Below are positions 1 through 64,000 of a stretch of 64,000 bases of DNA, in pieces. A program made the position numbers and the translations under genes. The first letter of the stretch is position 1, and every line of letters starts with the position of its first letter. The notes under the pieces were generated by a model. The model saw only the letters and a program-made list of their open reading frames with translations, was not told the origin of the DNA and ran no database searches. Source of the stretch: an uncultured Candidatus Poseidoniales archaeon (GTDB lineage Archaea > Thermoplasmatota > Poseidoniia > Poseidoniales > Poseidoniaceae); assembly GCA_902563095.1 (NCBI GenBank), contig CACEWA010000002.1, positions 43,136-107,135 on the forward strand, read 5' to 3'.

Positions 1-435
1 CAATTCACATGCGGAATCAATTTCTGCTTGGTGGCAGGTTTTTGATTGATTTAACATGGTAGAAGCATTAATTTCTGCACGGCGAGGTCCTGCTAGAAGT
101 TCACTAGCTTTCAGGAAAATAGCACAACGTGATTCCCAAGGCATTGTCGACCACATATCGTGAGCCTGTAATGCAGCATCAATAGCGGACTTGACTTCTT
201 TTTCTCCAGCCATATGCACTCTTGCAATGACATGACTATGGTCGTGAGGCATCACTTGTTCAACTATATCTCCAGTGAATACTTCTTCACCGTTAATGAT
301 ACATGGAATCTCCAAAATTTCGCTTTCTTGCTTTACCAATTCAGCCTTGAGAAGAGTTCTCTCATTACTGCCCGGAAGATATCCTAGCACGGGTTCATTG
401 ACAGGGGTTGGGGGTCGAACTACGTTGTTCACCAT
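1..435 (-). CDS. Delta-1-pyrroline-5-carboxylate dehydrogenase (ALDH4A1-like), N-terminal part, truncated by window edge
   Basis: Reverse-strand translation MVNNVVRPPTPVNEPVLGYLPGSNERTLLKAELVKQESEILEIPCIINGEEVFTGDIVEQVMPHDHSHVIARVH...RCAIFLKASELLAGPRRAEINASTMLNQSKTCHQAEIDSACEL resembles eukaryotic-type P5CDH (NEPV..GS.ER..L; FLKA..L.GPRRAE..A.TM..Q.KT..QAEID). Confidence 0.8.
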   Translation of the reverse strand, partial: MVNNVVRPPTPVNEPVLGYLPGSNERTLLKAELVKQESEILEIPCIINGEEVFTGDIVEQVMPHDHSHVIARVHMAGEKEVKSAIDAALQAHDMWSTMPWESRCAIFLKASELLAGPRRAEINASTMLNQSKTCHQAEIDSACEL

Positions 436-472
436 ATTCACCCCGAAGGGGTGTGGCACAAAATAATGCCCA

Positions 473-991
473 TCAATACAAATGAGACATTTTGTGCCTT
501 ACTTTGGCTAATTTTGGGGCTACAACCATCTGGCAGTAACCGTTTCCTGGATTCAATTCGAAGTAATTATGATGGTATTCTTCAGCCTCATGGTAATTTG
601 ACAACTCTGTAATCTCTGTGACTATTTCATCATCAAAGTACTGTTGGAAATCTTCTTTGATTCTTTCAGCTAGAATTTTCTGGTCCTCATCAATGTAGTA
701 AATCACTGAACGATATTGGGTGCCGATGTCGTTTCCTTGTCGATTTAGTTGAGTAGGGTCGTGTACTGTGAAGAAGACTTCGAGGATGGTTTCGTACGAG
801 ATTATTGAATCATCATAGATTATCTCTACGACTTCTGCATGACCAGTTGAACCACTGCAAACCGAATTGTAGTTTGGGTGCGGGTCATGCCCCCCTGCAT
901 ATCCAGGTAATGCAGATTCTATTCCTCGCATGTTCTTGTATGCACCTTCTACGCACCAGAAGCAACCTCCACCTAGTACCGCTCTTGCCAT
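473..991 (-). CDS. msrA: Peptide methionine sulfoxide reductase MsrA
   Basis: GGCFWCVEGAY...GYAGG...NYNSVCSGSTGHAEVVEI...FFTVHDPTQLNRQGNDIGTQYRS motifs. Confidence 0.95.
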   Translation of the reverse strand: MARAVLGGGCFWCVEGAYKNMRGIESALPGYAGGHDPHPNYNSVCSGSTGHAEVVEIIYDDSIISYETILEVFFTVHDPTQLNRQGNDIGTQYRSVIYYIDEDQKILAERIKEDFQQYFDDEIVTEITELSNYHEAEEYHHNYFELNPGNGYCQMVVAPKLAKVRHKMSHLY

Positions 992-1165
992 AGTTAAGCC
1001 TGATGATTATCGTATATTGACTTCTGTAATTTGCAATGCGTGCGAGGGGCGCCTGAAATCAAGAATGAAGTTTGGGCCTCGGAAAAGCCTCTTGAAGCCC
1101 CTAGTATGCTGGATTGGGACTGAATAACCTGCCCATGCTAAATAGGGTAGGCAGACGGCCCACGC

Positions 1166-2665
1166 TTGGAGGTCATGGAAATGGATGTGAGTTTTTCCGA
1201 TTTAGGTATTAGTCCACAGATGTGCCATGAACTCAGGCGTGCTGGTTTCGATGAACCATTCGAAGTTCAAAGAGAAACCATTCCTGATATGATGTTGGGA
1301 AGAGATGTTTGTTGCAGAGCTCCAACCGGGAGCGGTAAAACACTAGCATTCGGAATTCCTATGCTAGAAAGGGTAGGGAGAGGCGAGCCTAGTTTGCCCA
1401 AAGCACTAATTTTGACTCCAACCAGAGAACTTGCAGAGCAGATTCACGGAGTTCTTGACCCAATCGCTTGGGGATTGAATCTCAAAATTATGGCAATCTA
1501 TGGTGGAGTGTCATATTCCAAGCAAATTCGAAGACTTGACAGAGGAGTAGACATTGTAGTCGCTTGTCCTGGAAGATTGTTAGATCTAATCGACAGGGAG
1601 AATGTTTTCTTGGATGAAGTGGAAATCGTAATTCTCGATGAAGCAGATAGGATGGCAGATATGGGATTCACTGAACCTGTGTGCCAAATTTTGGAAGAAT
1701 GTTCTCCAAAGAGACAGACCGTCATGTTCAGTGCAACACTTGATGATGAAGTGGCTGAAATCAGAGATAAATATCAAACAGCACCTCAGATTATAGAAAT
1801 TGGTCCCGAGGAAGTTTCAGTCACAGAAATGAATCATCACTTCTGGTTAATGCCTAATTCTATGAAGAGTAGGATTAGCGCAGAAGCGATTCGTAAATCT
1901 GGCCGAGGATTCATTTTTTGTAGAACTCGTGCAGGAGTGGAAAGAGTCGCTGATGAGATGGAAGATGAAGGGCTGCGAGTTACTAGTATCCATGGTGGAA
2001 TGCCACAGAAGAAACGCTCTCAAGCGGTTGAAGATTTCACCGAGGGGCGTAGTCATGCTATTGTAGCAACCGATGTTGCAGCCCGTGGTCTAGACATCAA
2101 GGGAGTACACTGTGTTGTCCATTACGACCCTCCTGAGAACGGTAAAGCGTTCAAGCATCGTTCAGGCCGCACAGCTCGAGCAGGCGGCTCAGGTAACGTA
2201 ATCAGTTTGGTACAGAATCCTCAGAAGAAGAAATGGGCGACAATTCAGAAAGAAGTCGGCCTGAACATCAAATTCTCTACTCCAGAATTCAATGAAGTGA
2301 TTCAACACGAAGATATCTCTCACATCTCGCCTCCAAGAAGAGGTGGCCGAAATTCCAGACAAAGGAAAGACCGTAGAGGTCGACCAAATGATGGCGGTAA
2401 CCGTAACAGAGATCGAAAACACTACGGAAGAAGAAATGGTAGAGATGATACTAGAGGAGGAAACCGAGATTCTAGAGGTCAAAACCGTGGAAGATCCGGT
2501 GGTCGTGACGGTGGCCGTTCAGGCGGTCGTGGCGGTGGTCGTTCAGGTGGCGGCGGAAAACCTCGATTCAATCGTAACAATCGCCCACCAAAAGGCCCAG
2601 GTAGAAGCCGTGGCCGTGGTGGGGACAACAAGAGGAAATCGCGAAACAATCACACTCGCAGATGA
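1166..2665 (+). CDS. DEAD-box RNA helicase with C-terminal RGG/RG-rich low-complexity tail
   Basis: APTGSGKT, PTRELAEQ, DEADRMADMGF, SATLDD, HRSGRTARAG motifs; last ~110 aa Arg/Gly/Asn rich. Confidence 0.93.
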   Translation: MEVMEMDVSFSDLGISPQMCHELRRAGFDEPFEVQRETIPDMMLGRDVCCRAPTGSGKTLAFGIPMLERVGRGEPSLPKALILTPTRELAEQIHGVLDPIAWGLNLKIMAIYGGVSYSKQIRRLDRGVDIVVACPGRLLDLIDRENVFLDEVEIVILDEADRMADMGFTEPVCQILEECSPKRQTVMFSATLDDEVAEIRDKYQTAPQIIEIGPEEVSVTEMNHHFWLMPNSMKSRISAEAIRKSGRGFIFCRTRAGVERVADEMEDEGLRVTSIHGGMPQKKRSQAVEDFTEGRSHAIVATDVAARGLDIKGVHCVVHYDPPENGKAFKHRSGRTARAGGSGNVISLVQNPQKKKWATIQKEVGLNIKFSTPEFNEVIQHEDISHISPPRRGGRNSRQRKDRRGRPNDGGNRNRDRKHYGRRNGRDDTRGGNRDSRGQNRGRSGGRDGGRSGGRGGGRSGGGGKPRFNRNNRPPKGPGRSRGRGGDNKRKSRNNHTRR

Positions 2666-2715
2666 ATGCTCTAGCCGTGCATCTGAAACAGGGTTTGATA
2701 TACTTCAAGCGCTGA

Positions 2716-5700
2716 ATGCTGCTTATGTATGGGCTGAGCAGTAGCAATAGTGCTCATAGTTCAAAGGCCAAATCAAGAATTGGAATTTCGATCATATTAC
2801 TGATGTTTGTATCAATTCTAACTCCTCTAGCCAGTGCGCAAAATATCGAATATGCTGCAACAGGAGCTCCACTCAGTGAAAATCCGGAAGAAGCCCCACT
2901 TACATACTCATATTCACCTGCGATTAGAGCCGCATTCACCCGAGTAAGTGACCTCTCACAATATTCTGAATCTGAGTTACAATCTACTTCAGAATGGGTC
3001 GTAGTAAGTTCGAAAAAGATGGGTGAACCCACTGGGCTTCTCTCTAATACATGGATTGTAGAAATCGAACCAGAACTCGCATTATCCCACTTCGCCAAGT
3101 TACAGGACAGCGGTGTTATCGAAGTTGCATACCCTCTAGTCGAGAGACAGATGACACCAAGATGGACTCCTAATGACACTTACTTTTCAGAACAATGGCA
3201 CTTAGAAAACACCGGTCAAGACAACGGAGTTTCGGGTGAAGATGTCAACATCACTGGCGCTTGGAACAGCGTTCGTGGAACAGGAGTGGTGATTGGAGTG
3301 GTCGATGATGGTCTGGAATGGGACCATGAAGATCTATCAGCAAATTATGAATCAAATCTGGATTATGATTACTGCAATTATGATTCCGACCCAATGCCTG
3401 CAAGTTGGGACGCACACGGCACTGCTGCTGCTGGTGTGGCCGCTGCAATCGGTAACAATGGCGTAGGAGTCAGTGGTGCAGCACCTGATGCATCTCTTGC
3501 GGGATTGATGTTAATCGCCTGTGGTAACTCAGATAATGATGAGGGAAACGCTCTTTCTCATCTAAACAATGATATCGATATTTACAGCAATAGCTGGGGC
3601 CCATCCGATAACGGTCAGACTCTATCTGGGCCTGGTCCATTGATGATTGCTGCTTTCGAGGATGATGCTTACAACGGCAGAAATGGTCTAGGAAATATAA
3701 TCACATGGGCTGCTGGAAATGGATTATCAAGTGACGATGACTCTAATCTTGATGGCTATGCTAACAGCAGATTTACGATTTCAGTAACCGCTGTCGACCA
3801 CGATGGTGACCAGACAAATTATGGTGAGCCGGGGGCTAATGTACTAGTTTCTGCTCCTTCTGATGGCAGTGGGGTTGGAATTACAACAACCGATAATGAA
3901 GGCAACAGTGGATATACAAACGGCGATTATACCAGTAATTTCGGCGGCACTTCAAGTGCTACTCCTCTAGTTTCTGGAGTTATCGCTTTGATGTTGGAAG
4001 CTAATTCTAATCTTACTTGGAGAGATGTTCAACAAATCATTGTAGAGAGTGCCAGAAAGAACGATCCAAACGATTCAGGTTGGAATACTAACGGCGCTGG
4101 CCACGAATTCAATCACAAATATGGATTTGGAGTAATCGATGCAGGTCATGCAGTTAGCCTAGCAGAAAACTGGACAAACCTAGGTCCTGAGGTTAACATT
4201 AGTAGCGGTACAATCACTGTTTCACAAACCATTCCAGATAATGAGCCCGACAATCCTGTTGTTTCAACGCACACAGTTTCTGAATCCCTAATCGTTGAGT
4301 CTGTGGACATTATCTTCGATGCAGACCATTCATATCGCAGCGATTTGGATGTCACGCTAATCTCCCCAGATGGTACTGAGTCTGAATTGGTCAACTATTT
4401 CGCAAACCGAGATAGTGGTAATAATTACAACGAGTGGCAATTCAATAGTGTGCAACACTGGGGAGAAGTTTCTGCAGGAACTTGGACTCTAGAAGTCTAT
4501 GATGATGGTAACCAGGACGAGGGAACATGGAATCATTGGGAGATTGTCATTCACGGTACAGAAGTTGATTTGGATAGCGATGGCGATGGAATAACAGATT
4601 CCAATGAGACAGATGTGTATGGCACAAACCCTGACAATCCCGATACCGATTCAGATGGATTGAATGACTATGTCGAAATCTTCACAACTGGAACAGACCC
4701 AGTTGACGCAGATACTGATGACGACTTCCTAAATGATGGAATAGAGGTCAATGTGAACAATACAGACCCATTCGACAATGATACCGACGATGATGGAATC
4801 ACAGACGGCTTAGAAGTTCTCAATTATTTCACAGACCCGTTAGTTCCTGACCCAGACGCTGACTTAGACGGATATTATTGGTTCCAAGACTGTAATGATA
4901 CCAATCCTGATGTCTATCCATATGCCCTAGAGATTCTCAATGGAATTGATGATGATTGTGACATGATGTGGGATGAAGGATTCAATGCTACGGATACTGA
5001 TAATGATAATCTCTCAGACTATTCTGAATACCATGCCTATGGTACCAATTTGAGTAACCTCGACACAGATGGCGACTTACTGAGCGACGGTGACGAGGTT
5101 CTAATCTACTTCACAGACCCTCTAGTAAAGGATAATGATTCAGATTCAGATGGCTGGTATTGGTTCCAAGACTGTAATGATACGAATCCAGAAATCAATC
5201 CAGATGTTGTAGAATCATTGGATGGAATTGATAATAATTGTAGAGATGGTATTGATGAAGATTTCATCGGCCAAGATTCGGACTCAGATGGACTACTTGA
5301 TTTGGACGAGTTCAACAATATGTCCACCAATCCATTCGACCCAGATTCTGATGCTGATGGTCTAACGGATGGTGATGAGTACCTCAATTTGTCAACCGAT
5401 CCTATGGACAAGGATTCTGATGATGATGGCTTGGAAGATGGTGTAGAGGTCCTAGAGACCTTTACTGACCCACTGGTTCCGGATTTAGATGAGGATTCAG
5501 ATGGTTTCAGATGGTTCGAAGAATGTGATGACTCCAATCCTCTAATCAATCCAAATCAAGATGAATTTTGGAATGGCTTGGATGATGATTGTGATGAAGA
5601 AATCGATGAAATAATCGACAGATTATCCTACATTTCATGGAGTCCAAATAGTGATATTTTGCTTAATGCTACTTTCGATAATCTCGAGTTGTCTGTCGTT

Positions 5701-6213
5701 GTAAACCTAACCGATGAAGAGAAAGAGAGGCTAGGTCTTTCGATCGTGTGGCTGAGAAATAACACGATTATCGGTAACGGTTCCACATTTAGTGAAGCTG
5801 CATGGAATTGTGATAACCAATCTGCTGATTTGGGAATAATTCTGTGCAACCATGATGGATTCATTGGCCCATGGATTATCAGTGCAATAGTTTCTGACGG
5901 AGTTCAGGATATGTATGTCACCTGGTATGTTTCCTATGAGGTATGGCATCCTCCAGAACCAGTTGTTAAAGATGAGGAAACAGAAGATGCATCTTCGGAT
6001 TTCGATGTTACGACCAACCAAATTTTATTCTTGGGACTTGGAGTTCTGATAGTGATTCTACTGGTCATGCTAATTTCCGGAGGCAAAAAACCACCAAAAT
6101 CAGAACAATCAGTCTTTGTTAATCCTAGGTATGAGCCAATGGGCAATCAGTACTCCTCAGTACCTGGGGCTCCAAGTCTACCCCCTCCTCCGGGAGCCTT
6201 CAAGCAATGGTAG
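2716..6213 (+). CDS. Secreted kexin-like S8 serine protease with P/Homo B domain, TSP3-type Ca-binding repeats, three MopE-like metal-binding motifs and C-terminal TM anchor
   Basis: Catalytic D (VIGVVDDGLEWDHEDL), H (DAHGTAAAGVAAA), S (GGTSSATPLVSGVIALML); P-domain (SDLDVTLISPDGTESEL...GTWTLEVYDDG); DxDxDGxxD repeats; DCNDTNP...E.LNGIDDDCD x3; TM ILFLGLGVLIVILLVMLI. Start codon uncertain. Confidence 0.9.
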   Translation: MLLMYGLSSSNSAHSSKAKSRIGISIILLMFVSILTPLASAQNIEYAATGAPLSENPEEAPLTYSYSPAIRAAFTRVSDLSQYSESELQSTSEWVVVSSKKMGEPTGLLSNTWIVEIEPELALSHFAKLQDSGVIEVAYPLVERQMTPRWTPNDTYFSEQWHLENTGQDNGVSGEDVNITGAWNSVRGTGVVIGVVDDGLEWDHEDLSANYESNLDYDYCNYDSDPMPASWDAHGTAAAGVAAAIGNNGVGVSGAAPDASLAGLMLIACGNSDNDEGNALSHLNNDIDIYSNSWGPSDNGQTLSGPGPLMIAAFEDDAYNGRNGLGNIITWAAGNGLSSDDDSNLDGYANSRFTISVTAVDHDGDQTNYGEPGANVLVSAPSDGSGVGITTTDNEGNSGYTNGDYTSNFGGTSSATPLVSGVIALMLEANSNLTWRDVQQIIVESARKNDPNDSGWNTNGAGHEFNHKYGFGVIDAGHAVSLAENWTNLGPEVNISSGTITVSQTIPDNEPDNPVVSTHTVSESLIVESVDIIFDADHSYRSDLDVTLISPDGTESELVNYFANRDSGNNYNEWQFNSVQHWGEVSAGTWTLEVYDDGNQDEGTWNHWEIVIHGTEVDLDSDGDGITDSNETDVYGTNPDNPDTDSDGLNDYVEIFTTGTDPVDADTDDDFLNDGIEVNVNNTDPFDNDTDDDGITDGLEVLNYFTDPLVPDPDADLDGYYWFQDCNDTNPDVYPYALEILNGIDDDCDMMWDEGFNATDTDNDNLSDYSEYHAYGTNLSNLDTDGDLLSDGDEVLIYFTDPLVKDNDSDSDGWYWFQDCNDTNPEINPDVVESLDGIDNNCRDGIDEDFIGQDSDSDGLLDLDEFNNMSTNPFDPDSDADGLTDGDEYLNLSTDPMDKDSDDDGLEDGVEVLETFTDPLVPDLDEDSDGFRWFEECDDSNPLINPNQDEFWNGLDDDCDEEIDEIIDRLSYISWSPNSDILLNATFDNLELSVVVNLTDEEKERLGLSIVWLRNNTIIGNGSTFSEAAWNCDNQSADLGIILCNHDGFIGPWIISAIVSDGVQDMYVTWYVSYEVWHPPEPVVKDEETEDASSDFDVTTNQILFLGLGVLIVILLVMLISGGKKPPKSEQSVFVNPRYEPMGNQYSSVPGAPSLPPPPGAFKQW
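4560..5620 (+). repeat. Coding tandem repeats: TSP3-like acidic repeats interleaved with three MopE-like (DCNDxNPxxxPxxxExxxGxDddCd) motifs
   Basis: Three copies: DGYYWFQDCNDTNPDVYPYALEILNGIDDDCD, DGWYWFQDCNDTNPEINPDVVESLDGIDNNCRD, DGFRWFEECDDSNPLINPNQDEFWNGLDDDCDE. Confidence 0.85.
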
Positions 6214-6215
6214 AA

Positions 6216-9200
6216 TCATTCATCATGCTTAGTCCACTCAGTATCTGCTTGACCGCGATACCAGTTCTCACCGTTGTACTTCAGCCATGAAAAACCGAAT
6301 TCATCAGTTTGGTCTGGTGGAATTTCAATTGAAGGAATTACATCGATGTGAGGCAAATCTTTCTGTTCTGCTTCTACCAATGGAGTTTGTTCCACATCAG
6401 TCATTGGCTCAAATTCTTCAGCAGCCATGAGCAACTCAGCATTCTCAAACTTGTCATCTAATTCAGAACGTAGGCGTTCTAGGCGAATACCTTGGTGTGG
6501 ACCTAATAATCTCAGCATTAGGCTGTATTCCCATCTTAGTGCAACTTGTTCTAATTCTTCTCTTGAATTAGATTCATTCAACTGTTCTTCATAGCGAGCA
6601 CATCGGGAATTACGAGTAACGAAGCCAAAGGCAATCCATGCGAAAATCGGTACACCACCAAAGATGCCGATTAGGTCCCAAGCACCTAATCCAATGTTTC
6701 CGATTTGAATTTCGAAACTGTCTACAGGTGTAGAGTTTGGATCAAGTGGGTCTGTACCTGCTCGAATTTCATCAGCGTCAGTCCACTCATCATTGTCATC
6801 ATCACCATCTGCATTGTTGCCGATACCGTCTCCATCAGTGTCTAGACATTCCAGAGGGTTGTCCCAGAACTTATCAACCCCATCCAAACATTTGTCGTTA
6901 TCTAAGTCTCCAGGGGATGCAACGCGAGGTAAGATATCGATAGTATCGTCATATCCATCATTATCGAAATCGTTCAGATATGGGTCAGCATCTGTTCCAG
7001 ATTGGTTGTCTCCCAATCCGTCTCCGTCAGCATCTTCCCACTGTGTAGGGTTCTCTGGGAATAAGTCATACAATCTTCCAGTAGGGTTGTCGCCATATCC
7101 GTCACCATCCCTGTCAGACCATTGAGTAGCATCGGTTGGGAATGAATCAGGATTGTTTCCAGTACTGTTGTCGCCGTATCCATCTCCGTCAATATCGCCC
7201 CACTGCGTAGGGTCATCTGGGAATTTGTCAGCTCCAATACCCATCGGGTTGTCACCCATTCCATCACCATCAGCGTCTTCCCATTGTGTAGGGTCGTAAG
7301 GGAAAGCATCGGATTGATCATCAATACCATCACGGTCAGAATCAGCATATCGGCTCGCATCATTTGGATATGCGTCTCCTAAGTTTCCTTGCGGGTTGTC
7401 TCCATATCCATCACCGTCAGAATCTTTCCACTGTGTTGGGTCGAATGGGAAATCATCACTTGAATCAGGATATCCGTCACTGTCTGAATCTAGGTGTTCA
7501 GCCGGGTCATTAGGGAAGTCATCTCCTTCATCGGACCAGCCATCACCGTCAGTGTCCAAGCAGCCATATCTATCGATTGTAGAATTGCCAAAGACAGTAG
7601 GGCATGAATCTCCTGCGTTACCGAACTCTTCGTCACCATAGGTGTCACCATCTGTATCGTATTGCTGAGTAGCATCTGTGGGGAATGCATCTGAATTATC
7701 TCCTACTCCATCTCCATCCATATCTGACCATTCTGTGGGGTCATTCTTGAACGGATCTAAGATGTCTGGGCGGCCATCTCCATCAGCATCAGGGCAGCCT
7801 TTCTCGAATTCAAATGTGGAGTTGCCAGGTATTCTGGAGCAGTAATCTTCGTAATCTTCGAAGCCATCATTGTCATCATCATAATCTTCCAAAGCATCCA
7901 TACAACCGTCATCATCTAAATCAGAAGCATTGGTTCTAATCCATCCAGTCATTCCCTTTGGACAGCTATCCAAAGTATCGTTCAGTTGGTCATTGTCATC
8001 ATCATCATCTTCTAATTCATCTTGGCAACCATCCGAATCATGGTCAAGGCTACCTATTGATTTGAATCCTAATGGTGAATTCGGACAATAATCAAGTAGG
8101 TCTTGAACGAAATCACCATCATCATCGTTATCATTAACATCTGCAATATCATCGTCATCATAGTCCCTTGACATCCATGCAAGGAATAAGTCATGGTTAC
8201 CCAGTGGCGCAACGGTACTTCCTCCAAAATTTACTGCGCCATCCATGGTCCCAATAACATATAATCGTCCTATTTTATTGTCCATATAAACAGCAATACC
8301 TCTGTCTAAACCAGCGCCTCCAAATGATTTTCCCCATTGTGCTTGACCAAAATAATCAAATTTAATGACATAACCATTGTCAGAGGTGCCTGCTGGAGAA
8401 ATAGATTTTCCATTTCCTAGAGAAATCACACCATTAGTTGAGTATCCAGTGATGTAGATATTATTGCTCGAATCGATATGCATTCCCCATCCATAAACAT
8501 CACAACCACAATCAATTTCTTTTCCCCACTGCCATGAACCACTACCATTGATTTTTGCTATAAATCCGCTAGACAAACCTCCTGCAGATATGACACTTCC
8601 ATTAAATGTCATATCTGCATAAAAATCTCCCAAAACAAATATTTCATCGTCGCCAATTAACTCAAGATTACGAATGTAACTGTTACTTGAAGATGATGCA
8701 GATTGAGTAATCCATAATAATTCTGCATTTGAATCAAATTTTGCAACAAATCCTGACCAACAAGAACTACAAGACAATGTTCCTCCAGTACCATTTTGTA
8801 ATGTATAATCCAAAAAATTAGCATAACTCCCTACAAGATATAAGTCTCCAAATGAATCAGTATGCAAATCATATGGCTGAACTACACTATTGGAAAATCC
8901 ACCAAATGTTGCAGAACTTATTTGCCGAATGCCAGAATTATTGTATTTGGAAATTATCATCGCATTTTGATTCCCTGTTCTGTATGCGATCCACACATTG
9001 TCGAATGAATCAATTGTAATAGAATTTGGAGTAGTAGCATACCCTGGAGAAATTTCATGGGCATTAACTGCCCATTCCCAAGTTCCATTATTGTTAATCT
9101 TAGAAACAATGTTTGAATAAACTCCATTCACAGTAACGCTGATTGAGCCATATTCAAGAACCCGACTTGCAGGATTTGAATAAAAAGAATTTACCAAGTA

Positions 9201-10460
9201 AACATTCTCATTAGAATCAATTGCTATCTTCGAGTTAGCTAGAGATGTATCAATGCCATATGCATAAAGACTATACTCTCCCGTATCAACAAATGCTGCC
9301 CAAACACAAGTTCCATTTCTATCAAATTTCATAACAAATGGCATGGGATTATTCCCTCCCGATGTATGATTTACAGTGCATGAAGGAAGGACGTTTAACT
9401 CACTTGAGGCCATTCCTAGAATGAATACATTTCCTGCTGGAGAAACTTTGACATCAAGTGCAAAATCATTTTGTAAACCCCCTATTGAGATTGCAGACTC
9501 CCATGCAAGGGTTTGGTTTGCTGGTATAGTAATAGATGGTGCGATATTTCCTACACCTGAATTATTTTGCCAGGGGTAGTCGAGGTGGCTGGTTTCGTTG
9601 AATACGGTCGCAGCAGCTGCTTGTTGTAGTTCTAAAACAAGGCCGTTTGAGAGGCTGGTAGAATGAGATAGACCGACTGGATCGTTTCCTGTAATCGTAG
9701 CATAGAGTACTACTGCAGCAAGATAAGAGCCGGAAAGCGAAGGATGACTTCCGTCACCTGTGTAGAGATTGTAGAACGTGTTTCCAGAGTTAGTAGGAGT
9801 TCCACCTTCGGCTACAATCTTGTCATGTATGTGCTCGAATGCAAGTCCAACCGGGGCAACCCATGCATTGCCTCCATTGGCAGAAATATTGTCTCTGTAG
9901 TCTAAGTAACCACTTTCTAACTCATCCTGCATTGTTGAGAAATCTGGGAATCTCCAAGCATTGTTACTGTCACCATCTCTCCTTCCCCAAGTCATCATTA
10001 GGACGGTTTCTCCACCATTGTCCTCGATCACTTCAGCTAGTTCAACAGCACCATCCTTGCTTGCTATCCACTCATTTTGGCTTCTAGGGAATCCTGGAAT
10101 CTGACTTTGGTCTTGCAAAATGACATAGTCCCAGTTGCCATTGTTAAGTGTTGTATTCCATTGGTGACCCGCAGATGCGACGTTGCTTGCGTGTTGAGAA
10201 AGGCGCATACCTCCTCCATTGAGGGTGGAAACATTTGCTGGAGTTGAAGCTGCACTCATCACTCCATCAACCAGATTGTGAAGAGAATTAGAGGCGACGT
10301 AACTGTTTCCCATCAGAAGAATATCTGCTGGGCCTTGACCTTGACCAGGGCCTTCCTTGGATTCAACATCCTCATCTAGGTAGCTCAAATCCATTGATTG
10401 ATATGGCATTAAGCACATCATTACCATGACGGCTACTACGACCCAAGGCTTTGCAGACAC
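6216..10460 (-). CDS. Giant surface protein: N-terminal SGNH/GDSL-like hydrolase domain, beta-propeller-like (SBBP-type) repeats, TSP3 repeats, TM helix and cytoplasmic tail
   Basis: Signal peptide; ILLMGNSYVASNSLHNLV and DYVILQDQSQIPG and DGSHPSLSGSYLAA (SGNH blocks); NGTCVWAAFVDTG...GNVFILG-type propeller blades; ~15 DxDGDGxGDN repeats; TM GAWDLIGIFGGVPIFAWIAFGFV. Confidence 0.82.
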   Translation of the reverse strand: MSAKPWVVVAVMVMMCLMPYQSMDLSYLDEDVESKEGPGQGQGPADILLMGNSYVASNSLHNLVDGVMSAASTPANVSTLNGGGMRLSQHASNVASAGHQWNTTLNNGNWDYVILQDQSQIPGFPRSQNEWIASKDGAVELAEVIEDNGGETVLMMTWGRRDGDSNNAWRFPDFSTMQDELESGYLDYRDNISANGGNAWVAPVGLAFEHIHDKIVAEGGTPTNSGNTFYNLYTGDGSHPSLSGSYLAAVVLYATITGNDPVGLSHSTSLSNGLVLELQQAAAATVFNETSHLDYPWQNNSGVGNIAPSITIPANQTLAWESAISIGGLQNDFALDVKVSPAGNVFILGMASSELNVLPSCTVNHTSGGNNPMPFVMKFDRNGTCVWAAFVDTGEYSLYAYGIDTSLANSKIAIDSNENVYLVNSFYSNPASRVLEYGSISVTVNGVYSNIVSKINNNGTWEWAVNAHEISPGYATTPNSITIDSFDNVWIAYRTGNQNAMIISKYNNSGIRQISSATFGGFSNSVVQPYDLHTDSFGDLYLVGSYANFLDYTLQNGTGGTLSCSSCWSGFVAKFDSNAELLWITQSASSSSNSYIRNLELIGDDEIFVLGDFYADMTFNGSVISAGGLSSGFIAKINGSGSWQWGKEIDCGCDVYGWGMHIDSSNNIYITGYSTNGVISLGNGKSISPAGTSDNGYVIKFDYFGQAQWGKSFGGAGLDRGIAVYMDNKIGRLYVIGTMDGAVNFGGSTVAPLGNHDLFLAWMSRDYDDDDIADVNDNDDDGDFVQDLLDYCPNSPLGFKSIGSLDHDSDGCQDELEDDDDDNDQLNDTLDSCPKGMTGWIRTNASDLDDDGCMDALEDYDDDNDGFEDYEDYCSRIPGNSTFEFEKGCPDADGDGRPDILDPFKNDPTEWSDMDGDGVGDNSDAFPTDATQQYDTDGDTYGDEEFGNAGDSCPTVFGNSTIDRYGCLDTDGDGWSDEGDDFPNDPAEHLDSDSDGYPDSSDDFPFDPTQWKDSDGDGYGDNPQGNLGDAYPNDASRYADSDRDGIDDQSDAFPYDPTQWEDADGDGMGDNPMGIGADKFPDDPTQWGDIDGDGYGDNSTGNNPDSFPTDATQWSDRDGDGYGDNPTGRLYDLFPENPTQWEDADGDGLGDNQSGTDADPYLNDFDNDGYDDTIDILPRVASPGDLDNDKCLDGVDKFWDNPLECLDTDGDGIGNNADGDDDNDEWTDADEIRAGTDPLDPNSTPVDSFEIQIGNIGLGAWDLIGIFGGVPIFAWIAFGFVTRNSRCARYEEQLNESNSREELEQVALRWEYSLMLRLLGPHQGIRLERLRSELDDKFENAELLMAAEEFEPMTDVEQTPLVEAEQKDLPHIDVIPSIEIPPDQTDEFGFSWLKYNGENWYRGQADTEWTKHDE
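6780..8165 (-). repeat. Coding TSP3-type Ca-binding repeat array
   Basis: Repeated DADGDGxGDNxxGxxxDxFPxDPTQWxDxDGDGYGDN units visible in the translation. Confidence 0.88.
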
Positions 10461-10504
10461 ATGTCAACTAGACGGCTACCCATCATAACGCTTCGCGTTA
10501 ATCT

Positions 10505-13000
10505 TCATGCAGAGATAGTTTCGTCTTGTTTAGGCCAATATCTGTCGTAAAGCATGAATGCGGTAGAGGCTCCAATCAGCATCATACAGAACAACATGTC
10601 CCATCCGATTTTGAATACCAAACGAGGAAGATTCGGAGAAATGGATAACTGAATTGCTAATCCTGCTAACCTAACCGAGAGAACTAGCACAGTCATCTGC
10701 AAAGGCCAAGAATTCCTTCTGAACAAATTCCACCACAAAACCCCCATCAAGATTACGGGGCAGGCTCCCATCAAGAATACCCAATTATTGCTTGGAGAAA
10801 GGCGGTCGCCAATGTAGCCGCCTTTGAGGAATAAGTTACCAGGGTCAATATCTCGAGGGTGTATCAGTCCATCGGTTTGGCCTAATGTCGCCCACCACGC
10901 GAACCATATTCCGATAGGAATTATTCCAAGCATTATGTGTCTGCCAAATTCAGAAAATTTACTATCAGTTTCTTCTTTTAGGTAGCTCCATTCTCTATTC
11001 ATCAGCGATTCGATACACCCGAAGAAAATCATTGAGATGCCGCCGCCCCATGCTCCCCAACTCATTGTTAGCCAAGCGAATGCGCAGTATTGAAAAACAG
11101 CATATGAATACGGTTTTTTCATTACCTGCAGAACGATTGAAGCAACCACTCCAGCAATTAGCGTCCAAATAAGGAACCAATCTACCGTGTTCGAATTTTG
11201 GGCAATTAGAACAGGTATGGTTGCCATTGCACCTGCTATAGCAAGCGAGGTTGGCCATTTCCCATTCCTAAACCGTGATGCATAGATCAAAGTAAATGTG
11301 AATGCAATTACAACCGACCAAATTACTGCATCTATTTCATCTGATTGTGTGAACATTACCATGAATCTTGTCGCTGACACGCCATACAACCTATAGTCAG
11401 AAAAGAAGATTGTAGCAATAAGAATCAGAATTAGAGGAATAAGCAAACGCTTGGGCGTCTTGTTATCATTATTCACAAACATTCGATTTTCAATCATCAG
11501 AACTAGCCCAATCCATATCGGTAGAGCGATTATAGTGAATCTAGTCTCAGGATAAATTACAGTAAACAGCAAGACGGAAGATAATATGATGACGTTTCGT
11601 TTTGTTTCCGGCTTCCTTCCAGTAATCGTCTGTTTGGACATCCAATAGAGAGTAATTATCCCAATGAATCCAAATGGATAATAAATCCATGACAACCAAC
11701 CACGATTGTATGAAATCAATGCAGATACAGTGAACACAATCAAGAATCCAACGGCAGCTTCAGTGGCAAATTCTGCTGTCTTTTCATCGGATTTAAAAAA
11801 TCTATATAAAAAGGTGCTAAAGGCTAAAATTGCTATTGCTGAAATAATTAAATCAATACTTCGCATACCGATTTCATCGCCTCTGATTTTATCCCATTCG
11901 ATTTTGTCTTTAGATAGGCCATTAACGTAAGAATGACCATTTTCTTCAAGCCAATCATTTCTTTCAACTGCGGCATCCCAATTCCATTGCTCATATGCTT
12001 GGTATTCTTCATCAGTTAAATCGAATGCATCTAACGGAACCTTTCCGTGTATTGCGTGTGGCATAGGCAGGCCGAAAATCATTGATGGAATCGTTGCTAA
12101 GTCTCTTTGCGCCATCCCCTTTACTGTGACTCCTTCCGCCACATTTGGACCCCACATGAACCCAGCAGTTTCTCTAATCACAGGTTCAGGTGAACCATGT
12201 TGTCCAGTATCTGAAAGTCCGTGATCTGAGGTTACTAGGACAGTCCAGTTGTCTGGAACGAGATTAAACATCATGTCGAGATTATCATCGAGCCAAAGCA
12301 ACTTTTCTTCAAATTCTGGTGAATCCTTTACCATGTACCTGTGGCCCACACTATCCAATCCAGAGAGGTGAGCTACAATCACATTAGGCGTCCTATCATA
12401 TCCTTCAGGGATGCCACCCTCAAGCCAATTTCTCAAAGTTACGAATGCCTCTTCATCCCCTTGGTAATAATCAGCATGACCGTATCTGTGCTGCGAAAAT
12501 GGAATCAAATCTCTATCTGGATAAAGGTCCTTCCAAACATAGTCGCCTAGGATTCCAAGTTGATGGTCATAATTTCCGTCATTATCTCCATCATGTGTGC
12601 TAACAAGTTTCCAACCATCAGGTGTTCCAGGATGCTCAGGACGGAAGTTGGATAGTGCTTCATTCGGTTTTGAAGGGACTCCTGTGGCGATTTCTTTGAC
12701 GCATATGGCAGTCATGGTCATCGGATTAGATTCAATTTCCATGTAAGCGCCATCTTGAACTCTGGCGTTCAGTTTGGGCATGAATTCGGGATCCCCCATC
12801 ATATTCCTGCCGCCCCCATCGATGACTACGAACAAGAACCCCTCACTGAGTTGTTCAGATGGATATGGATTTTCTTCCATCCCTTCCAGTGGTGCTGGTG
12901 AATCAGAAATAATGTAGTTGCCAGTGACTAGAAACGAAGGAATCGCAATTAAGAGGAAGACGAAAAACGCCTGTCTTAACCGATTCTTTGTAAACAACAA
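10505..13000 (-). CDS. Alkaline-phosphatase-superfamily membrane protein resembling GPI ethanolamine phosphate transferases (PIG-O/PIG-G/PIG-N type)
   Basis: N-terminal TM; LFVVIDGGGRNMM; MTAICVKEIATGVPS; GLDSVGHRY; VLVTSDHGLSDTGQHG; then about a dozen TM helices. Confidence 0.75.
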   Translation of the reverse strand: MLFTKNRLRQAFFVFLLIAIPSFLVTGNYIISDSPAPLEGMEENPYPSEQLSEGFLFVVIDGGGRNMMGDPEFMPKLNARVQDGAYMEIESNPMTMTAICVKEIATGVPSKPNEALSNFRPEHPGTPDGWKLVSTHDGDNDGNYDHQLGILGDYVWKDLYPDRDLIPFSQHRYGHADYYQGDEEAFVTLRNWLEGGIPEGYDRTPNVIVAHLSGLDSVGHRYMVKDSPEFEEKLLWLDDNLDMMFNLVPDNWTVLVTSDHGLSDTGQHGSPEPVIRETAGFMWGPNVAEGVTVKGMAQRDLATIPSMIFGLPMPHAIHGKVPLDAFDLTDEEYQAYEQWNWDAAVERNDWLEENGHSYVNGLSKDKIEWDKIRGDEIGMRSIDLIISAIAILAFSTFLYRFFKSDEKTAEFATEAAVGFLIVFTVSALISYNRGWLSWIYYPFGFIGIITLYWMSKQTITGRKPETKRNVIILSSVLLFTVIYPETRFTIIALPIWIGLVLMIENRMFVNNDNKTPKRLLIPLILILIATIFFSDYRLYGVSATRFMVMFTQSDEIDAVIWSVVIAFTFTLIYASRFRNGKWPTSLAIAGAMATIPVLIAQNSNTVDWFLIWTLIAGVVASIVLQVMKKPYSYAVFQYCAFAWLTMSWGAWGGGISMIFFGCIESLMNREWSYLKEETDSKFSEFGRHIMLGIIPIGIWFAWWATLGQTDGLIHPRDIDPGNLFLKGGYIGDRLSPSNNWVFLMGACPVILMGVLWWNLFRRNSWPLQMTVLVLSVRLAGLAIQLSISPNLPRLVFKIGWDMLFCMMLIGASTAFMLYDRYWPKQDETISA

Positions 13001-13179
13001 TATCGCCTTAGTTGTATGCTGAAACTATGGGGCTTTATCCTTTATCACGCCACTTTGATGATGGAGGGCCATTGTTAGGATTAAAGTGTTGAAGCAAGCC
13101 TTTTTCAACTACATTGTAGAGCATTGACCAAACAGGAGAAGCGAGGATTTTTTTTTCGTTTGACCTAAATGGTGATACT

Positions 13180-13593
13180 ATGTCTAAACTGATAGAAAAA
13201 ATGAATCAAGCACTAGGATTGGAACTTCGAGCAATCAACCTTTATGCACACTATGCTGCTTATGTCAAAGGTTTGAACAGAATCCAATTGGAGCCGATGT
13301 TTCAGCAAGAAGCGAATGAGTCCATGGTACATGCCGCAACCATTCGTAATGCAATTGTAAAGCATGGCGGGGAATGTGTTACTATCAGAGACCAGATGGT
13401 AATAGCACATACAACTGACACACGAGAGATGCTACAAGCAGCACTTGCTACTGAGACAAAGGCTGCTGAAGTATACGGTGAGTTATTACCTCTGCTTGAG
13501 GAAATTTCTGATAGAGAATTGTATGATGCAGTAGAGCAAATCTACCTCGCAGAGTTGCGTTCTGTCGAAGAAATCAGACTATTACTAGACTGA
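13180..13593 (+). CDS. Ferritin-like / bacterioferritin-like diiron protein
   Basis: Four-helix pattern with LGLELRAINLYAHYA, QEANESMVHA, ATETKAAEVYGELL, EQIYLAELRSVEEI. Confidence 0.6.
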   Translation: MSKLIEKMNQALGLELRAINLYAHYAAYVKGLNRIQLEPMFQQEANESMVHAATIRNAIVKHGGECVTIRDQMVIAHTTDTREMLQAALATETKAAEVYGELLPLLEEISDRELYDAVEQIYLAELRSVEEIRLLLD

Positions 13594-13598
13594 TTAAG

Positions 13599-13671
13599 TG
13601 GACGCTGGGGGATTTGAACCCCCGGCCTCTTGAGTGCCACTCAAGCGATCTTCCAGCTGATCTAAGCGCCC
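13599..13671 (-). tRNA. tRNA-Ala(GGC)
   Basis: Reverse strand GGGCGCTTAGATCAGCTGGAAGATCGCTTGAGTGGCACTCAAGAGGCCGGGGGTTCAAATCCCCCAGCGTCCA; cloverleaf closes, anticodon GGC in CTTGA-GTGGCAC-TCAAG. Confidence 0.95.
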
Positions 13672-13747
13672 AATACTTTGCCTAAGGCGTCCTGCCCACC
13701 TGCCTTTCAATCATAAGGCTTCTCAATTAGGTACTGTTCGGCACTCC

Positions 13748-14236
13748 ATGGACGTGGATGAAATACTCGCAGAGTTACTTCCACAAGTTCCTGAAAATGT
13801 GTTTACCAGATGGCTTGGTGACAGAGTTTCAATCATTTGGTTAGAAGAAGATGACAGTCGCTTGGGCATGACTAGGTTCGAAGAAGGAAATGTGGAATTA
13901 GTTCGCAGGCGCAGGCTTTCCTTAGACCCAGGTCCAATTACTATCGGGCTTCACCCTAGATTGCTAAGTGAGCCAGCACTATTACGACATACTCTCACTC
14001 ACGAATTGATCCATGCTTCAGGAGTGTTAAATCACTCGAAAGAGTTGCACGATGCTGTTGATGAAATTGCTCCAGGAGTTTCTATTTCAGATTCTCCAAT
14101 GCTGCAAGAAAAACGGGAAGAATACCTCGATTCTGCAAAGGTAAAAACGTGGTCCTGTAAGCACTGTGGCTATGAGTGGAAGCGTTCTACAGTTCGTAAA
14201 CCTATACGCTGTCACAAATGTGCAAGACCACTGTAA
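13748..14236 (+). CDS. SprT-like zinc metallopeptidase-domain protein with C-terminal zinc ribbon
   Basis: HTLTHELIHASGVLNHSKEL (HExxH) and C-terminal WSCKHCGYEWKRSTVRKPIRCHKCARPL. Confidence 0.75.
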   Translation: MDVDEILAELLPQVPENVFTRWLGDRVSIIWLEEDDSRLGMTRFEEGNVELVRRRRLSLDPGPITIGLHPRLLSEPALLRHTLTHELIHASGVLNHSKELHDAVDEIAPGVSISDSPMLQEKREEYLDSAKVKTWSCKHCGYEWKRSTVRKPIRCHKCARPL

Positions 14237-14269
14237 TACTGATAGAGGAGATTCTCACAGGGTGAGTTT

Positions 14270-14343
14270 GCCCGTATAATGTAGTCTGGATATCATCTCG
14301 GCCTTCTAAGCCGATAACCGGGGTTCGAATCCCCGTACGGGCG
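14270..14343 (+). tRNA. tRNA-Arg(TCT)
   Basis: GCCCGTA...TACGGGC acceptor; anticodon stem TCGGC-CTTCTAA-GCCGA; T arm CGGGG-TTCGAAT-CCCCG. Confidence 0.94.
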
Positions 14344-14443
14344 CTCAATTTTGAGTAAAATTTTGGATATTAACAAACACAGGACTATCTTGTTGCATTG
14401 GGAAGCCCTCATATAGCAAAGGTTGGTCGGCGGATTGTTCACC

Positions 14444-14551
14444 ATGAAGCGAGGTTCCAGAGCGTGGAAGAAGACTGGTAATCAGCGATGGAAGTGGCGT
14501 AAGAAAAAGCTACGACGTCGAAAGCGTGCTCGCCGACAGGCTAAGCAGTGA
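14444..14551 (+). CDS. rpl41e: Ribosomal protein L41e (eL41) mini-gene, 35 aa
   Basis: MKRGSRAWKKTGNQRWKWRKKKLRRRKRARRQAKQ*; resembles eL41 ([25 protein letters not shown]); below the ORF track length cutoff. Confidence 0.75.
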   Translation: MKRGSRAWKKTGNQRWKWRKKKLRRRKRARRQAKQ

Positions 14552-14573
14552 CGCTGAAAGGTAAACGATACGG

Positions 14574-14765
14574 GGGAGTATAGTATAACCTGGTAGTATA
14601 GCTGGCTCCAGTTGCACGGGAATGACGAATGGTAAAGGTCTGAAGATTGTGATGATCAACTGGAAGACCGACCTGTGATATCCCGCCACCAGCCGTACAC
14701 ACAAAACTTAGTGGCGGATCAGAAGATACCAGCCGGTCGGGGTTCAAATCCCTGTGCTCCCACCA
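14574..14765 (+). tRNA. tRNA-Trp(CCA) with 116-nt intron at 37/38 (intron approx 14612-14727) and encoded CCA
   Basis: Acceptor GGGAGTA/TGCTCCC; anticodon stem GCTGG (14601-14605) / CCAGC (14729-14733), loop CTCCAG|intron|A; T arm CGGGG-TTCAAAT-CCCTG; discriminator A then CCA. Confidence 0.9.
14615..14677 (+). ncRNA. Box C/D guide RNA embedded in the tRNA-Trp intron
   Basis: Stem I CACGGG(14615-14620)/CCTGTG(14672-14677); C box ATGACGA (14622-14628); D' CTGA (14640-14643); C' GTGATGA (14649-14655); guide CAACTGGA (14657-14664); D-like CCGA (14668-14671). Confidence 0.8.
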
Positions 14766-14811
14766 TATTCGATTATTCTCAATAATCTATCAACCAACAT
14801 CTTGATGTTAG

Positions 14812-16974
14812 GTGCCACTCTCAGTTAAGGTAGGGAACAATATGCGTCAGGGCTTTCCATTTATTTGTCTAATTTTATTCATGGCTCCATTGACCGGTTC
14901 AATAGGCAATGAAATCAACCATGAAGATGGTTGGACTACTTCTATTCCTGAGATGACTCCTGTTGTCCATCAAGAATTGGATTGGTGGGAAAGGACAACA
15001 TTAGATTCCAATAGGAATGGCATTCATGATTCTTTGGAAACTCTAGACGAGCCAGTAGGAATTGGTTTGTCATATGCTAGGGAAGTTACTGATTCAGATG
15101 TAGCTTACTTGGAATCATTGGGTTACCAGATAACTGATGTTATTGAGGCAGTAGATGCGGTGCTATTGGGTGTAATCAATTCTACAGATGTGTGGGATTT
15201 ATCTCAAATCGATGGAGTTGTTATGGTCGAGAGATACGGACAAATCATTCTTTGGGGTGATGTTCAAACACCTAACATTCTAGCGGAGCAATCCGAGGAA
15301 TATCCTCACACTGCTTGGAATCATACTCCAATGATGGGTGCTGGAATAAACATTGCAATGGTCGATACCGGTACAGACAATGAGCATCCAGGTTTGAAGG
15401 ACAAGTTTGTCGCCGGTTATGATGCTGTTTGTTTTGTCCACACAGACCCTGCATGTATTCTAGCAGGTGGTCGAGAAACAGATGGTTCCTTTGATCCAGA
15501 CGATGGAAACCAACATGGCACAGCATGTATGGGTATGGCTGCAGCAACAGGATTGGATGCATCAGGTGAACAAACAGGGTACGAAGGCTCTGCACCCAAT
15601 GCAAGCCTCATCGATGTCAGAATAGGAACTGATGTAGGAGCAGGTCCATTCGAAAATTATCTACTTTCACAAGAATTCTATGAGTCTGCAATGAATGGCA
15701 TACAATGGATTATTGACAACAAAGATACTGCTTGGCCAGGTGTAGATGAAAGCCTGTATGGAATCGACATTATCTCCTTGTCATGGGGAATTACAAGCCA
15801 TGAGAATGGTGGTAGCGATGGAGAAGACATGCACTCTCGAATCCTAGACGAAGCGACACTTGCAGGTGTGACTGTAAGCGTAGCAGCAGGAAATGATGGT
15901 CCAGATAATGATGGATTCTCGGGTATGGGTTCATCTTCTCTTTCCATTACAGTTGGTGCTACAAATGACTTGAACACCATCGATAGAGATGATGATGAAA
16001 TCGCATCCTACTCAAGTAGGGGTCCACGAAGAGACAATGGTAATACCAATCCAATTGATGAAATGAAGCCCGATGTCACAGCCCCTGGAACTGACATTGT
16101 GCAAGCAGAAGCATGTGTTACATCTGGTGGATGTAACAACTTCATCGGTGGAGATGCTTCACAGAATGGATACACTGGCAGAGGTTCCGGTACATCTTAT
16201 GCAACACCGGCAGTAACTGGAATTATCGCACTGATGATGGAAGTAAATGATGAGATTGATCCTTTGGTAATCAGAGAAATTTTGCGTTCAACAGCAACTC
16301 GGATGGGTGAAGCATCTCAACCAGAACACGACCCTCATTGGAACAAGGATTTCGGATGGGGATTAGTTCACGGTCACGATGCAGTTTGGACTGCTGAATA
16401 TCTAAACATTACCGGCATGTCCACTTCTGATATGAATTTAGATTTACAAGTTCACATTGAGAATATTTCTTCGGAAGGCACTGTAAATACATACACAGGT
16501 TTAGCTTGGTCTCGAGGTGCTGTAATGGAGAAAATCGAGTATTCCACCGATGGCGGAGAAACATGGACTGAAGTCGTGTATAAACCGGTTGAAGGTGCTC
16601 TAAGTACATATGAGTCATTTGAGTTCAAATTTACTGTAGATACGGATAATTTACCAAGTGGATACAACATGATTATTGTCAGAGGTATTGATGCAGATGG
16701 AGCATCTTCGATGATCTCTTGGGATTCAGTCGTAGGTGGTGGAAACGTCATTTCTATGGGTAGCGGAGATTCCTTTGGTCGTACTATGTTCATTGCCACC
16801 GTTGGACTTGCAGTCATTACATTTGGTGCTTGGGTTGCGATTCGTAAAAACAGTGACGAACCACTTCAATTGGCTGTCATATCTGAAAAAGCAGAAGCCA
16901 CGCCTCCCCCTATTGATGGAGAACCATTAGAGGCGGTCATCATAGATGATGCTACGGATAATGGCTCATCTTGA
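14812..16974 (+). CDS. Secreted subtilisin-family S8 serine protease with C-terminal TM anchor
   Basis: GINIAMVDTGTDNEHPGL, GNQHGTACMGMAAA, GSGTSYATPAVTGIIALMM; signal peptide probably begins at MRQGFPFICLILF (14842). Confidence 0.92.
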   Translation: MPLSVKVGNNMRQGFPFICLILFMAPLTGSIGNEINHEDGWTTSIPEMTPVVHQELDWWERTTLDSNRNGIHDSLETLDEPVGIGLSYAREVTDSDVAYLESLGYQITDVIEAVDAVLLGVINSTDVWDLSQIDGVVMVERYGQIILWGDVQTPNILAEQSEEYPHTAWNHTPMMGAGINIAMVDTGTDNEHPGLKDKFVAGYDAVCFVHTDPACILAGGRETDGSFDPDDGNQHGTACMGMAAATGLDASGEQTGYEGSAPNASLIDVRIGTDVGAGPFENYLLSQEFYESAMNGIQWIIDNKDTAWPGVDESLYGIDIISLSWGITSHENGGSDGEDMHSRILDEATLAGVTVSVAAGNDGPDNDGFSGMGSSSLSITVGATNDLNTIDRDDDEIASYSSRGPRRDNGNTNPIDEMKPDVTAPGTDIVQAEACVTSGGCNNFIGGDASQNGYTGRGSGTSYATPAVTGIIALMMEVNDEIDPLVIREILRSTATRMGEASQPEHDPHWNKDFGWGLVHGHDAVWTAEYLNITGMSTSDMNLDLQVHIENISSEGTVNTYTGLAWSRGAVMEKIEYSTDGGETWTEVVYKPVEGALSTYESFEFKFTVDTDNLPSGYNMIIVRGIDADGASSMISWDSVVGGGNVISMGSGDSFGRTMFIATVGLAVITFGAWVAIRKNSDEPLQLAVISEKAEATPPPIDGEPLEAVIIDDATDNGSS

Positions 16975-16999
16975 AAAGTAGGTTCGTTATCGTCCCTAC

Positions 17000-18148
17000 A
17001 TGCGTGACTTCTCAAAGCGTGCTTTAGACATCCAGCCTACTGGCGTTAGAAAGATGTTTGACATGGCCGGAGACGACGTAATTTCATTCGGTCTTGGAGA
17101 ACCAGACTTCCAACCACCACAGATTGCAATCGATGCTATGTACAAAGCGATGAATGATGGTCATAACAAGTATACTACAACTGCAGGGCTTCCAGCTTTG
17201 CGCAAGAAAATCGCTGAATCATGGGACTATTTGTGTCCTGGTCTGGATGAAAGCAATGTCTGTATGACAATGAGTGGAACAAATGCTCTGCTCAATATTT
17301 TTGCTTCACTAGTCGATCCTGGAAAGAACGTATTACTTCCAGAACCTTATTTCCCACTATACGGCCCAGATGTAGGGCTTTGGGGAGGAGAGCCGAGGTT
17401 CTATGAGTGCCTGTTTGAAAATGAATTTGTTCCTACCATAGAACACCTCGAGAGTTTAGTTGACGATGATACAGTAGCAATCTTGTACAACTTTCCATCC
17501 AATCCAACTGGTGCAACAATCACTCCCGAACAGAGAGATGAACTGTTAGCATTTGCTCAGCGCCATGATTTGTGGTTGGTAACTGATGAAGTGTATGATA
17601 GAATTGTGTTCGATAGCGAACACGTTTCTTTTGTTGGTAGCGATGATGATAGAGTCATTCTAATCAATTCATTCTCGAAAACATATGCGATGACCGGTTG
17701 GAGAATCGGTTACATCATGTCGGCAAATAAAGAGGCTATGAGCCAAATGATTAAGTTGCAATATTACATTACTGCATGTTCAAATGACGCTATGCAATAT
17801 GCAGTTCTCGCCGCAATAAATGAAGCGGATGATTACCCCGATGAAATGTGTGCTGAATTCAAGGCAAGAAGAGATCTAATTTGTTCTCGATTGAATTCTA
17901 TGCCCGGTGTACAATGTCATGTTCCAGAGGGTGCATTCTATGTTTTTCCAAAGGTGGAGGTGCCGGGAATGAGTAGTGAAGAAGTGGCTATCGAATTACT
18001 GAAAGGTGGTGTTTTGTGTTCTCCCGGTAGTGCTTTTGGGCCTTCAGGAGAAGGACATCTTAGATTTGCGTATACTATTTCTCGAGATGATATTTCATTG
18101 GGAATGGACAAGACCGAATCAGTCCTAAAGCGTCTGCGCGGCGATTGA
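17000..18148 (+). CDS. PLP-dependent class I/II aminotransferase (aspartate aminotransferase-like)
   Basis: FGLGEPDFQPP, YTTTAGLPALRKKIA, NFPSNPTGATIT, DEVYDRIVF, NSFSKTYAMTGWRIGY motifs. Confidence 0.93.
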   Translation: MRDFSKRALDIQPTGVRKMFDMAGDDVISFGLGEPDFQPPQIAIDAMYKAMNDGHNKYTTTAGLPALRKKIAESWDYLCPGLDESNVCMTMSGTNALLNIFASLVDPGKNVLLPEPYFPLYGPDVGLWGGEPRFYECLFENEFVPTIEHLESLVDDDTVAILYNFPSNPTGATITPEQRDELLAFAQRHDLWLVTDEVYDRIVFDSEHVSFVGSDDDRVILINSFSKTYAMTGWRIGYIMSANKEAMSQMIKLQYYITACSNDAMQYAVLAAINEADDYPDEMCAEFKARRDLICSRLNSMPGVQCHVPEGAFYVFPKVEVPGMSSEEVAIELLKGGVLCSPGSAFGPSGEGHLRFAYTISRDDISLGMDKTESVLKRLRGD

Positions 18149-18149
18149 A

Positions 18150-18731
18150 ATGTGGATTGATTTTTTTGAGTTTTTCAGTGGGGCTGTAATGGCCTATCTC
18201 ATCACCAGAATCCCATTTCTCACCTTTCCAAGAGTAAAGTCTTGGAATGAACAATTCCCACCTCATCCAGAGCCAATTTACGTGGATGCACACTTGGTTC
18301 AAAGAGTTCTGCACATGAGAATGTTCTACTGGTTGGCCATAGTATTTGCAATCATTCCACTAACCTTCGGCTGGATTAGCCTAGCCCATGGTTCTGCTCC
18401 TTTCGGATTTGGTTTGTGGACAGTAGCGGGCTGGTTAGTTCTCTCCAGAATAACTGGTTTCTTTGCAGGCGAAGAAGCTCCATGTAACAAGCAGATGGCT
18501 ATGCGTTTACAAAAGGTTAGGAATGATTCAGATTCTGAAGATGCGTGTTGTGCTTTTGCGCAGCCTATGTGGGAAGTGACTTCTGTAAAATGTAAATCGT
18601 GTGGGAAAGTTCTGCTGAATGAGCCAAGACCTGATTTGGGTAGGCCAAGAAGTGATGGTTGGATTATGGGATTCGTACGCCTAATACTTACCGATGGTAA
18701 GCCAATAATGGCGGCTGATGAAGAAGAGTAA
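18150..18731 (+). CDS. Hypothetical membrane protein with a short CxxC motif
   Basis: Long ORF, two or more TM segments, VKCKSCGKVLL. Confidence 0.6.
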   Translation: MWIDFFEFFSGAVMAYLITRIPFLTFPRVKSWNEQFPPHPEPIYVDAHLVQRVLHMRMFYWLAIVFAIIPLTFGWISLAHGSAPFGFGLWTVAGWLVLSRITGFFAGEEAPCNKQMAMRLQKVRNDSDSEDACCAFAQPMWEVTSVKCKSCGKVLLNEPRPDLGRPRSDGWIMGFVRLILTDGKPIMAADEEE

Positions 18732-20087
18732 TCAATCAAACATTGAACCGAATCCTTCGAATTCAGATTCCTCTTCTTGTGTGTTTTCATTTTCTATATA
18801 CTGAGGTGCTTCTGAGATAATTTCAGATTCATCAACAAATGAAAAGGTGTCATCAGTTGCTGAAACAACATCGATTCCACTACTGATTGCTTGAGGTGAT
18901 GCATTTGCTGCTGCTACGGCTGAACTTCCTGCGCTTTGAGCTTTGGATGCGATTCCTGATGCAGCAGTTGCAGCGATACCTACTCCAATACCTACAGCGG
19001 CACCAGTAACTGTACCAACCGTTCTACCAATCGATACGATTGCTCCTCCATCGCCTTCTTCTTCGGGAGACTTAATTGCGACTTCATCTCCTAAACGCAT
19101 CCATTCAGGAGGTGTTCCTGCACCTCCTCCAAGGCATGCAAGCGTGGTAAATGCTGCCAAAGGCATAACCGCGAGTGCAGTTAATAGATCTAAGAATGAG
19201 GCCTCAGGGACGCTACCAATTTGTAAGAAGTCCTCCATGAATGATTGTTCTAGGTGCAATGTGTTCGAAACATCTGCTCCAACCCATGAAAGAACGATTA
19301 CACTGGCTAATCTTCCCATCAACCACAAAACGAGAACAGGTGCTAACCATGATAATTTGGTCATTGAAATCAACCATCTTCGTGTGAATGCAGCGATAGT
19401 GATGTGTTTTCTAGCGAATTTTGGAAAGACTCTCATCACTAGTACTAGTACAATTAGATAGCATGCTAATGCTACCTCTAATCGTCGGTTTGCTCTTATC
19501 CATTCATCTGGAATAAATATCACAAATCCTAATGGTATAATCACCAACATCAATTGGAAAGGTATTGCGAGAAGAACAAGACCTCCATGAGTCGATAACA
19601 GAGAGTGCCTCTTGTGAATTCTGTCACTCACCATTACCGTCAATTTTGCATGGGGTGAATGCGCATGGTTTCTTCTAGAATTACGTAAAGTTGCAGCGTC
19701 TCTCTTAGCCCTGGTCAATCCCAATGCTGCTTTCCATCCGCCTTTTTCTACGACCCACAGAGGCGTGAATCCTCCGAAAATTAGTGCCAGTAACAGAGCG
19801 ATCATTCCGTATGCTAGAGATGCCGCAATAATCCATGGAATCATTTCGGATTGAAACGACATAGTGAAATTCTCGGAGGCCATTTCAAACTCGATGAGGT
19901 ATGTAATCGAGAAAGCGGCCATCGGAGTAAGGAAAATTTGACAGAAAACCAGACCTGTCAACCAGACCCGGGCCGCTAACGGCCCTTTGTCAGAATACTC
20001 ACTCACGAGATTATCCCGTCCCTTTGCTTTCTCAAAGGTTGCCCTAGATTTATGTGATAAAATAGCGATTAAATCGGTTAAATCCAA
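18732..20087 (-). CDS. Hypothetical multi-pass membrane protein with Ala/Gly-rich C-terminal region
   Basis: Long ORF with several hydrophobic helices; abuts the stop of the convergent upstream gene. Confidence 0.6.
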   Translation of the reverse strand: MDLTDLIAILSHKSRATFEKAKGRDNLVSEYSDKGPLAARVWLTGLVFCQIFLTPMAAFSITYLIEFEMASENFTMSFQSEMIPWIIAASLAYGMIALLLALIFGGFTPLWVVEKGGWKAALGLTRAKRDAATLRNSRRNHAHSPHAKLTVMVSDRIHKRHSLLSTHGGLVLLAIPFQLMLVIIPLGFVIFIPDEWIRANRRLEVALACYLIVLVLVMRVFPKFARKHITIAAFTRRWLISMTKLSWLAPVLVLWLMGRLASVIVLSWVGADVSNTLHLEQSFMEDFLQIGSVPEASFLDLLTALAVMPLAAFTTLACLGGGAGTPPEWMRLGDEVAIKSPEEEGDGGAIVSIGRTVGTVTGAAVGIGVGIAATAASGIASKAQSAGSSAVAAANASPQAISSGIDVVSATDDTFSFVDESEIISEAPQYIENENTQEEESEFEGFGSMFD

Positions 20088-20117
20088 TTTTCACACCTGT
20101 GTCCCCTACGGGGACAT

Positions 20118-23100
20118 GTGAAGGCGACATTCATATGCAGAGTGATAGTCGCATGTCCGTTGATGAATATGCGCAAGTCGTTACCATTGTTCTTGGTGAG
20201 CCTCCTTTTGGTACAATCGATAATGTCAATTTCTGTTCAGAATGTTGAAGCCACAATGGGGCGCGGTGGCTCAACCGACGATTTCTCAGTGACTGAAATT
20301 TCAATCAATTCTACGTCTGCAAGTCAATGGATTCAGCCTGATGGTAGCGTCATGCTATACGTTGCCAAAGGCGACCTTGTAGAAATCTCTGTTGAGGTGA
20401 AGAGAGGTGGTGCATCCCTTCAAGGTTCTAATGCAACTGTCACTGTAGAGATGGTACATCCAATCGGCTTCGTGATGAATACTACTTCTTGGAATACTGT
20501 TCCTCTGTTGGGAAGTCAATCATTTACAGATTCTTTTGAATGGGAAGCATTCGTAGCTCATTCATATCTCAATGTATCCAATAATGAGTTGTCTGGTGGA
20601 ATAATTATCAGGGCGCATGTATTCAATCCTTCAGATGATCGAAATGAGAATGACATGATGGAGAAACCATTGCCTGTTGCTTTGGCACGTGACGACATGG
20701 ATGCAGAAGGAGACCCAAGAGATTCAGCGCTTCCAGCGGCTGCAATTCCAACATTCTACGGAGGAGAATATCCTCTTGACGGAAGTGATGCAAATGGACT
20801 TGGATACTGGCAAGAGGACAATTCCGCATCTGCAGTCGGTGAAGCTAATTGGAGACATGCTAACTCGGGTTCAGATTATGCTTCTAATTCTAGAAGCCGT
20901 CTAGTATTCGCTTTCAGAGGCACAAACAGTAACTGTGGCTATGGTGCGTCTTTGGACGGTGGGTTATCTCAACAATACATCCAATGGATGTGTAAGATGC
21001 AGCTCAATTCTGCAGGTCTAATGTCTGCACAAATGCATGTTCAATCATGGGGTCAAATGGGTGCAGGTGATTTCGTTGCACTTGAATTATGGAGAGGTAA
21101 CGGGGCGCCTGAAAATACCATTTCTCACAATTTCGTAGAGGATGCGCCAAGCACTACACCCGGTCAATGGAGTAACATTTCATGGGACCCAACAGACCAA
21201 CTAGGCGGGCATTCATGGTCATACGGTATCTTGTTCCAATCAGATAGTTCAGGTGCATCTAGTGGAATGCACGTCGATGATTTCGTTATGTTTGGAATTG
21301 AGAAGGTTAGCGAATACACTCTCGACATTACTTGTGACGACCCTACTGGAGGATACACCACACCTCCAAACACGATTATTCCAATGTACTGTGTTGTAAA
21401 GAACAATGGTTACCAATCAGCACAAGTAAGAATCCAATCCAATGTTTCCAATGTTTCTTGGATGAACCCAAGTCTGCCTGCGATTAGAATCGATAGTGAA
21501 AACCCTAACCAGCACGGAACCACCGTTATGCTACCTGCAATACCAGGAGGAAATACATCTGAAATGTGGATCAATCTATCAGTTCCTGCAGGTGCAGATG
21601 TCCAACAACAAGTTTGGCAAGTCTGGTGGGAAGATGCAGGAGGTACTCAGTTAGGCGAAATGGGCCGGATAACTGCAGACTTAGCAATAACAGAACAGTA
21701 TGGCGTTCACCTATCTTCAACCGCACCTCTGCTTGCTGATAGTTTGTATCCTGGTGAGACGACATCTATACCATTCAAATTACAAAACGCAGGGAACAGA
21801 GAAGCGGGTTACACAGTAACTTCCAATTTCCAAAGCGAAGGCTGGGTTTCGTATGTGACAGATTTGAATCACAGTATTGTTCAGATGCCTATGCCTCTAA
21901 TTAAGGGAGAGGAAGTACAGTTGTTGCTTAATGTAACAGCTCCTGATGATGCCTCCCCGGGAGATGTCCCTTTTTCATTACGCGCTGTATGTCCTTCATG
22001 CGGTGAATCACTATTCGGTACAGATGTTATTTCTAAGAAAATTGAAATTCCAGTTCTAAGAGAAGTGGAGATGTACGCTGAAGAAATGGAAATTTTGGCT
22101 CCTGCCAACGGAAATTCAAAGGTAGTATACATCGATTTGCTGAATTTAGGAAATGACGACGAAGCATATGCTCTAAATCTTGTCCAATCTAATTGGAAAT
22201 TACAAGCCTTCCTTTCATCTGACGAGACTCCAGTTCTTGATGCGTGGGACGGAGAAACCAGCATTGCACTGAATCTTCCAATGCCGGTTGGTCTTGCTCC
22301 GGGACTATACACTGCAAGAGTAACTGCAACTAGCCTAGATGACCCAACAGTTTCAGAACAGATAACAATCAATGTGGATGTTACTGATACTTCTGCGGTA
22401 TGGGTTTCTGATGAAGAAGCCGACCAATCTTACATTCCAGGTTCTGACGCTCAATCAATGCGTTTCGAAGTTAGAAATGACGGCAATCAGGATGATAGAT
22501 TCACTATGAGCATGGAACTCCCAGAAGGAATGAATGCAGAATTTGTTCAACTTGTAGACGGCGACATGACTCCAATTTTGGAGCCAGGAGCCACCTACAA
22601 TGTCACTGTCAGATTTACGTTTGATGAAGGGACAAATGGACAATTGATTCTCAAGGTGGTAGCTACAAGTGTCAACGATCCAACCGTTTCTAGTAACGGC
22701 AAGTGTACATACAGAGTTGGTTCTCAGAACTGGCTTAGAATTATCTCTACGGAATCGACAATTATCGATGAAGCGGGTGAGTATGAGGTCATTGTTACTG
22801 TCAGAAACCAATACAATGACGGCCAATCGGTCACTATGGATCTCGACCAAGGCGGCACAAACCGTTGGTACAGTGCTTCTGTTGCTGCTAACGACAGAGA
22901 CTTCTGGTTGGAAGTTGAAGGAAATCGAGAGGTAACCATCAAGTTTGTAGTTCAAAGTTCAAGTCTTGAAAACCTCGATGAAGAATTTATTGAAACATCT
23001 GTAACTGTTTGGGCTATTTCTAATTCAGTTGAAGACGCAGCATCTCTAGAATTACCTGTAACTCTGAAGAGAACTTCAGCAGATGCTGATTCTGCTTCTT

Positions 23101-23450
23101 CCGGAGGAGATTCAATCGATTGGGTTGGAATCGGAATCTGGGTTGTTGGCGGTGCTACAATCATTGCTTTACTTGGAGTATTATTGATGGTTCTCAACAG
23201 TGAAGAGGAAGAAGAACAGCCAGATTGGGCTAGAGATGGCTATGAAGATAACCTGACTGCAACCTATGGCGCTGTTGCTGCGGCACCAAATGTTGGTTCA
23301 ATGGAAAATAGTGTTCAAAGCATGGCGCCTCCATCGCCGGAGCCTACTGTTCAAGCAGGTCCTCCGGTTCCAGCAGAAGGCCTTCCAGAAGGCTGGACTA
23401 TGGAACAATGGAGTCACTATGGACAGCAATGGCTCGACAATAACCGTTGA
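20118..23450 (+). CDS. Large secreted surface protein with repeated Ig-like (CARDB/NPCBM-associated type) domains and C-terminal TM
   Basis: Signal peptide MRKSLPLFLVSLLLVQSIMSISV; repeated N.GN.....Y.L.......W patterns; TM IDWVGIGIWVVGGATIIALLGVLLMVL; start codon uncertain. Confidence 0.75.
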   Translation: MKATFICRVIVACPLMNMRKSLPLFLVSLLLVQSIMSISVQNVEATMGRGGSTDDFSVTEISINSTSASQWIQPDGSVMLYVAKGDLVEISVEVKRGGASLQGSNATVTVEMVHPIGFVMNTTSWNTVPLLGSQSFTDSFEWEAFVAHSYLNVSNNELSGGIIIRAHVFNPSDDRNENDMMEKPLPVALARDDMDAEGDPRDSALPAAAIPTFYGGEYPLDGSDANGLGYWQEDNSASAVGEANWRHANSGSDYASNSRSRLVFAFRGTNSNCGYGASLDGGLSQQYIQWMCKMQLNSAGLMSAQMHVQSWGQMGAGDFVALELWRGNGAPENTISHNFVEDAPSTTPGQWSNISWDPTDQLGGHSWSYGILFQSDSSGASSGMHVDDFVMFGIEKVSEYTLDITCDDPTGGYTTPPNTIIPMYCVVKNNGYQSAQVRIQSNVSNVSWMNPSLPAIRIDSENPNQHGTTVMLPAIPGGNTSEMWINLSVPAGADVQQQVWQVWWEDAGGTQLGEMGRITADLAITEQYGVHLSSTAPLLADSLYPGETTSIPFKLQNAGNREAGYTVTSNFQSEGWVSYVTDLNHSIVQMPMPLIKGEEVQLLLNVTAPDDASPGDVPFSLRAVCPSCGESLFGTDVISKKIEIPVLREVEMYAEEMEILAPANGNSKVVYIDLLNLGNDDEAYALNLVQSNWKLQAFLSSDETPVLDAWDGETSIALNLPMPVGLAPGLYTARVTATSLDDPTVSEQITINVDVTDTSAVWVSDEEADQSYIPGSDAQSMRFEVRNDGNQDDRFTMSMELPEGMNAEFVQLVDGDMTPILEPGATYNVTVRFTFDEGTNGQLILKVVATSVNDPTVSSNGKCTYRVGSQNWLRIISTESTIIDEAGEYEVIVTVRNQYNDGQSVTMDLDQGGTNRWYSASVAANDRDFWLEVEGNREVTIKFVVQSSSLENLDEEFIETSVTVWAISNSVEDAASLELPVTLKRTSADADSASSGGDSIDWVGIGIWVVGGATIIALLGVLLMVLNSEEEEEQPDWARDGYEDNLTATYGAVAAAPNVGSMENSVQSMAPPSPEPTVQAGPPVPAEGLPEGWTMEQWSHYGQQWLDNNR

Positions 23451-23510
23451 TATTCAATTGCGATGGGTTGAAGATAGGCTTCCCGTGGGATAGGTTGCCG
23501 AGGTAGTTAC

Positions 23511-25133
23511 ATGTATGGAAATGGACAGGCACCGATCTTCATTCTAAAGGAAGGAGTACAGAGAACAAGAGGCCGTAGCGCCCAATCCAACAATATTGCA
23601 GCAGCTAAAGCTGTAGCAGATGCTGTTCGCAGCACTCTGGGTCCAAAAGGAATGGACAAGATGTTAGTAGATAGCATGGGCGATGTAGTAATCACAAACG
23701 ATGGAGCAACCATCCTAAAAGAGATGGATATCGAACATCCTGCTGCAAAGATGATTATTGAAGTAGCAAAGACTCAAGAGCAGCATTGCTATGATGGAAC
23801 AACTACTGCTGTTGTGCTATCTGGAGAATTGCTGAAGAGATCGGAAGACCTAATCGAGCAAAATGTTCACCCTACCGTAATCTGTGAAGGATTCAGGCTC
23901 GCTGCGGAAAAGGCAGTGGGTTGCCTAGAATCTCACGGAATTTCAACAGAGAACGATGACTCCGTTCTAATGGAAGTAGCAAAGACTTCGCTAACAGGCA
24001 AGTCTGCAGGGGCGGTCAAGTCATTTTTAGCTGACATCTGCGTTAGAGCAGTCAATTCAGTTGGAACCATTGAAGATGGTGAAAGAATGGTAGATTTGTC
24101 TGACATCAAAGTAGAGAAGCGCCAAGGTGGCTCAATCAAAGACAGTTCATTGGTGGATGGAATTATTCTGGACAAGGAAAGAGTTCACGCTGGAATGCCT
24201 CGTTCTGTTTCTGGTGCAAAGGTGGCACTGATCAACAGTGCAATCGAAGTCAAGAAAACTGAAGTTGACGCAAAGATTCAGATCACAGATCCTTCGATGC
24301 TTGCTTCATTCCTTGAGGAAGAAGAGAATTACATCAAGGGATTAGTGGAGAAAATCCAGGCTAGTGGTGCAAATGTAATCATTTGTCAGAAGGGTATTGA
24401 TGACCTTGCTCAACACTATATGTCCAAGGCAGGAATTTTCGCAATCAGAAGAGCAAAGAAGAGCGACATGGAAGCACTTTCAAAGGCTACTGGTGGTCGA
24501 GTTGTGACAAATATTGACGACTTAACCGATGCTGATTTAGGTGTTGCAGCGAAGGTAGAAGAGCGCAAAATTGGCGAATCTGACATGACCTTCATCACTG
24601 GTTGCCCAGAGGCTAAATCAGTCTCAGTATTACTCCGTGGAGGAACTGAACACGTCGTAGATGAGATTCGCCGCGCATTCGATGATGCAGTTGGTGTGGT
24701 TTCAGTTGCTTGGGAAGACGGGGCGGTCTTGACTGGCGGCGGCAGTGTACTTGCTGCACTTTCACGTGAATTAAGGTCCTACGCTGAATCTGTTGGCGGT
24801 CGCGAACAAATGGCGATTGAAGCATTTGCAAGCGCTTTAGAAATCATTCCTAGAACCCTTGCTGAGAACGCAGGTTTGGACCCAGTCAACACAATTATAG
24901 AATTGAGAAAGTCTCATGCTGACGGTAAAGGATTTTCAGGAATCAATGTAGAAGATGGTGGAGTTATGGACATGCGTGAAGCTAATGTCTTGGAACCTCA
25001 AAGAGTCGTTGAGCAAGCGATCCAATCCGCTACTGAAACAGCGATTATGATTCTAAGAATCGATGATGTCATTTCCTCTAAAGGCGTATCCGGTGATGAT
25101 ATGATGGGTGGAATGGACGATTTCCATATGTGA
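23511..25133 (+). CDS. Thermosome subunit (group II chaperonin)
   Basis: [46 protein letters not shown]-like block, C-terminal [12 protein letters not shown]. Confidence 0.97.
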
Positions 25134-25152
25134 TTTTATCAATATTGTCGCT

Positions 25153-25170
25153 CTCTCCCTTTAGGGAGAG
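25153..25170 (+). terminator. Hairpin downstream of thermosome gene
   Basis: CTCTCCC-TTTA-GGGAGAG, 7-bp perfect stem just after the stop codon; no trailing T-run. Confidence 0.45.
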
Positions 25171-25234
25171 GTACGAACCTTCAAAGACTAGTCCCTCGTC
25201 GAATAGATTGCCCTAACCGGGCACGGGTGTTCTA

Positions 25235-27403
25235 ATGTCTCAGGTCGCTGGCAATCCTGATATTGCAATCTTCTTTGGTTCTCAAACTGGTAATGCCGAG
25301 GAATTGGCAGCTAATACTGCTAAGTTAGCAAAAAAAAGTGGTCTTAATCCAAAGATTTTCGATATGGATGGTTTCGATCCATCCACTTTTTCTTCTCACA
25401 AAAGAGTCCTAATTATCACTTCAACTTGGGGCGAGGGGGATATGCCCGACAATGCAGAAGACCTTTGGATTGCAACTTGTGAATTAAACCCAAACCTAGC
25501 AGGCGTTAGTTTCTCAGTCTGTGCAATTGGAGATACTTCATATGACGAGTTCTGTAAAGCAGGAATTGATTGGGATGAAAAGTTTGTAGCATTAGGTGCA
25601 TCTCGTGTTCACAATATACAATTATGCGATGTGGAATATGAGCCGGAATGGAAGAAATGGGCTGATGCTGTAATTCCATTGATGGCAGCAGTTGATGGTG
25701 GCGAGGCTACAGAATCAGCAGATGTCGTCGAAGAGGCTGCAGTTGTTTCAAGCGAATCGGATAATGTAGTAAGTGCAGATGCAGGAGAATTATCAGGACT
25801 ATTATCTGGCGACCGCAGTATAGCAATTTTCTTCGGTTCTCAAACCGGAAACGCTGCAGGACTTGCAGAGAAGACAGCAAAGATGGCTGTGAATTATGGC
25901 CTTGAGCCAACAGTTTTCGACATGGATGGATATGACCCAGCAGCGTTCTCATCTCACAAAAGAATTCTAATCATAACTTCCACATGGGGTGAAGGAGAGA
26001 TGCCTGACAATGCAGATGCTCTTTGGAATGCAACGGTTGCAAGCAATCCTCCTTTGGCTAATGTCCACTTCTCAGTCTGTGCAATTGGAGACACTTCATA
26101 CGACGAGTACTGTAAGGCAGGTCTTGATTGGGATGAGAAATTCAAGGCATTGGGTGCCACTTGTATAGAGGAAATAAAACTCTGCGATGTAGATTTCGAA
26201 CCTCCATGGTTAGAGTGGGCGCCACTTGCACTTTCCAAGATTGCTTGTGTTGATTCTTCAGGAACTTTCCAAGAGGAATTACTAGAGGCTATGATTGCAT
26301 ACGGTTCCGGTGAGGAAGAAGAAGCAGATATTGGTGATTTCACTCCTGGCCAGATAGTACAGGCTGACCTTTCTATCACAATGCGTATTTTCCGCTACAA
26401 CCCAACATTGGCACAATCTGGTTTCGATACAGTAGCAGTAGCAATCCCTGGGCACGCTTCAATCGAGGATGCACTTGTCGCAATCAAGAGGGAAGTAGAT
26501 GGTTCCCTAACCTTCAGAAGCGGCTCGATTGCAGGGCAAGACCCGCTTACAGGAATCAAAGCAAATGGTAGAATTTTGCCCGCAGACACCACTCGAATTT
26601 GTGACATTGTTTCTGATGGAGACACTCTAACAATCGAGCCAGTTCCTGGGTACGATGTTGTAAAAGATCTGATGGTCTCTTATGACCGATATGACACTGT
26701 GCGAGCCGAATCAAAACCTTGGATGGATGCAGACCCACGTCAAGGTGAGAGGTTAATTTCCGGAGCTGCAATGGGTACAATGACCTCTGCAGAAGCAACT
26801 CACTTGCATACATTAGCAGATGTTGGTTCACTTCAACTGGTTAATGCTATGTCCGATACATATGATGTTGATGAAGAATATTCAGGGCCAGGAATTGCAT
26901 TGCAAAGATGGGTTAGAAGCCAAGACCCTCGTTCGGGTGAAGGACATGTTAAGCAGATGTTTGAACTAATGCAGAGAAAGGGTGGCGTTTGGGATGAAGC
27001 AGATATTTCCTCGATCCAGAGGCATGGAATCGATGGCTCACAGGCAGCAGATTCTCTTTATGCTGCTAGGGCTAGGCTGTTGGCAGAATACAAATTCACT
27101 GGCCGCAGCGGCAGGTTGGTCAAACACTATTCCCGTTCAGTAAAGATGTCAGGTAATGTCAATGAGACCACTCTGTACCGCTCAGTTCTAGGCCCTCTAG
27201 GACTTGGTTCTAACATCATGAATGGTGTCTCTTTGCGAATGATGCTTGGATTTACTAGAAATGGCGGTCCGATGATGCGTGGATTCCAAGGTATGCTAGT
27301 GCCTCCAGCAGGAATTGGTAAGATTCCAAATATGTTCAATGGCAAGGTTGCCAATCATCACGAAGTCGTTGCAATATTCAACGAGTTAGATAGCAGATTT
27401 TGA
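25235..27403 (+). CDS. Tandem flavodoxin-flavodoxin fused to an SdhB/TfrB-like domain that lacks Fe-S cysteines
   Basis: FFGSQTGNAEELA / FFGSQTGNAAGLA, STWGEGDMPDNA / STWGEGEMPDNA; then ITMRIFRYNP...DGSLTFRSGSIAGQDPLTGIKANG...TIEPVPGYDVVKDLMVSYDRY...KPWM, aligning to SdhB/TfrB apart from the ligand cysteines. Confidence 0.85.
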   Translation: MSQVAGNPDIAIFFGSQTGNAEELAANTAKLAKKSGLNPKIFDMDGFDPSTFSSHKRVLIITSTWGEGDMPDNAEDLWIATCELNPNLAGVSFSVCAIGDTSYDEFCKAGIDWDEKFVALGASRVHNIQLCDVEYEPEWKKWADAVIPLMAAVDGGEATESADVVEEAAVVSSESDNVVSADAGELSGLLSGDRSIAIFFGSQTGNAAGLAEKTAKMAVNYGLEPTVFDMDGYDPAAFSSHKRILIITSTWGEGEMPDNADALWNATVASNPPLANVHFSVCAIGDTSYDEYCKAGLDWDEKFKALGATCIEEIKLCDVDFEPPWLEWAPLALSKIACVDSSGTFQEELLEAMIAYGSGEEEEADIGDFTPGQIVQADLSITMRIFRYNPTLAQSGFDTVAVAIPGHASIEDALVAIKREVDGSLTFRSGSIAGQDPLTGIKANGRILPADTTRICDIVSDGDTLTIEPVPGYDVVKDLMVSYDRYDTVRAESKPWMDADPRQGERLISGAAMGTMTSAEATHLHTLADVGSLQLVNAMSDTYDVDEEYSGPGIALQRWVRSQDPRSGEGHVKQMFELMQRKGGVWDEADISSIQRHGIDGSQAADSLYAARARLLAEYKFTGRSGRLVKHYSRSVKMSGNVNETTLYRSVLGPLGLGSNIMNGVSLRMMLGFTRNGGPMMRGFQGMLVPPAGIGKIPNMFNGKVANHHEVVAIFNELDSRF

Positions 27404-27404
27404 G

Positions 27405-28274
27405 GTGATTGTGGTGGTAAAGTATTCGTATTTTCCGGGAAATGTTGCACGCCAATCTTCTTCAGAGGTTGAAGATACAATTCAGCCACTTTGTAAAACT
27501 CTAGGGATTGAGTTGATCGAGATTGTAGGCTACAACAGTGACGGTGGCAATATCATCAAGCAAGGTAACAAAGAACTCCAACTTGCACTTAATGCCAGAA
27601 ACATTGCTTTAGCAGAGAAGAATGGCCATCCGATAATTACTGCTTGTGCTTCAGCCCAAGGAATTCTACACGAGGCCCTAGAGACCTTCAGAAATGACCC
27701 AATCGCTCTTGCCAATGCTAACACTGTTCTGTCCAAAACTTCTGGAATGGCTGCTCAAGCAGATGAAATTACGACCAACCATCTACTGCATGTGCTGGTT
27801 GATGAAATTGGATTGGAGAAAGTCGAAAACGCTGTCATAAATCCACTAAACATGGATATTGCTTGCTATTACGGGCCACACATGCAGCAAGCTGGTGCAT
27901 GTGGTGGAGATGATGCATGGAATCCAAATTACATGGAGAAGTTAATCACTGCTTTAGGTGGAAGACCTGTAGAATACAAGACCAAGACATCTAGCGTAGG
28001 AAATCCTTCCTTGCTCTCCTTGGGCGACTCGGTCATGAAAATGACTGCAAGAGTGCTAAATGATGCAAAGAGAGCGGGTGCTCAAATTATTGTTAGCGCT
28101 TGTACTCAATCACATTCGAACCTTGATTCTTATCAAGGTAAAGCAGGGCGAGTTGCTAGCAAAGATACTAACATTCCAGCTGTAAATTTGACAGAAATAA
28201 TCGCCTTTGCTTTGGGTCACTTCCCCGACAGATTTGCTCAGTTGAAAACCCGTGCAATATTGATTGGTTCTTGA
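27405..28274 (+). CDS. HdrB/CCG-domain-like protein (heterodisulfide reductase subunit B fold) lacking most CCG cysteines
   Basis: YSYFPGN, LGIELIEIVGYNSDGG, CYYGPHMQQAGACGGDDAWNPNYMEKLITALGGRPVEYKTKTSSVG, IIVSACTQSHSNLD match the HdrB scaffold; start may be GTG at 27411/27414. Confidence 0.8.
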   Translation: MIVVVKYSYFPGNVARQSSSEVEDTIQPLCKTLGIELIEIVGYNSDGGNIIKQGNKELQLALNARNIALAEKNGHPIITACASAQGILHEALETFRNDPIALANANTVLSKTSGMAAQADEITTNHLLHVLVDEIGLEKVENAVINPLNMDIACYYGPHMQQAGACGGDDAWNPNYMEKLITALGGRPVEYKTKTSSVGNPSLLSLGDSVMKMTARVLNDAKRAGAQIIVSACTQSHSNLDSYQGKAGRVASKDTNIPAVNLTEIIAFALGHFPDRFAQLKTRAILIGS

Positions 28275-30842
28275 TTACCCGTGCAAGAATTTGAACAGTT
28301 CCTTTGCTTGGATTGAAGAAACTCCTTCAATTTGAGTTAGTTGGTGCTCACTCAATGCACAAAGGCCCATAATATCCTTGGCTATAGCCATTATTCGTTT
28401 CGCTGTAACACTACCAATCCCTGGTAATTCTGCAATAAGTTTGACACGTTTTTCCAACACTTCATCCTTCCATTTTTTTGACAAAACACCTTCTTCATTT
28501 TCACCGCCAATAATTGACATTATTTCTGCAGAAGCAGCTTGAATTGCTGATTTTTCAGCATCATTGGATTTCTTTCGTGAATGATTGATTAGTAAATCCA
28601 AAACTCTGGCTTCTCTTTTGGCTACAATAGATATGAATCTTGCAGTTTGTTCAGGCGAACCAGTCATCAATACCGGTAACCCAAGGTCGAGTGTTACCCA
28701 TGCCATTGCCCCATGTACTGCATTAGGGTGAACTCTCTCTGTTTCCAATGATTCCACAATTAGCAAAGGCCTCGGTGCTGCAGCATGTAACCTACGTGCT
28801 TGATGAATCAATCTTCCATCTATCAAAGAATCCACCAAATCTCTGGCTGTCTTCCTTTCGATTAATACCCTATCAGAGATTCTGATGTCACCAACGGTAA
28901 GATTCTCTAAACTAATTTCGTGACCATGCAATTTGAGCATTGCTGGCAATGTCGAATTCGCTTCACGGTGATCTATTGTAATCATAGAATGGAGTTCATT
29001 TTGAAGACTATTCGCGAGTACTTCGGCCTGTGCGGCTGCTGATGCCTTGGATTCCTCCTCTCTTGGATAGGGATTAGTGCCATCTAGAACCGGTTTCCAC
29101 CATTTTTGTTCGTTTTGATTTTGCTTATTTGAGAATTCAGCGAGAGACTTTTGTGCCCTAGGTCTATTGGTTAAGGGTGTGGTGCTTTTCTTCGCTTCTT
29201 TTGTTTGAATTTGTTCAGGCTCTATAATTTCCTTTTCTCTGTACAACCTTTTCTCTTCCGATTCAATGAATGAATCAATATCCTTTCCATCTACGCTAAA
29301 ATCAGCCAATACATCTGATTTTGGAGCGGCTCTTTTTGGTAGTCTCGATTGTTTTTGTAATGATTCTAGAGTTCTATACATCGCTTGCTCACGCTTTAGT
29401 GAAGCCTGCTGTACATACTCGTCACGAGTGCCTTTAGCAATCAGAATATGAACATCTCCATCTCTTTGCCTAGCAGTTCTTCCTCTTCGCTGGATGGCTC
29501 TGATTGCACTAGGAACCGGCTCGTACAAAATCACACTATCGGCAGCCGGAACATCGAGTCCTTCTTCTCCTACACTTGTGGCGACTAGGACATTGATTTC
29601 TCCTTCTTTGAATCTCTGCAATTGGGCGATTTGTTCTTTTTGTTTCATCCCTAGTTGGCTTCCTTTACTGGCTTGACCAACAAATCTCCCAGGTCTAATC
29701 TCTGATTCGTTTTCAAGTATCTCAAGCAGATTATCTACAGTGTCTCTGTATTCAGTGAATACGATTACCTTTCCATTATTCTTCAGACCATCTCTAACTA
29801 AATTAACAACTAGTGAAGGTTTAGGATGAAACTCTGTTTCTTCCACCCTTTCTCTAAGTAAACTTGCTACTGGAGGCAATGATAGGAACCTCTTAGTCTT
29901 ACGATCCTTGTCAAATTTAGCCCTTTGAAGATACTTTATTGCACACTTCAAACCTTGTGTGTCGAGCAAATCCAGAAGCCTGTGTAATCTGCGGAGATCA
30001 CCTATTCTCTTGGCCGCATCGTATCCTCTAGCATCACCTCTGCCTATCGCAGCACTAGCCCTACGTTGTGCTTCTTCAATTGCTGCAGTTGTTATTCGTC
30101 CTGAGCGAATCAAGAAACCCGACCTAATCAAAAATTCAGCCTCTTCAGCTTCTAAAATTCTTAACGGCCTGATAATTTCGTGAAGTTCTTCAGGAATATT
30201 CAACTCATGCTTTGTTATATCCATCGTTGTAATGTATGGCTGTACCAAGTCATCCTGTCTTTTGGTTACATGAAGCCTCTCGATACCCAGTCTTTGAATG
30301 ACTTCCAAGACCTTACCTGCCTTGACTCCAGGCGATGCTGTTGCAGCTAATACTAGTGCATTCGGTGATGCTTCAAGATACATATCTCCTAGTTGCGCCA
30401 TCGAATCCGAACCTGTTGCATGATGTGCTTCATCTACGATCAATAGGTCAATGCTTGAGAGCAATATTCTGCCGCTTCTAGCATCATTACGAATTACATG
30501 AGGCGTTGCCATCACGATTTTTGCATCACCCCATATCTTCTCTCTTTTTGCAGGCCTGTCTTGCCCTGTTAGGGTAACAATCTTCTCAGAATCTATGTTT
30601 ATGAAATCTTTAGCCATTCTTGCTTGTTGTGCTACTAGACCTGTGGTTGGAGCCACAAGCACAATTTTCCCATCACCTTCCAATGCATTGGCCATAGCCA
30701 TCCATTGCACAGCAGTCTTACCTAGTCCAGTTGGCATTACGAGTAATGTAGAACCCGAAATAGCTTGCTTGGCAGCAAGCAATTGGTATGCTCTTGCCTC
30801 CACTCCTTCGCTAAGGCGAGGGTGAGACAGCATAGGCGTCAT
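28275..30842 (-). CDS. hef: Hef-type (FANCM/XPF-like) helicase-nuclease
   Basis: MPTGLGKTAVQ, VDEAHHATG, QRRGRTARQRDG helicase motifs; ERCC4 nuclease VLIERKTARDLVDSLIDGRL; C-terminal HhH (ELPGIGSVTAKRI, IEGVSSIQAKEL). Confidence 0.93.
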   Translation of the reverse strand: MTPMLSHPRLSEGVEARAYQLLAAKQAISGSTLLVMPTGLGKTAVQWMAMANALEGDGKIVLVAPTTGLVAQQARMAKDFINIDSEKIVTLTGQDRPAKREKIWGDAKIVMATPHVIRNDARSGRILLSSIDLLIVDEAHHATGSDSMAQLGDMYLEASPNALVLAATASPGVKAGKVLEVIQRLGIERLHVTKRQDDLVQPYITTMDITKHELNIPEELHEIIRPLRILEAEEAEFLIRSGFLIRSGRITTAAIEEAQRRASAAIGRGDARGYDAAKRIGDLRRLHRLLDLLDTQGLKCAIKYLQRAKFDKDRKTKRFLSLPPVASLLRERVEETEFHPKPSLVVNLVRDGLKNNGKVIVFTEYRDTVDNLLEILENESEIRPGRFVGQASKGSQLGMKQKEQIAQLQRFKEGEINVLVATSVGEEGLDVPAADSVILYEPVPSAIRAIQRRGRTARQRDGDVHILIAKGTRDEYVQQASLKREQAMYRTLESLQKQSRLPKRAAPKSDVLADFSVDGKDIDSFIESEEKRLYREKEIIEPEQIQTKEAKKSTTPLTNRPRAQKSLAEFSNKQNQNEQKWWKPVLDGTNPYPREEESKASAAAQAEVLANSLQNELHSMITIDHREANSTLPAMLKLHGHEISLENLTVGDIRISDRVLIERKTARDLVDSLIDGRLIHQARRLHAAAPRPLLIVESLETERVHPNAVHGAMAWVTLDLGLPVLMTGSPEQTARFISIVAKREARVLDLLINHSRKKSNDAEKSAIQAASAEIMSIIGGENEEGVLSKKWKDEVLEKRVKLIAELPGIGSVTAKRIMAIAKDIMGLCALSEHQLTQIEGVSSIQAKELFKFLHG

Positions 30843-30987
30843 ACCAACAGTTTGAGAGGCGGGGGGTCAAGAGGATTTGCATTAGAGTTTGGTCTAGAAA
30901 TAATCAAAAATGATAGCGCTTGAATACTACTAATTCACATCGAAGTCCAGCGTTCCCGTACATCGTTCTTAACCGAACCACTCATAT

Positions 30988-31180
30988 AGGGGAGGTAAGT
31001 CGGCAACCTGCTCGATAGGCGAGTGGCCAGACACTGTGGGCAATGCACAGCACCCCATTACTACCGGTCCCGATTGTGGACTGGAAGCCGGTGTCACGGC
31101 AACTCCCTAGCCTTGACAGCCTCTGTATGCCCCTTATCGGGGGGCCAATGCGGAGTAACAAAACATAGGAGGCCGAACAT
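30988..31180 (+). promoter_or_regulatory. Long GC-rich structured leader upstream of uL3 / S10 operon
   Basis: Non-coding region with stems CTGTG/CACAG (31034-31050), CCGGTCC/GGACTGG (31064-31084), GCCG/CGGC, GCCCC/GGGGC (31129-31145) ahead of AGGAGG and ATG. Confidence 0.5.
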
Positions 31181-32206
31181 ATGGCAAAGAGAAGTCACCC
31201 AAGACGTGGAAGTATGGCGTTTAGCCCGCGAAAGCGGTCCGCACGCCATTTTGGACATGTTAAGTCGTGGCCAGAAACCGATGCGAGCGAGGTCCGTGTA
31301 CAAGGATTCGCCGGCTGGAAAGCCGGTATGACCCACGTCATGGCTCGTGATCTAAACCCTAGATCGAACAGCGCAGGCCAGGAGATTAGAATCCCTGTTA
31401 CTGTTGTAGAAGTACCGAAGATGAGAGTACTTGGTGTTCGTGGATACAAAATGACACCTTACGGTAAACAAGCTGCTGGTGAGGCTTGGGTGGATTCAGA
31501 ACAAATTTCTGAAGCATTCCCTCAACTATTCCGCAGAATGCATAACAATGCAATGAAAGTTCACGACTCAGACAAGCACTTAGAGGCTTTGGGAGAAGCA
31601 GATTTAGTTGAAGTAAGAATCATTGCTGCTACTCAACCACATTCAATCACTGGAACTCCTTCCAAGACTCCTGAAGTAATGGAACTTGGACTAGTTGGTG
31701 GCGACTCCGCTGCCAAATTAGAGTGGGCAAAAGAAAACCTTGGTCAGGAAATTTCCATTGGTGACGTATTCGAGGAAGGCGTCTTTGTAGATGCAATCGG
31801 TGTTACCAAGGGATATGGTTGGCAAGGTGTAATCAGGAGATTTGGCGGTAAGTTACAATCTCACAAGAACTCAAAGAAGCGCCGACAACATGGAAACATG
31901 GGTGACTTCGGAACCGGATATGTTCGAAAGACAATCCGTCAGGGTGGACAGACTGGATATCACCAGCGCACAGAATACAACAAGAGAATTCTTTCAATCG
32001 CATCTGCAGAAGACAAGGCAATTACTCCATCAGGAGGATTCCTACACTATGGTGAAGTCAACTCAGATTACGTATTGGTTAAGGGTAGCCTTCCAGGTCC
32101 AGCAAAGCGTTTGGTTAGATTCCGTGACGCTACACGTGGATCTGACAAACCAACTCACCCATACGAGATAACTTACGTTAGTACATCTAGCAAGCAGGGG
32201 GTCTGA
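31181..32206 (+). CDS. rpl3: Ribosomal protein uL3
   Basis: HPRRGSMAFSPRKRSARHFGHVKSWP, FAGWKAGMTHVMA, operon position. Confidence 0.97.
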   Translation: MAKRSHPRRGSMAFSPRKRSARHFGHVKSWPETDASEVRVQGFAGWKAGMTHVMARDLNPRSNSAGQEIRIPVTVVEVPKMRVLGVRGYKMTPYGKQAAGEAWVDSEQISEAFPQLFRRMHNNAMKVHDSDKHLEALGEADLVEVRIIAATQPHSITGTPSKTPEVMELGLVGGDSAAKLEWAKENLGQEISIGDVFEEGVFVDAIGVTKGYGWQGVIRRFGGKLQSHKNSKKRRQHGNMGDFGTGYVRKTIRQGGQTGYHQRTEYNKRILSIASAEDKAITPSGGFLHYGEVNSDYVLVKGSLPGPAKRLVRFRDATRGSDKPTHPYEITYVSTSSKQGV

Positions 32207-32208
32207 AG

Positions 32209-33078
32209 ATGAAGGTAGCAGTACACAACATCATCAACAACATCGAGCAAGATGAACTCGATGCAGGTCGCCTTCAGGAAGTATACGATATCGATGTCGA
32301 ATTAGGCAAGAAAGTTTCACTTCCAGAATCATTCAATTCAGAAATCAGGTCTGATTTAGTTAAACTTGCAGTAGCAAGTGCTCGTGCAAACCGCCGACAA
32401 GCATACGGTTCCAACCCACATGTTGGAAAGCGCAAGCCAATGAGCGGTATGAAGCACTCCGTCGAATGGTGGGGTAAGGGCCGTGGTGTTTCCAGAATTA
32501 TGAGAAGAACTGGTCAGCGCCGTGGTGCTCAAAGTCCACACACACTTGGTGGTCGCCGTGCTCACGGACCTAAGGTCGAGAAGGACTGGTCCCGCAAACT
32601 AAACCGCAACGAGCGTAGACTAGCACGCAATTCCGCACTAGCTGCAACTGCCAATGTCGATATGGTTTCCAACCGTGGACACCGATTCGCTGAAGAAATT
32701 TCATCCCTGCCTATCGTTCTAGGAGATTATTCTGAGAATGGCGAAAAGATTGACATTGAGGCTTTCAACCTAAACGGTGGAACTCGCAAGGTCAACGCAA
32801 TATTCGAGGCACTTGGCCTAGGTGATGACCTACGCCGTGCTCGTGAAGGTCGCAAGATTCGTGCAGGTAAGGCAACAATGCGTGGAAGAGTCCACAAGAC
32901 ACCTAAGAGTGTACTACTAGTTGTTGCTAGCAAGGATGGCCTAGCAAAGGCCGCAAGAAATCTTCCTGGCGTCGATGTTGTTGCCGCTAAGGACCTTTCC
33001 GCAGAGCATCTTGCTCCAGGTGGAGATCTAGGTCGTCTAACTGTCTTTACCAAGGCAGCAGTGGAGGCACTGAACTGA
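32209..33078 (+). CDS. rpl4: Ribosomal protein uL4
   Basis: L4 signature GKGRGVSRIMRRTGQRRGAQSPHTLGGRRAHGPK; operon position. Confidence 0.96.
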   Translation: MKVAVHNIINNIEQDELDAGRLQEVYDIDVELGKKVSLPESFNSEIRSDLVKLAVASARANRRQAYGSNPHVGKRKPMSGMKHSVEWWGKGRGVSRIMRRTGQRRGAQSPHTLGGRRAHGPKVEKDWSRKLNRNERRLARNSALAATANVDMVSNRGHRFAEEISSLPIVLGDYSENGEKIDIEAFNLNGGTRKVNAIFEALGLGDDLRRAREGRKIRAGKATMRGRVHKTPKSVLLVVASKDGLAKAARNLPGVDVVAAKDLSAEHLAPGGDLGRLTVFTKAAVEALN

Positions 33079-33091
33079 GGAGGTGTGATGA

Positions 33092-33352
33092 ATGGTAAAT
33101 CCGTATGATGTAATTATGTTACCTTGGATTACAGAGAAGGCAATGGAAGCTAGAACTTCCGGCAATCGTCTGGAATTCATTGTACGCCGAAGTGCTACTA
33201 AGGCTGATATCGCTGCTGCGGTTGAAGCATTATTCGATGCAGAGGTTGCGAAAGTCAATGTTCGCAACACTAAGAACGGAAAGCTAGCAAGTGTCAAACT
33301 TGCTGAAGGCTACCATGCAGATGAGGCTGCAATGCGTCTTGGCGCATTCTGA
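33092..33352 (+). CDS. rpl23: Ribosomal protein uL23
   Basis: L23-like sequence and operon position. Confidence 0.95.
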   Translation: MVNPYDVIMLPWITEKAMEARTSGNRLEFIVRRSATKADIAAAVEALFDAEVAKVNVRNTKNGKLASVKLAEGYHADEAAMRLGAF

Positions 33353-33364
33353 TGAGGTGATAAT

Positions 33365-34084
33365 ATGGGTAAGAGAACACGTTCACAGCGAAAAGGAAGT
33401 TCACCACGTTACCGCGTGGCGAGCCACAGATTCCCAGGTTCAAACTCTATGCCACGTGCAAAGGATGTTGTTGGTGAAGTAACTGAGTTGATACACAGCC
33501 CAGTACACACAGCACCTCTAGCACGTGTGAAACTACCAGATGGACAAACCAACTTGGTTGTTGCAACTGAAGGAATCTCAATCGGTTCATCAGTAGCAAT
33601 TGGCGACAATGTCGCACTAAGGCCTGGTAACATTACTTCCATCTCAAACATTCCAGAAGGAACTGCAATCAACAATCTTGAACTTCGCCCAGGCGACGGT
33701 GGTAAGGTTGCAAGAACAGCAGGAAATTCTGCAAGCATCGAAGCACACCTAGACGGTGGCAAGGTGCGTGTCAGACTACCTTCCGGTGTTTCAAAAGACA
33801 TGTCAGGAAACTGCAGAGCGACTATTGGAGTTCTTGCAGGGCACGGTCGTGGAGAAATGCCACTACGAACCGCTGGTGCAGCACACTACAAGGCAAAGGC
33901 TCGTGGAAAGTTGTACCCTCACGTCAGTGGTGTTGCAATGAATCCAGTTGATCACCCGCACGGTGGAGGTAATCACCAAGCTGTTCACGGACCAAACTCT
34001 GTTGCTCGTGGTACCCCTCCAGGTGCTAAGGTGGGTAACATTGCACCAAGCCGCACAGGAAGAGGCCGCGGCAAGAAAATTTGA
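33365..34084 (+). CDS. rpl2: Ribosomal protein uL2
   Basis: HPHVSGVAMNPVDHPHGGGNHQ motif. Confidence 0.97.
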   Translation: MGKRTRSQRKGSSPRYRVASHRFPGSNSMPRAKDVVGEVTELIHSPVHTAPLARVKLPDGQTNLVVATEGISIGSSVAIGDNVALRPGNITSISNIPEGTAINNLELRPGDGGKVARTAGNSASIEAHLDGGKVRVRLPSGVSKDMSGNCRATIGVLAGHGRGEMPLRTAGAAHYKAKARGKLYPHVSGVAMNPVDHPHGGGNHQAVHGPNSVARGTPPGAKVGNIAPSRTGRGRGKKI

Positions 34085-34095
34085 GGTGAGATAAT

Positions 34096-34590
34096 ATGGC
34101 AAAGAAGAAGAAGTCATTCATGACCCCAAAGGCGAGCAGAAGAAAGGCTCGTAAGAAGCGTACAACAGTAACAGGTCGTAAGAAGAAAGAATTCACCTAC
34201 AGAGGATATGAAGTCGAGGAACTCAAGGCAATGCCACTATGGCCGTCTGAAGAAGATCCTAGCGCTCCTTCAATAGTCACACTACTAAGTAGTCGTGCTA
34301 GAAGGTCCATCTCCCGTGGTCTTTCTTCAGAAAACGAGCACTTCATCAGCCGTGTACGACGTTCAACAGGACGCACAATCCGTACACACCGCCGTGATAT
34401 CCCAATCCTTCCAGAATTTGTAGGCAAGCGTATCGCTGTACACAACGGACAGAATTTCGTTGAAATCGATATCAAGCCAGAGATGATAGGCCACTATCTC
34501 GGAGAGTTCGCATTAACCCGCAAGAGTGTTACTCACTCTGGCCCGGGTGTTGGTGCGACCCGCTCTTCTTCACACGTGGCATTGAAGTGA
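34096..34590 (+). CDS. rps19: Ribosomal protein uS19
   Basis: IRTHRRDIPILPEFVGKRIAVHNGQNFVEIDIKPEMIGHYLGEFALTR. Confidence 0.97.
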   Translation: MAKKKKSFMTPKASRRKARKKRTTVTGRKKKEFTYRGYEVEELKAMPLWPSEEDPSAPSIVTLLSSRARRSISRGLSSENEHFISRVRRSTGRTIRTHRRDIPILPEFVGKRIAVHNGQNFVEIDIKPEMIGHYLGEFALTRKSVTHSGPGVGATRSSSHVALK

Positions 34591-34591
34591 G

Positions 34592-35200
34592 GTGATTATG
34601 ATGGGTTGGAAGAAATCAGAAATGGACCGACGCTCAAAGCGCAAAGAACTCCCTCAGAAGGGCTACACTCAGTTACTTCAGGGAAGTCGTCTAGCTACTG
34701 CACGTGCAGTTGAGGCAGACGTACACGTAAAGCACTGCTTCGAAATTGCTCGTGCTATCAAGCACCAAACAGCAGGAGAAGCAATCACTTTCTTGAACAA
34801 TGTATTGAAGATTGACAGTGACAGGCCAGACATCCGAAAGAAGGCAGCAGCCGTTCCTTTCAGACTAGGTTCCGGTAACAAGAAACGCAAGCGATCTGGA
34901 CCATCTATGGTCGGACACCGCAAGGGTGGAATTGGACCGGGACGTTACCCTGTCAAGGCTAGCAGAATCATGATCAAACTCCTAGAGAGTTGCATGGAAA
35001 ATGCTCGCCATCAGTATGAAGACATCGATCCTGAAGAGATGGTAATTACTCACTGCGCAGCACACCGTGGTACAATCAAGAGAGGTTGGACTCCACGTGC
35101 TCGTGGAAGAGCATCTCCAAAGAACCACTACCGAGTTAATCTCGAACTATTCCTAGAAGACTTCAGTGGAGTCGAAGATGAATTGGAGGACGACTTCTGA
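34592..35200 (+). CDS. rpl22: Ribosomal protein uL22
   Basis: L22 signature and operon position; start may be 34601. Confidence 0.94.
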   Translation: MIMMGWKKSEMDRRSKRKELPQKGYTQLLQGSRLATARAVEADVHVKHCFEIARAIKHQTAGEAITFLNNVLKIDSDRPDIRKKAAAVPFRLGSGNKKRKRSGPSMVGHRKGGIGPGRYPVKASRIMIKLLESCMENARHQYEDIDPEEMVITHCAAHRGTIKRGWTPRARGRASPKNHYRVNLELFLEDFSGVEDELEDDF

Positions 35201-35210
35201 GGTGAATATC

Positions 35211-35882
35211 ATGAGCGACAATAAGAGTACACTAAGACGCATTATCGACCGTAACGTCGAGCGCCATTTGGTCAAAGAGTTCTTGATGAACAACACCAAG
35301 AAAGCAGGTTTCGGAGGATTAGACATTCGCCGTACACCTGCTGGAACTGAAGTTATCGTTAAAGCCGAAAGACCAGGAATGGTAATTGGCCGTAAAGGTA
35401 AGATCATCAATGACCTTCAGAAGCAATTGGATGAAAGATTCGGAATCGAAAATCCAAAGTTGAAAGTCGAAGAAGTCGAAGACCCTGCATTGAATGCACA
35501 GGTAATGGCTGAAAAGATTGCAAGCGCTATGGAGCGTGGATGGTATTACCGCCGTGCTGGACACTCTGCTGCACTGAACATCATGGAAGCAGGCGCACGT
35601 GGAGTAATCATCACACTTGCAGGTAAGTTGACCGGTAGCAGAAACAGAACACAGAAGTTCATTCGTGGACACGTTAAGTACTGTGGAGAAACTGCACTGG
35701 AGCACATGGATGTAGGTTATTCAGTATGTATCAAGAAACTTGGAACAATCGGAGTAACTGTAGCAATCATGCGTAAGGGCACAAAACTGCCTCACGAGAT
35801 TTCAATTTACTCTGAAGAGCAACTTCGTATGAATGCAGAAGAAGCTGGTGAAGAGCAAGAAACCGAGGAGGGATCTGAGTGA
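35211..35882 (+). CDS. rps3: Ribosomal protein uS3
   Basis: KH domain VIGRKGKIINDLQKQL; start chosen after GAGGTGAATATC. Confidence 0.95.
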   Translation: MSDNKSTLRRIIDRNVERHLVKEFLMNNTKKAGFGGLDIRRTPAGTEVIVKAERPGMVIGRKGKIINDLQKQLDERFGIENPKLKVEEVEDPALNAQVMAEKIASAMERGWYYRRAGHSAALNIMEAGARGVIITLAGKLTGSRNRTQKFIRGHVKYCGETALEHMDVGYSVCIKKLGTIGVTVAIMRKGTKLPHEISIYSEEQLRMNAEEAGEEQETEEGSE

Positions 35883-36073
35883 CACATGTTTCTAACAGAG
35901 AAATCGCATCTATGAGCGCTGAGGCACTCGTGGACAGATTGGAAGAGTTGCAAGAAGAACTTCTGCAACTTCGTGCAGAGCAGTCACTTGGTGGAACCCC
36001 TTCAAACATGGGTGCTTTCAAGGCATGCCGACGCTCTATTGCACGAATAAAGACCAAAATGGCATCCCAGTGA
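35879..36073 (+). CDS. rpl29: Ribosomal protein uL29
   Basis: LEELQEELLQLRAEQSLGG...RRSIARIKT; GTG start overlapping previous stop. Confidence 0.93.
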   Translation: MTHVSNREIASMSAEALVDRLEELQEELLQLRAEQSLGGTPSNMGAFKACRRSIARIKTKMASQ

Positions 36074-36104
36074 TACAATTAGATTAACAGAATAAAGGAG
36101 GTGA

Positions 36105-36410
36105 ATGAGAATGGCTGCAATCTGCAAAATGTGTGGACTCCCAGATGAATTATGCATCTGTCAGGAGATTGCTAAGGAGCAGCAGAAAGCCACTATCAGC
36201 ACCGACCGCCGCCGCTATGGCAAGATTGTAACCAAGGTCGAAGGAATCGATGATTCTGCTATCGACATCAATCAACTTGCTAAGTTGCTCAAGAACAGAT
36301 GTGCAGCAGGTGGAACTGTGAAAGGCCGTGTGATTGAACTTCAAGGAGATCACAAGAAGAAAGCAGCGGCTGTTTTGCAAAGCAACGGATTCAATGTGGA
36401 GGTGCGATAA
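36105..36410 (+). CDS. Translation initiation factor aIF1 (SUI1/eIF1)
   Basis: KIVTKVEGIDD...LKNRCAAGGTVKGRVIELQGDHKKKAAAVLQSNGF. Confidence 0.95.
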   Translation: MRMAAICKMCGLPDELCICQEIAKEQQKATISTDRRRYGKIVTKVEGIDDSAIDINQLAKLLKNRCAAGGTVKGRVIELQGDHKKKAAAVLQSNGFNVEVR

Positions 36411-36411
36411 G

Positions 36412-36675
36412 ATGGTTAGCGCTCCTCTGAATCAATCTTGGATTGGACGTGACATGATTGTTACATCTTCTCCAGATGCGGCCTTGGTTGGTCGTAGCGG
36501 TCTAGTCGTAGATGAGACCAGAGAAACCATCACAATGCTCGAGAATGACCGCGAGGTTATTCTTGGCAAGAATTCTATTGAATTCAAAATCGGTAACAGC
36601 GATGTTACCATCGACGGAAAGCTGGTACGGCAGCGCTCTGAAGATAGAATATACCGTAACAAAAGGAGTGAGTGA
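36412..36675 (+). CDS. rnp1: RNase P protein component 1 (Rpp29/POP4)
   Basis: WIGRDMIVTSSPDAALVGRSGLVVDETRETITM; start corrected from the ORF-track start 36334, which overlaps aIF1. Confidence 0.9.
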   Translation: MVSAPLNQSWIGRDMIVTSSPDAALVGRSGLVVDETRETITMLENDREVILGKNSIEFKIGNSDVTIDGKLVRQRSEDRIYRNKRSE

Positions 36676-36680
36676 TTACT

Positions 36681-37016
36681 ATGCGTGACATCGGAGTTGA
36701 TGTGAAGCCCCCTGCCGGTGAGTGGGATGGAGACCAGAACTGCCCGTTCTACGGGTCCCTGCGCCTACGCGGCCAGGTGCTTGAAGGAACAGTGGCAAAT
36801 GTAGGAATGCAAGGAACGATTGTTGTCGAGCGTGACAATGTTCGTTACATGCAGAAATACGAGAGATACGAAAAGCGCACAAGTGCACTTTCAGCTCATC
36901 TGCCGAACTGTATCGGTGGAGTAGAAGTTGGCGACCGTGTGAAGATAATGGAATGCCGTCCACTTTCCAAGACAGTTTCATTCTGTGTCATTGAGAATAA
37001 TGGAGGTGAAGCCTGA
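36681..37016 (+). CDS. rps17: Ribosomal protein uS17
   Basis: CPFYGSLRLRGQVLEGTV...HLPNCIGGVEVGDRVKIMECRPLSKT. Confidence 0.95.
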   Translation: MRDIGVDVKPPAGEWDGDQNCPFYGSLRLRGQVLEGTVANVGMQGTIVVERDNVRYMQKYERYEKRTSALSAHLPNCIGGVEVGDRVKIMECRPLSKTVSFCVIENNGGEA

Positions 37017-37414
37017 TGCGTGGAATTGCAGGAAAGCAAACCCGTGGTCTGCCTACAATGGCTAGATTGCAAGTAGCTGACAACACCGGTGCAAAGATTG
37101 CACAAATAATCAATGTCCGTAAACTAGGTGGTACAATGCGCCGTTACCCTGCAGCAGGTGTAGGTGACTTGATCAAAGTCTCCGTAAAGCGTGGTACTCC
37201 AGAGACCCGCCGCCAAATGTTCAATGCGGTAGTAATCCGCCAACGACGTCCATTCCGTAGAGTAGACGGAACTTGGGTACAATTCGAAGACAATGCCTGT
37301 GTTATCACTAACGAAAAGGGCGATGTCCAAGGTTCTGATATCAAAGGACCAGTATCACGTGAGGCAGCAGAACGCTGGCCTCGTATTGCAGCAACTGCAA
37401 AGCAAATCGTATGA
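37016..37414 (+). CDS. rpl14: Ribosomal protein uL14
   Basis: LQVADNTGAKIAQIINV...GVGDLIKVSVKRG...VVIRQRRPFRR. Confidence 0.97.
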   Translation: MRGIAGKQTRGLPTMARLQVADNTGAKIAQIINVRKLGGTMRRYPAAGVGDLIKVSVKRGTPETRRQMFNAVVIRQRRPFRRVDGTWVQFEDNACVITNEKGDVQGSDIKGPVSREAAERWPRIAATAKQIV

Positions 37415-37424
37415 GGTGTGAAGA

Positions 37425-37832
37425 ATGGTAAAGAGTAGCAAACCTGGAAAGCAGCGTAAAGCTCAGTTTAATGCACCAATTCACGTTAAGCGTAAGCGCA
37501 TTCGTGCACGCTTACAATTAGATAAGCCAGACGAGCGTCTAGCAGGTCTTAGATCTGTAACAATCCGCGTTGGCGACACAGTACGTGTTGTTCGAGGAGA
37601 CTATGCTCACGGTGGAAAGAGAGTTGGCGGTAAGCGCAATGCAGATCCGTTAACTGGCAAAGTACTCAATGTAGACTCAAACAAAGGTCGTATCTTCATC
37701 GAAGGAGCAACCGCTACCAAGTCTGACAACAGAGAAGAGGCAGTACCGGTCCATGCCTCTAACGTCGTCGTCACTAAACTGGACGAGACGGACAAGTTGC
37801 GAATGCAACATTTGACCGCAGATAGGAGTTGA
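37425..37832 (+). CDS. rpl24: Ribosomal protein uL24
   Basis: KOW motif VRVGDTVRVVRGDYAHGGKR-type sequence; operon position. Confidence 0.95.
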   Translation: MVKSSKPGKQRKAQFNAPIHVKRKRIRARLQLDKPDERLAGLRSVTIRVGDTVRVVRGDYAHGGKRVGGKRNADPLTGKVLNVDSNKGRIFIEGATATKSDNREEAVPVHASNVVVTKLDETDKLRMQHLTADRS

Positions 37833-38539
37833 ATAAAATGGGAAGCAGCAGTCACTTGAAACGTTTGGCCATGCCTCGTACTTGGCCTCTTCCTCGAAAG
37901 ACTACAATTTGGGTCACCCGTCCTCGCGCAGGTGCTCACAGTCTTGAGAGATGCATGCCACTAAATATCGTAATCAGAGACGTAATCGGTCTAGCAAGAT
38001 CTACTCGTGAAGTTCGTACAATTCTACACAATGGACTAGCTAAGGTCGACGGACGCATCGTAAAGGACACCCGCCGTGGTGTTGGAATAATGGATGTACT
38101 AACTCTTGGTGAGGACAACTATCGCTGTGTTCTAGACACAAACGGTCGCCTACGCTACCGTCCAATTTCCCCTGAGGAAGCAACTTGGAAGGTTTGCCGT
38201 ATAGAAGGCAAGTCCACCATCAGAGGCGGTAAGACTCAAGTCCATCTTCACGATGGTCGCAACATCCTAGTCGATGATGCATCAGAGCACAAGACTGGTG
38301 ATTCTCTGAAGATTTCACTACCTGACCAGCAAGTGTTGGAGCACATTAAGTTCGCAGAAGGAACACGCTGTATGCTTGTTGGAGGAGCTCACATTGGAAA
38401 ATTGGCTGATGTAACCAATTACATCGTCAAGCGTTCTAGTATGCCTAACGAAGTTGAATTCGAAGGATTCGGTACAGTCACTGACAATGTATTCACTGTC
38501 GGAGATTGCACTCTACCAGGTGTGGAGGTGAGCCAGTGA
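37829..38539 (+). CDS. rps4e: Ribosomal protein eS4
   Basis: HLKRLAMPRTWPLPRKTTIWVTRPRAGAHSLERCMPLNIVIRD. Confidence 0.96.
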   Translation: MNKMGSSSHLKRLAMPRTWPLPRKTTIWVTRPRAGAHSLERCMPLNIVIRDVIGLARSTREVRTILHNGLAKVDGRIVKDTRRGVGIMDVLTLGEDNYRCVLDTNGRLRYRPISPEEATWKVCRIEGKSTIRGGKTQVHLHDGRNILVDDASEHKTGDSLKISLPDQQVLEHIKFAEGTRCMLVGGAHIGKLADVTNYIVKRSSMPNEVEFEGFGTVTDNVFTVGDCTLPGVEVSQ

Positions 38540-39063
38540 GCGAGACAGCAAACCCAATGGCAATGCCGCAAATTTCCAAAGTTGTAGTAAACATCGGTGT
38601 TGGAGAAGGTGGAGACCGCCTATCAAATGCTGAGAAAGTATTGGAATTAGTTACTGGAGTCACTCCAATCAGAACTCTAGGTAAGCAGCAAAACCGTGAC
38701 CTAAAGGTACGTGTTGGATTCCCTATTGGATGCAAGGCAACCATCAGAAACTCTGAATCTATCAAGAAATTCCTTACCGATGCTTTCTGGGTCAGAGAGA
38801 ATACAATTCCATCATGGAACTTTGACAAGTCCGGAAACCTATCATTCGGAATACCTGACTATACAGACTTCCCAGACCAGAAGTACGACCCGGACATCGG
38901 AATTTTCGGCATGGACATCAATATCGTGCTAGAGAGACCTGGTCACCGTGTCAGCCGTCGCCGACGTCGTAGTGCAAAGGTCGCACAGAACCACCGAACC
39001 AATGCTGATGATGCCAGAGCATGGTTTGTTGAGAATTATGGTATCAAAATCTTGGAGGAGTGA
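38536..39063 (+). CDS. rpl5: Ribosomal protein uL5
   Basis: L5 signature; GTG start overlaps previous stop (GTGA). Confidence 0.93.
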
Positions 39064-39065
39064 AA

Positions 39066-39218
39066 ATGGCTCGAGACCATGGAGAACATATTGGAAGAAC
39101 AATCGGATGCCGCAGATGTGGCCGCCGCCGAGGATTGATCCGACGACACGGACTTCGCCTGTGCAGACAGTGCTTCCGTGACATAGCTCCCGAAATAGGA
39201 TTTAAGAAAATGAATTGA
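39066..39218 (+). CDS. rps14: Ribosomal protein uS14
   Basis: [50 protein letters not shown], CxxC...CxxC zinc-type S14; missing from the ORF track. Confidence 0.96.
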
Positions 39219-39229
39219 GGTGATTATGT

Positions 39230-39619
39230 ATGCAATTTGACCCCCTTAATGACGCACTAGCGAAACTATTCAATGCAGAGCAAGCTGGAAAGTTCAATGT
39301 TGATTTGGCTCCAGCATCCAAATTACTTGGATCTGTTCTAGAGATTATGCAAACCTCCGGCTATGTCGGAGAGATTGAGAAGAACGACGACGGACGAGGA
39401 GGCAAATTCATCGTTCAACTACGTGGCGCAATTAACCAGTGTGGCGTAGTTAAGCCACGCCACTCAGTTCGTCGCCAGGAGTTCGATAAGTGGGAGGGAA
39501 GATATCTTCCTGCTCAAGATTTCGGATTACTGATTTTGACTACCAACAGTGGTGTTATGCACCACAAGGAAGCTAAGGAGAACCGAATTGGTGGTAAACT
39601 CCTAGCATATGTTTTCTGA
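39230..39619 (+). CDS. rps8: Ribosomal protein uS8
   Basis: DPLNDALAKLFNAEQAGK...ILTTNSGVMHHKEAKENRIGGKLLAYVF. Confidence 0.96.
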   Translation: MQFDPLNDALAKLFNAEQAGKFNVDLAPASKLLGSVLEIMQTSGYVGEIEKNDDGRGGKFIVQLRGAINQCGVVKPRHSVRRQEFDKWEGRYLPAQDFGLLILTTNSGVMHHKEAKENRIGGKLLAYVF

Positions 39620-39628
39620 GGTGATTAT

Positions 39629-40168
39629 ATGGTAAAATTAGATCGAGTTGAACACACTGTAGAACTTCCTGAAGGAGTTACTGCGTCGATTGATGGTGAC
39701 ATGGTCACCATCACAGGCCCAAAGGGCAGCGTTTCTCGTGATTTCGTTAGCGCAAGACACGATATCTTCCAAGAGGGCGGTGCACTGATTGTTCGCGTAG
39801 ATATTCCACGCCGCAAGGAAAGAGCACTAGCAGGTACTTGGAATGCACATCTAAACAATATGGTGAAAGGAGTGACAGATGGTTTCACTTACACACTGAA
39901 GGCATTGTATTCTCACTTCCCAATGACACTAGCGGTAAAAGGGAATCAACTAATTGTGAACAATTACTTTGGTGAGAGAGTACCAAGATCCGCTGCAATT
40001 CTAAACGGAGTTGAAGTAAAAGTACAGAACAAGACAGAAGTCGTTGTCTCTGGAATCGATAAAGAAGCAGTCGGCCAGACCGCTGCAAACATCGAGCGTT
40101 CAACAACCGTCAAGAAGCGAGACCGCCGTGTATTCCAGGATGGAATATATCTGATTGAGAAGGCATGA
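39629..40168 (+). CDS. rpl6: Ribosomal protein uL6
   Basis: L6 pattern, DRRVFQDGIYLIEKA C-terminus. Confidence 0.95.
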   Translation: MVKLDRVEHTVELPEGVTASIDGDMVTITGPKGSVSRDFVSARHDIFQEGGALIVRVDIPRRKERALAGTWNAHLNNMVKGVTDGFTYTLKALYSHFPMTLAVKGNQLIVNNYFGERVPRSAAILNGVEVKVQNKTEVVVSGIDKEAVGQTAANIERSTTVKKRDRRVFQDGIYLIEKA

Positions 40169-40181
40169 AGGAGGAATTGAG

Positions 40182-40847
40182 ATGAGTGATTATGAAGGTA
40201 TGACAGTTGCACAACTCAAGGAATTGCTAAAGGAAGCAGGTTTACCAGTTTCTGGTAAGAAAGCTGACTTAATTGCACGCCTACAAGAAGGAGCAGACGA
40301 ACCAGCACCAGTCGAAGAGGAATCTGTTGAAGAGGAATCAGTCGAAGAAGAATCTGATGAAGAAGATGATTTTGAAGCAGATTACGATGACGATGAAGAT
40401 TGGGATGACGATGAAGATTACAACGAGGAACATGTTGCTCGCCAAAAGCCAGTACTCTCTGAAGAGTTGAAGGCTGCACTCGCACTTCGTGCTGCTCAGA
40501 AGAAGGGAACACCTTCTTTCCGCAGAACAGAATGGTTCCGCTACAAGCGTCTATCTCGTTCCGGCTGGAGAAAGCCACACGGTATGGATAACAAGCAACG
40601 CCGCAATTACAAGTATCGTGGTTCTCTAGTAAGAATCGGACATGGTAAAGTGAACGCAGCAAGCGGACTACACCCATCTGGCTTCGAAGAAGTAATGGTT
40701 CACAACACTAGAGACCTTGACCAAATCGACGCTGAAACCCAGGCAGCACGTGTAGGTGCAACCGTGGGCGGACGCAAGCGTGAGAACATTCACTCTCGTG
40801 CAGACGAATTGGGAATCAGGGTACTAAACCGCAGGAGGGAACGCTGA
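40182..40847 (+). CDS. rpl32e: Ribosomal protein eL32 with N-terminal SAP-like domain and acidic linker
   Basis: MTVAQLKELLKEAGLPVSGKKADLIARLQE (SAP) + E/D-rich linker + eL32 core FRRTEWFRYKRLSRSGWRKPHGMDNKQRR. Confidence 0.93.
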   Translation: MSDYEGMTVAQLKELLKEAGLPVSGKKADLIARLQEGADEPAPVEEESVEEESVEEESDEEDDFEADYDDDEDWDDDEDYNEEHVARQKPVLSEELKAALALRAAQKKGTPSFRRTEWFRYKRLSRSGWRKPHGMDNKQRRNYKYRGSLVRIGHGKVNAASGLHPSGFEEVMVHNTRDLDQIDAETQAARVGATVGGRKRENIHSRADELGIRVLNRRRER

Positions 40848-41305
40848 TGCAGATTACTAACCAAAAGAAGATGGCAGCTCAACTATTGAAATGTGGTGTC
40901 CATAGAATTTGGATTAATCCGTCCTACCTAGATCAGGTAGCACAATCCGTTCAGAAGGAAGATATCCGCGAGGCTATCGACAACGGATGGATCAAAGCAA
41001 AGGCTGTTCAAGGAACTTCTAGAGTTCGCGCTCTAAAGCGCCAAAATCAGAAGAAGAAGGGCCGCAGAAAGGGTCACGGAAAGAGGTCCGGTTCTGCAAA
41101 TGCTCGCAATCCTCGTAAGCAACAATGGATGGCTACCATCCGTGCACAGCGCCGAACTTTGAAGGACATGCGCGAAGATGGAACACTTGACCGCTCTAAA
41201 TATCGCCACTATTACCTAAAGGCAAAAGGTGGCTCCTACCGTTCAATCGCTCACATGAAAGCTCAGATGAGCGTTGAAGGAATTTCTATCGGAGGTGACC
41301 AATGA
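40847..41305 (+). CDS. rpl19e: Ribosomal protein eL19
   Basis: QKKMAAQLLKCGVHRIWINP...IREAIDNGWIKAK-type L19e sequence. Confidence 0.96.
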   Translation: MQITNQKKMAAQLLKCGVHRIWINPSYLDQVAQSVQKEDIREAIDNGWIKAKAVQGTSRVRALKRQNQKKKGRRKGHGKRSGSANARNPRKQQWMATIRAQRRTLKDMREDGTLDRSKYRHYYLKAKGGSYRSIAHMKAQMSVEGISIGGDQ

Positions 41306-41817
41306 TGGCAAGGGGACCTAGACAACGTAACCAATACCGCCGACGTCGTAGTGGTGAAACTGACTACAGTCGTCGTCTGAAACTGTTGAAGAGTGGCAAT
41401 TCACGAGCTGTAGTTCGTGTATCCAACACCCGTGTTGTTTGCCAAGTAGTATCTTGGAAAGCAGATGGAGACAAAGTTGAACTTTCCGTAACTGGAGATG
41501 ACCTAGTCGCTCGCTACGGATGGCCAGAGTCTAACTCTCGCAAGAATATTCCAGCATCCTACCTAACCGGATTCGCACTTGGAAAGGCTGCAATTGCTGC
41601 AGGCCATGATGAGGCTGTTCTGGATATCGGTTTGGCAGCTAGTTCAAACGGAAACCGTGTGTTTGCTGCCCTAAAGGGTATGGTTGACGCAGGATTAGAG
41701 ATTCCTCACGGGGAATCTGTTCTACCTGGAGAAGATCGCCTAAACGGTGCACACATCGATGATTCCTATGCTTCTGTTGTAGAAGCGACAAAGACAAAGA
41801 TTGAGGAGGCGTTCTGA
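41302..41817 (+). CDS. rpl18: Ribosomal protein uL18
   Basis: RRRRSGETDYSRRLKLLKSGNSRAVVRVSNTRV. Confidence 0.96.
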   Translation: MMARGPRQRNQYRRRRSGETDYSRRLKLLKSGNSRAVVRVSNTRVVCQVVSWKADGDKVELSVTGDDLVARYGWPESNSRKNIPASYLTGFALGKAAIAAGHDEAVLDIGLAASSNGNRVFAALKGMVDAGLEIPHGESVLPGEDRLNGAHIDDSYASVVEATKTKIEEAF

Positions 41818-41818
41818 A

Positions 41819-42589
41819 ATGAGTGATGAAGAGATAACTCAAATGGCACCGGGTCTAATTCAGGCCTTTGCTGCAAAAGAGGAAACTGAAGAAACCGGAG
41901 GCCGTCGCCGCCGTCATTCTTCTGCAGACGAAGCAATTGCTGCTCTACGTACTTGGACACCTAAGACAAGACTCGGCCGTGAAGTTATGGCTGGTAGAAT
42001 TCTAACCTACGAGCAAGCAATGGCATCTGGTCTACCAATCCGTGAAGTAGAAATCGTCGATGCATTGATTCCAAACTTAGAGGATGAAGTCATCAAAGTC
42101 AACATGGTTCAAAGAATGACAGACTCCGGACGACGTGTTCGATTCAACGTCATGGCATGTGTAGGAAACAAAGATGGCTATGTCGGTCTGGCAATGGCAA
42201 AGGGTAAGGAAGTCGCTCAGACTATCCGCAAAGCTCTAACCGCTGCCAAATTGAACCTGATTCAAATCCAGCGTGGTAACGGTTCTTGGGAATCAAGTAC
42301 AGGTCCAGGAACATCAGTTCCATTCAAGGTACAAGGACAGGCTGGTTCAACTCGTGTAACCCTAATGCCAGCACCTGCGGGTAAGGGATTGGTTATCGGA
42401 GAAACTGGAAAGCGTGTACTAACTCTTGCTGGAGTGAGTGACGTTTTGTCTAGAACCAAGGGACAAACCCGTACTACAATAAATTATGCTGCTGCAACAT
42501 TCAATGCATTAGCTGCAATCAACAGAACTCGTGTAAGCGATACACAGAGAGCCCAGTTATTCATTCACAAGGGGAGGCTTCTAGAATGA
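41819..42589 (+). CDS. rps5: Ribosomal protein uS5
   Basis: VNMVQRMTDSGRRVRFNVMACVGNKDGYVGLAMAKGKEV; start corrected to MSDEEITQ. Confidence 0.95.
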   Translation: MSDEEITQMAPGLIQAFAAKEETEETGGRRRRHSSADEAIAALRTWTPKTRLGREVMAGRILTYEQAMASGLPIREVEIVDALIPNLEDEVIKVNMVQRMTDSGRRVRFNVMACVGNKDGYVGLAMAKGKEVAQTIRKALTAAKLNLIQIQRGNGSWESSTGPGTSVPFKVQGQAGSTRVTLMPAPAGKGLVIGETGKRVLTLAGVSDVLSRTKGQTRTTINYAAATFNALAAINRTRVSDTQRAQLFIHKGRLLE

Positions 42590-43056
42590 GTTGGATAGTA
42601 GTAAGAGCTCGCTCGGATGTAAAGGTCGAGCGTTCAATCAAAGAAACAATGGGAATGCTAAACTTGACTCGTGTAAACCACGCAGTCATCATTCCTGAAA
42701 ACCCACAGTACAAGGGTATGCTTCAGAAGGCTAAGGATTACATCACTTGGGGAGATGCAGATGCAGATCTTGTTGAAAAGATGATTTCCGAGCGTGGACG
42801 CCTAGTTGGAGACAAGCCGGTTACAGATGCTGATGTCAGTGAGGCAACCGATTTTGGTTCTATCAAGGAATTTGCAGCAGCAATCGTTTCTGGCGATGCT
42901 ACTGTCAAGGACATGCCTGATATGAAGAGAGTATTCAGATTACATCCACCACGTGGTCCAAAGGGCTGGGGTGGACTAAAGCGCTCCTACGTTATTGGTG
43001 GCGCTCTTGGACCTCGTGGAGAGGATATTTCGGCTTTAGTCGAAAGGATGATTTGA
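42586..43056 (+). CDS. rpl30: Ribosomal protein uL30
   Basis: ETMGMLNLTRVNHAVIIPENPQYKGMLQKAKDYITWG; HPPRGPKGWGGLKRSY. Confidence 0.95.
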   Translation: MSWIVVRARSDVKVERSIKETMGMLNLTRVNHAVIIPENPQYKGMLQKAKDYITWGDADADLVEKMISERGRLVGDKPVTDADVSEATDFGSIKEFAAAIVSGDATVKDMPDMKRVFRLHPPRGPKGWGGLKRSYVIGGALGPRGEDISALVERMI

Positions 43057-43066
43057 GGTGATTTTG

Positions 43067-43477
43067 ATGAGTAAAGCAAACAAGCATCGAGGACGTTGCC
43101 GCACACACGGAAGAGGCCACAAGGCTGGACGTGGAGCAGGTAAGCGTGGAGGTCGCGGAAGAGCTGGTATGAACAAGCACCGCGTAATGACTCGTATCAA
43201 ATACATGCCTGGCCACTGGGGTATGCACGGTTTCAACCGTGACCCAAGCCTAAGAACAGTCTATGTTACTTGCAATGTGAGTGACCTAGAACGTATGGCA
43301 GAAGGAAAGGATTCAATCGACTTAACAGAGATGGGAATCGACAAACTACTCGGCTCTGGAAGAATTAGTACTGCATTAACTGTAACAGTTGAAGAATGGT
43401 CAGCTAAAGCGGCTGAAAAGATTTCAGCTGCTGGCGGTTCAATCGAAGGCGACGATGAAGAAGAGGAGTGGGAATGA
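43067..43477 (+). CDS. rpl15: Ribosomal protein uL15
   Basis: KHRGRCRTHGRGHKAGRGAGKRGGRGRAG; start after GAGGTGATTTTG. Confidence 0.94.
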   Translation: MSKANKHRGRCRTHGRGHKAGRGAGKRGGRGRAGMNKHRVMTRIKYMPGHWGMHGFNRDPSLRTVYVTCNVSDLERMAEGKDSIDLTEMGIDKLLGSGRISTALTVTVEEWSAKAAEKISAAGGSIEGDDEEEEWE

Positions 43478-43536
43478 ATACCTTAATCGGTTTTCATTAG
43501 ACTTCATTAATAAAATAAAATTTGGAGGAATGTAAC

Positions 43537-45498
43537 ATGGGCAAGCAATCAATCCCTTGGGCAGTTGGACTTACAGGTCTGCTGTACTTCGGAATGCTAG
43601 GATATTGGCAATATGATGCATTTGAAACTGCTCTGTTTGGCTCTGGTAATGCATCACAGAATGCAATTGATGCAGCGATATTCGGATTTGTTTTCGGTGT
43701 AGTATATGTGGCATTCATGATTTGGTGTTTCACAAGAGATCTTCCTGAAGGGCTCAAAGAAGTACCAATCATTGGTCGCTATGGTAAGATGCTAGCATGG
43801 TTGGGATTCCTAGTCACTGCTGTTTGGTATTGCCGTCCTAATGCTTGGTATGATGGAACTCATCAAGACATGGTCGGATACTTACTGGTAGGAGTAATTC
43901 TACTCGGATTTGGTGCTGCTGCCGCATTGACTTGTTTCATGTACAGTGGCGAAAAGAGTAGCCGTCTGTATGCTCTGCGCAGATTCGTAGACACCTATCC
44001 TACTATCACAAAGCCTGAGCGCCACGTCAGATTCAATGAGAAGTTGTGGACTACAACGCTCGTTCTAATCATTTACTTCGCAATGACAAACGTCATGATT
44101 TGGGGTCTTTCCGGACAGGCACTTGACTTGTTCAGTGGTTTCCGTTCAATTATGGCTGGTGCATCTGGTACAATCATGCACTTGGGTATCGGACCGATTG
44201 TTACCGGTTCGATTATCATGCAATTGTTCGCTGGTGCTAAGATTATCCGTTTGGATCTACAAGATTCTGAAGATAAAGCGATGTACCAAGGTGTACAGAA
44301 ATTGTTAGTTCTGTTGATGATTCCTATCGAATCAATTCCTCAGACCTACGGTTTCCTTGACCCAACAGAGGCTCTGATTACCAACTACGGAATGGGCTGG
44401 GCAAACTTCGTAATCGTTGCTCAACTATTCGCAGGTTCCTACCTAGTATTCTTGCTTGATGAACTTGTAAGCAAGTGGGGAATTGGGTCTGGTATCTCTC
44501 TATTCATTGCTGCTGGTGTAGCACAGTCGACATTCGTCGGTACCTTGTCACCAATGCCAGCAACATCTGGAATGAGTTACAGTCTACAAAATCCACCATC
44601 TGGAACGTTGCCGATGATATTCTACATGTTTAGGGAGGCGTCTAATGCCGAAATGATATCGCAAAACGGTTTCGAAACGATATTACTGACGCACGTGAAT
44701 CCTGTTGCTGCATTATTCTCATCTGTAGTGGTATTCCTCGTGGTAGCATACGCAGAATCTAGTAAACTCGAGTTGCCACTAACTCACGGTAAGGTCCGTG
44801 GTCACCGTGGTAAGTATCCAATCCGTTTGGTTTACGCATCTAACATTCCGGTTATTTTGATGGCAGCACTACTTGCTAACATTAACATGTTCACGCTACT
44901 ATTCTGGAACCATCCAACTCTGCAGAAGACGCCGATACTCGGTAAGGAGGGTTGGGGAAGTATGTCCGAATATATTGGAACCTACGAGCCCGGTTCATCT
45001 ACACCTAGTGGCGGATTCGCTTGGTATTCCTCGATGGTCAACGGTGTTAACGATTGGTTGATTCCTCTACTGAATCAGGAAGGTGATATCTATGGCCATA
45101 GCTTATGGCAAATTGGCGGTCACGTAGTGTTCTATGTCACTTTGATGACTGTAGGTTCGATGGTATTCGCTAAGTTCTGGATCGATACTACGAATATGGG
45201 TTCGAAAGACGTAGCTAAACAAATCGAACGGACGGGTATGCAGATTCCTGGATTCCGTAAGAATCCTCTAGTTCTAGAGCGTATTCTAGAGCGCTACATC
45301 CCACCAGTGACTTACTTCTCTGGTGCTTTCGTAGGTTTACTCGCAGCAGGTGCTGACTTGCTAGGAACGGTGGGTAATGCTACCGGAACGGGTCTGTTGC
45401 TTGCCGTAGGTATCATTTTGCGTACATATGAGCAAATACAGAAGGAACAAGCGATGGAAATGCATCCGATGCTCCGGCAGTTCTTCGGTGCTGAGTGA
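43537..45498 (+). CDS. secY: SecY preprotein translocase with a ~170-aa N-terminal extension of about 4 TM helices
   Basis: SecY core from TYPTITKPERHVRFNEKLWTT onward (GIGPIVTGSIIMQL, KWGIGSGISLFI, YPIRLVYASNIPVIL), preceded by four hydrophobic helices. Confidence 0.93.
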   Translation: MGKQSIPWAVGLTGLLYFGMLGYWQYDAFETALFGSGNASQNAIDAAIFGFVFGVVYVAFMIWCFTRDLPEGLKEVPIIGRYGKMLAWLGFLVTAVWYCRPNAWYDGTHQDMVGYLLVGVILLGFGAAAALTCFMYSGEKSSRLYALRRFVDTYPTITKPERHVRFNEKLWTTTLVLIIYFAMTNVMIWGLSGQALDLFSGFRSIMAGASGTIMHLGIGPIVTGSIIMQLFAGAKIIRLDLQDSEDKAMYQGVQKLLVLLMIPIESIPQTYGFLDPTEALITNYGMGWANFVIVAQLFAGSYLVFLLDELVSKWGIGSGISLFIAAGVAQSTFVGTLSPMPATSGMSYSLQNPPSGTLPMIFYMFREASNAEMISQNGFETILLTHVNPVAALFSSVVVFLVVAYAESSKLELPLTHGKVRGHRGKYPIRLVYASNIPVILMAALLANINMFTLLFWNHPTLQKTPILGKEGWGSMSEYIGTYEPGSSTPSGGFAWYSSMVNGVNDWLIPLLNQEGDIYGHSLWQIGGHVVFYVTLMTVGSMVFAKFWIDTTNMGSKDVAKQIERTGMQIPGFRKNPLVLERILERYIPPVTYFSGAFVGLLAAGADLLGTVGNATGTGLLLAVGIILRTYEQIQKEQAMEMHPMLRQFFGAE

Positions 45499-45524
45499 TC
45501 AAGAATCAGAAATTTAGTGGATTT

Positions 45525-45592
45525 TTGTCCTTAATTTTTGAATTTTATATCTAGAGATTTTTGTATTATTTATTTTTATATTTCTGGCTTTC
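45525..45592 (+). terminator. T-rich archaeal-type terminator region after secY
   Basis: TTTTTGTCCTTAATTTTTGAATTTTATATCTAGAGATTTTTGTATTATTTATTTTTATATTTC. Confidence 0.5.
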
Positions 45593-45610
45593 AAAAATAC
45601 TGATTTCACA

Positions 45611-45619
45611 TATAATATA
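45611..45619 (+). promoter_or_regulatory. TATA-box-like element upstream of structured RNA / 16S leader
   Basis: TATAATATA located ~65-70 nt before the G7 stem strand. Confidence 0.45.
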
Positions 45620-45639
45620 CTCGTACTTATTGCTTCGCA

Positions 45640-45880
45640 GTACCTCGTTTTGGAAACAGGTGCTAACAGTCACCTTGATATACGGGGGGGAGTTCGGCAG
45701 GATGCTTGCGTCGTAAGGGACGGCGTTGGCGGCTGAGTTCTTCGGAACAATGACTGCCGCCATCTACCCAGACGCAAGCCGAAGCAAATTGCGGTCTTGA
45801 GAAACCACGCCCCCCCAGGGACAGTGCCAGCTCAAGGCCAGGTAGGTGATTAGTGTTCACGACACAATTTTTTTAGTTGT
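45640..45880 (+). ncRNA. Unassigned structured RNA candidate between secY and 16S rRNA
   Basis: G7 (45684-45690)/C7 (45810-45816); GCTTGCGTC/GACGCAAGC 9 bp (45704-45712/45771-45779); TGGCGGC/GCCGCCA (45727-45733/45756-45762); GTTC-TTCG-GAAC hairpin; TCACCT/AGGTGA closing stem; boundaries approximate. Confidence 0.6.
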
Positions 45881-46010
45881 GTGCAAGAATAGAGCAAACT
45901 CTAGTGCAACGTGAACCTGTCAATTTTATTTTAGGTCAGCAAGTTAAACAAACAACAGCGACAAGTAGCCAAAGGATCGAGACAAGAGAGATGCGAATCT
46001 AGCATCAAGA

Positions 46011-47478
<1,468 letters not shown>

Positions 47479-47488
47479 AAGAAAACCC

Positions 47489-47528
47489 GGAAGCGGGGGA
47501 CTTCGGTCCCCCGTTTCCACTTTTTTTT
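47489..47528 (+). terminator. Strong hairpin + T8 directly after 16S rRNA
   Basis: GGAAGCGGGGGAC-TTCG-GTCCCCCGTTTCC (13 bp incl. one G-U) then ACTTTTTTTT. Confidence 0.85.
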
Positions 47529-47555
47529 CCTTACAGTAGTTTACTTTTTACACCA

Positions 47556-48128
47556 CTAGTCGAGAAGGACTACTTTGTTTCCTTGCATCTCGATTCTGAC
47601 AAGGCTGTTTAGTGGCCAATCTCCATGAGATCTAACATAGTTCATGCCTTCTCCCTTTTCGAAAACAATCCAGCAATCAGCAACTGTTGCACCAATTTTG
47701 TCTACTCCTTTGAGAATAGGCAGTAGAGTTCCTCCGGTTGACACAACATCATCTACGATGAAAACCCTGTCTCCTTTGTGAATGTCATTAAGATAAATTG
47801 CACCTTTTGAGTAACCGGTTGATTGGTCAATCGGCGTTTCTCCAGGTAAGCCGTACTCTCTCTTTCTACCAATGACCAAGGGCTTTCCTGATAGCAAACA
47901 TAAGGCAGCAGCCAACGGAATACCCATTGCCTCAATTCCTAGGATGACATCTATCTTTGACCAATCTACATTATCATTGATTAAATCACGTGCAGCTGCT
48001 AAAAGTTCTGCTGATTGAATCGGTACTCCATCAGAAAGTGGATGTATGAAGTAAGGATATTCTCCTTTCATTATGACAGGGGCTTCTACAATACTTCGGC
48101 GTAGAATCTCGAATCTCTCATCAGACAT
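47556..48128 (-). CDS. Hypoxanthine/guanine-type purine phosphoribosyltransferase (archaeal Hpt-like)
   Basis: PRPP motif VFIVDDVVSTGGTL; archaeal Hpt-like GIEAMGIPLAAAL. Confidence 0.82.
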   Translation of the reverse strand: MSDERFEILRRSIVEAPVIMKGEYPYFIHPLSDGVPIQSAELLAAARDLINDNVDWSKIDVILGIEAMGIPLAAALCLLSGKPLVIGRKREYGLPGETPIDQSTGYSKGAIYLNDIHKGDRVFIVDDVVSTGGTLLPILKGVDKIGATVADCWIVFEKGEGMNYVRSHGDWPLNSLVRIEMQGNKVVLLD

Positions 48129-48197
48129 TACATCTCGCTGTAGCCTCTAGCAAATGAACTATTCCACAATAGGCATTGAGAATTAAAAGAAAAAAAA

Positions 48198-48229
48198 GCA
48201 GCGACTGGGGCCGAAACCCCAGCCGCTGC
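48198..48229 (-). terminator. Terminator hairpin for purine permease gene
   Basis: Minus strand GCAGCGGCTGGGG-TTTCGG-CCCCAGTCGCTGC followed by TTTTTTTTCTTTT. Confidence 0.8.
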
Positions 48230-48270
48230 GGCTTCTGTCAATCGACAGTAATCATCTCAAAACAATAGTT

Positions 48271-49710
48271 TCACAGAACCTTGTCGAAGATCCATCCGAA
48301 TGTGGACATATCTCCCGGTCCTAGGTAGAACATTGTCATGAAGATTGCAATTCCATACATGATTGGTCCAGGCTCATCGAACTTACCCATTCCCATCTTG
48401 ATTAGCACGTATGAGATTACACCCCATGCGATACCGTCAGCGATAGAGTAGGTGAACGGCATTAGAACCATTGTAAGGAATGCAGGCAATACTATCTCCT
48501 TGTCATCCCAGTTGATATCAGTAGCCTGCTTCATCATCATTGCACCAATTATTACTAGAGCACATGCCATTGCGAATGTTGGGATTGCTTGGAATAATCC
48601 AGATAGGAATAATCCGGATAGCATCAAAACACCAACTACTACTGCAGTTAGGCCTGTTCTTCCTCCTTCTTCGACTCCGGCTGCGGATTCGATGTAGGTG
48701 GTTGTTGTGCTTGTACCGAGTGCTGCACCAACAATAGTTGCTGCTGCGTCAGACATGAAAGCCTCTTCTGAATCGATTAGGTTTCCATCCTCGTCTAAGT
48801 CACCTGCTTGGCGTCCAACAGAGTATAGAGTTCCTGCTGTGTCAAAGATATCAACGAACAAGAACGCAATCATTACTAGCAAGAATCCTGCTACGTCATC
48901 TCCAATGTCTCCAAACGCGTTAAATGCCGCACCCATGCTTTCTTCAGGAAGTCCTACGAAGCCAAAGATTTCGCCCATTTCTGGCCATTCTGCGGTCGAC
49001 GAACCCCATCCTGCTCCGCCTGCTGCGAAGTCATTGTATGGGTCATAGGCACCAACAGCCCATCCGAATACTGATGCACCGAGAATACCGTAAATGATTG
49101 CTCCTTTGATACCCTTTGCCATCATCACTGTGATTGCAACTAGGGCAACCATACTGATTACTGCTCCATGGTCGTATGCGAATGATTCAGTGGTTGCCAG
49201 ATTAACTAGAGTCGCTCCATCATCCTGAATCCATCCCATTTCACGAAGACCAATAATTGCTAAGAACATTCCAATACCTGCTCCGGTAGCAATTTTTAGA
49301 TCCTTAGGAATTGCATTAATCATCTTAGTTCTCCATCCGATTTGAGGGATTGAGATAATCATGAAAATCACACCTTCAACAAGTACAGCAGCTAATGCGA
49401 CTTGCCAAGAAATGCCCATTCCGATAACTACTGCAAACACGAAATACGCGTTTAATCCCATTCCGGGAGCTAATGCGTAAGGCTTGTTTGCCCACAGTCC
49501 CATTACTGTACATCCTACAAATGCAGCAATAGCTGTTGCAAACAATGCATCGTCGAATGGAATTCCACTGACTGCAAGCATTGCTGGGTTTACAAGCAGG
49601 ATGTAAGCCATAGTCAGGAATGTTGTAATTCCTGCTCGGATTTCACCTTGCATGTCCGTATCATTTTCTTCAAATTTGAAGAAATCTGCCATCTTTTGTT
49701 CTAAACTCAT
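48271..49710 (-). CDS. NCS2-family purine permease (AzgA/PbuG-like)
   Basis: FFKFEENDTDMQGEIRAGITTFLTMAYILLVNPAML; ALGTSTTTTYIESAAGVEEGGRTGLTA. Confidence 0.93.
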   Translation of the reverse strand: MSLEQKMADFFKFEENDTDMQGEIRAGITTFLTMAYILLVNPAMLAVSGIPFDDALFATAIAAFVGCTVMGLWANKPYALAPGMGLNAYFVFAVVIGMGISWQVALAAVLVEGVIFMIISIPQIGWRTKMINAIPKDLKIATGAGIGMFLAIIGLREMGWIQDDGATLVNLATTESFAYDHGAVISMVALVAITVMMAKGIKGAIIYGILGASVFGWAVGAYDPYNDFAAGGAGWGSSTAEWPEMGEIFGFVGLPEESMGAAFNAFGDIGDDVAGFLLVMIAFLFVDIFDTAGTLYSVGRQAGDLDEDGNLIDSEEAFMSDAAATIVGAALGTSTTTTYIESAAGVEEGGRTGLTAVVVGVLMLSGLFLSGLFQAIPTFAMACALVIIGAMMMKQATDINWDDKEIVLPAFLTMVLMPFTYSIADGIAWGVISYVLIKMGMGKFDEPGPIMYGIAIFMTMFYLGPGDMSTFGWIFDKVL

Positions 49711-49826
49711 TTCTTTGTCACCCTCCTTGGGTTACAGGTGTTACCTAACAGAGGGGTTATGATGCTTTTTGTAAAATAAAAATCACATAAGGTGTTTTTA
49801 TCAACACCGATTCAGCGCCGTCTTTG

Positions 49827-50348
49827 TCAGTATTTGACCAAAGATTTGACAGTTTTTTGCATATTTTCCTTACCATTAAGAAATTCCAACTCTATGATTA
49901 CAGCAGACCCTATCACATTAGCACCTACCTTCTCACAAAGTTCAATTGAAGCTTTCAATGTACCTCCAGTCGCAAGTAGATCATCTAAAATTACAACCTT
50001 GCTTCCTGCTGCCAAAGCATCTGATTGAATTTCAATAATGTCTGTTCCATATTCCAAATCATACTCGTAAGAAATTACATCTCCTGGTAATTTGCCTTTT
50101 TTCCTAATCATAGTCATTGGCAAATCCATCCGATCGGCTAGTGCGGATGCGAGTAAGAACCCACGGCTTTCAATTCCTGCAAGGATTTCTGGATTCCACT
50201 CAGATACTATCTTCTCGAGTTCATCCAATGCAAAACTCCATGCTTTAGGATTTGATAGTAAGGTTGAGATGTCATAAAATAGAATACCTGGGATTGGGAA
50301 ATCCGGGATTCCTCTAATATGCTCTTTTAGGTTCAAATCATTCACCAA
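49827..50348 (-). CDS. apt: Adenine phosphoribosyltransferase
   Basis: IRGIPDFPIPGILFYDISTLL; GIESRGFLLA; VVILDDLLATGGTL. Confidence 0.95.
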   Translation of the reverse strand: MVNDLNLKEHIRGIPDFPIPGILFYDISTLLSNPKAWSFALDELEKIVSEWNPEILAGIESRGFLLASALADRMDLPMTMIRKKGKLPGDVISYEYDLEYGTDIIEIQSDALAAGSKVVILDDLLATGGTLKASIELCEKVGANVIGSAVIIELEFLNGKENMQKTVKSLVKY

Positions 50349-51180
50349 ATTTTTCCTTCATACTTTTTCTGAAAGTAAGGAGTTGCAAAACGGGACCAGA
50401 CAAGTCAACAGTAATTGATGCACCTCGATTGAATTGATATTCATCCCAGCCATCTGGAACGACATATCCCCTGTGCATGTCGCTAGTAATTGTAGTAGTC
50501 TTATTTGTCCATGACATGTATCTCTCATCGGTTACATTTGCGTCTAACTCTCTTGCAATTACCAAATAGTGAGTGTCTGATTCATCCGCAGTTCCTAAAT
50601 TTGATTTTCTTGCAATCTGATTGAACCAAGCACCTTGTCCTAGCCAGGTAGAGAATAGAAGGCCACTAGAATGTTGTTTGACATCGATTTCTCCTCTCCT
50701 CAAGTGATATCTTGAAGGCGCATATTGGTGGGTATTAGCAATCAATAAATCGTTCATGGCTGGGTCGGTTTTGATTTTGTTTCCGCTGGTGGTCTCTATT
50801 GTAGCTTGTAGGCGAGGCAGACGATTGATGATAGCATCACCATTCAATGCTGCTTGTAAATCATCCTTGAAAGTGTCAACATCACAATCCATGTAGAATC
50901 CAAATGAACCATCGGGGTCATCGCTTCGAGGATGTGAGTTAACTCCCATTACCGGAGTGTTGGAATCTATATTGTGTGAAATTGAGGTTAGTGTGCCGTC
51001 TCCTCCAAGCACAATTACCAGATCTCTGCCAATGAAGTCAGCACGCCTAACCTGTTCTCTAGCGCGAATGTCAACTCGAATTGTGCTAGATTGTGAACTC
51101 AATACATCTTTTATTGACTGCAAAGATTCATCGTGAACCCCTTCGAAATTCTTCTTGTACACAAGAAGTACATCGGCCAT
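50338..51180 (-). CDS. NAD kinase-like protein
   Basis: VIVLGGDGTLTSISHNI (GGDGT), GVNSHPRSDD. Confidence 0.75.
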   Translation of the reverse strand: MADVLLVYKKNFEGVHDESLQSIKDVLSSQSSTIRVDIRAREQVRRADFIGRDLVIVLGGDGTLTSISHNIDSNTPVMGVNSHPRSDDPDGSFGFYMDCDVDTFKDDLQAALNGDAIINRLPRLQATIETTSGNKIKTDPAMNDLLIANTHQYAPSRYHLRRGEIDVKQHSSGLLFSTWLGQGAWFNQIARKSNLGTADESDTHYLVIARELDANVTDERYMSWTNKTTTITSDMHRGYVVPDGWDEYQFNRGASITVDLSGPVLQLLTFRKSMKEKFGE

Positions 51181-51259
51181 GTTACGGCCACAGGGTTCCT
51201 GTTATTGAGGGTGGTTATCTCGCGTAACTACTAATGACTACTGTGGATAACCAACCTAT

Positions 51260-51811
51260 ATGCAACCCAGTGACAGCCAATTAACAGGCGTACCTCAAAC
51301 GGTAATAATAGACCCAAACACAGGTCTTCCACAGAATGTAGTCATTATTCAACAAGAATCTTCTGCTCCGAAGGTCGTAGGTATTTTGATAATTATTTAT
51401 GGGGCTATAATTGGCGTATTGACTCTTATTGCAATGTTAGGTGTTTCATTGATTACTGACCCTGATTCAGAAATTTACAGCAAAGATGTTGCTGACTCTC
51501 CCACTATGATGTATGTTATTTTAGGAATCGCTGTATTGTGCTGCATTGGGCAAGTAGTAGGCGGAATTTTCATGAATCAAAAGAAAAAAATGGGCATACA
51601 TTTGGTATGGTTGACACTCCTAATTTCCTTTGCTACAGACATTCTTTTGGAGTTTACATATCCTGATTACATTGCCTCACAAGCAGGTTCTATGAGTACT
51701 AGCATTAATATCGCCTTCTCTGGCGTTTGCAGTGTTATTTGCGGAGTAATCGTTGCAATACCATTGATGGTGACTGGTAGCGGCATGGATGACTCTTCGT
51801 TGATTGGCTGA
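51260..51811 (+). CDS. Hypothetical multi-pass membrane protein
   Basis: Four hydrophobic segments; complete ORF. Confidence 0.6.
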   Translation: MQPSDSQLTGVPQTVIIDPNTGLPQNVVIIQQESSAPKVVGILIIIYGAIIGVLTLIAMLGVSLITDPDSEIYSKDVADSPTMMYVILGIAVLCCIGQVVGGIFMNQKKKMGIHLVWLTLLISFATDILLEFTYPDYIASQAGSMSTSINIAFSGVCSVICGVIVAIPLMVTGSGMDDSSLIG

Positions 51812-51821
51812 CGGTGTTTAG

Positions 51822-52283
51822 ATGGGTGAATTGATCACAGGTCAGGCTGCAACCTATGTCGAAGAACTCTGGGTTGAAACCGAGAAGCGTTACGAAATTT
51901 TGTGCATAACTAGAGATGTACAAAAAGTAGTCTCTGAAAGTGGAATCCGTGATGGTCTAGTATTAGTGAACCCGATGCATATCACTGCATCTTGCTATGT
52001 AAACGATCTAGAATATGGGTTGCATCACGATATCATGAAATGGCTGGAAAAAGTAGCTCCATTTCATGGAATAGACGGTCGTGAAGGGGAAGAATATCAT
52101 CATCATCGAACCGGTGAAGATAACGGAGATGCACATCTAAAGCGTCAATTGCTTGGTCAACAAGTAACTATGCCAGTAAAAGATGGGAGATTACATCTTG
52201 GCAACTGGGAACAAATCCACTATGCTGAATTCGATGGTCAACGCAGAAAGAGAATTTTGGTCAAAGTCGTGGGTGTGATTTGA
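51822..52283 (+). CDS. YjbQ/UPF0047 family protein
   Basis: [18 protein letters not shown]...[59 protein letters not shown]. Confidence 0.92.
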
Positions 52284-52699
52284 TGGTGGAAATGTCAGAA
52301 CCGGCTCATCTAACTGATATGGCGTTAGAAATAGGGATTCAAAGGGGTAATTGGGGTGAAGGAAAGTCCTCAGTGTACCTAAATATAGAATCTAAACATT
52401 GCAATAAAGGTGGTGTTGCCCATGGTGGATTGTACACGATGATGCTCGATATGGCTCTTGGTGGAGCCCTCGTATCCATACTTCCGAAACAGGAATGGTG
52501 TGCAACTACTCAATTGAGCATATCATTCATTTCAGCAGCTAGGCCTGATGAGAAGATTACTGCGAGTGGCAATGTTGTGAAAAGAGGTAAGCATGTTGCT
52601 CACCTTGAAGGAGAAATCACTACAGACTCTGGCCGCACAATTGCTACTGCAACCGGAACTTGGGCTATTTGGGACCATAAGCCTGCTAGTATGTCATAG
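52280..52699 (+). CDS. PaaI-type hotdog thioesterase
   Basis: [23 protein letters not shown]; hotdog-fold pattern. Confidence 0.88.
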
Positions 52700-52735
52700 A
52701 GAACCTTCATCATCTCTCTGCCACTGCGTCTAATT

Positions 52736-54070
52736 ATGAATATCGAAGACTTAGACCTCAATGGTGGAACTTTCAAAGTAAATTTCCCTTATCATTGGAT
52801 AGGCTGGTTAATTTGGGTAATAGGTTTGCTGATCACATTATTTGGATTTCTGAGTGCAGTAAATGATGTACAGGCACTTATTATATCTGCAATTGGTTTA
52901 GTAATAATGGCATTTTCTTCTCCTGGTTCCCTCGAGGGAAGTCTTCACAAGATTAGGAAGGGCGCTATTGACCCTGCTGAACTACAGGCCAAGGCAGAAT
53001 CCAGTGGTCTATCTATTGATAGTTGGTGGATGCAGCAGACCTCTTATGTTCCGACAACGGATCCAAATGATTGGATTCTTCCCGCTCCTGGGCCAACAAC
53101 ATGGGATAACATAAACCGATATTCTCCACATGGAGATGGTAGTCCTTTGCCAGAGCATCCGGTAAAGGTTGGAACTCCGACTCCAGCTACAATGACACTG
53201 TTCAGCGTTTACTCATTTACAGCAATAGTCTGTATTGTAGTAGCAGTCGCTTCTATGATGTCTAAAGATGATTATGAAGGTGGAATGATTATTCCACTAA
53301 TCATTGCTGGAATTGGTTTGATTCTAACTCTTGTTGGATACTTTAGGTCAAAGATGCTTAGTCAAATGCTTGACACCCCAACTTCTTTGGTACGTTCTGT
53401 CGCTGTTGGCAATCCAGAATTAGTTGGTCAAGTTAGACCGATTGCTGAGGGTTGCCTAACCGTTGTAGTAGACGGAAATGAGAATATGTCTGTTGGAAAC
53501 ATGGTTGGATATTATTGGTCCTATGAGCAATACCAGTGTAGAACAGTAAAGACAGACAATGGTACAAGGGAAGAGTGCCACTGGGTTACTATACGCTCCG
53601 ATAAGGGGGGTTGTCCTTTCATTCTTCATGACGGAACCGGTGGAATTAGAGTCAACGCAGGTTCATTCAAGAGAGCGGAATATGGCCAGTATCTCAAGAG
53701 GTGGGATGGTGCATTTGCTCAAACTCTTGGTAAGCAACTCATGGCTTCTGCGATAGCAGGACTTCTAGGTGGAGCTAGAGTAAAGAAGCATCGATGGACA
53801 CTGTATGGTCTAAGATTAGGAAACCCTGTTTATGTTCTAGGACAAACTAAGCCAAGGCCATCTGAGGCACTACAGGCTGAAGGTTTGGATGGAACAATGG
53901 GCAACAGTATCATCGAAGTATGGGGCGATGAGGATGCTCCAGGTGTTAAGTGTACAATGCAAAGGGGTACAGAGTTGTCAAACCTTGGAAGTTCGAGGTC
54001 TGGATTTGAATACCTTGTCTTGCCTATATGTTTGATGTTGAGCGGATTAGGCCTGATTGGTTTAGCGTGA
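52736..54070 (+). CDS. Membrane protein with GIDE/BAM-like domain
   Basis: LVRSVAVGNPELVGQVRP...YYWSYEQYQCRTV...CHWVTIRSDKGGCPFILHDGTGGIRVNAGSF resembles the GIDE domain of MUL1/MAPL; flanking TM helices, no RING. Confidence 0.65.
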   Translation: MNIEDLDLNGGTFKVNFPYHWIGWLIWVIGLLITLFGFLSAVNDVQALIISAIGLVIMAFSSPGSLEGSLHKIRKGAIDPAELQAKAESSGLSIDSWWMQQTSYVPTTDPNDWILPAPGPTTWDNINRYSPHGDGSPLPEHPVKVGTPTPATMTLFSVYSFTAIVCIVVAVASMMSKDDYEGGMIIPLIIAGIGLILTLVGYFRSKMLSQMLDTPTSLVRSVAVGNPELVGQVRPIAEGCLTVVVDGNENMSVGNMVGYYWSYEQYQCRTVKTDNGTREECHWVTIRSDKGGCPFILHDGTGGIRVNAGSFKRAEYGQYLKRWDGAFAQTLGKQLMASAIAGLLGGARVKKHRWTLYGLRLGNPVYVLGQTKPRPSEALQAEGLDGTMGNSIIEVWGDEDAPGVKCTMQRGTELSNLGSSRSGFEYLVLPICLMLSGLGLIGLA

Positions 54071-54101
54071 ATATGATTAGGCTGTTTATATTCGCAGGTA
54101 C

Positions 54102-55322
54102 ATGGCAGAAGATGTCGTGATTGTCGGTGGAGCAAGAACACCATTTTGTGAATGGCAAGGCGGTAAGCGTGGAGACGGACAACCCGGCGGCCTTCTCAAA
54201 GATGTTAGTGCGCTGAAATTAGGCGAAATCGCAATCATAGGAGCACTGGAAAAAACCGGGACATCTCCGGAAAATGTGGACCATGTTGTAATGGGATATG
54301 CTCTGCAAACCTGCGATCAAGCCATCTTTGGTGCACGACACGCAGGTCTAGGCGCAGGTATTCCTCAAGAAGTCCCAATGCTGACTCTGTCGCGTATTTG
54401 TGGTAGTGGAGTACAATCAATCGTTTCTGGCGCTCAAATGATAATGCTGAATGAGGCACAAACTGTAGTCGCTGGTGGAATGGAGAACCTATCTCAAGCG
54501 CCCCATGTTTTGCGTGGAATGCGTGACACCTACAAATTAGCGAGGCCTCCAAGAGCAGGTACAGAACTTGAGAAGGATATGGAAGATTACCTATTCACTA
54601 ACCTACTTGATGGAATGTGTGGTTCATTTATGGCTCAAACTAGTGATGAGATTTGCAAGCGCAAAGGTGTTACTCGAGAAGAAACCGATGAGTTTGCTGC
54701 AATGTCGCATTCAAGAACCGCTAAGTCGATTGCTGATGGAATTTGGGAGCAAGAAATTGTACCTGTTAATGATGTAACTTTCAAGGATGAAGACCACGTT
54801 GTTCTAGGAAGCACTCCTGAATCTTTGGCTGAACTAAGAACTGCGTTCGGACCAGAGAGCCTAGTTACTGCTGGTAATGCTAGCGGTGTTGTTGACGGAG
54901 CAGCTGCTGTTGTAATCAAGTCAGCATCTAAGGCTGAAGCAGATGGTGACAAACCTCTGGCTAGAATCGTATCTTGGGGAATTGTTGGTCTAGAGCCTGC
55001 AATTATGGCCTATGGGCCGGTTCCTAGTAGTCGCTTAGCATTAGAGAAGGCAGGACTAACTATCGAGGACATTGACCGTTGGGAAATCAACGAAGCTTTT
55101 GCTGGACAGGCTGTTGCTTGTGTAAAGGATCTTGGCTTAGATGTAGAGAAGGTTAACGTGAATGGTGGTGCAGTGGGTCTAGGGCACCCACTTGCAGCAA
55201 CTGGTACAAGATTAGTTCTTACTCTAGCGCACGAACTTCAGAGATGTGGTGGCAAGTACGGAGTTGCAACTGCATGTATTGGCGGCGGTCAAGGCATAGC
55301 CATGGTCATTGAATCTCTTTGA
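54102..55322 (+). CDS. Thiolase / acetyl-CoA C-acyltransferase
   Basis: GGARTPF, RICGSGVQSIVSGAQ, NVNGGAVGLGHPLAATGTR, CIGGGQGIAMV. Confidence 0.96.
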   Translation: MAEDVVIVGGARTPFCEWQGGKRGDGQPGGLLKDVSALKLGEIAIIGALEKTGTSPENVDHVVMGYALQTCDQAIFGARHAGLGAGIPQEVPMLTLSRICGSGVQSIVSGAQMIMLNEAQTVVAGGMENLSQAPHVLRGMRDTYKLARPPRAGTELEKDMEDYLFTNLLDGMCGSFMAQTSDEICKRKGVTREETDEFAAMSHSRTAKSIADGIWEQEIVPVNDVTFKDEDHVVLGSTPESLAELRTAFGPESLVTAGNASGVVDGAAAVVIKSASKAEADGDKPLARIVSWGIVGLEPAIMAYGPVPSSRLALEKAGLTIEDIDRWEINEAFAGQAVACVKDLGLDVEKVNVNGGAVGLGHPLAATGTRLVLTLAHELQRCGGKYGVATACIGGGQGIAMVIESL

Positions 55323-56075
55323 TTACCATTCTATTGGAGTGCCATCATATTGGACATATCGTCCACTCATGCTGAGGTTGTGTTCATCGATTCTCTCGAT
55401 CATGCCACTTACGCTTTGCTCAGGAGAAACTGTAGCATTCGGCCCTCCCATATCGGTAGCAACCCATCCAGGGTGAAGAATCAAGATTGATATTCCTGAT
55501 TGCTGTAACTCATTTTTCATTGCTATTGAAAACATATTCAATGCTGTTTTTGAAGCTCTGTAAGCGTAAGACCTACCGCTCATGCAATCGCTAATCGAAC
55601 CCATCAGGCTGCTCATCATTACAATAGTCGAATCATCACTCATCTGGTTGAGAAGTTTTTGAGTTATGAGAACAGGGGCTATGGAATTAATCTCAATTAC
55701 TTCAAGGGCGTGTTGCATATCAATCTCAGATATTGATTGCCATCTGCCATCTGCAACACCTGCATTGTTGACCAGTAGGTCGATTTTTCCTTCGATTGAA
55801 TTTGACAGTTCTTCAATTCCAGCAGAGTCTCTTACATCCATTTTATGGAGAGAGAGATTCTGATTAGTGATATCTTCAAGTCCACCCTTCTCACTACGGT
55901 ATGTTGCATAAACTCTGTATCCTGAATCAAGTAACTGCTTTACAAGTTCAAGCCCAATTCCTCTATTCGCACCAGTAACAACGACGCTCTTCATGTGTGG
56001 GGCTTGAAAAATCACAACATAATGATTGAGATTTTTTGTCACAATCCTGCAGCGATTAATCCCATTGAAATCCAA
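55323..56075 (-). CDS. SDR-family oxidoreductase (start probably MKSVVVTGANRG at ~55995)
   Basis: TGANRGIG, NNAGVAD, SYAYRASKTALNM. Confidence 0.92.
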   Translation of the reverse strand: MDFNGINRCRIVTKNLNHYVVIFQAPHMKSVVVTGANRGIGLELVKQLLDSGYRVYATYRSEKGGLEDITNQNLSLHKMDVRDSAGIEELSNSIEGKIDLLVNNAGVADGRWQSISEIDMQHALEVIEINSIAPVLITQKLLNQMSDDSTIVMMSSLMGSISDCMSGRSYAYRASKTALNMFSIAMKNELQQSGISILILHPGWVATDMGGPNATVSPEQSVSGMIERIDEHNLSMSGRYVQYDGTPIEW

Positions 56076-57193
56076 GCGCCAGCCATCGAACCTAGGTTTG
56101 TTAGGGCAGTTACTAGCAGTATTCTTCCAGCCCTGTTTGTCCAGAACAGCTTAGCAGAGTCTAGTTTGAGGAATTCAGTAAGATCCTCTCCTGTAGGCTC
56201 CTTAACTTTCATTTGAGCATAACCTGCAAACCATCCTGCAGCCAGTGCGGGATTAAGCGAAGTGATTGGCGATGCTAAAGCAGCAACTAGGATGGCAATT
56301 GGATGTCCTCCTGCTAACATACAAAACAGTGCAGCACCAATGAAATTACCTGCAAACCAATAGATTCCATTTTCTTTGATCGATGCTAAATCCCCATTGT
56401 AAGCGAACCATCCAAGGAGTGCAAAAAGCACAACTGGAATCGCGTAAGAGATAGTTTTCATCATACGACCCCCTTTAGGGACAACCGCTAATTCTGATAT
56501 TCGCTCTTCACTAGGTTTGACATTTTCAGTCAGAAGTTTCGAAACTCCATCTAAATGACCTGCTCCCAAAACAGCAAGCACTTTTCCATCTCCACGTATT
56601 TCAGAAATTTTCCTTGCGATGAATTCGTCTCTCTCATCGATTAGAACTTCTCCTGCACCCGGAGAAACTTCGCGTAGCTCTTCCATCAATGATGTAAGTA
56701 AGTCCTTATCTGCAAGCATCTGCTCTAATTCTAACTCTTCTTCTGTTTCGTCTTCCGCTAGTAAAGCCCACATTAGACCCATTTTCTCTTTGAAGCGCAT
56801 TTTGTTCCATGCTCTCCGCAATGTAGTTTGAATATCCCTATCTACCAACTTTACTTCGAGATCATATTCCCTTGCTGCTTCAACAGCAGCAAGTAATTCT
56901 GCTCCAGGTTGTTGACCTTCATCCAAGCCAAGTTTTCTTTGTTCTGCAGCTAGTAGAGATTGTAACAGCACCATTGGCGCTTTACCTTCTTTGATAACTT
57001 TCAATAGACCCTCTTTGTCCATTCTTCGATCTTGTGTCAATGCGTCAAAACGGCTCTTACAAAGTTCAACAGCGACAATATCGGGACTCCATTCTTCGAT
57101 ATTTTGTTTTACTGCTTCTACCGATGCAGTTGCTACATGGGCGGTGCCAAGTAGACGTAAATTCTCATCAACATCTATGATTGGGGCACTCAT
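56039..57193 (-). CDS. TraB/GumN family membrane protein
   Basis: LGTAHVATASVEAVKQNIEEWSPDIVAVELCKSRFDAL; C-terminal TM helices. Confidence 0.9.
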   Translation of the reverse strand: MSAPIIDVDENLRLLGTAHVATASVEAVKQNIEEWSPDIVAVELCKSRFDALTQDRRMDKEGLLKVIKEGKAPMVLLQSLLAAEQRKLGLDEGQQPGAELLAAVEAAREYDLEVKLVDRDIQTTLRRAWNKMRFKEKMGLMWALLAEDETEEELELEQMLADKDLLTSLMEELREVSPGAGEVLIDERDEFIARKISEIRGDGKVLAVLGAGHLDGVSKLLTENVKPSEERISELAVVPKGGRMMKTISYAIPVVLFALLGWFAYNGDLASIKENGIYWFAGNFIGAALFCMLAGGHPIAILVAALASPITSLNPALAAGWFAGYAQMKVKEPTGEDLTEFLKLDSAKLFWTNRAGRILLVTALTNLGSMAGAWISMGLIAAGL

Positions 57194-58552
57194 TTACTCA
57201 CTTCCAAATGCTGATTTGAGAATTTTTGTTATTGATAGCATTGCTTCTTCAGCATTATCACAATCTAATTCTTCGAATGGAATTTGGCCACCTGCTAATT
57301 CTTTGTGGCCACCTGCACTTCCTTTAGCAAATGTTTTGCTCAAAATTTTCCCTAGGTGGACATTTTCGCTGGTAGATCTAGCAGAAAGGATTACCTTTGA
57401 CATTCTAACTCCATAGGATACAACAATTTCAACTCCTTCAGTAGGTAATAGGAAATCGGCAACTTGTGAAAGTGCGTCTCTATCCGCCATTTCTGAGATT
57501 GGAACCAGCATCAAACCATCATCCAGAGTTGCATCTTTGAGAGCTTGTTTGAAAATTGAGAGAACCTCTTGGGTCCGAGGTGGACTTTCAAATGAACGCA
57601 TTAAATCCCAATCTATCCATGCGCCAAGCCAAGATAATGCGCGTAAATCAACTGCGTTAAATGAGCGGGTAAATCCTAGAGTATCGGTTCTGATTCCAAA
57701 TGCGAGTGCAGTCGCTACATTGGAGTTCATTTCAACTCCTGAATTCATTATTACAGAAGCGATAAGCGATGACGTCGCTGCGAATTCTGAGCGAACTAAA
57801 ATCACATCTCCAGCAGGCCTAACCTCACTGGGGTGGTGGTCGATTACAATGTGTGGTACACATGTGGAAGGCAGTATATTATTGGCTCCAGGGTGGCTAA
57901 AATCTACACAGATTACCACATCGGACTCGTTTAGTAGGTCCTCAATTTCCCAATCTAGAATCAGTTTGCGAATATCCATTTCAAGTAATTTTACCATTGC
58001 TCTATTCTGTTGGTGCTCAATCATTCCACCATGAATAATCGTAGATGAATGTCCCAGTGAATCGCATAGATGCTTCATCGCTAGAGCACTAGCTAGGGCA
58101 TCTGGGTCAGGATTGTCATGGCAAACAATCAAAATTTTTGCATCTTCTTCATCACTTAGTCTTCGCAATACTTCGCTTGCACCCTGCTTTCTATCTATTG
58201 AGCGAAGTCTGTCTTGAATTGCTGATGTAGTCAAATCTTCAATCGAAATCCTCTCTGCACCTTCAACATCTATTGTAGATAGAATTGGAGTATTTGGCCA
58301 TCGGTTTTTCAATTCTTTAACCGGGTCATGGTCACAGATTATTTCGTCTAGTAACAATATTGCAGTCGGATTAACTTCTGGTAAAGGCATTTCATGTAGT
58401 TCCATTTCAGTTGGCAGTGCAACAATTTCAACGTCATTCATTGGTACCAATTGTTCTGCTAATCCGATTATTCGCACTCTAGAACGTGCACCAATCCATT
58501 CTGCAAGTCTGATCGCAAGTGAGTCGGAGCCAAAAATTAGGAACATTTTCAC
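57194..58552 (-). CDS. DHH-DHHA1 phosphoesterase with N-terminal TrkA-N-like domain
   Basis: CHDNPDPDALASALAM, VIDHHPSE, SAGGHKELAGGQIP. Confidence 0.9.
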   Translation of the reverse strand: MKMFLIFGSDSLAIRLAEWIGARSRVRIIGLAEQLVPMNDVEIVALPTEMELHEMPLPEVNPTAILLLDEIICDHDPVKELKNRWPNTPILSTIDVEGAERISIEDLTTSAIQDRLRSIDRKQGASEVLRRLSDEEDAKILIVCHDNPDPDALASALAMKHLCDSLGHSSTIIHGGMIEHQQNRAMVKLLEMDIRKLILDWEIEDLLNESDVVICVDFSHPGANNILPSTCVPHIVIDHHPSEVRPAGDVILVRSEFAATSSLIASVIMNSGVEMNSNVATALAFGIRTDTLGFTRSFNAVDLRALSWLGAWIDWDLMRSFESPPRTQEVLSIFKQALKDATLDDGLMLVPISEMADRDALSQVADFLLPTEGVEIVVSYGVRMSKVILSARSTSENVHLGKILSKTFAKGSAGGHKELAGGQIPFEELDCDNAEEAMLSITKILKSAFGSE

Positions 58553-59343
58553 TCCTCCAATTTCTCAAGTACTGCGAATAAATCGCTATGTTCTCTTACA
58601 TCATGTACCCGTATAATATCAATTCCTTCATAGAATCCCTTTGCTGCGACAGCCAGACTGCCTGCCAACCTGTTTTCAGTTTCAGGTTGGTCACATATTT
58701 GTCCAATCATTGATTTTCTTGAGACTCCCCAAAGTATTGAGTATGGTCGTAAATTTTCACTCGATTGGAGTAACTGAATATTATGTTCTAGAGTTTTTCC
58801 GAAACCTATACCTGGGTCAAGATGTATCTTGTCAATCGAGTGACCTCGTTCAACCAATTCCCTCGCTTTAGAAATTAAATAATGATTGACTTCATGATTT
58901 ACATCCTCATATTTCGGATCTTTTTGCATGTTTCCAGGTTCACCAAGCATATGCATGATACAAACCTCACAACCTGAATCGATTACCAATTCAAACATTG
59001 CAGGGTCTCTAAGCCCGCTGACATCGTTAATCATACTGGCACCAGCTTCCAAGGCTTTACTCGCAACTTGGTGGTTTCTTGTATCTATGGATACTTTACA
59101 ATGTTTAGAAATTTCACTTACCAGTGGAATAACTCTAGATAGTTCCTCATCTATAGATATTGGATTTGCACCAGGCCTTGTAGATTCACCTCCAATATCT
59201 ATCCAATCTGCTCCCTCAGCAATCATTTGTAGCGCCTTTTCAACACCACCTTCTCGAGATGATTTGTGGAATGAATCTGGAGTGGCATTGATGATTCCCA
59301 TCACTAGGGGTCGGCTTTTGCCGCTGCCCTCTAAGACTGCCAT
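58549..59343 (-). CDS. folP: Dihydropteroate synthase
   Basis: VMGIINATPDSFHKSS, DIGGESTRPGA, SIDTRNHQVASKALEAGASMINDVSG, HLDPGIGFGKT; start set at MAVLEGSGKSRP. Confidence 0.93.
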   Translation of the reverse strand: MAVLEGSGKSRPLVMGIINATPDSFHKSSREGGVEKALQMIAEGADWIDIGGESTRPGANPISIDEELSRVIPLVSEISKHCKVSIDTRNHQVASKALEAGASMINDVSGLRDPAMFELVIDSGCEVCIMHMLGEPGNMQKDPKYEDVNHEVNHYLISKARELVERGHSIDKIHLDPGIGFGKTLEHNIQLLQSSENLRPYSILWGVSRKSMIGQICDQPETENRLAGSLAVAAKGFYEGIDIIRVHDVREHSDLFAVLEKLEE

Positions 59344-59398
59344 GTTAACACCCCTGCCTGCGGCAGGTTTTATCACATGCGGGGCCTCAGGTGTCCCC

Positions 59399-60037
59399 AT
59401 GTCTGAAGATGAGGGGATGATTGATGACATCCACAATGGTCATGATTCTGATGACATAATCATGCCAAGTGAAGACAAATTGTTGTTTGCAGAACGCATT
59501 TTTTCTAGACTGAATCCATCATCTATTGGCGAAATTCCCGGTTTAATCCACAAGAAAGCAAAAACTGTCGGAGGGATCTTTGCAGGATATGCAGTTTTTT
59601 GGTGGCTAACCGTCCTTCAAGTGGAAAATGAACCGGCCTTTGAATCCATTTTCTTCGGTCCTGATTTTTTGACAATAACAATCTTGGCACCTTGTCTTAT
59701 CTTCCTTGGTTCATTGCTATCTGATTTCAGCAGAGAACTAGGTCAACTATTCCCTGGATTAGCCAGCGGGATCATGTTCGTTCTAGCTGTATTGTATACA
59801 TTCGAGCCGGCAATCATGGGATTGATGGGTGATGTAGAAACCGGTGATGCGATTTGGAAGACATTTAGGCTTGCAGTTCTCTGTACAACGGTTCTAATGG
59901 CTGCTAAATTACTAATCGATGCTTGGTTACTAGTTTGGGTAAAAGAGTTCATGGAGAAGAATCCGGGTATTGATTATTCGAATAGTGGTGAAGAATTTCC
60001 CCCCGTAGAACACACAGAACTTGATACCGAGGCTTGA
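59399..60037 (+). CDS. Hypothetical membrane protein (real part of ORF 58928-60037)
   Basis: ATG after divergent promoter region; MSEDEGMIDDIHNG..., several TM helices; the upstream part of the ORF is antisense to folP. Confidence 0.7.
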   Translation: MSEDEGMIDDIHNGHDSDDIIMPSEDKLLFAERIFSRLNPSSIGEIPGLIHKKAKTVGGIFAGYAVFWWLTVLQVENEPAFESIFFGPDFLTITILAPCLIFLGSLLSDFSRELGQLFPGLASGIMFVLAVLYTFEPAIMGLMGDVETGDAIWKTFRLAVLCTTVLMAAKLLIDAWLLVWVKEFMEKNPGIDYSNSGEEFPPVEHTELDTEA

Positions 60038-60062
60038 AACCGAGAACCACCTCGGAGTTGTC

Positions 60063-60602
60063 ATGAGCGAGAGGCTAGATGTCCTTCGTCTGGGATATCG
60101 TAGAGGAAGAGATCCTAGAATTACTACTCATCTGGCATTAGTGGCTAGAGCAATGGGTGCTGATGGTTTTCTACTCGCCGGTGATGAAGACAAAGAAATG
60201 TTCGACAATCTAAATTCTGTCAGCGACAGATTTGGAGGGCATCTTGAGACAGAGCATGTCAGTGGAATGGGCCATTTGAAGCATCATGTGGCAAATGGAG
60301 GAGTAGCTGTTCATTTGACCATGTATGGTGAGCCTTTCAGGAAAGCAATTCCTAAAATCCGTCGAGACCGACCAGTCTTGATTGTTGTTGGTGGAGCCAA
60401 AGTCCCTGGAGATGTTTTCAAAATCTGTCAGCACAATGTTGCGGTAGGCAATCAACCGCATTCTGAAGTTGCTGCACTTGCTCTATTCATGGACGCATGG
60501 TTTGGCGAATCTGGTAGTGAAAGGAACTTCGACGACGCCCGGCTCATAATTGAAGGTACTAACGATGGTAAGTTGGTTCACGATTTGAGGGAAGAAGATT
60601 AG
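60063..60602 (+). CDS. tRNA (cytidine(56)-2'-O)-methyltransferase, Trm56
   Basis: VLRLGYRRGRDPRITTHLALVARAMGADG...VGGAKVPGDVFKICQHNVAVGNQPHSEVAALA. Confidence 0.9.
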   Translation: MSERLDVLRLGYRRGRDPRITTHLALVARAMGADGFLLAGDEDKEMFDNLNSVSDRFGGHLETEHVSGMGHLKHHVANGGVAVHLTMYGEPFRKAIPKIRRDRPVLIVVGGAKVPGDVFKICQHNVAVGNQPHSEVAALALFMDAWFGESGSERNFDDARLIIEGTNDGKLVHDLREED

Positions 60603-60646
60603 GAAGTTTGTTATTACTTACAAGCAGTACTAAGTATCAATAGATA

Positions 60647-62014
60647 ATGAAATCAGCAGTAACTGCTAATCGGACAACTCGTTCGGGTGCCTTGCGAATG
60701 ACTATACCCCCTATACAATCAGCAAATTTGATGTCGGGGGAGTGGTCTCAGAAAGGAGATACCTCACTCGGGGACCGTATTCTCTTGGTAGATGCTACAG
60801 ACGACATTAATGCAGGTGCAACTATCCCGCCTTCTGCTTCTGGAGATGGGGTCTTACTATTGGCCGATGGAAGTCGATTTACAGGCAAATTATTCGGGGC
60901 TAAAGTATGGGGTGAAGGCGAATTAGTTTTCACCACTGGAATGACTGGTTATCAGGAGTCATTGACCGACCCGTCTTTCGCTGGACAGGTTTTGACATTC
61001 ACATATCCACTTATTGGCAATTATGGCATTCACCACGGAACCTCTGAATCAGCAGGTGTATGGCCGCGTGGAGTGGTGGTGCGTCATGCAATGAAAGACC
61101 CAGATCACAGAGATTCATTAGCCAGTATCAGTGATTTTTTGGCTTATCATAACGTTCCAGGAATTGAGGAAATTGATACGAGAGCCATTACCCGCAGAGT
61201 TAGAGAGCATGGCTGTGTGTTATGTGTTTTCGGACCTCTTGAAGACGAAGAGGCTCTCAAGCAACATTTAGCACAATTAACCTCACCTGAATTAGAAGAT
61301 TTAGTAGATTTGGTCTCGATCAGTGAACCGGTTATTGTGAACGAGGGTGCTACGGATAATCTTGGAAACCCCTTGCCTAGAATAGCCGCAATCGATTGCG
61401 GAATCAAGTACAATATCCTCCGGAGTCTTTGTTGTCAGTTTGAAGTGGTTTGGTGTCCACCTCATACAACTTTTCAAGAAGCACAGTCCTACGGAATTGT
61501 AGCATTATTTTGTTCAAATGGGCCTGGAGATCCTGCCCATCCAGGAAAAGCAACAATGGCAAGAAATACGCTTGCTGAAGCCGTGAAAGCAAACATTCCA
61601 GTAATGGGAATTTGCCTAGGCCATCAGTTGTTGGGATTAGCGAGTGGTTTGCAGACTTACAAGATGCGTTATGGGCATAGAGGAGCAAACCAACCATGTG
61701 TGGATTTGGAAAGTGGAAGAGTTTGGATTACTAGTCAAAACCATGGTTTTGCAGTAGCAGATCCTGAAGCCGGAATGCTAGCAGCTCACCCTTCAGGTGC
61801 TTGTTCTCCAGAAGGAGATAATCTACATGGCGAACAAGTAAAGGTTCGATTTGTTAACGCAAATGACAGAACAGTCGAGGGTTTGGATATTGTTGGAAAA
61901 TCTGTTTTCACAGTCCAATTCCATCCCGAAGCAGCACCAGGGCCGCATGACGCATACCCATTATTCGCAAGATTCCGTGAAATGGTAGATTCTCATTACG
62001 GAGGTGGAGCATAA
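60647..62014 (+). CDS. carA: Carbamoyl-phosphate synthase small subunit
   Basis: VFTTGMTGYQESLTDPSFAGQVLTFTYPLIGNYG; GICLGHQLLGLA; FHPEAAPGPHDA; N-terminal start uncertain. Confidence 0.95.
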   Translation: MKSAVTANRTTRSGALRMTIPPIQSANLMSGEWSQKGDTSLGDRILLVDATDDINAGATIPPSASGDGVLLLADGSRFTGKLFGAKVWGEGELVFTTGMTGYQESLTDPSFAGQVLTFTYPLIGNYGIHHGTSESAGVWPRGVVVRHAMKDPDHRDSLASISDFLAYHNVPGIEEIDTRAITRRVREHGCVLCVFGPLEDEEALKQHLAQLTSPELEDLVDLVSISEPVIVNEGATDNLGNPLPRIAAIDCGIKYNILRSLCCQFEVVWCPPHTTFQEAQSYGIVALFCSNGPGDPAHPGKATMARNTLAEAVKANIPVMGICLGHQLLGLASGLQTYKMRYGHRGANQPCVDLESGRVWITSQNHGFAVADPEAGMLAAHPSGACSPEGDNLHGEQVKVRFVNANDRTVEGLDIVGKSVFTVQFHPEAAPGPHDAYPLFARFREMVDSHYGGGA

Positions 62015-64000
62015 TGCCTCGGCGTGAGGATCTAGAAACTATTCTTGTTCTCGGTTCAGGACCAATTAAGATTGGACAAGCAGCAGAATTCGATTTCTCT
62101 GGCTCTCAAGCAGTCCAAGCACTTCGAGAGGATGGATACAAAGTAATCTTGGTCAACTCAAATCCTGCAACAATACAAAATGATCCTGAAATGGCAGATA
62201 AGGTGTACATCGAGCCTCTTTTGCCAGATACTATTCGTCGCATTTTGGAAGTTGAGAGACCTGATGCATTATTGGCTGGTATGGGTGGACAAACCGCTCT
62301 GAATATTGCCAGTGAACTAGCGCATGCGGGGGTTTTGGATGAACTGGGAGTTGAATTAATTGGTTCTGATTTAGATGCAATTGACAAGGCAGAGGATAGA
62401 GATTTGTTCAATCAAGTTTGTCTCGGAATCGATTTGCCAATCTCTGAAGCGATTGCATGTAATTCGATGGATGAAGTACTTGCAGCAGCCGACGAGATTG
62501 GTAGTTGGCCAATCTTGATTAGGTCAGCATTCACATTAGGCGGGTTAGGTGGAGGAACTGCTTGGAATACTGGCGAGTTAGTTGAGATTGCAACACTTGG
62601 TCTTAGAAACAGCAGAATTGGTCAAGTTCTTATTGAAGAGAGCATCCTTGGCTGGCAGGAGTATGAATACGAAGTAATGAGAGATACTGCCGATAATGCA
62701 ACCATTGTTTGTACCATGGAGAACATCGACCCAATGGGTGTTCACACCGGCGAGTCAACAGTCGTTGCTCCAGTTCAATCATTATCTGATAGAGACCACA
62801 TGCAACTTAGAGACATGTCGCTCTCATTGATCCGCGAACTGAATATCAAAGGTGGTTGCAATGTCCAGTTCGCAGTAAATCAATCCACTGGTGAAGTTAG
62901 AGTAATAGAAGTCAACCCTCGTGTTTCAAGGTCATCTGCACTTGCGTCAAAAGCAACTGGCTATCCAATTGCTAGAATGGCTGCAAAGATTGCGGTAGGA
63001 TATACTCTAGATGAACTACCCAATCCGATTACAGGAGAAGGTACGACTGCAGCATTCGAACCAACATTGGATTATTGCGTCGTAAAAATTCCTAGGTGGC
63101 CATTCGATAAATTCCGTACAGCTGATAGAACCTTAGGGACCTCGATGAAATCAACTGGAGAAGTAATGGCAATAGGACGATGTTTCGAGGAGGCATTCCT
63201 CAAGGCATGGGCATCCTTGGAGCAAGGCGCACCTCATCCTCGTCCGCTTACTAGAGCGGATGAATCGGAAGGCGAAGGCATGGCAGAGCGCGCTTTTGAG
63301 CAACTGCCAGACAATGTTCTAATCGATTGGTTGAGAATCGCTACAGATCGTAGAATGGGTGCTGTCCTCGAAGCATTCCGCAGAGGATGGAGCATTGAAA
63401 GAGTTCACGAAATCACTAGAATAACTCGATGGTTCTTGTATGGCTTCCAGCGAATTGCTAACGTAGAAAATGAAATTGTCGCTAGGTCTTGTAATCCCAA
63501 AGATTTGAAGGCAGATGAACTGAGGAAATGGAAGAGTTTCGGATTCTCAGATGGTCACATTGCTGATGCATTGTCCGGTTTCCCCGCTTTGGGGCTCAAA
63601 CAGGTTGCTGATGACAAGAATGAGCAGGCAGTAATGAAGGCAAGACATGGACATGCAGTACATCCAATTTTCAGAATGGTCGACTCTTGTGCAGCAGAAT
63701 TTGCTGCAAAAACCCCTTATTATTACTCAACCTATGAGCCTCACGGAGACAACAAAATCGATGTTTTACCCAATTTGGAGAATCGAGTAAAACGTAGACA
63801 AGTAGTGATAGGTTCAGGCCCAATTAGAATTGGCCAGGGCATTGAGTTCGACTATGGGTGCGTTCATGCTGTAAAAGCGATTAGAGAAGCTGGAATGGAT
63901 GCGGTTCTAATGAACAACAATCCAGAAACAGTATCGACAGATTTCGACACTTCAGATCGTTTGTATTTCGAGCCATTGACATTGGAATATGTTACTGAGG
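62014..64000 (+). CDS. carB: Carbamoyl-phosphate synthase large subunit, truncated by window end
   Basis: LVLGSGPIKIGQAAEFDFSGSQA...SNPATIQNDPEMAD...second half IGSGPIRIGQGIEFDYGCVHAV; reading frame open at window end. Confidence 0.96.
   Translation, partial: MPRREDLETILVLGSGPIKIGQAAEFDFSGSQAVQALREDGYKVILVNSNPATIQNDPEMADKVYIEPLLPDTIRRILEVERPDALLAGMGGQTALNIASELAHAGVLDELGVELIGSDLDAIDKAEDRDLFNQVCLGIDLPISEAIACNSMDEVLAAADEIGSWPILIRSAFTLGGLGGGTAWNTGELVEIATLGLRNSRIGQVLIEESILGWQEYEYEVMRDTADNATIVCTMENIDPMGVHTGESTVVAPVQSLSDRDHMQLRDMSLSLIRELNIKGGCNVQFAVNQSTGEVRVIEVNPRVSRSSALASKATGYPIARMAAKIAVGYTLDELPNPITGEGTTAAFEPTLDYCVVKIPRWPFDKFRTADRTLGTSMKSTGEVMAIGRCFEEAFLKAWASLEQGAPHPRPLTRADESEGEGMAERAFEQLPDNVLIDWLRIATDRRMGAVLEAFRRGWSIERVHEITRITRWFLYGFQRIANVENEIVARSCNPKDLKADELRKWKSFGFSDGHIADALSGFPALGLKQVADDKNEQAVMKARHGHAVHPIFRMVDSCAAEFAAKTPYYYSTYEPHGDNKIDVLPNLENRVKRRQVVIGSGPIRIGQGIEFDYGCVHAVKAIREAGMDAVLMNNNPETVSTDFDTSDRLYFEPLTLEYVTE

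Follow-up and report, generated by a model that had tools for sequence, protein, structure and literature searches.

The window analyzed here, a stretch of 64,000 nucleotides, comes from a Poseidoniaceae (Marine Group II) MAG near MGIIa-K1 that is 63% complete. It contains two adjoining genes on the forward strand. The first (25235-27403, +; 722 aa) encodes a flavodoxin-flavodoxin-SdhB-like protein, P1, and the second (27405-28274, +; 289 aa, GTG start) an HdrB/SdhE-like protein, P2. In the following, we refer to the SdhB-like part of P1 as SdhB* and to P2 as SdhE*. Pfam recognizes two Flavodoxin_1 domains (1.9e-57) and a Fer2_3 domain (7.9e-09) in P1, and CCG in two stretches of P2 (3.8e-06). 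SdhB-type and SdhE/HdrB models of NCBIfam match as well (NF042965 1.3e-36, TIGR03288 3.7e-33), all far under their curated cut-offs.

P1 starts with a flavodoxin domain of the CysJ/CPR type (25259..25687, +, residues 9-151), which is recognized by Flavodoxin_1 and its FMN loops, is modeled with a pLDDT of ~81-93 over most of its length and sits where most relatives have a [4Fe-4S] ferredoxin domain. It is followed by an acidic/Ala low-complexity linker (25688..25813, +; pLDDT <50 for residues 156-183), the downstream edge of an exchangeable ferredoxin/flavodoxin cassette, and by a second flavodoxin domain (25814..26254, +, residues 194-340), which is likewise matched by Pfam and found in all intact members. 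SdhB* comprises an N-terminal Fer2_3 domain lacking the four [2Fe-2S] cysteines (26381..26689, +), a C-terminal helical domain lacking the seven other cluster cysteines (26690..27034, +) and a strongly conserved C-terminal extension (27035..27400, +; GRLVKxYxRSVKxSGNVNETTLYRxVLGPxGL...). This extension is unmatched in the canonical SdhB proteins that we aligned; by eye, it may resemble the tail of HdrC. SdhE* (27405..28274, +) consists of two CCG folds, again without their cluster ligands. At the gene junction (TGAGGTGAT, 27401..27409, +), the first gene ends in a stop codon that overlaps the GAGGTGA Shine-Dalgarno sequence of the second, which suggests that the pair is translationally coupled. 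Most relatives share this TGAGGTG overlap. Most relatives begin 2-4 codons downstream of the first GTG, after GAGGTGA (27405-27416 in the window), and the true start of SdhE* is probably the GTG at 27411 or 27414 rather than the one at 27405.

In searches against PDB profiles, the SdhB-like part matches the SdhB subunit 6lum_B (3.9e-16) and SdhE*, over its full length, the HdrB subunit 8rvv_B (4e-55). When SdhB* and SdhE* are read as one chain, the resulting structural model (mean pLDDT 67, pTM 0.62) matches HdrB with a TM-score of 0.87 and SdhB with one of ~0.48, both normalized by target. The model also aligns, over both of its halves (window 26375-28271), with an uncharacterized Helicobacter pylori protein, PDB 3kwl (E 8.9e-15, TMt 0.56), which may be another cluster-poor SdhB-HdrB fold. 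In a model of the full P1 (pTM 0.33), the arrangement of the domains is not usable; the best PDB fold matches to this model, with its two flavodoxin domains, include the FMN domains of P450 reductase and CysJ (1ykg, TMt 0.93).

To follow the cluster ligands, we compared six canonical SdhB and four HdrB/SdhE sequences, taken either from the window's genome or from further Thermoplasmatota, with 123 Poseidoniales sequences. At the 11 cluster-cysteine positions of SdhB, the window has S431, D436, T439, D451, V530, L533, V536, S540, E588, I594 and G598; none of the cysteines is kept there, and essentially none over the 123 sequences. The [2Fe-2S] motif of Fer2_3 is absent (S/D/T/D in the window), with the only cysteine among the 123 appearing four times at the position of T439, and all seven cysteines of the CxxCxxCxxxCP and CxxxxxCxxxCP motifs ([4Fe-4S], [3Fe-4S]) are replaced in the window. 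At the HdrB/SdhE positions, the window has N13, S45, D46, C81 and A84 in the first half and P158, S197, V198, C233 and S236 in the second. Of the two CX31-39CCX35-36CXXC motifs of SdhE*, CCG2 is lost in 123/123 and CCG1 in 117/123; the six relatives with an intact CCG1 are divergent and belong to deep branches of both families. By contrast with the clusters, the flavin sites are maintained: the FMN phosphate loop and both loops that contact the isoalloxazine are conserved in 30 domains of the first and 117 of the second flavodoxin (SQTGN/STWGEG/GDTSY in the latter), and ferredoxin-type relatives conserve the CxxCxxC...CP motif of their ferredoxin domain. No recognizable Fe-S site is left in the window protein.

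These results bear out, position by position, what an initial annotation of the window had read from its letters, namely a flavodoxin-flavodoxin-SdhB protein beside an HdrB-like one, the loss of Fe-S cysteines from both on scaffolds with intact SdhB and HdrB/SdhE folds, and the retention of only the first cysteine of each CxxC. That sister genomes might still hold the cysteines, a possibility it had raised, is true of CCG1 in the six sequences and of SdhB* and CCG2 in none.

The two retained cysteines, C81 and C233, are invariant in 123/123. SdhE* could therefore be a cluster-free thiol-disulfide site in which the flavodoxin reduces the two as a redox pair: exactly one cysteine per former CxxC was kept while nearly all other ligands were lost, the two lie at matching places of pseudo-symmetric halves, and in HdrB the substrate sits between the two clusters. 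However, C81 is still a cluster ligand in the six members with an intact CCG1, so that its invariance may be partly historical, and we consider this second-strongest alternative unlikely. Among the replacements, S197 of SdhE* and, in SdhB*, S540 (26852-26854) and E588 (26996-26998) are likewise identical in 123/123; the latter two may reflect a newly gained interaction or salt bridge. This invariance might also be taken to mean that a metal is bound by non-cysteine ligands (e.g. S540, E588, D590, S197), but S/N/T/A/G/D or hydrophobic residues alternate at most of the other ligand positions, and as we know of no Fe-S site that tolerates such drift, we give this explanation very little weight.

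Orthologs of the second protein are present in 274 of 340 genomes of the class and in 35 of the 38 high-quality ones, the remaining three of which fit family f3, a family without the pair. In all 30 sampled loci, from 21 genera and both pair-bearing families (f1 and f2), the two genes are adjacent and syntenic, and the order thermosome - pair - Hef-type helicase is kept wherever the sampled stretch is long enough. Nearly all genomes compared are MAGs; one contig titled 'uncultured Rhodobiaceae bacterium' (L224, CALDQY010000296.1) carries a Poseidoniales locus nearly identical to two others (L223/L225) and is probably mis-binned. Relative to its congeners, the pair has a dN/dS of 0.014-0.063, which indicates strong purifying selection. 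Decay in a single lineage would account for the loss of all canonical ligands, but such selection, the open frames of class-wide orthologs and the unchanging synteny refute it, leaving a pseudogene next to no probability. The earlier judgment against decay was thus sound, and the survey it had called for, of related genomes for a conserved cysteine-less pair, found one across the class, with the SdhB* ligands gone throughout the 123 sequences. The thermosome, Hef-type helicase and ribosomal protein genes recur in every sampled genome, so the neighborhood is uninformative on function and offers no partner. In the open-access literature, we found neither a cysteine-less SdhB/HdrB pair nor a Marine Group II flavodoxin fusion described.

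The part that does vary is the N-terminal domain of P1. Most relatives have a [4Fe-4S] ferredoxin with one cluster in this place (Pfam Fer4_13 in 16 of 24). The 139 surveyed loci comprised, in raw counts, 89 with a ferredoxin, 32 with a flavodoxin, 12 with neither and 6 truncated; several of the last two kinds (L204, L126, L218, L119) turned out to be assembly gaps, frameshifts or products of an over-narrow search pattern and were reassigned. After this correction and the removal of identical sequences, 79 ferredoxin, 30 flavodoxin and 7 carrier-less loci remained. On a tree of the downstream domains, parsimony requires 18 changes between ferredoxin and flavodoxin; before the correction, the well supported branches alone forced 16 changes for the flavodoxin label. 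The trees were built with FastTree, except for that of the window genus, and given recombination, a tree made from the downstream part of the gene does not equal the species tree. Within the window genus, the DNA tree calls for 5 changes, and uniting the flavodoxin loci in one clade is rejected (p-AU 8.5e-6), which rules out a single origin of the N-terminal flavodoxin. The tree of this flavodoxin itself, from a short alignment with many weak forks, gives at least four separate placements.

Alignments of ferredoxin-type with flavodoxin-type relatives show how narrow the exchange is. Only the N-terminal domain and the linker are non-homologous, over ~500-600 bp, identity picks up again from the linker onward, and the DNA on either side is mostly 75-90% identical. 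On this evidence, the switch is a precise replacement of the N-terminal cassette. It also occurs between genera, as a locus of the Poseidonia group (L211) has a cassette of the window-genus type. In one comparison (L168 vs L170), flavodoxin 2 is unusually divergent too (61-72% vs 81-91% further on), which suggests that the exchange tract sometimes extends beyond the cassette. In the carrier-less lineages, no ferredoxin or flavodoxin motif occurs within 0.9 kb upstream, and no split-off ferredoxin gene was found over this distance. Because the front carrier can be swapped or missing, the core is flavodoxin 2, SdhB* and SdhE*. Most named flavodoxin MAGs of the window genus carry SP/SAT isolate prefixes. 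Flavodoxin is also found in coastal MAGs (North Sea, Saanich) of other genera, and we therefore claim no correlation with iron or habitat.

The initial annotation had proposed one coordinated, iron-free rewiring, and here the data disagree: the loss was stepwise, and a [4Fe-4S] ferredoxin persists in most genera. From the tree, we infer that the SdhB* clusters and CCG2 disappeared before the common ancestor of both families, that CCG1 was lost about twice, and that the exchange of ferredoxin for flavodoxin took place many times.

What could such a pair work with? Outgroup Thermoplasmatota have SdhA-SdhB-SdhE operons (L132, L134), the ancestral arrangement, and the earlier suggestion to look for an SdhA/TfrA-like partner elsewhere in the genome produced a lead, an orphan SdhA-like flavoprotein (C5:16220-17854, -; L150:4221-5855). 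It falls far under the family cut-offs (282 of 567 bits for TIGR01812), and in 21/21 genomes the covalent-FAD histidine, the HPT motif, the active-site arginine loop and the substrate His/Arg set are changed or deleted, with single active-site residues (e.g. HP of HPT) persisting in several members. Much of the FAD-binding frame is kept, although the second dinucleotide-binding glycine is not invariant, and the protein is likely, but not certain, to bind FAD. Its gene is near-universal in families f1 and f2, at a syntenic locus of its own, and f3 has only distant SdhA/NadB relatives. Nearly always, its neighbors are genes for a HIT protein, a protein with an Acyltransferase domain and a ~500-aa protein that has no match in Pfam; in f2, most copies have a shorter C-terminal end. 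It adjoins the pair in none of the sampled genomes, and as co-occurrence across two families amounts to a single phylogenetic event, it is weak evidence for an interaction; that this protein is the partner is a guess from homology. The canonical succinate dehydrogenase was rejected as a partner, since the genome has an SdhA-SdhB set of its own with an adjoining third, membrane-type gene (L147) and the pair is not needed there.

On the NADPH side, 94 of 97 genomes of the class have a stand-alone gene for a CysJ-type FAD/NADPH reductase (e.g. L282:3525-4754, -; L284:3350-4630, -). The incomplete MAG of the window (63%) did not yield it, but congeners have it. A sulfite reductase hemoprotein was not found in any of 11 genomes (11/11), in searches with positive controls. 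The reductase would be the natural partner of the flavodoxin domain, yet not an exclusive one: a free flavodoxin of the CysJ type exists (L151), and f3 has the reductase without the pair, so that it must have at least one other use. A 2-oxoacid:ferredoxin oxidoreductase (POR) gamma domain is present in 9/9 genomes.

Our favored reading, to which we assign a probability of roughly 45%, takes the pair as the SdhB-SdhE half of a complex-II-like enzyme of archaea (type E/TfrB/HdrCB-related) that was stripped of its clusters and reused in Poseidoniales as the scaffold of a flavin-based electron-delivery complex. Flavodoxin 2 would be the core carrier and would receive electrons from the CysJ-type reductase, and the N-terminal ferredoxin or flavodoxin would be an exchangeable entry or exit port that may also trade electrons with the 2-oxoacid:ferredoxin oxidoreductase. 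SdhB*-SdhE* would no longer conduct electrons, but would hold the carriers mechanically against a third subunit, for which the orphan SdhA-like flavoprotein is the likeliest candidate. Flavodoxin 2 would swing between the reductase and the flavin of this subunit, whose FAD would hand the electrons to a substrate other than a dicarboxylate, giving an overall path from NADPH or ferredoxin via FMN to FAD; no part of this chain would contain iron in the window species. The most specific form of this proposal, a full complex-II-like set of three subunits (SdhA*/SdhB*/SdhE*) without Fe-S clusters or a dicarboxylate site, with a flavin-only path (FAD reductase, FMN, FMN, FAD) and a recombining ferredoxin/flavodoxin entry cassette that tracks the supply of iron or oxygen from species to species, is offered tentatively, as a possibility.

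The strongest alternative is that SdhB*-SdhE* has no redox function and serves as a scaffold for docking, maturation or regulation, that the carrier feeds an unrelated enzyme and that the orphan SdhA-like protein is no partner at all. The loss of every SdhB* cluster ligand, the occasional complete absence of the N-terminal carrier, the separate loci of the pair and the SdhA-like gene, and the alignment of 3kwl across both halves would all suit a purely structural or regulatory role. Against this, flavodoxin 2 comes fused to SdhB* in every case and has conserved FMN loops, so that the polypeptide that contains both likely has a redox role, and we find the alternative doubtful.

The closest known systems are type E succinate dehydrogenase, 8-methylmenaquinol:fumarate reductase (SdhA-SdhB-SdhE, MfrABE) and the thiol:fumarate reductase TfrAB. 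There, too, an SdhB-type domain precedes an HdrB/SdhE-type one, and an SdhA-type flavoprotein is present, as it is in divergent form in the Poseidoniales genomes. Unlike them, the pair lacks the SdhB cysteines, CCG2 and mostly CCG1 and has a flavodoxin or ferredoxin fused in front, and the Poseidoniales SdhA-like protein lacks the dicarboxylate site and is encoded away from the pair. The adjacent SdhA flavoprotein with such a site that goes with SdhB/FrdB is absent, and the TfrB model NF004898 gives 25 bits against a curated cut-off of 385 bits. The earlier label of a 'TfrB/HdrB-type complex' applies by descent, given the order of an SdhB-type and an HdrB-type part, but does not allow fumarate, quinone or heterodisulfide activity to be inferred. 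Likewise, HdrB of HdrABC (5odc_B, 8rvv_B) has the same fold across the whole of SdhE* (E 4e-55, TMt 0.87), but SdhE* lacks the noncubane-cluster ligands, and CoM/CoB chemistry is not expected. Both flavodoxin domains are of the type found in CysJ and cytochrome P450 reductase, and the class has a matching FAD/NADPH half; here, however, the two halves are on different genes and the FMN half is fused to SdhB*. To our knowledge, the known replacements of ferredoxin by flavodoxin involve the switching of separate genes or their expression. In phototrophs, iron-free flavodoxin takes the place of ferredoxin under iron limitation (PMC5322553). The Poseidoniales cassette resembles this in its outcome, but it is a fixed domain swap inside one multidomain protein, made many times over.

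In the sunlit ocean, where iron is often scarce, Marine Group II ranks among the most common archaea, and we know of no cultured isolates. In this group, an iron-rich respiratory scaffold has been emptied of its iron throughout the class and is under strong selection, which shows that complex-II and HdrB folds can outlast the loss of their clusters. The ~18 switches between ferredoxin and flavodoxin, some among close species, amount to a natural replicated experiment on iron sparing and provide ready-made species pairs, in which mostly 75-90% identical flanks surround the exchanged carrier. The cassette would also offer a testable metagenome marker for iron-limited archaeal populations.
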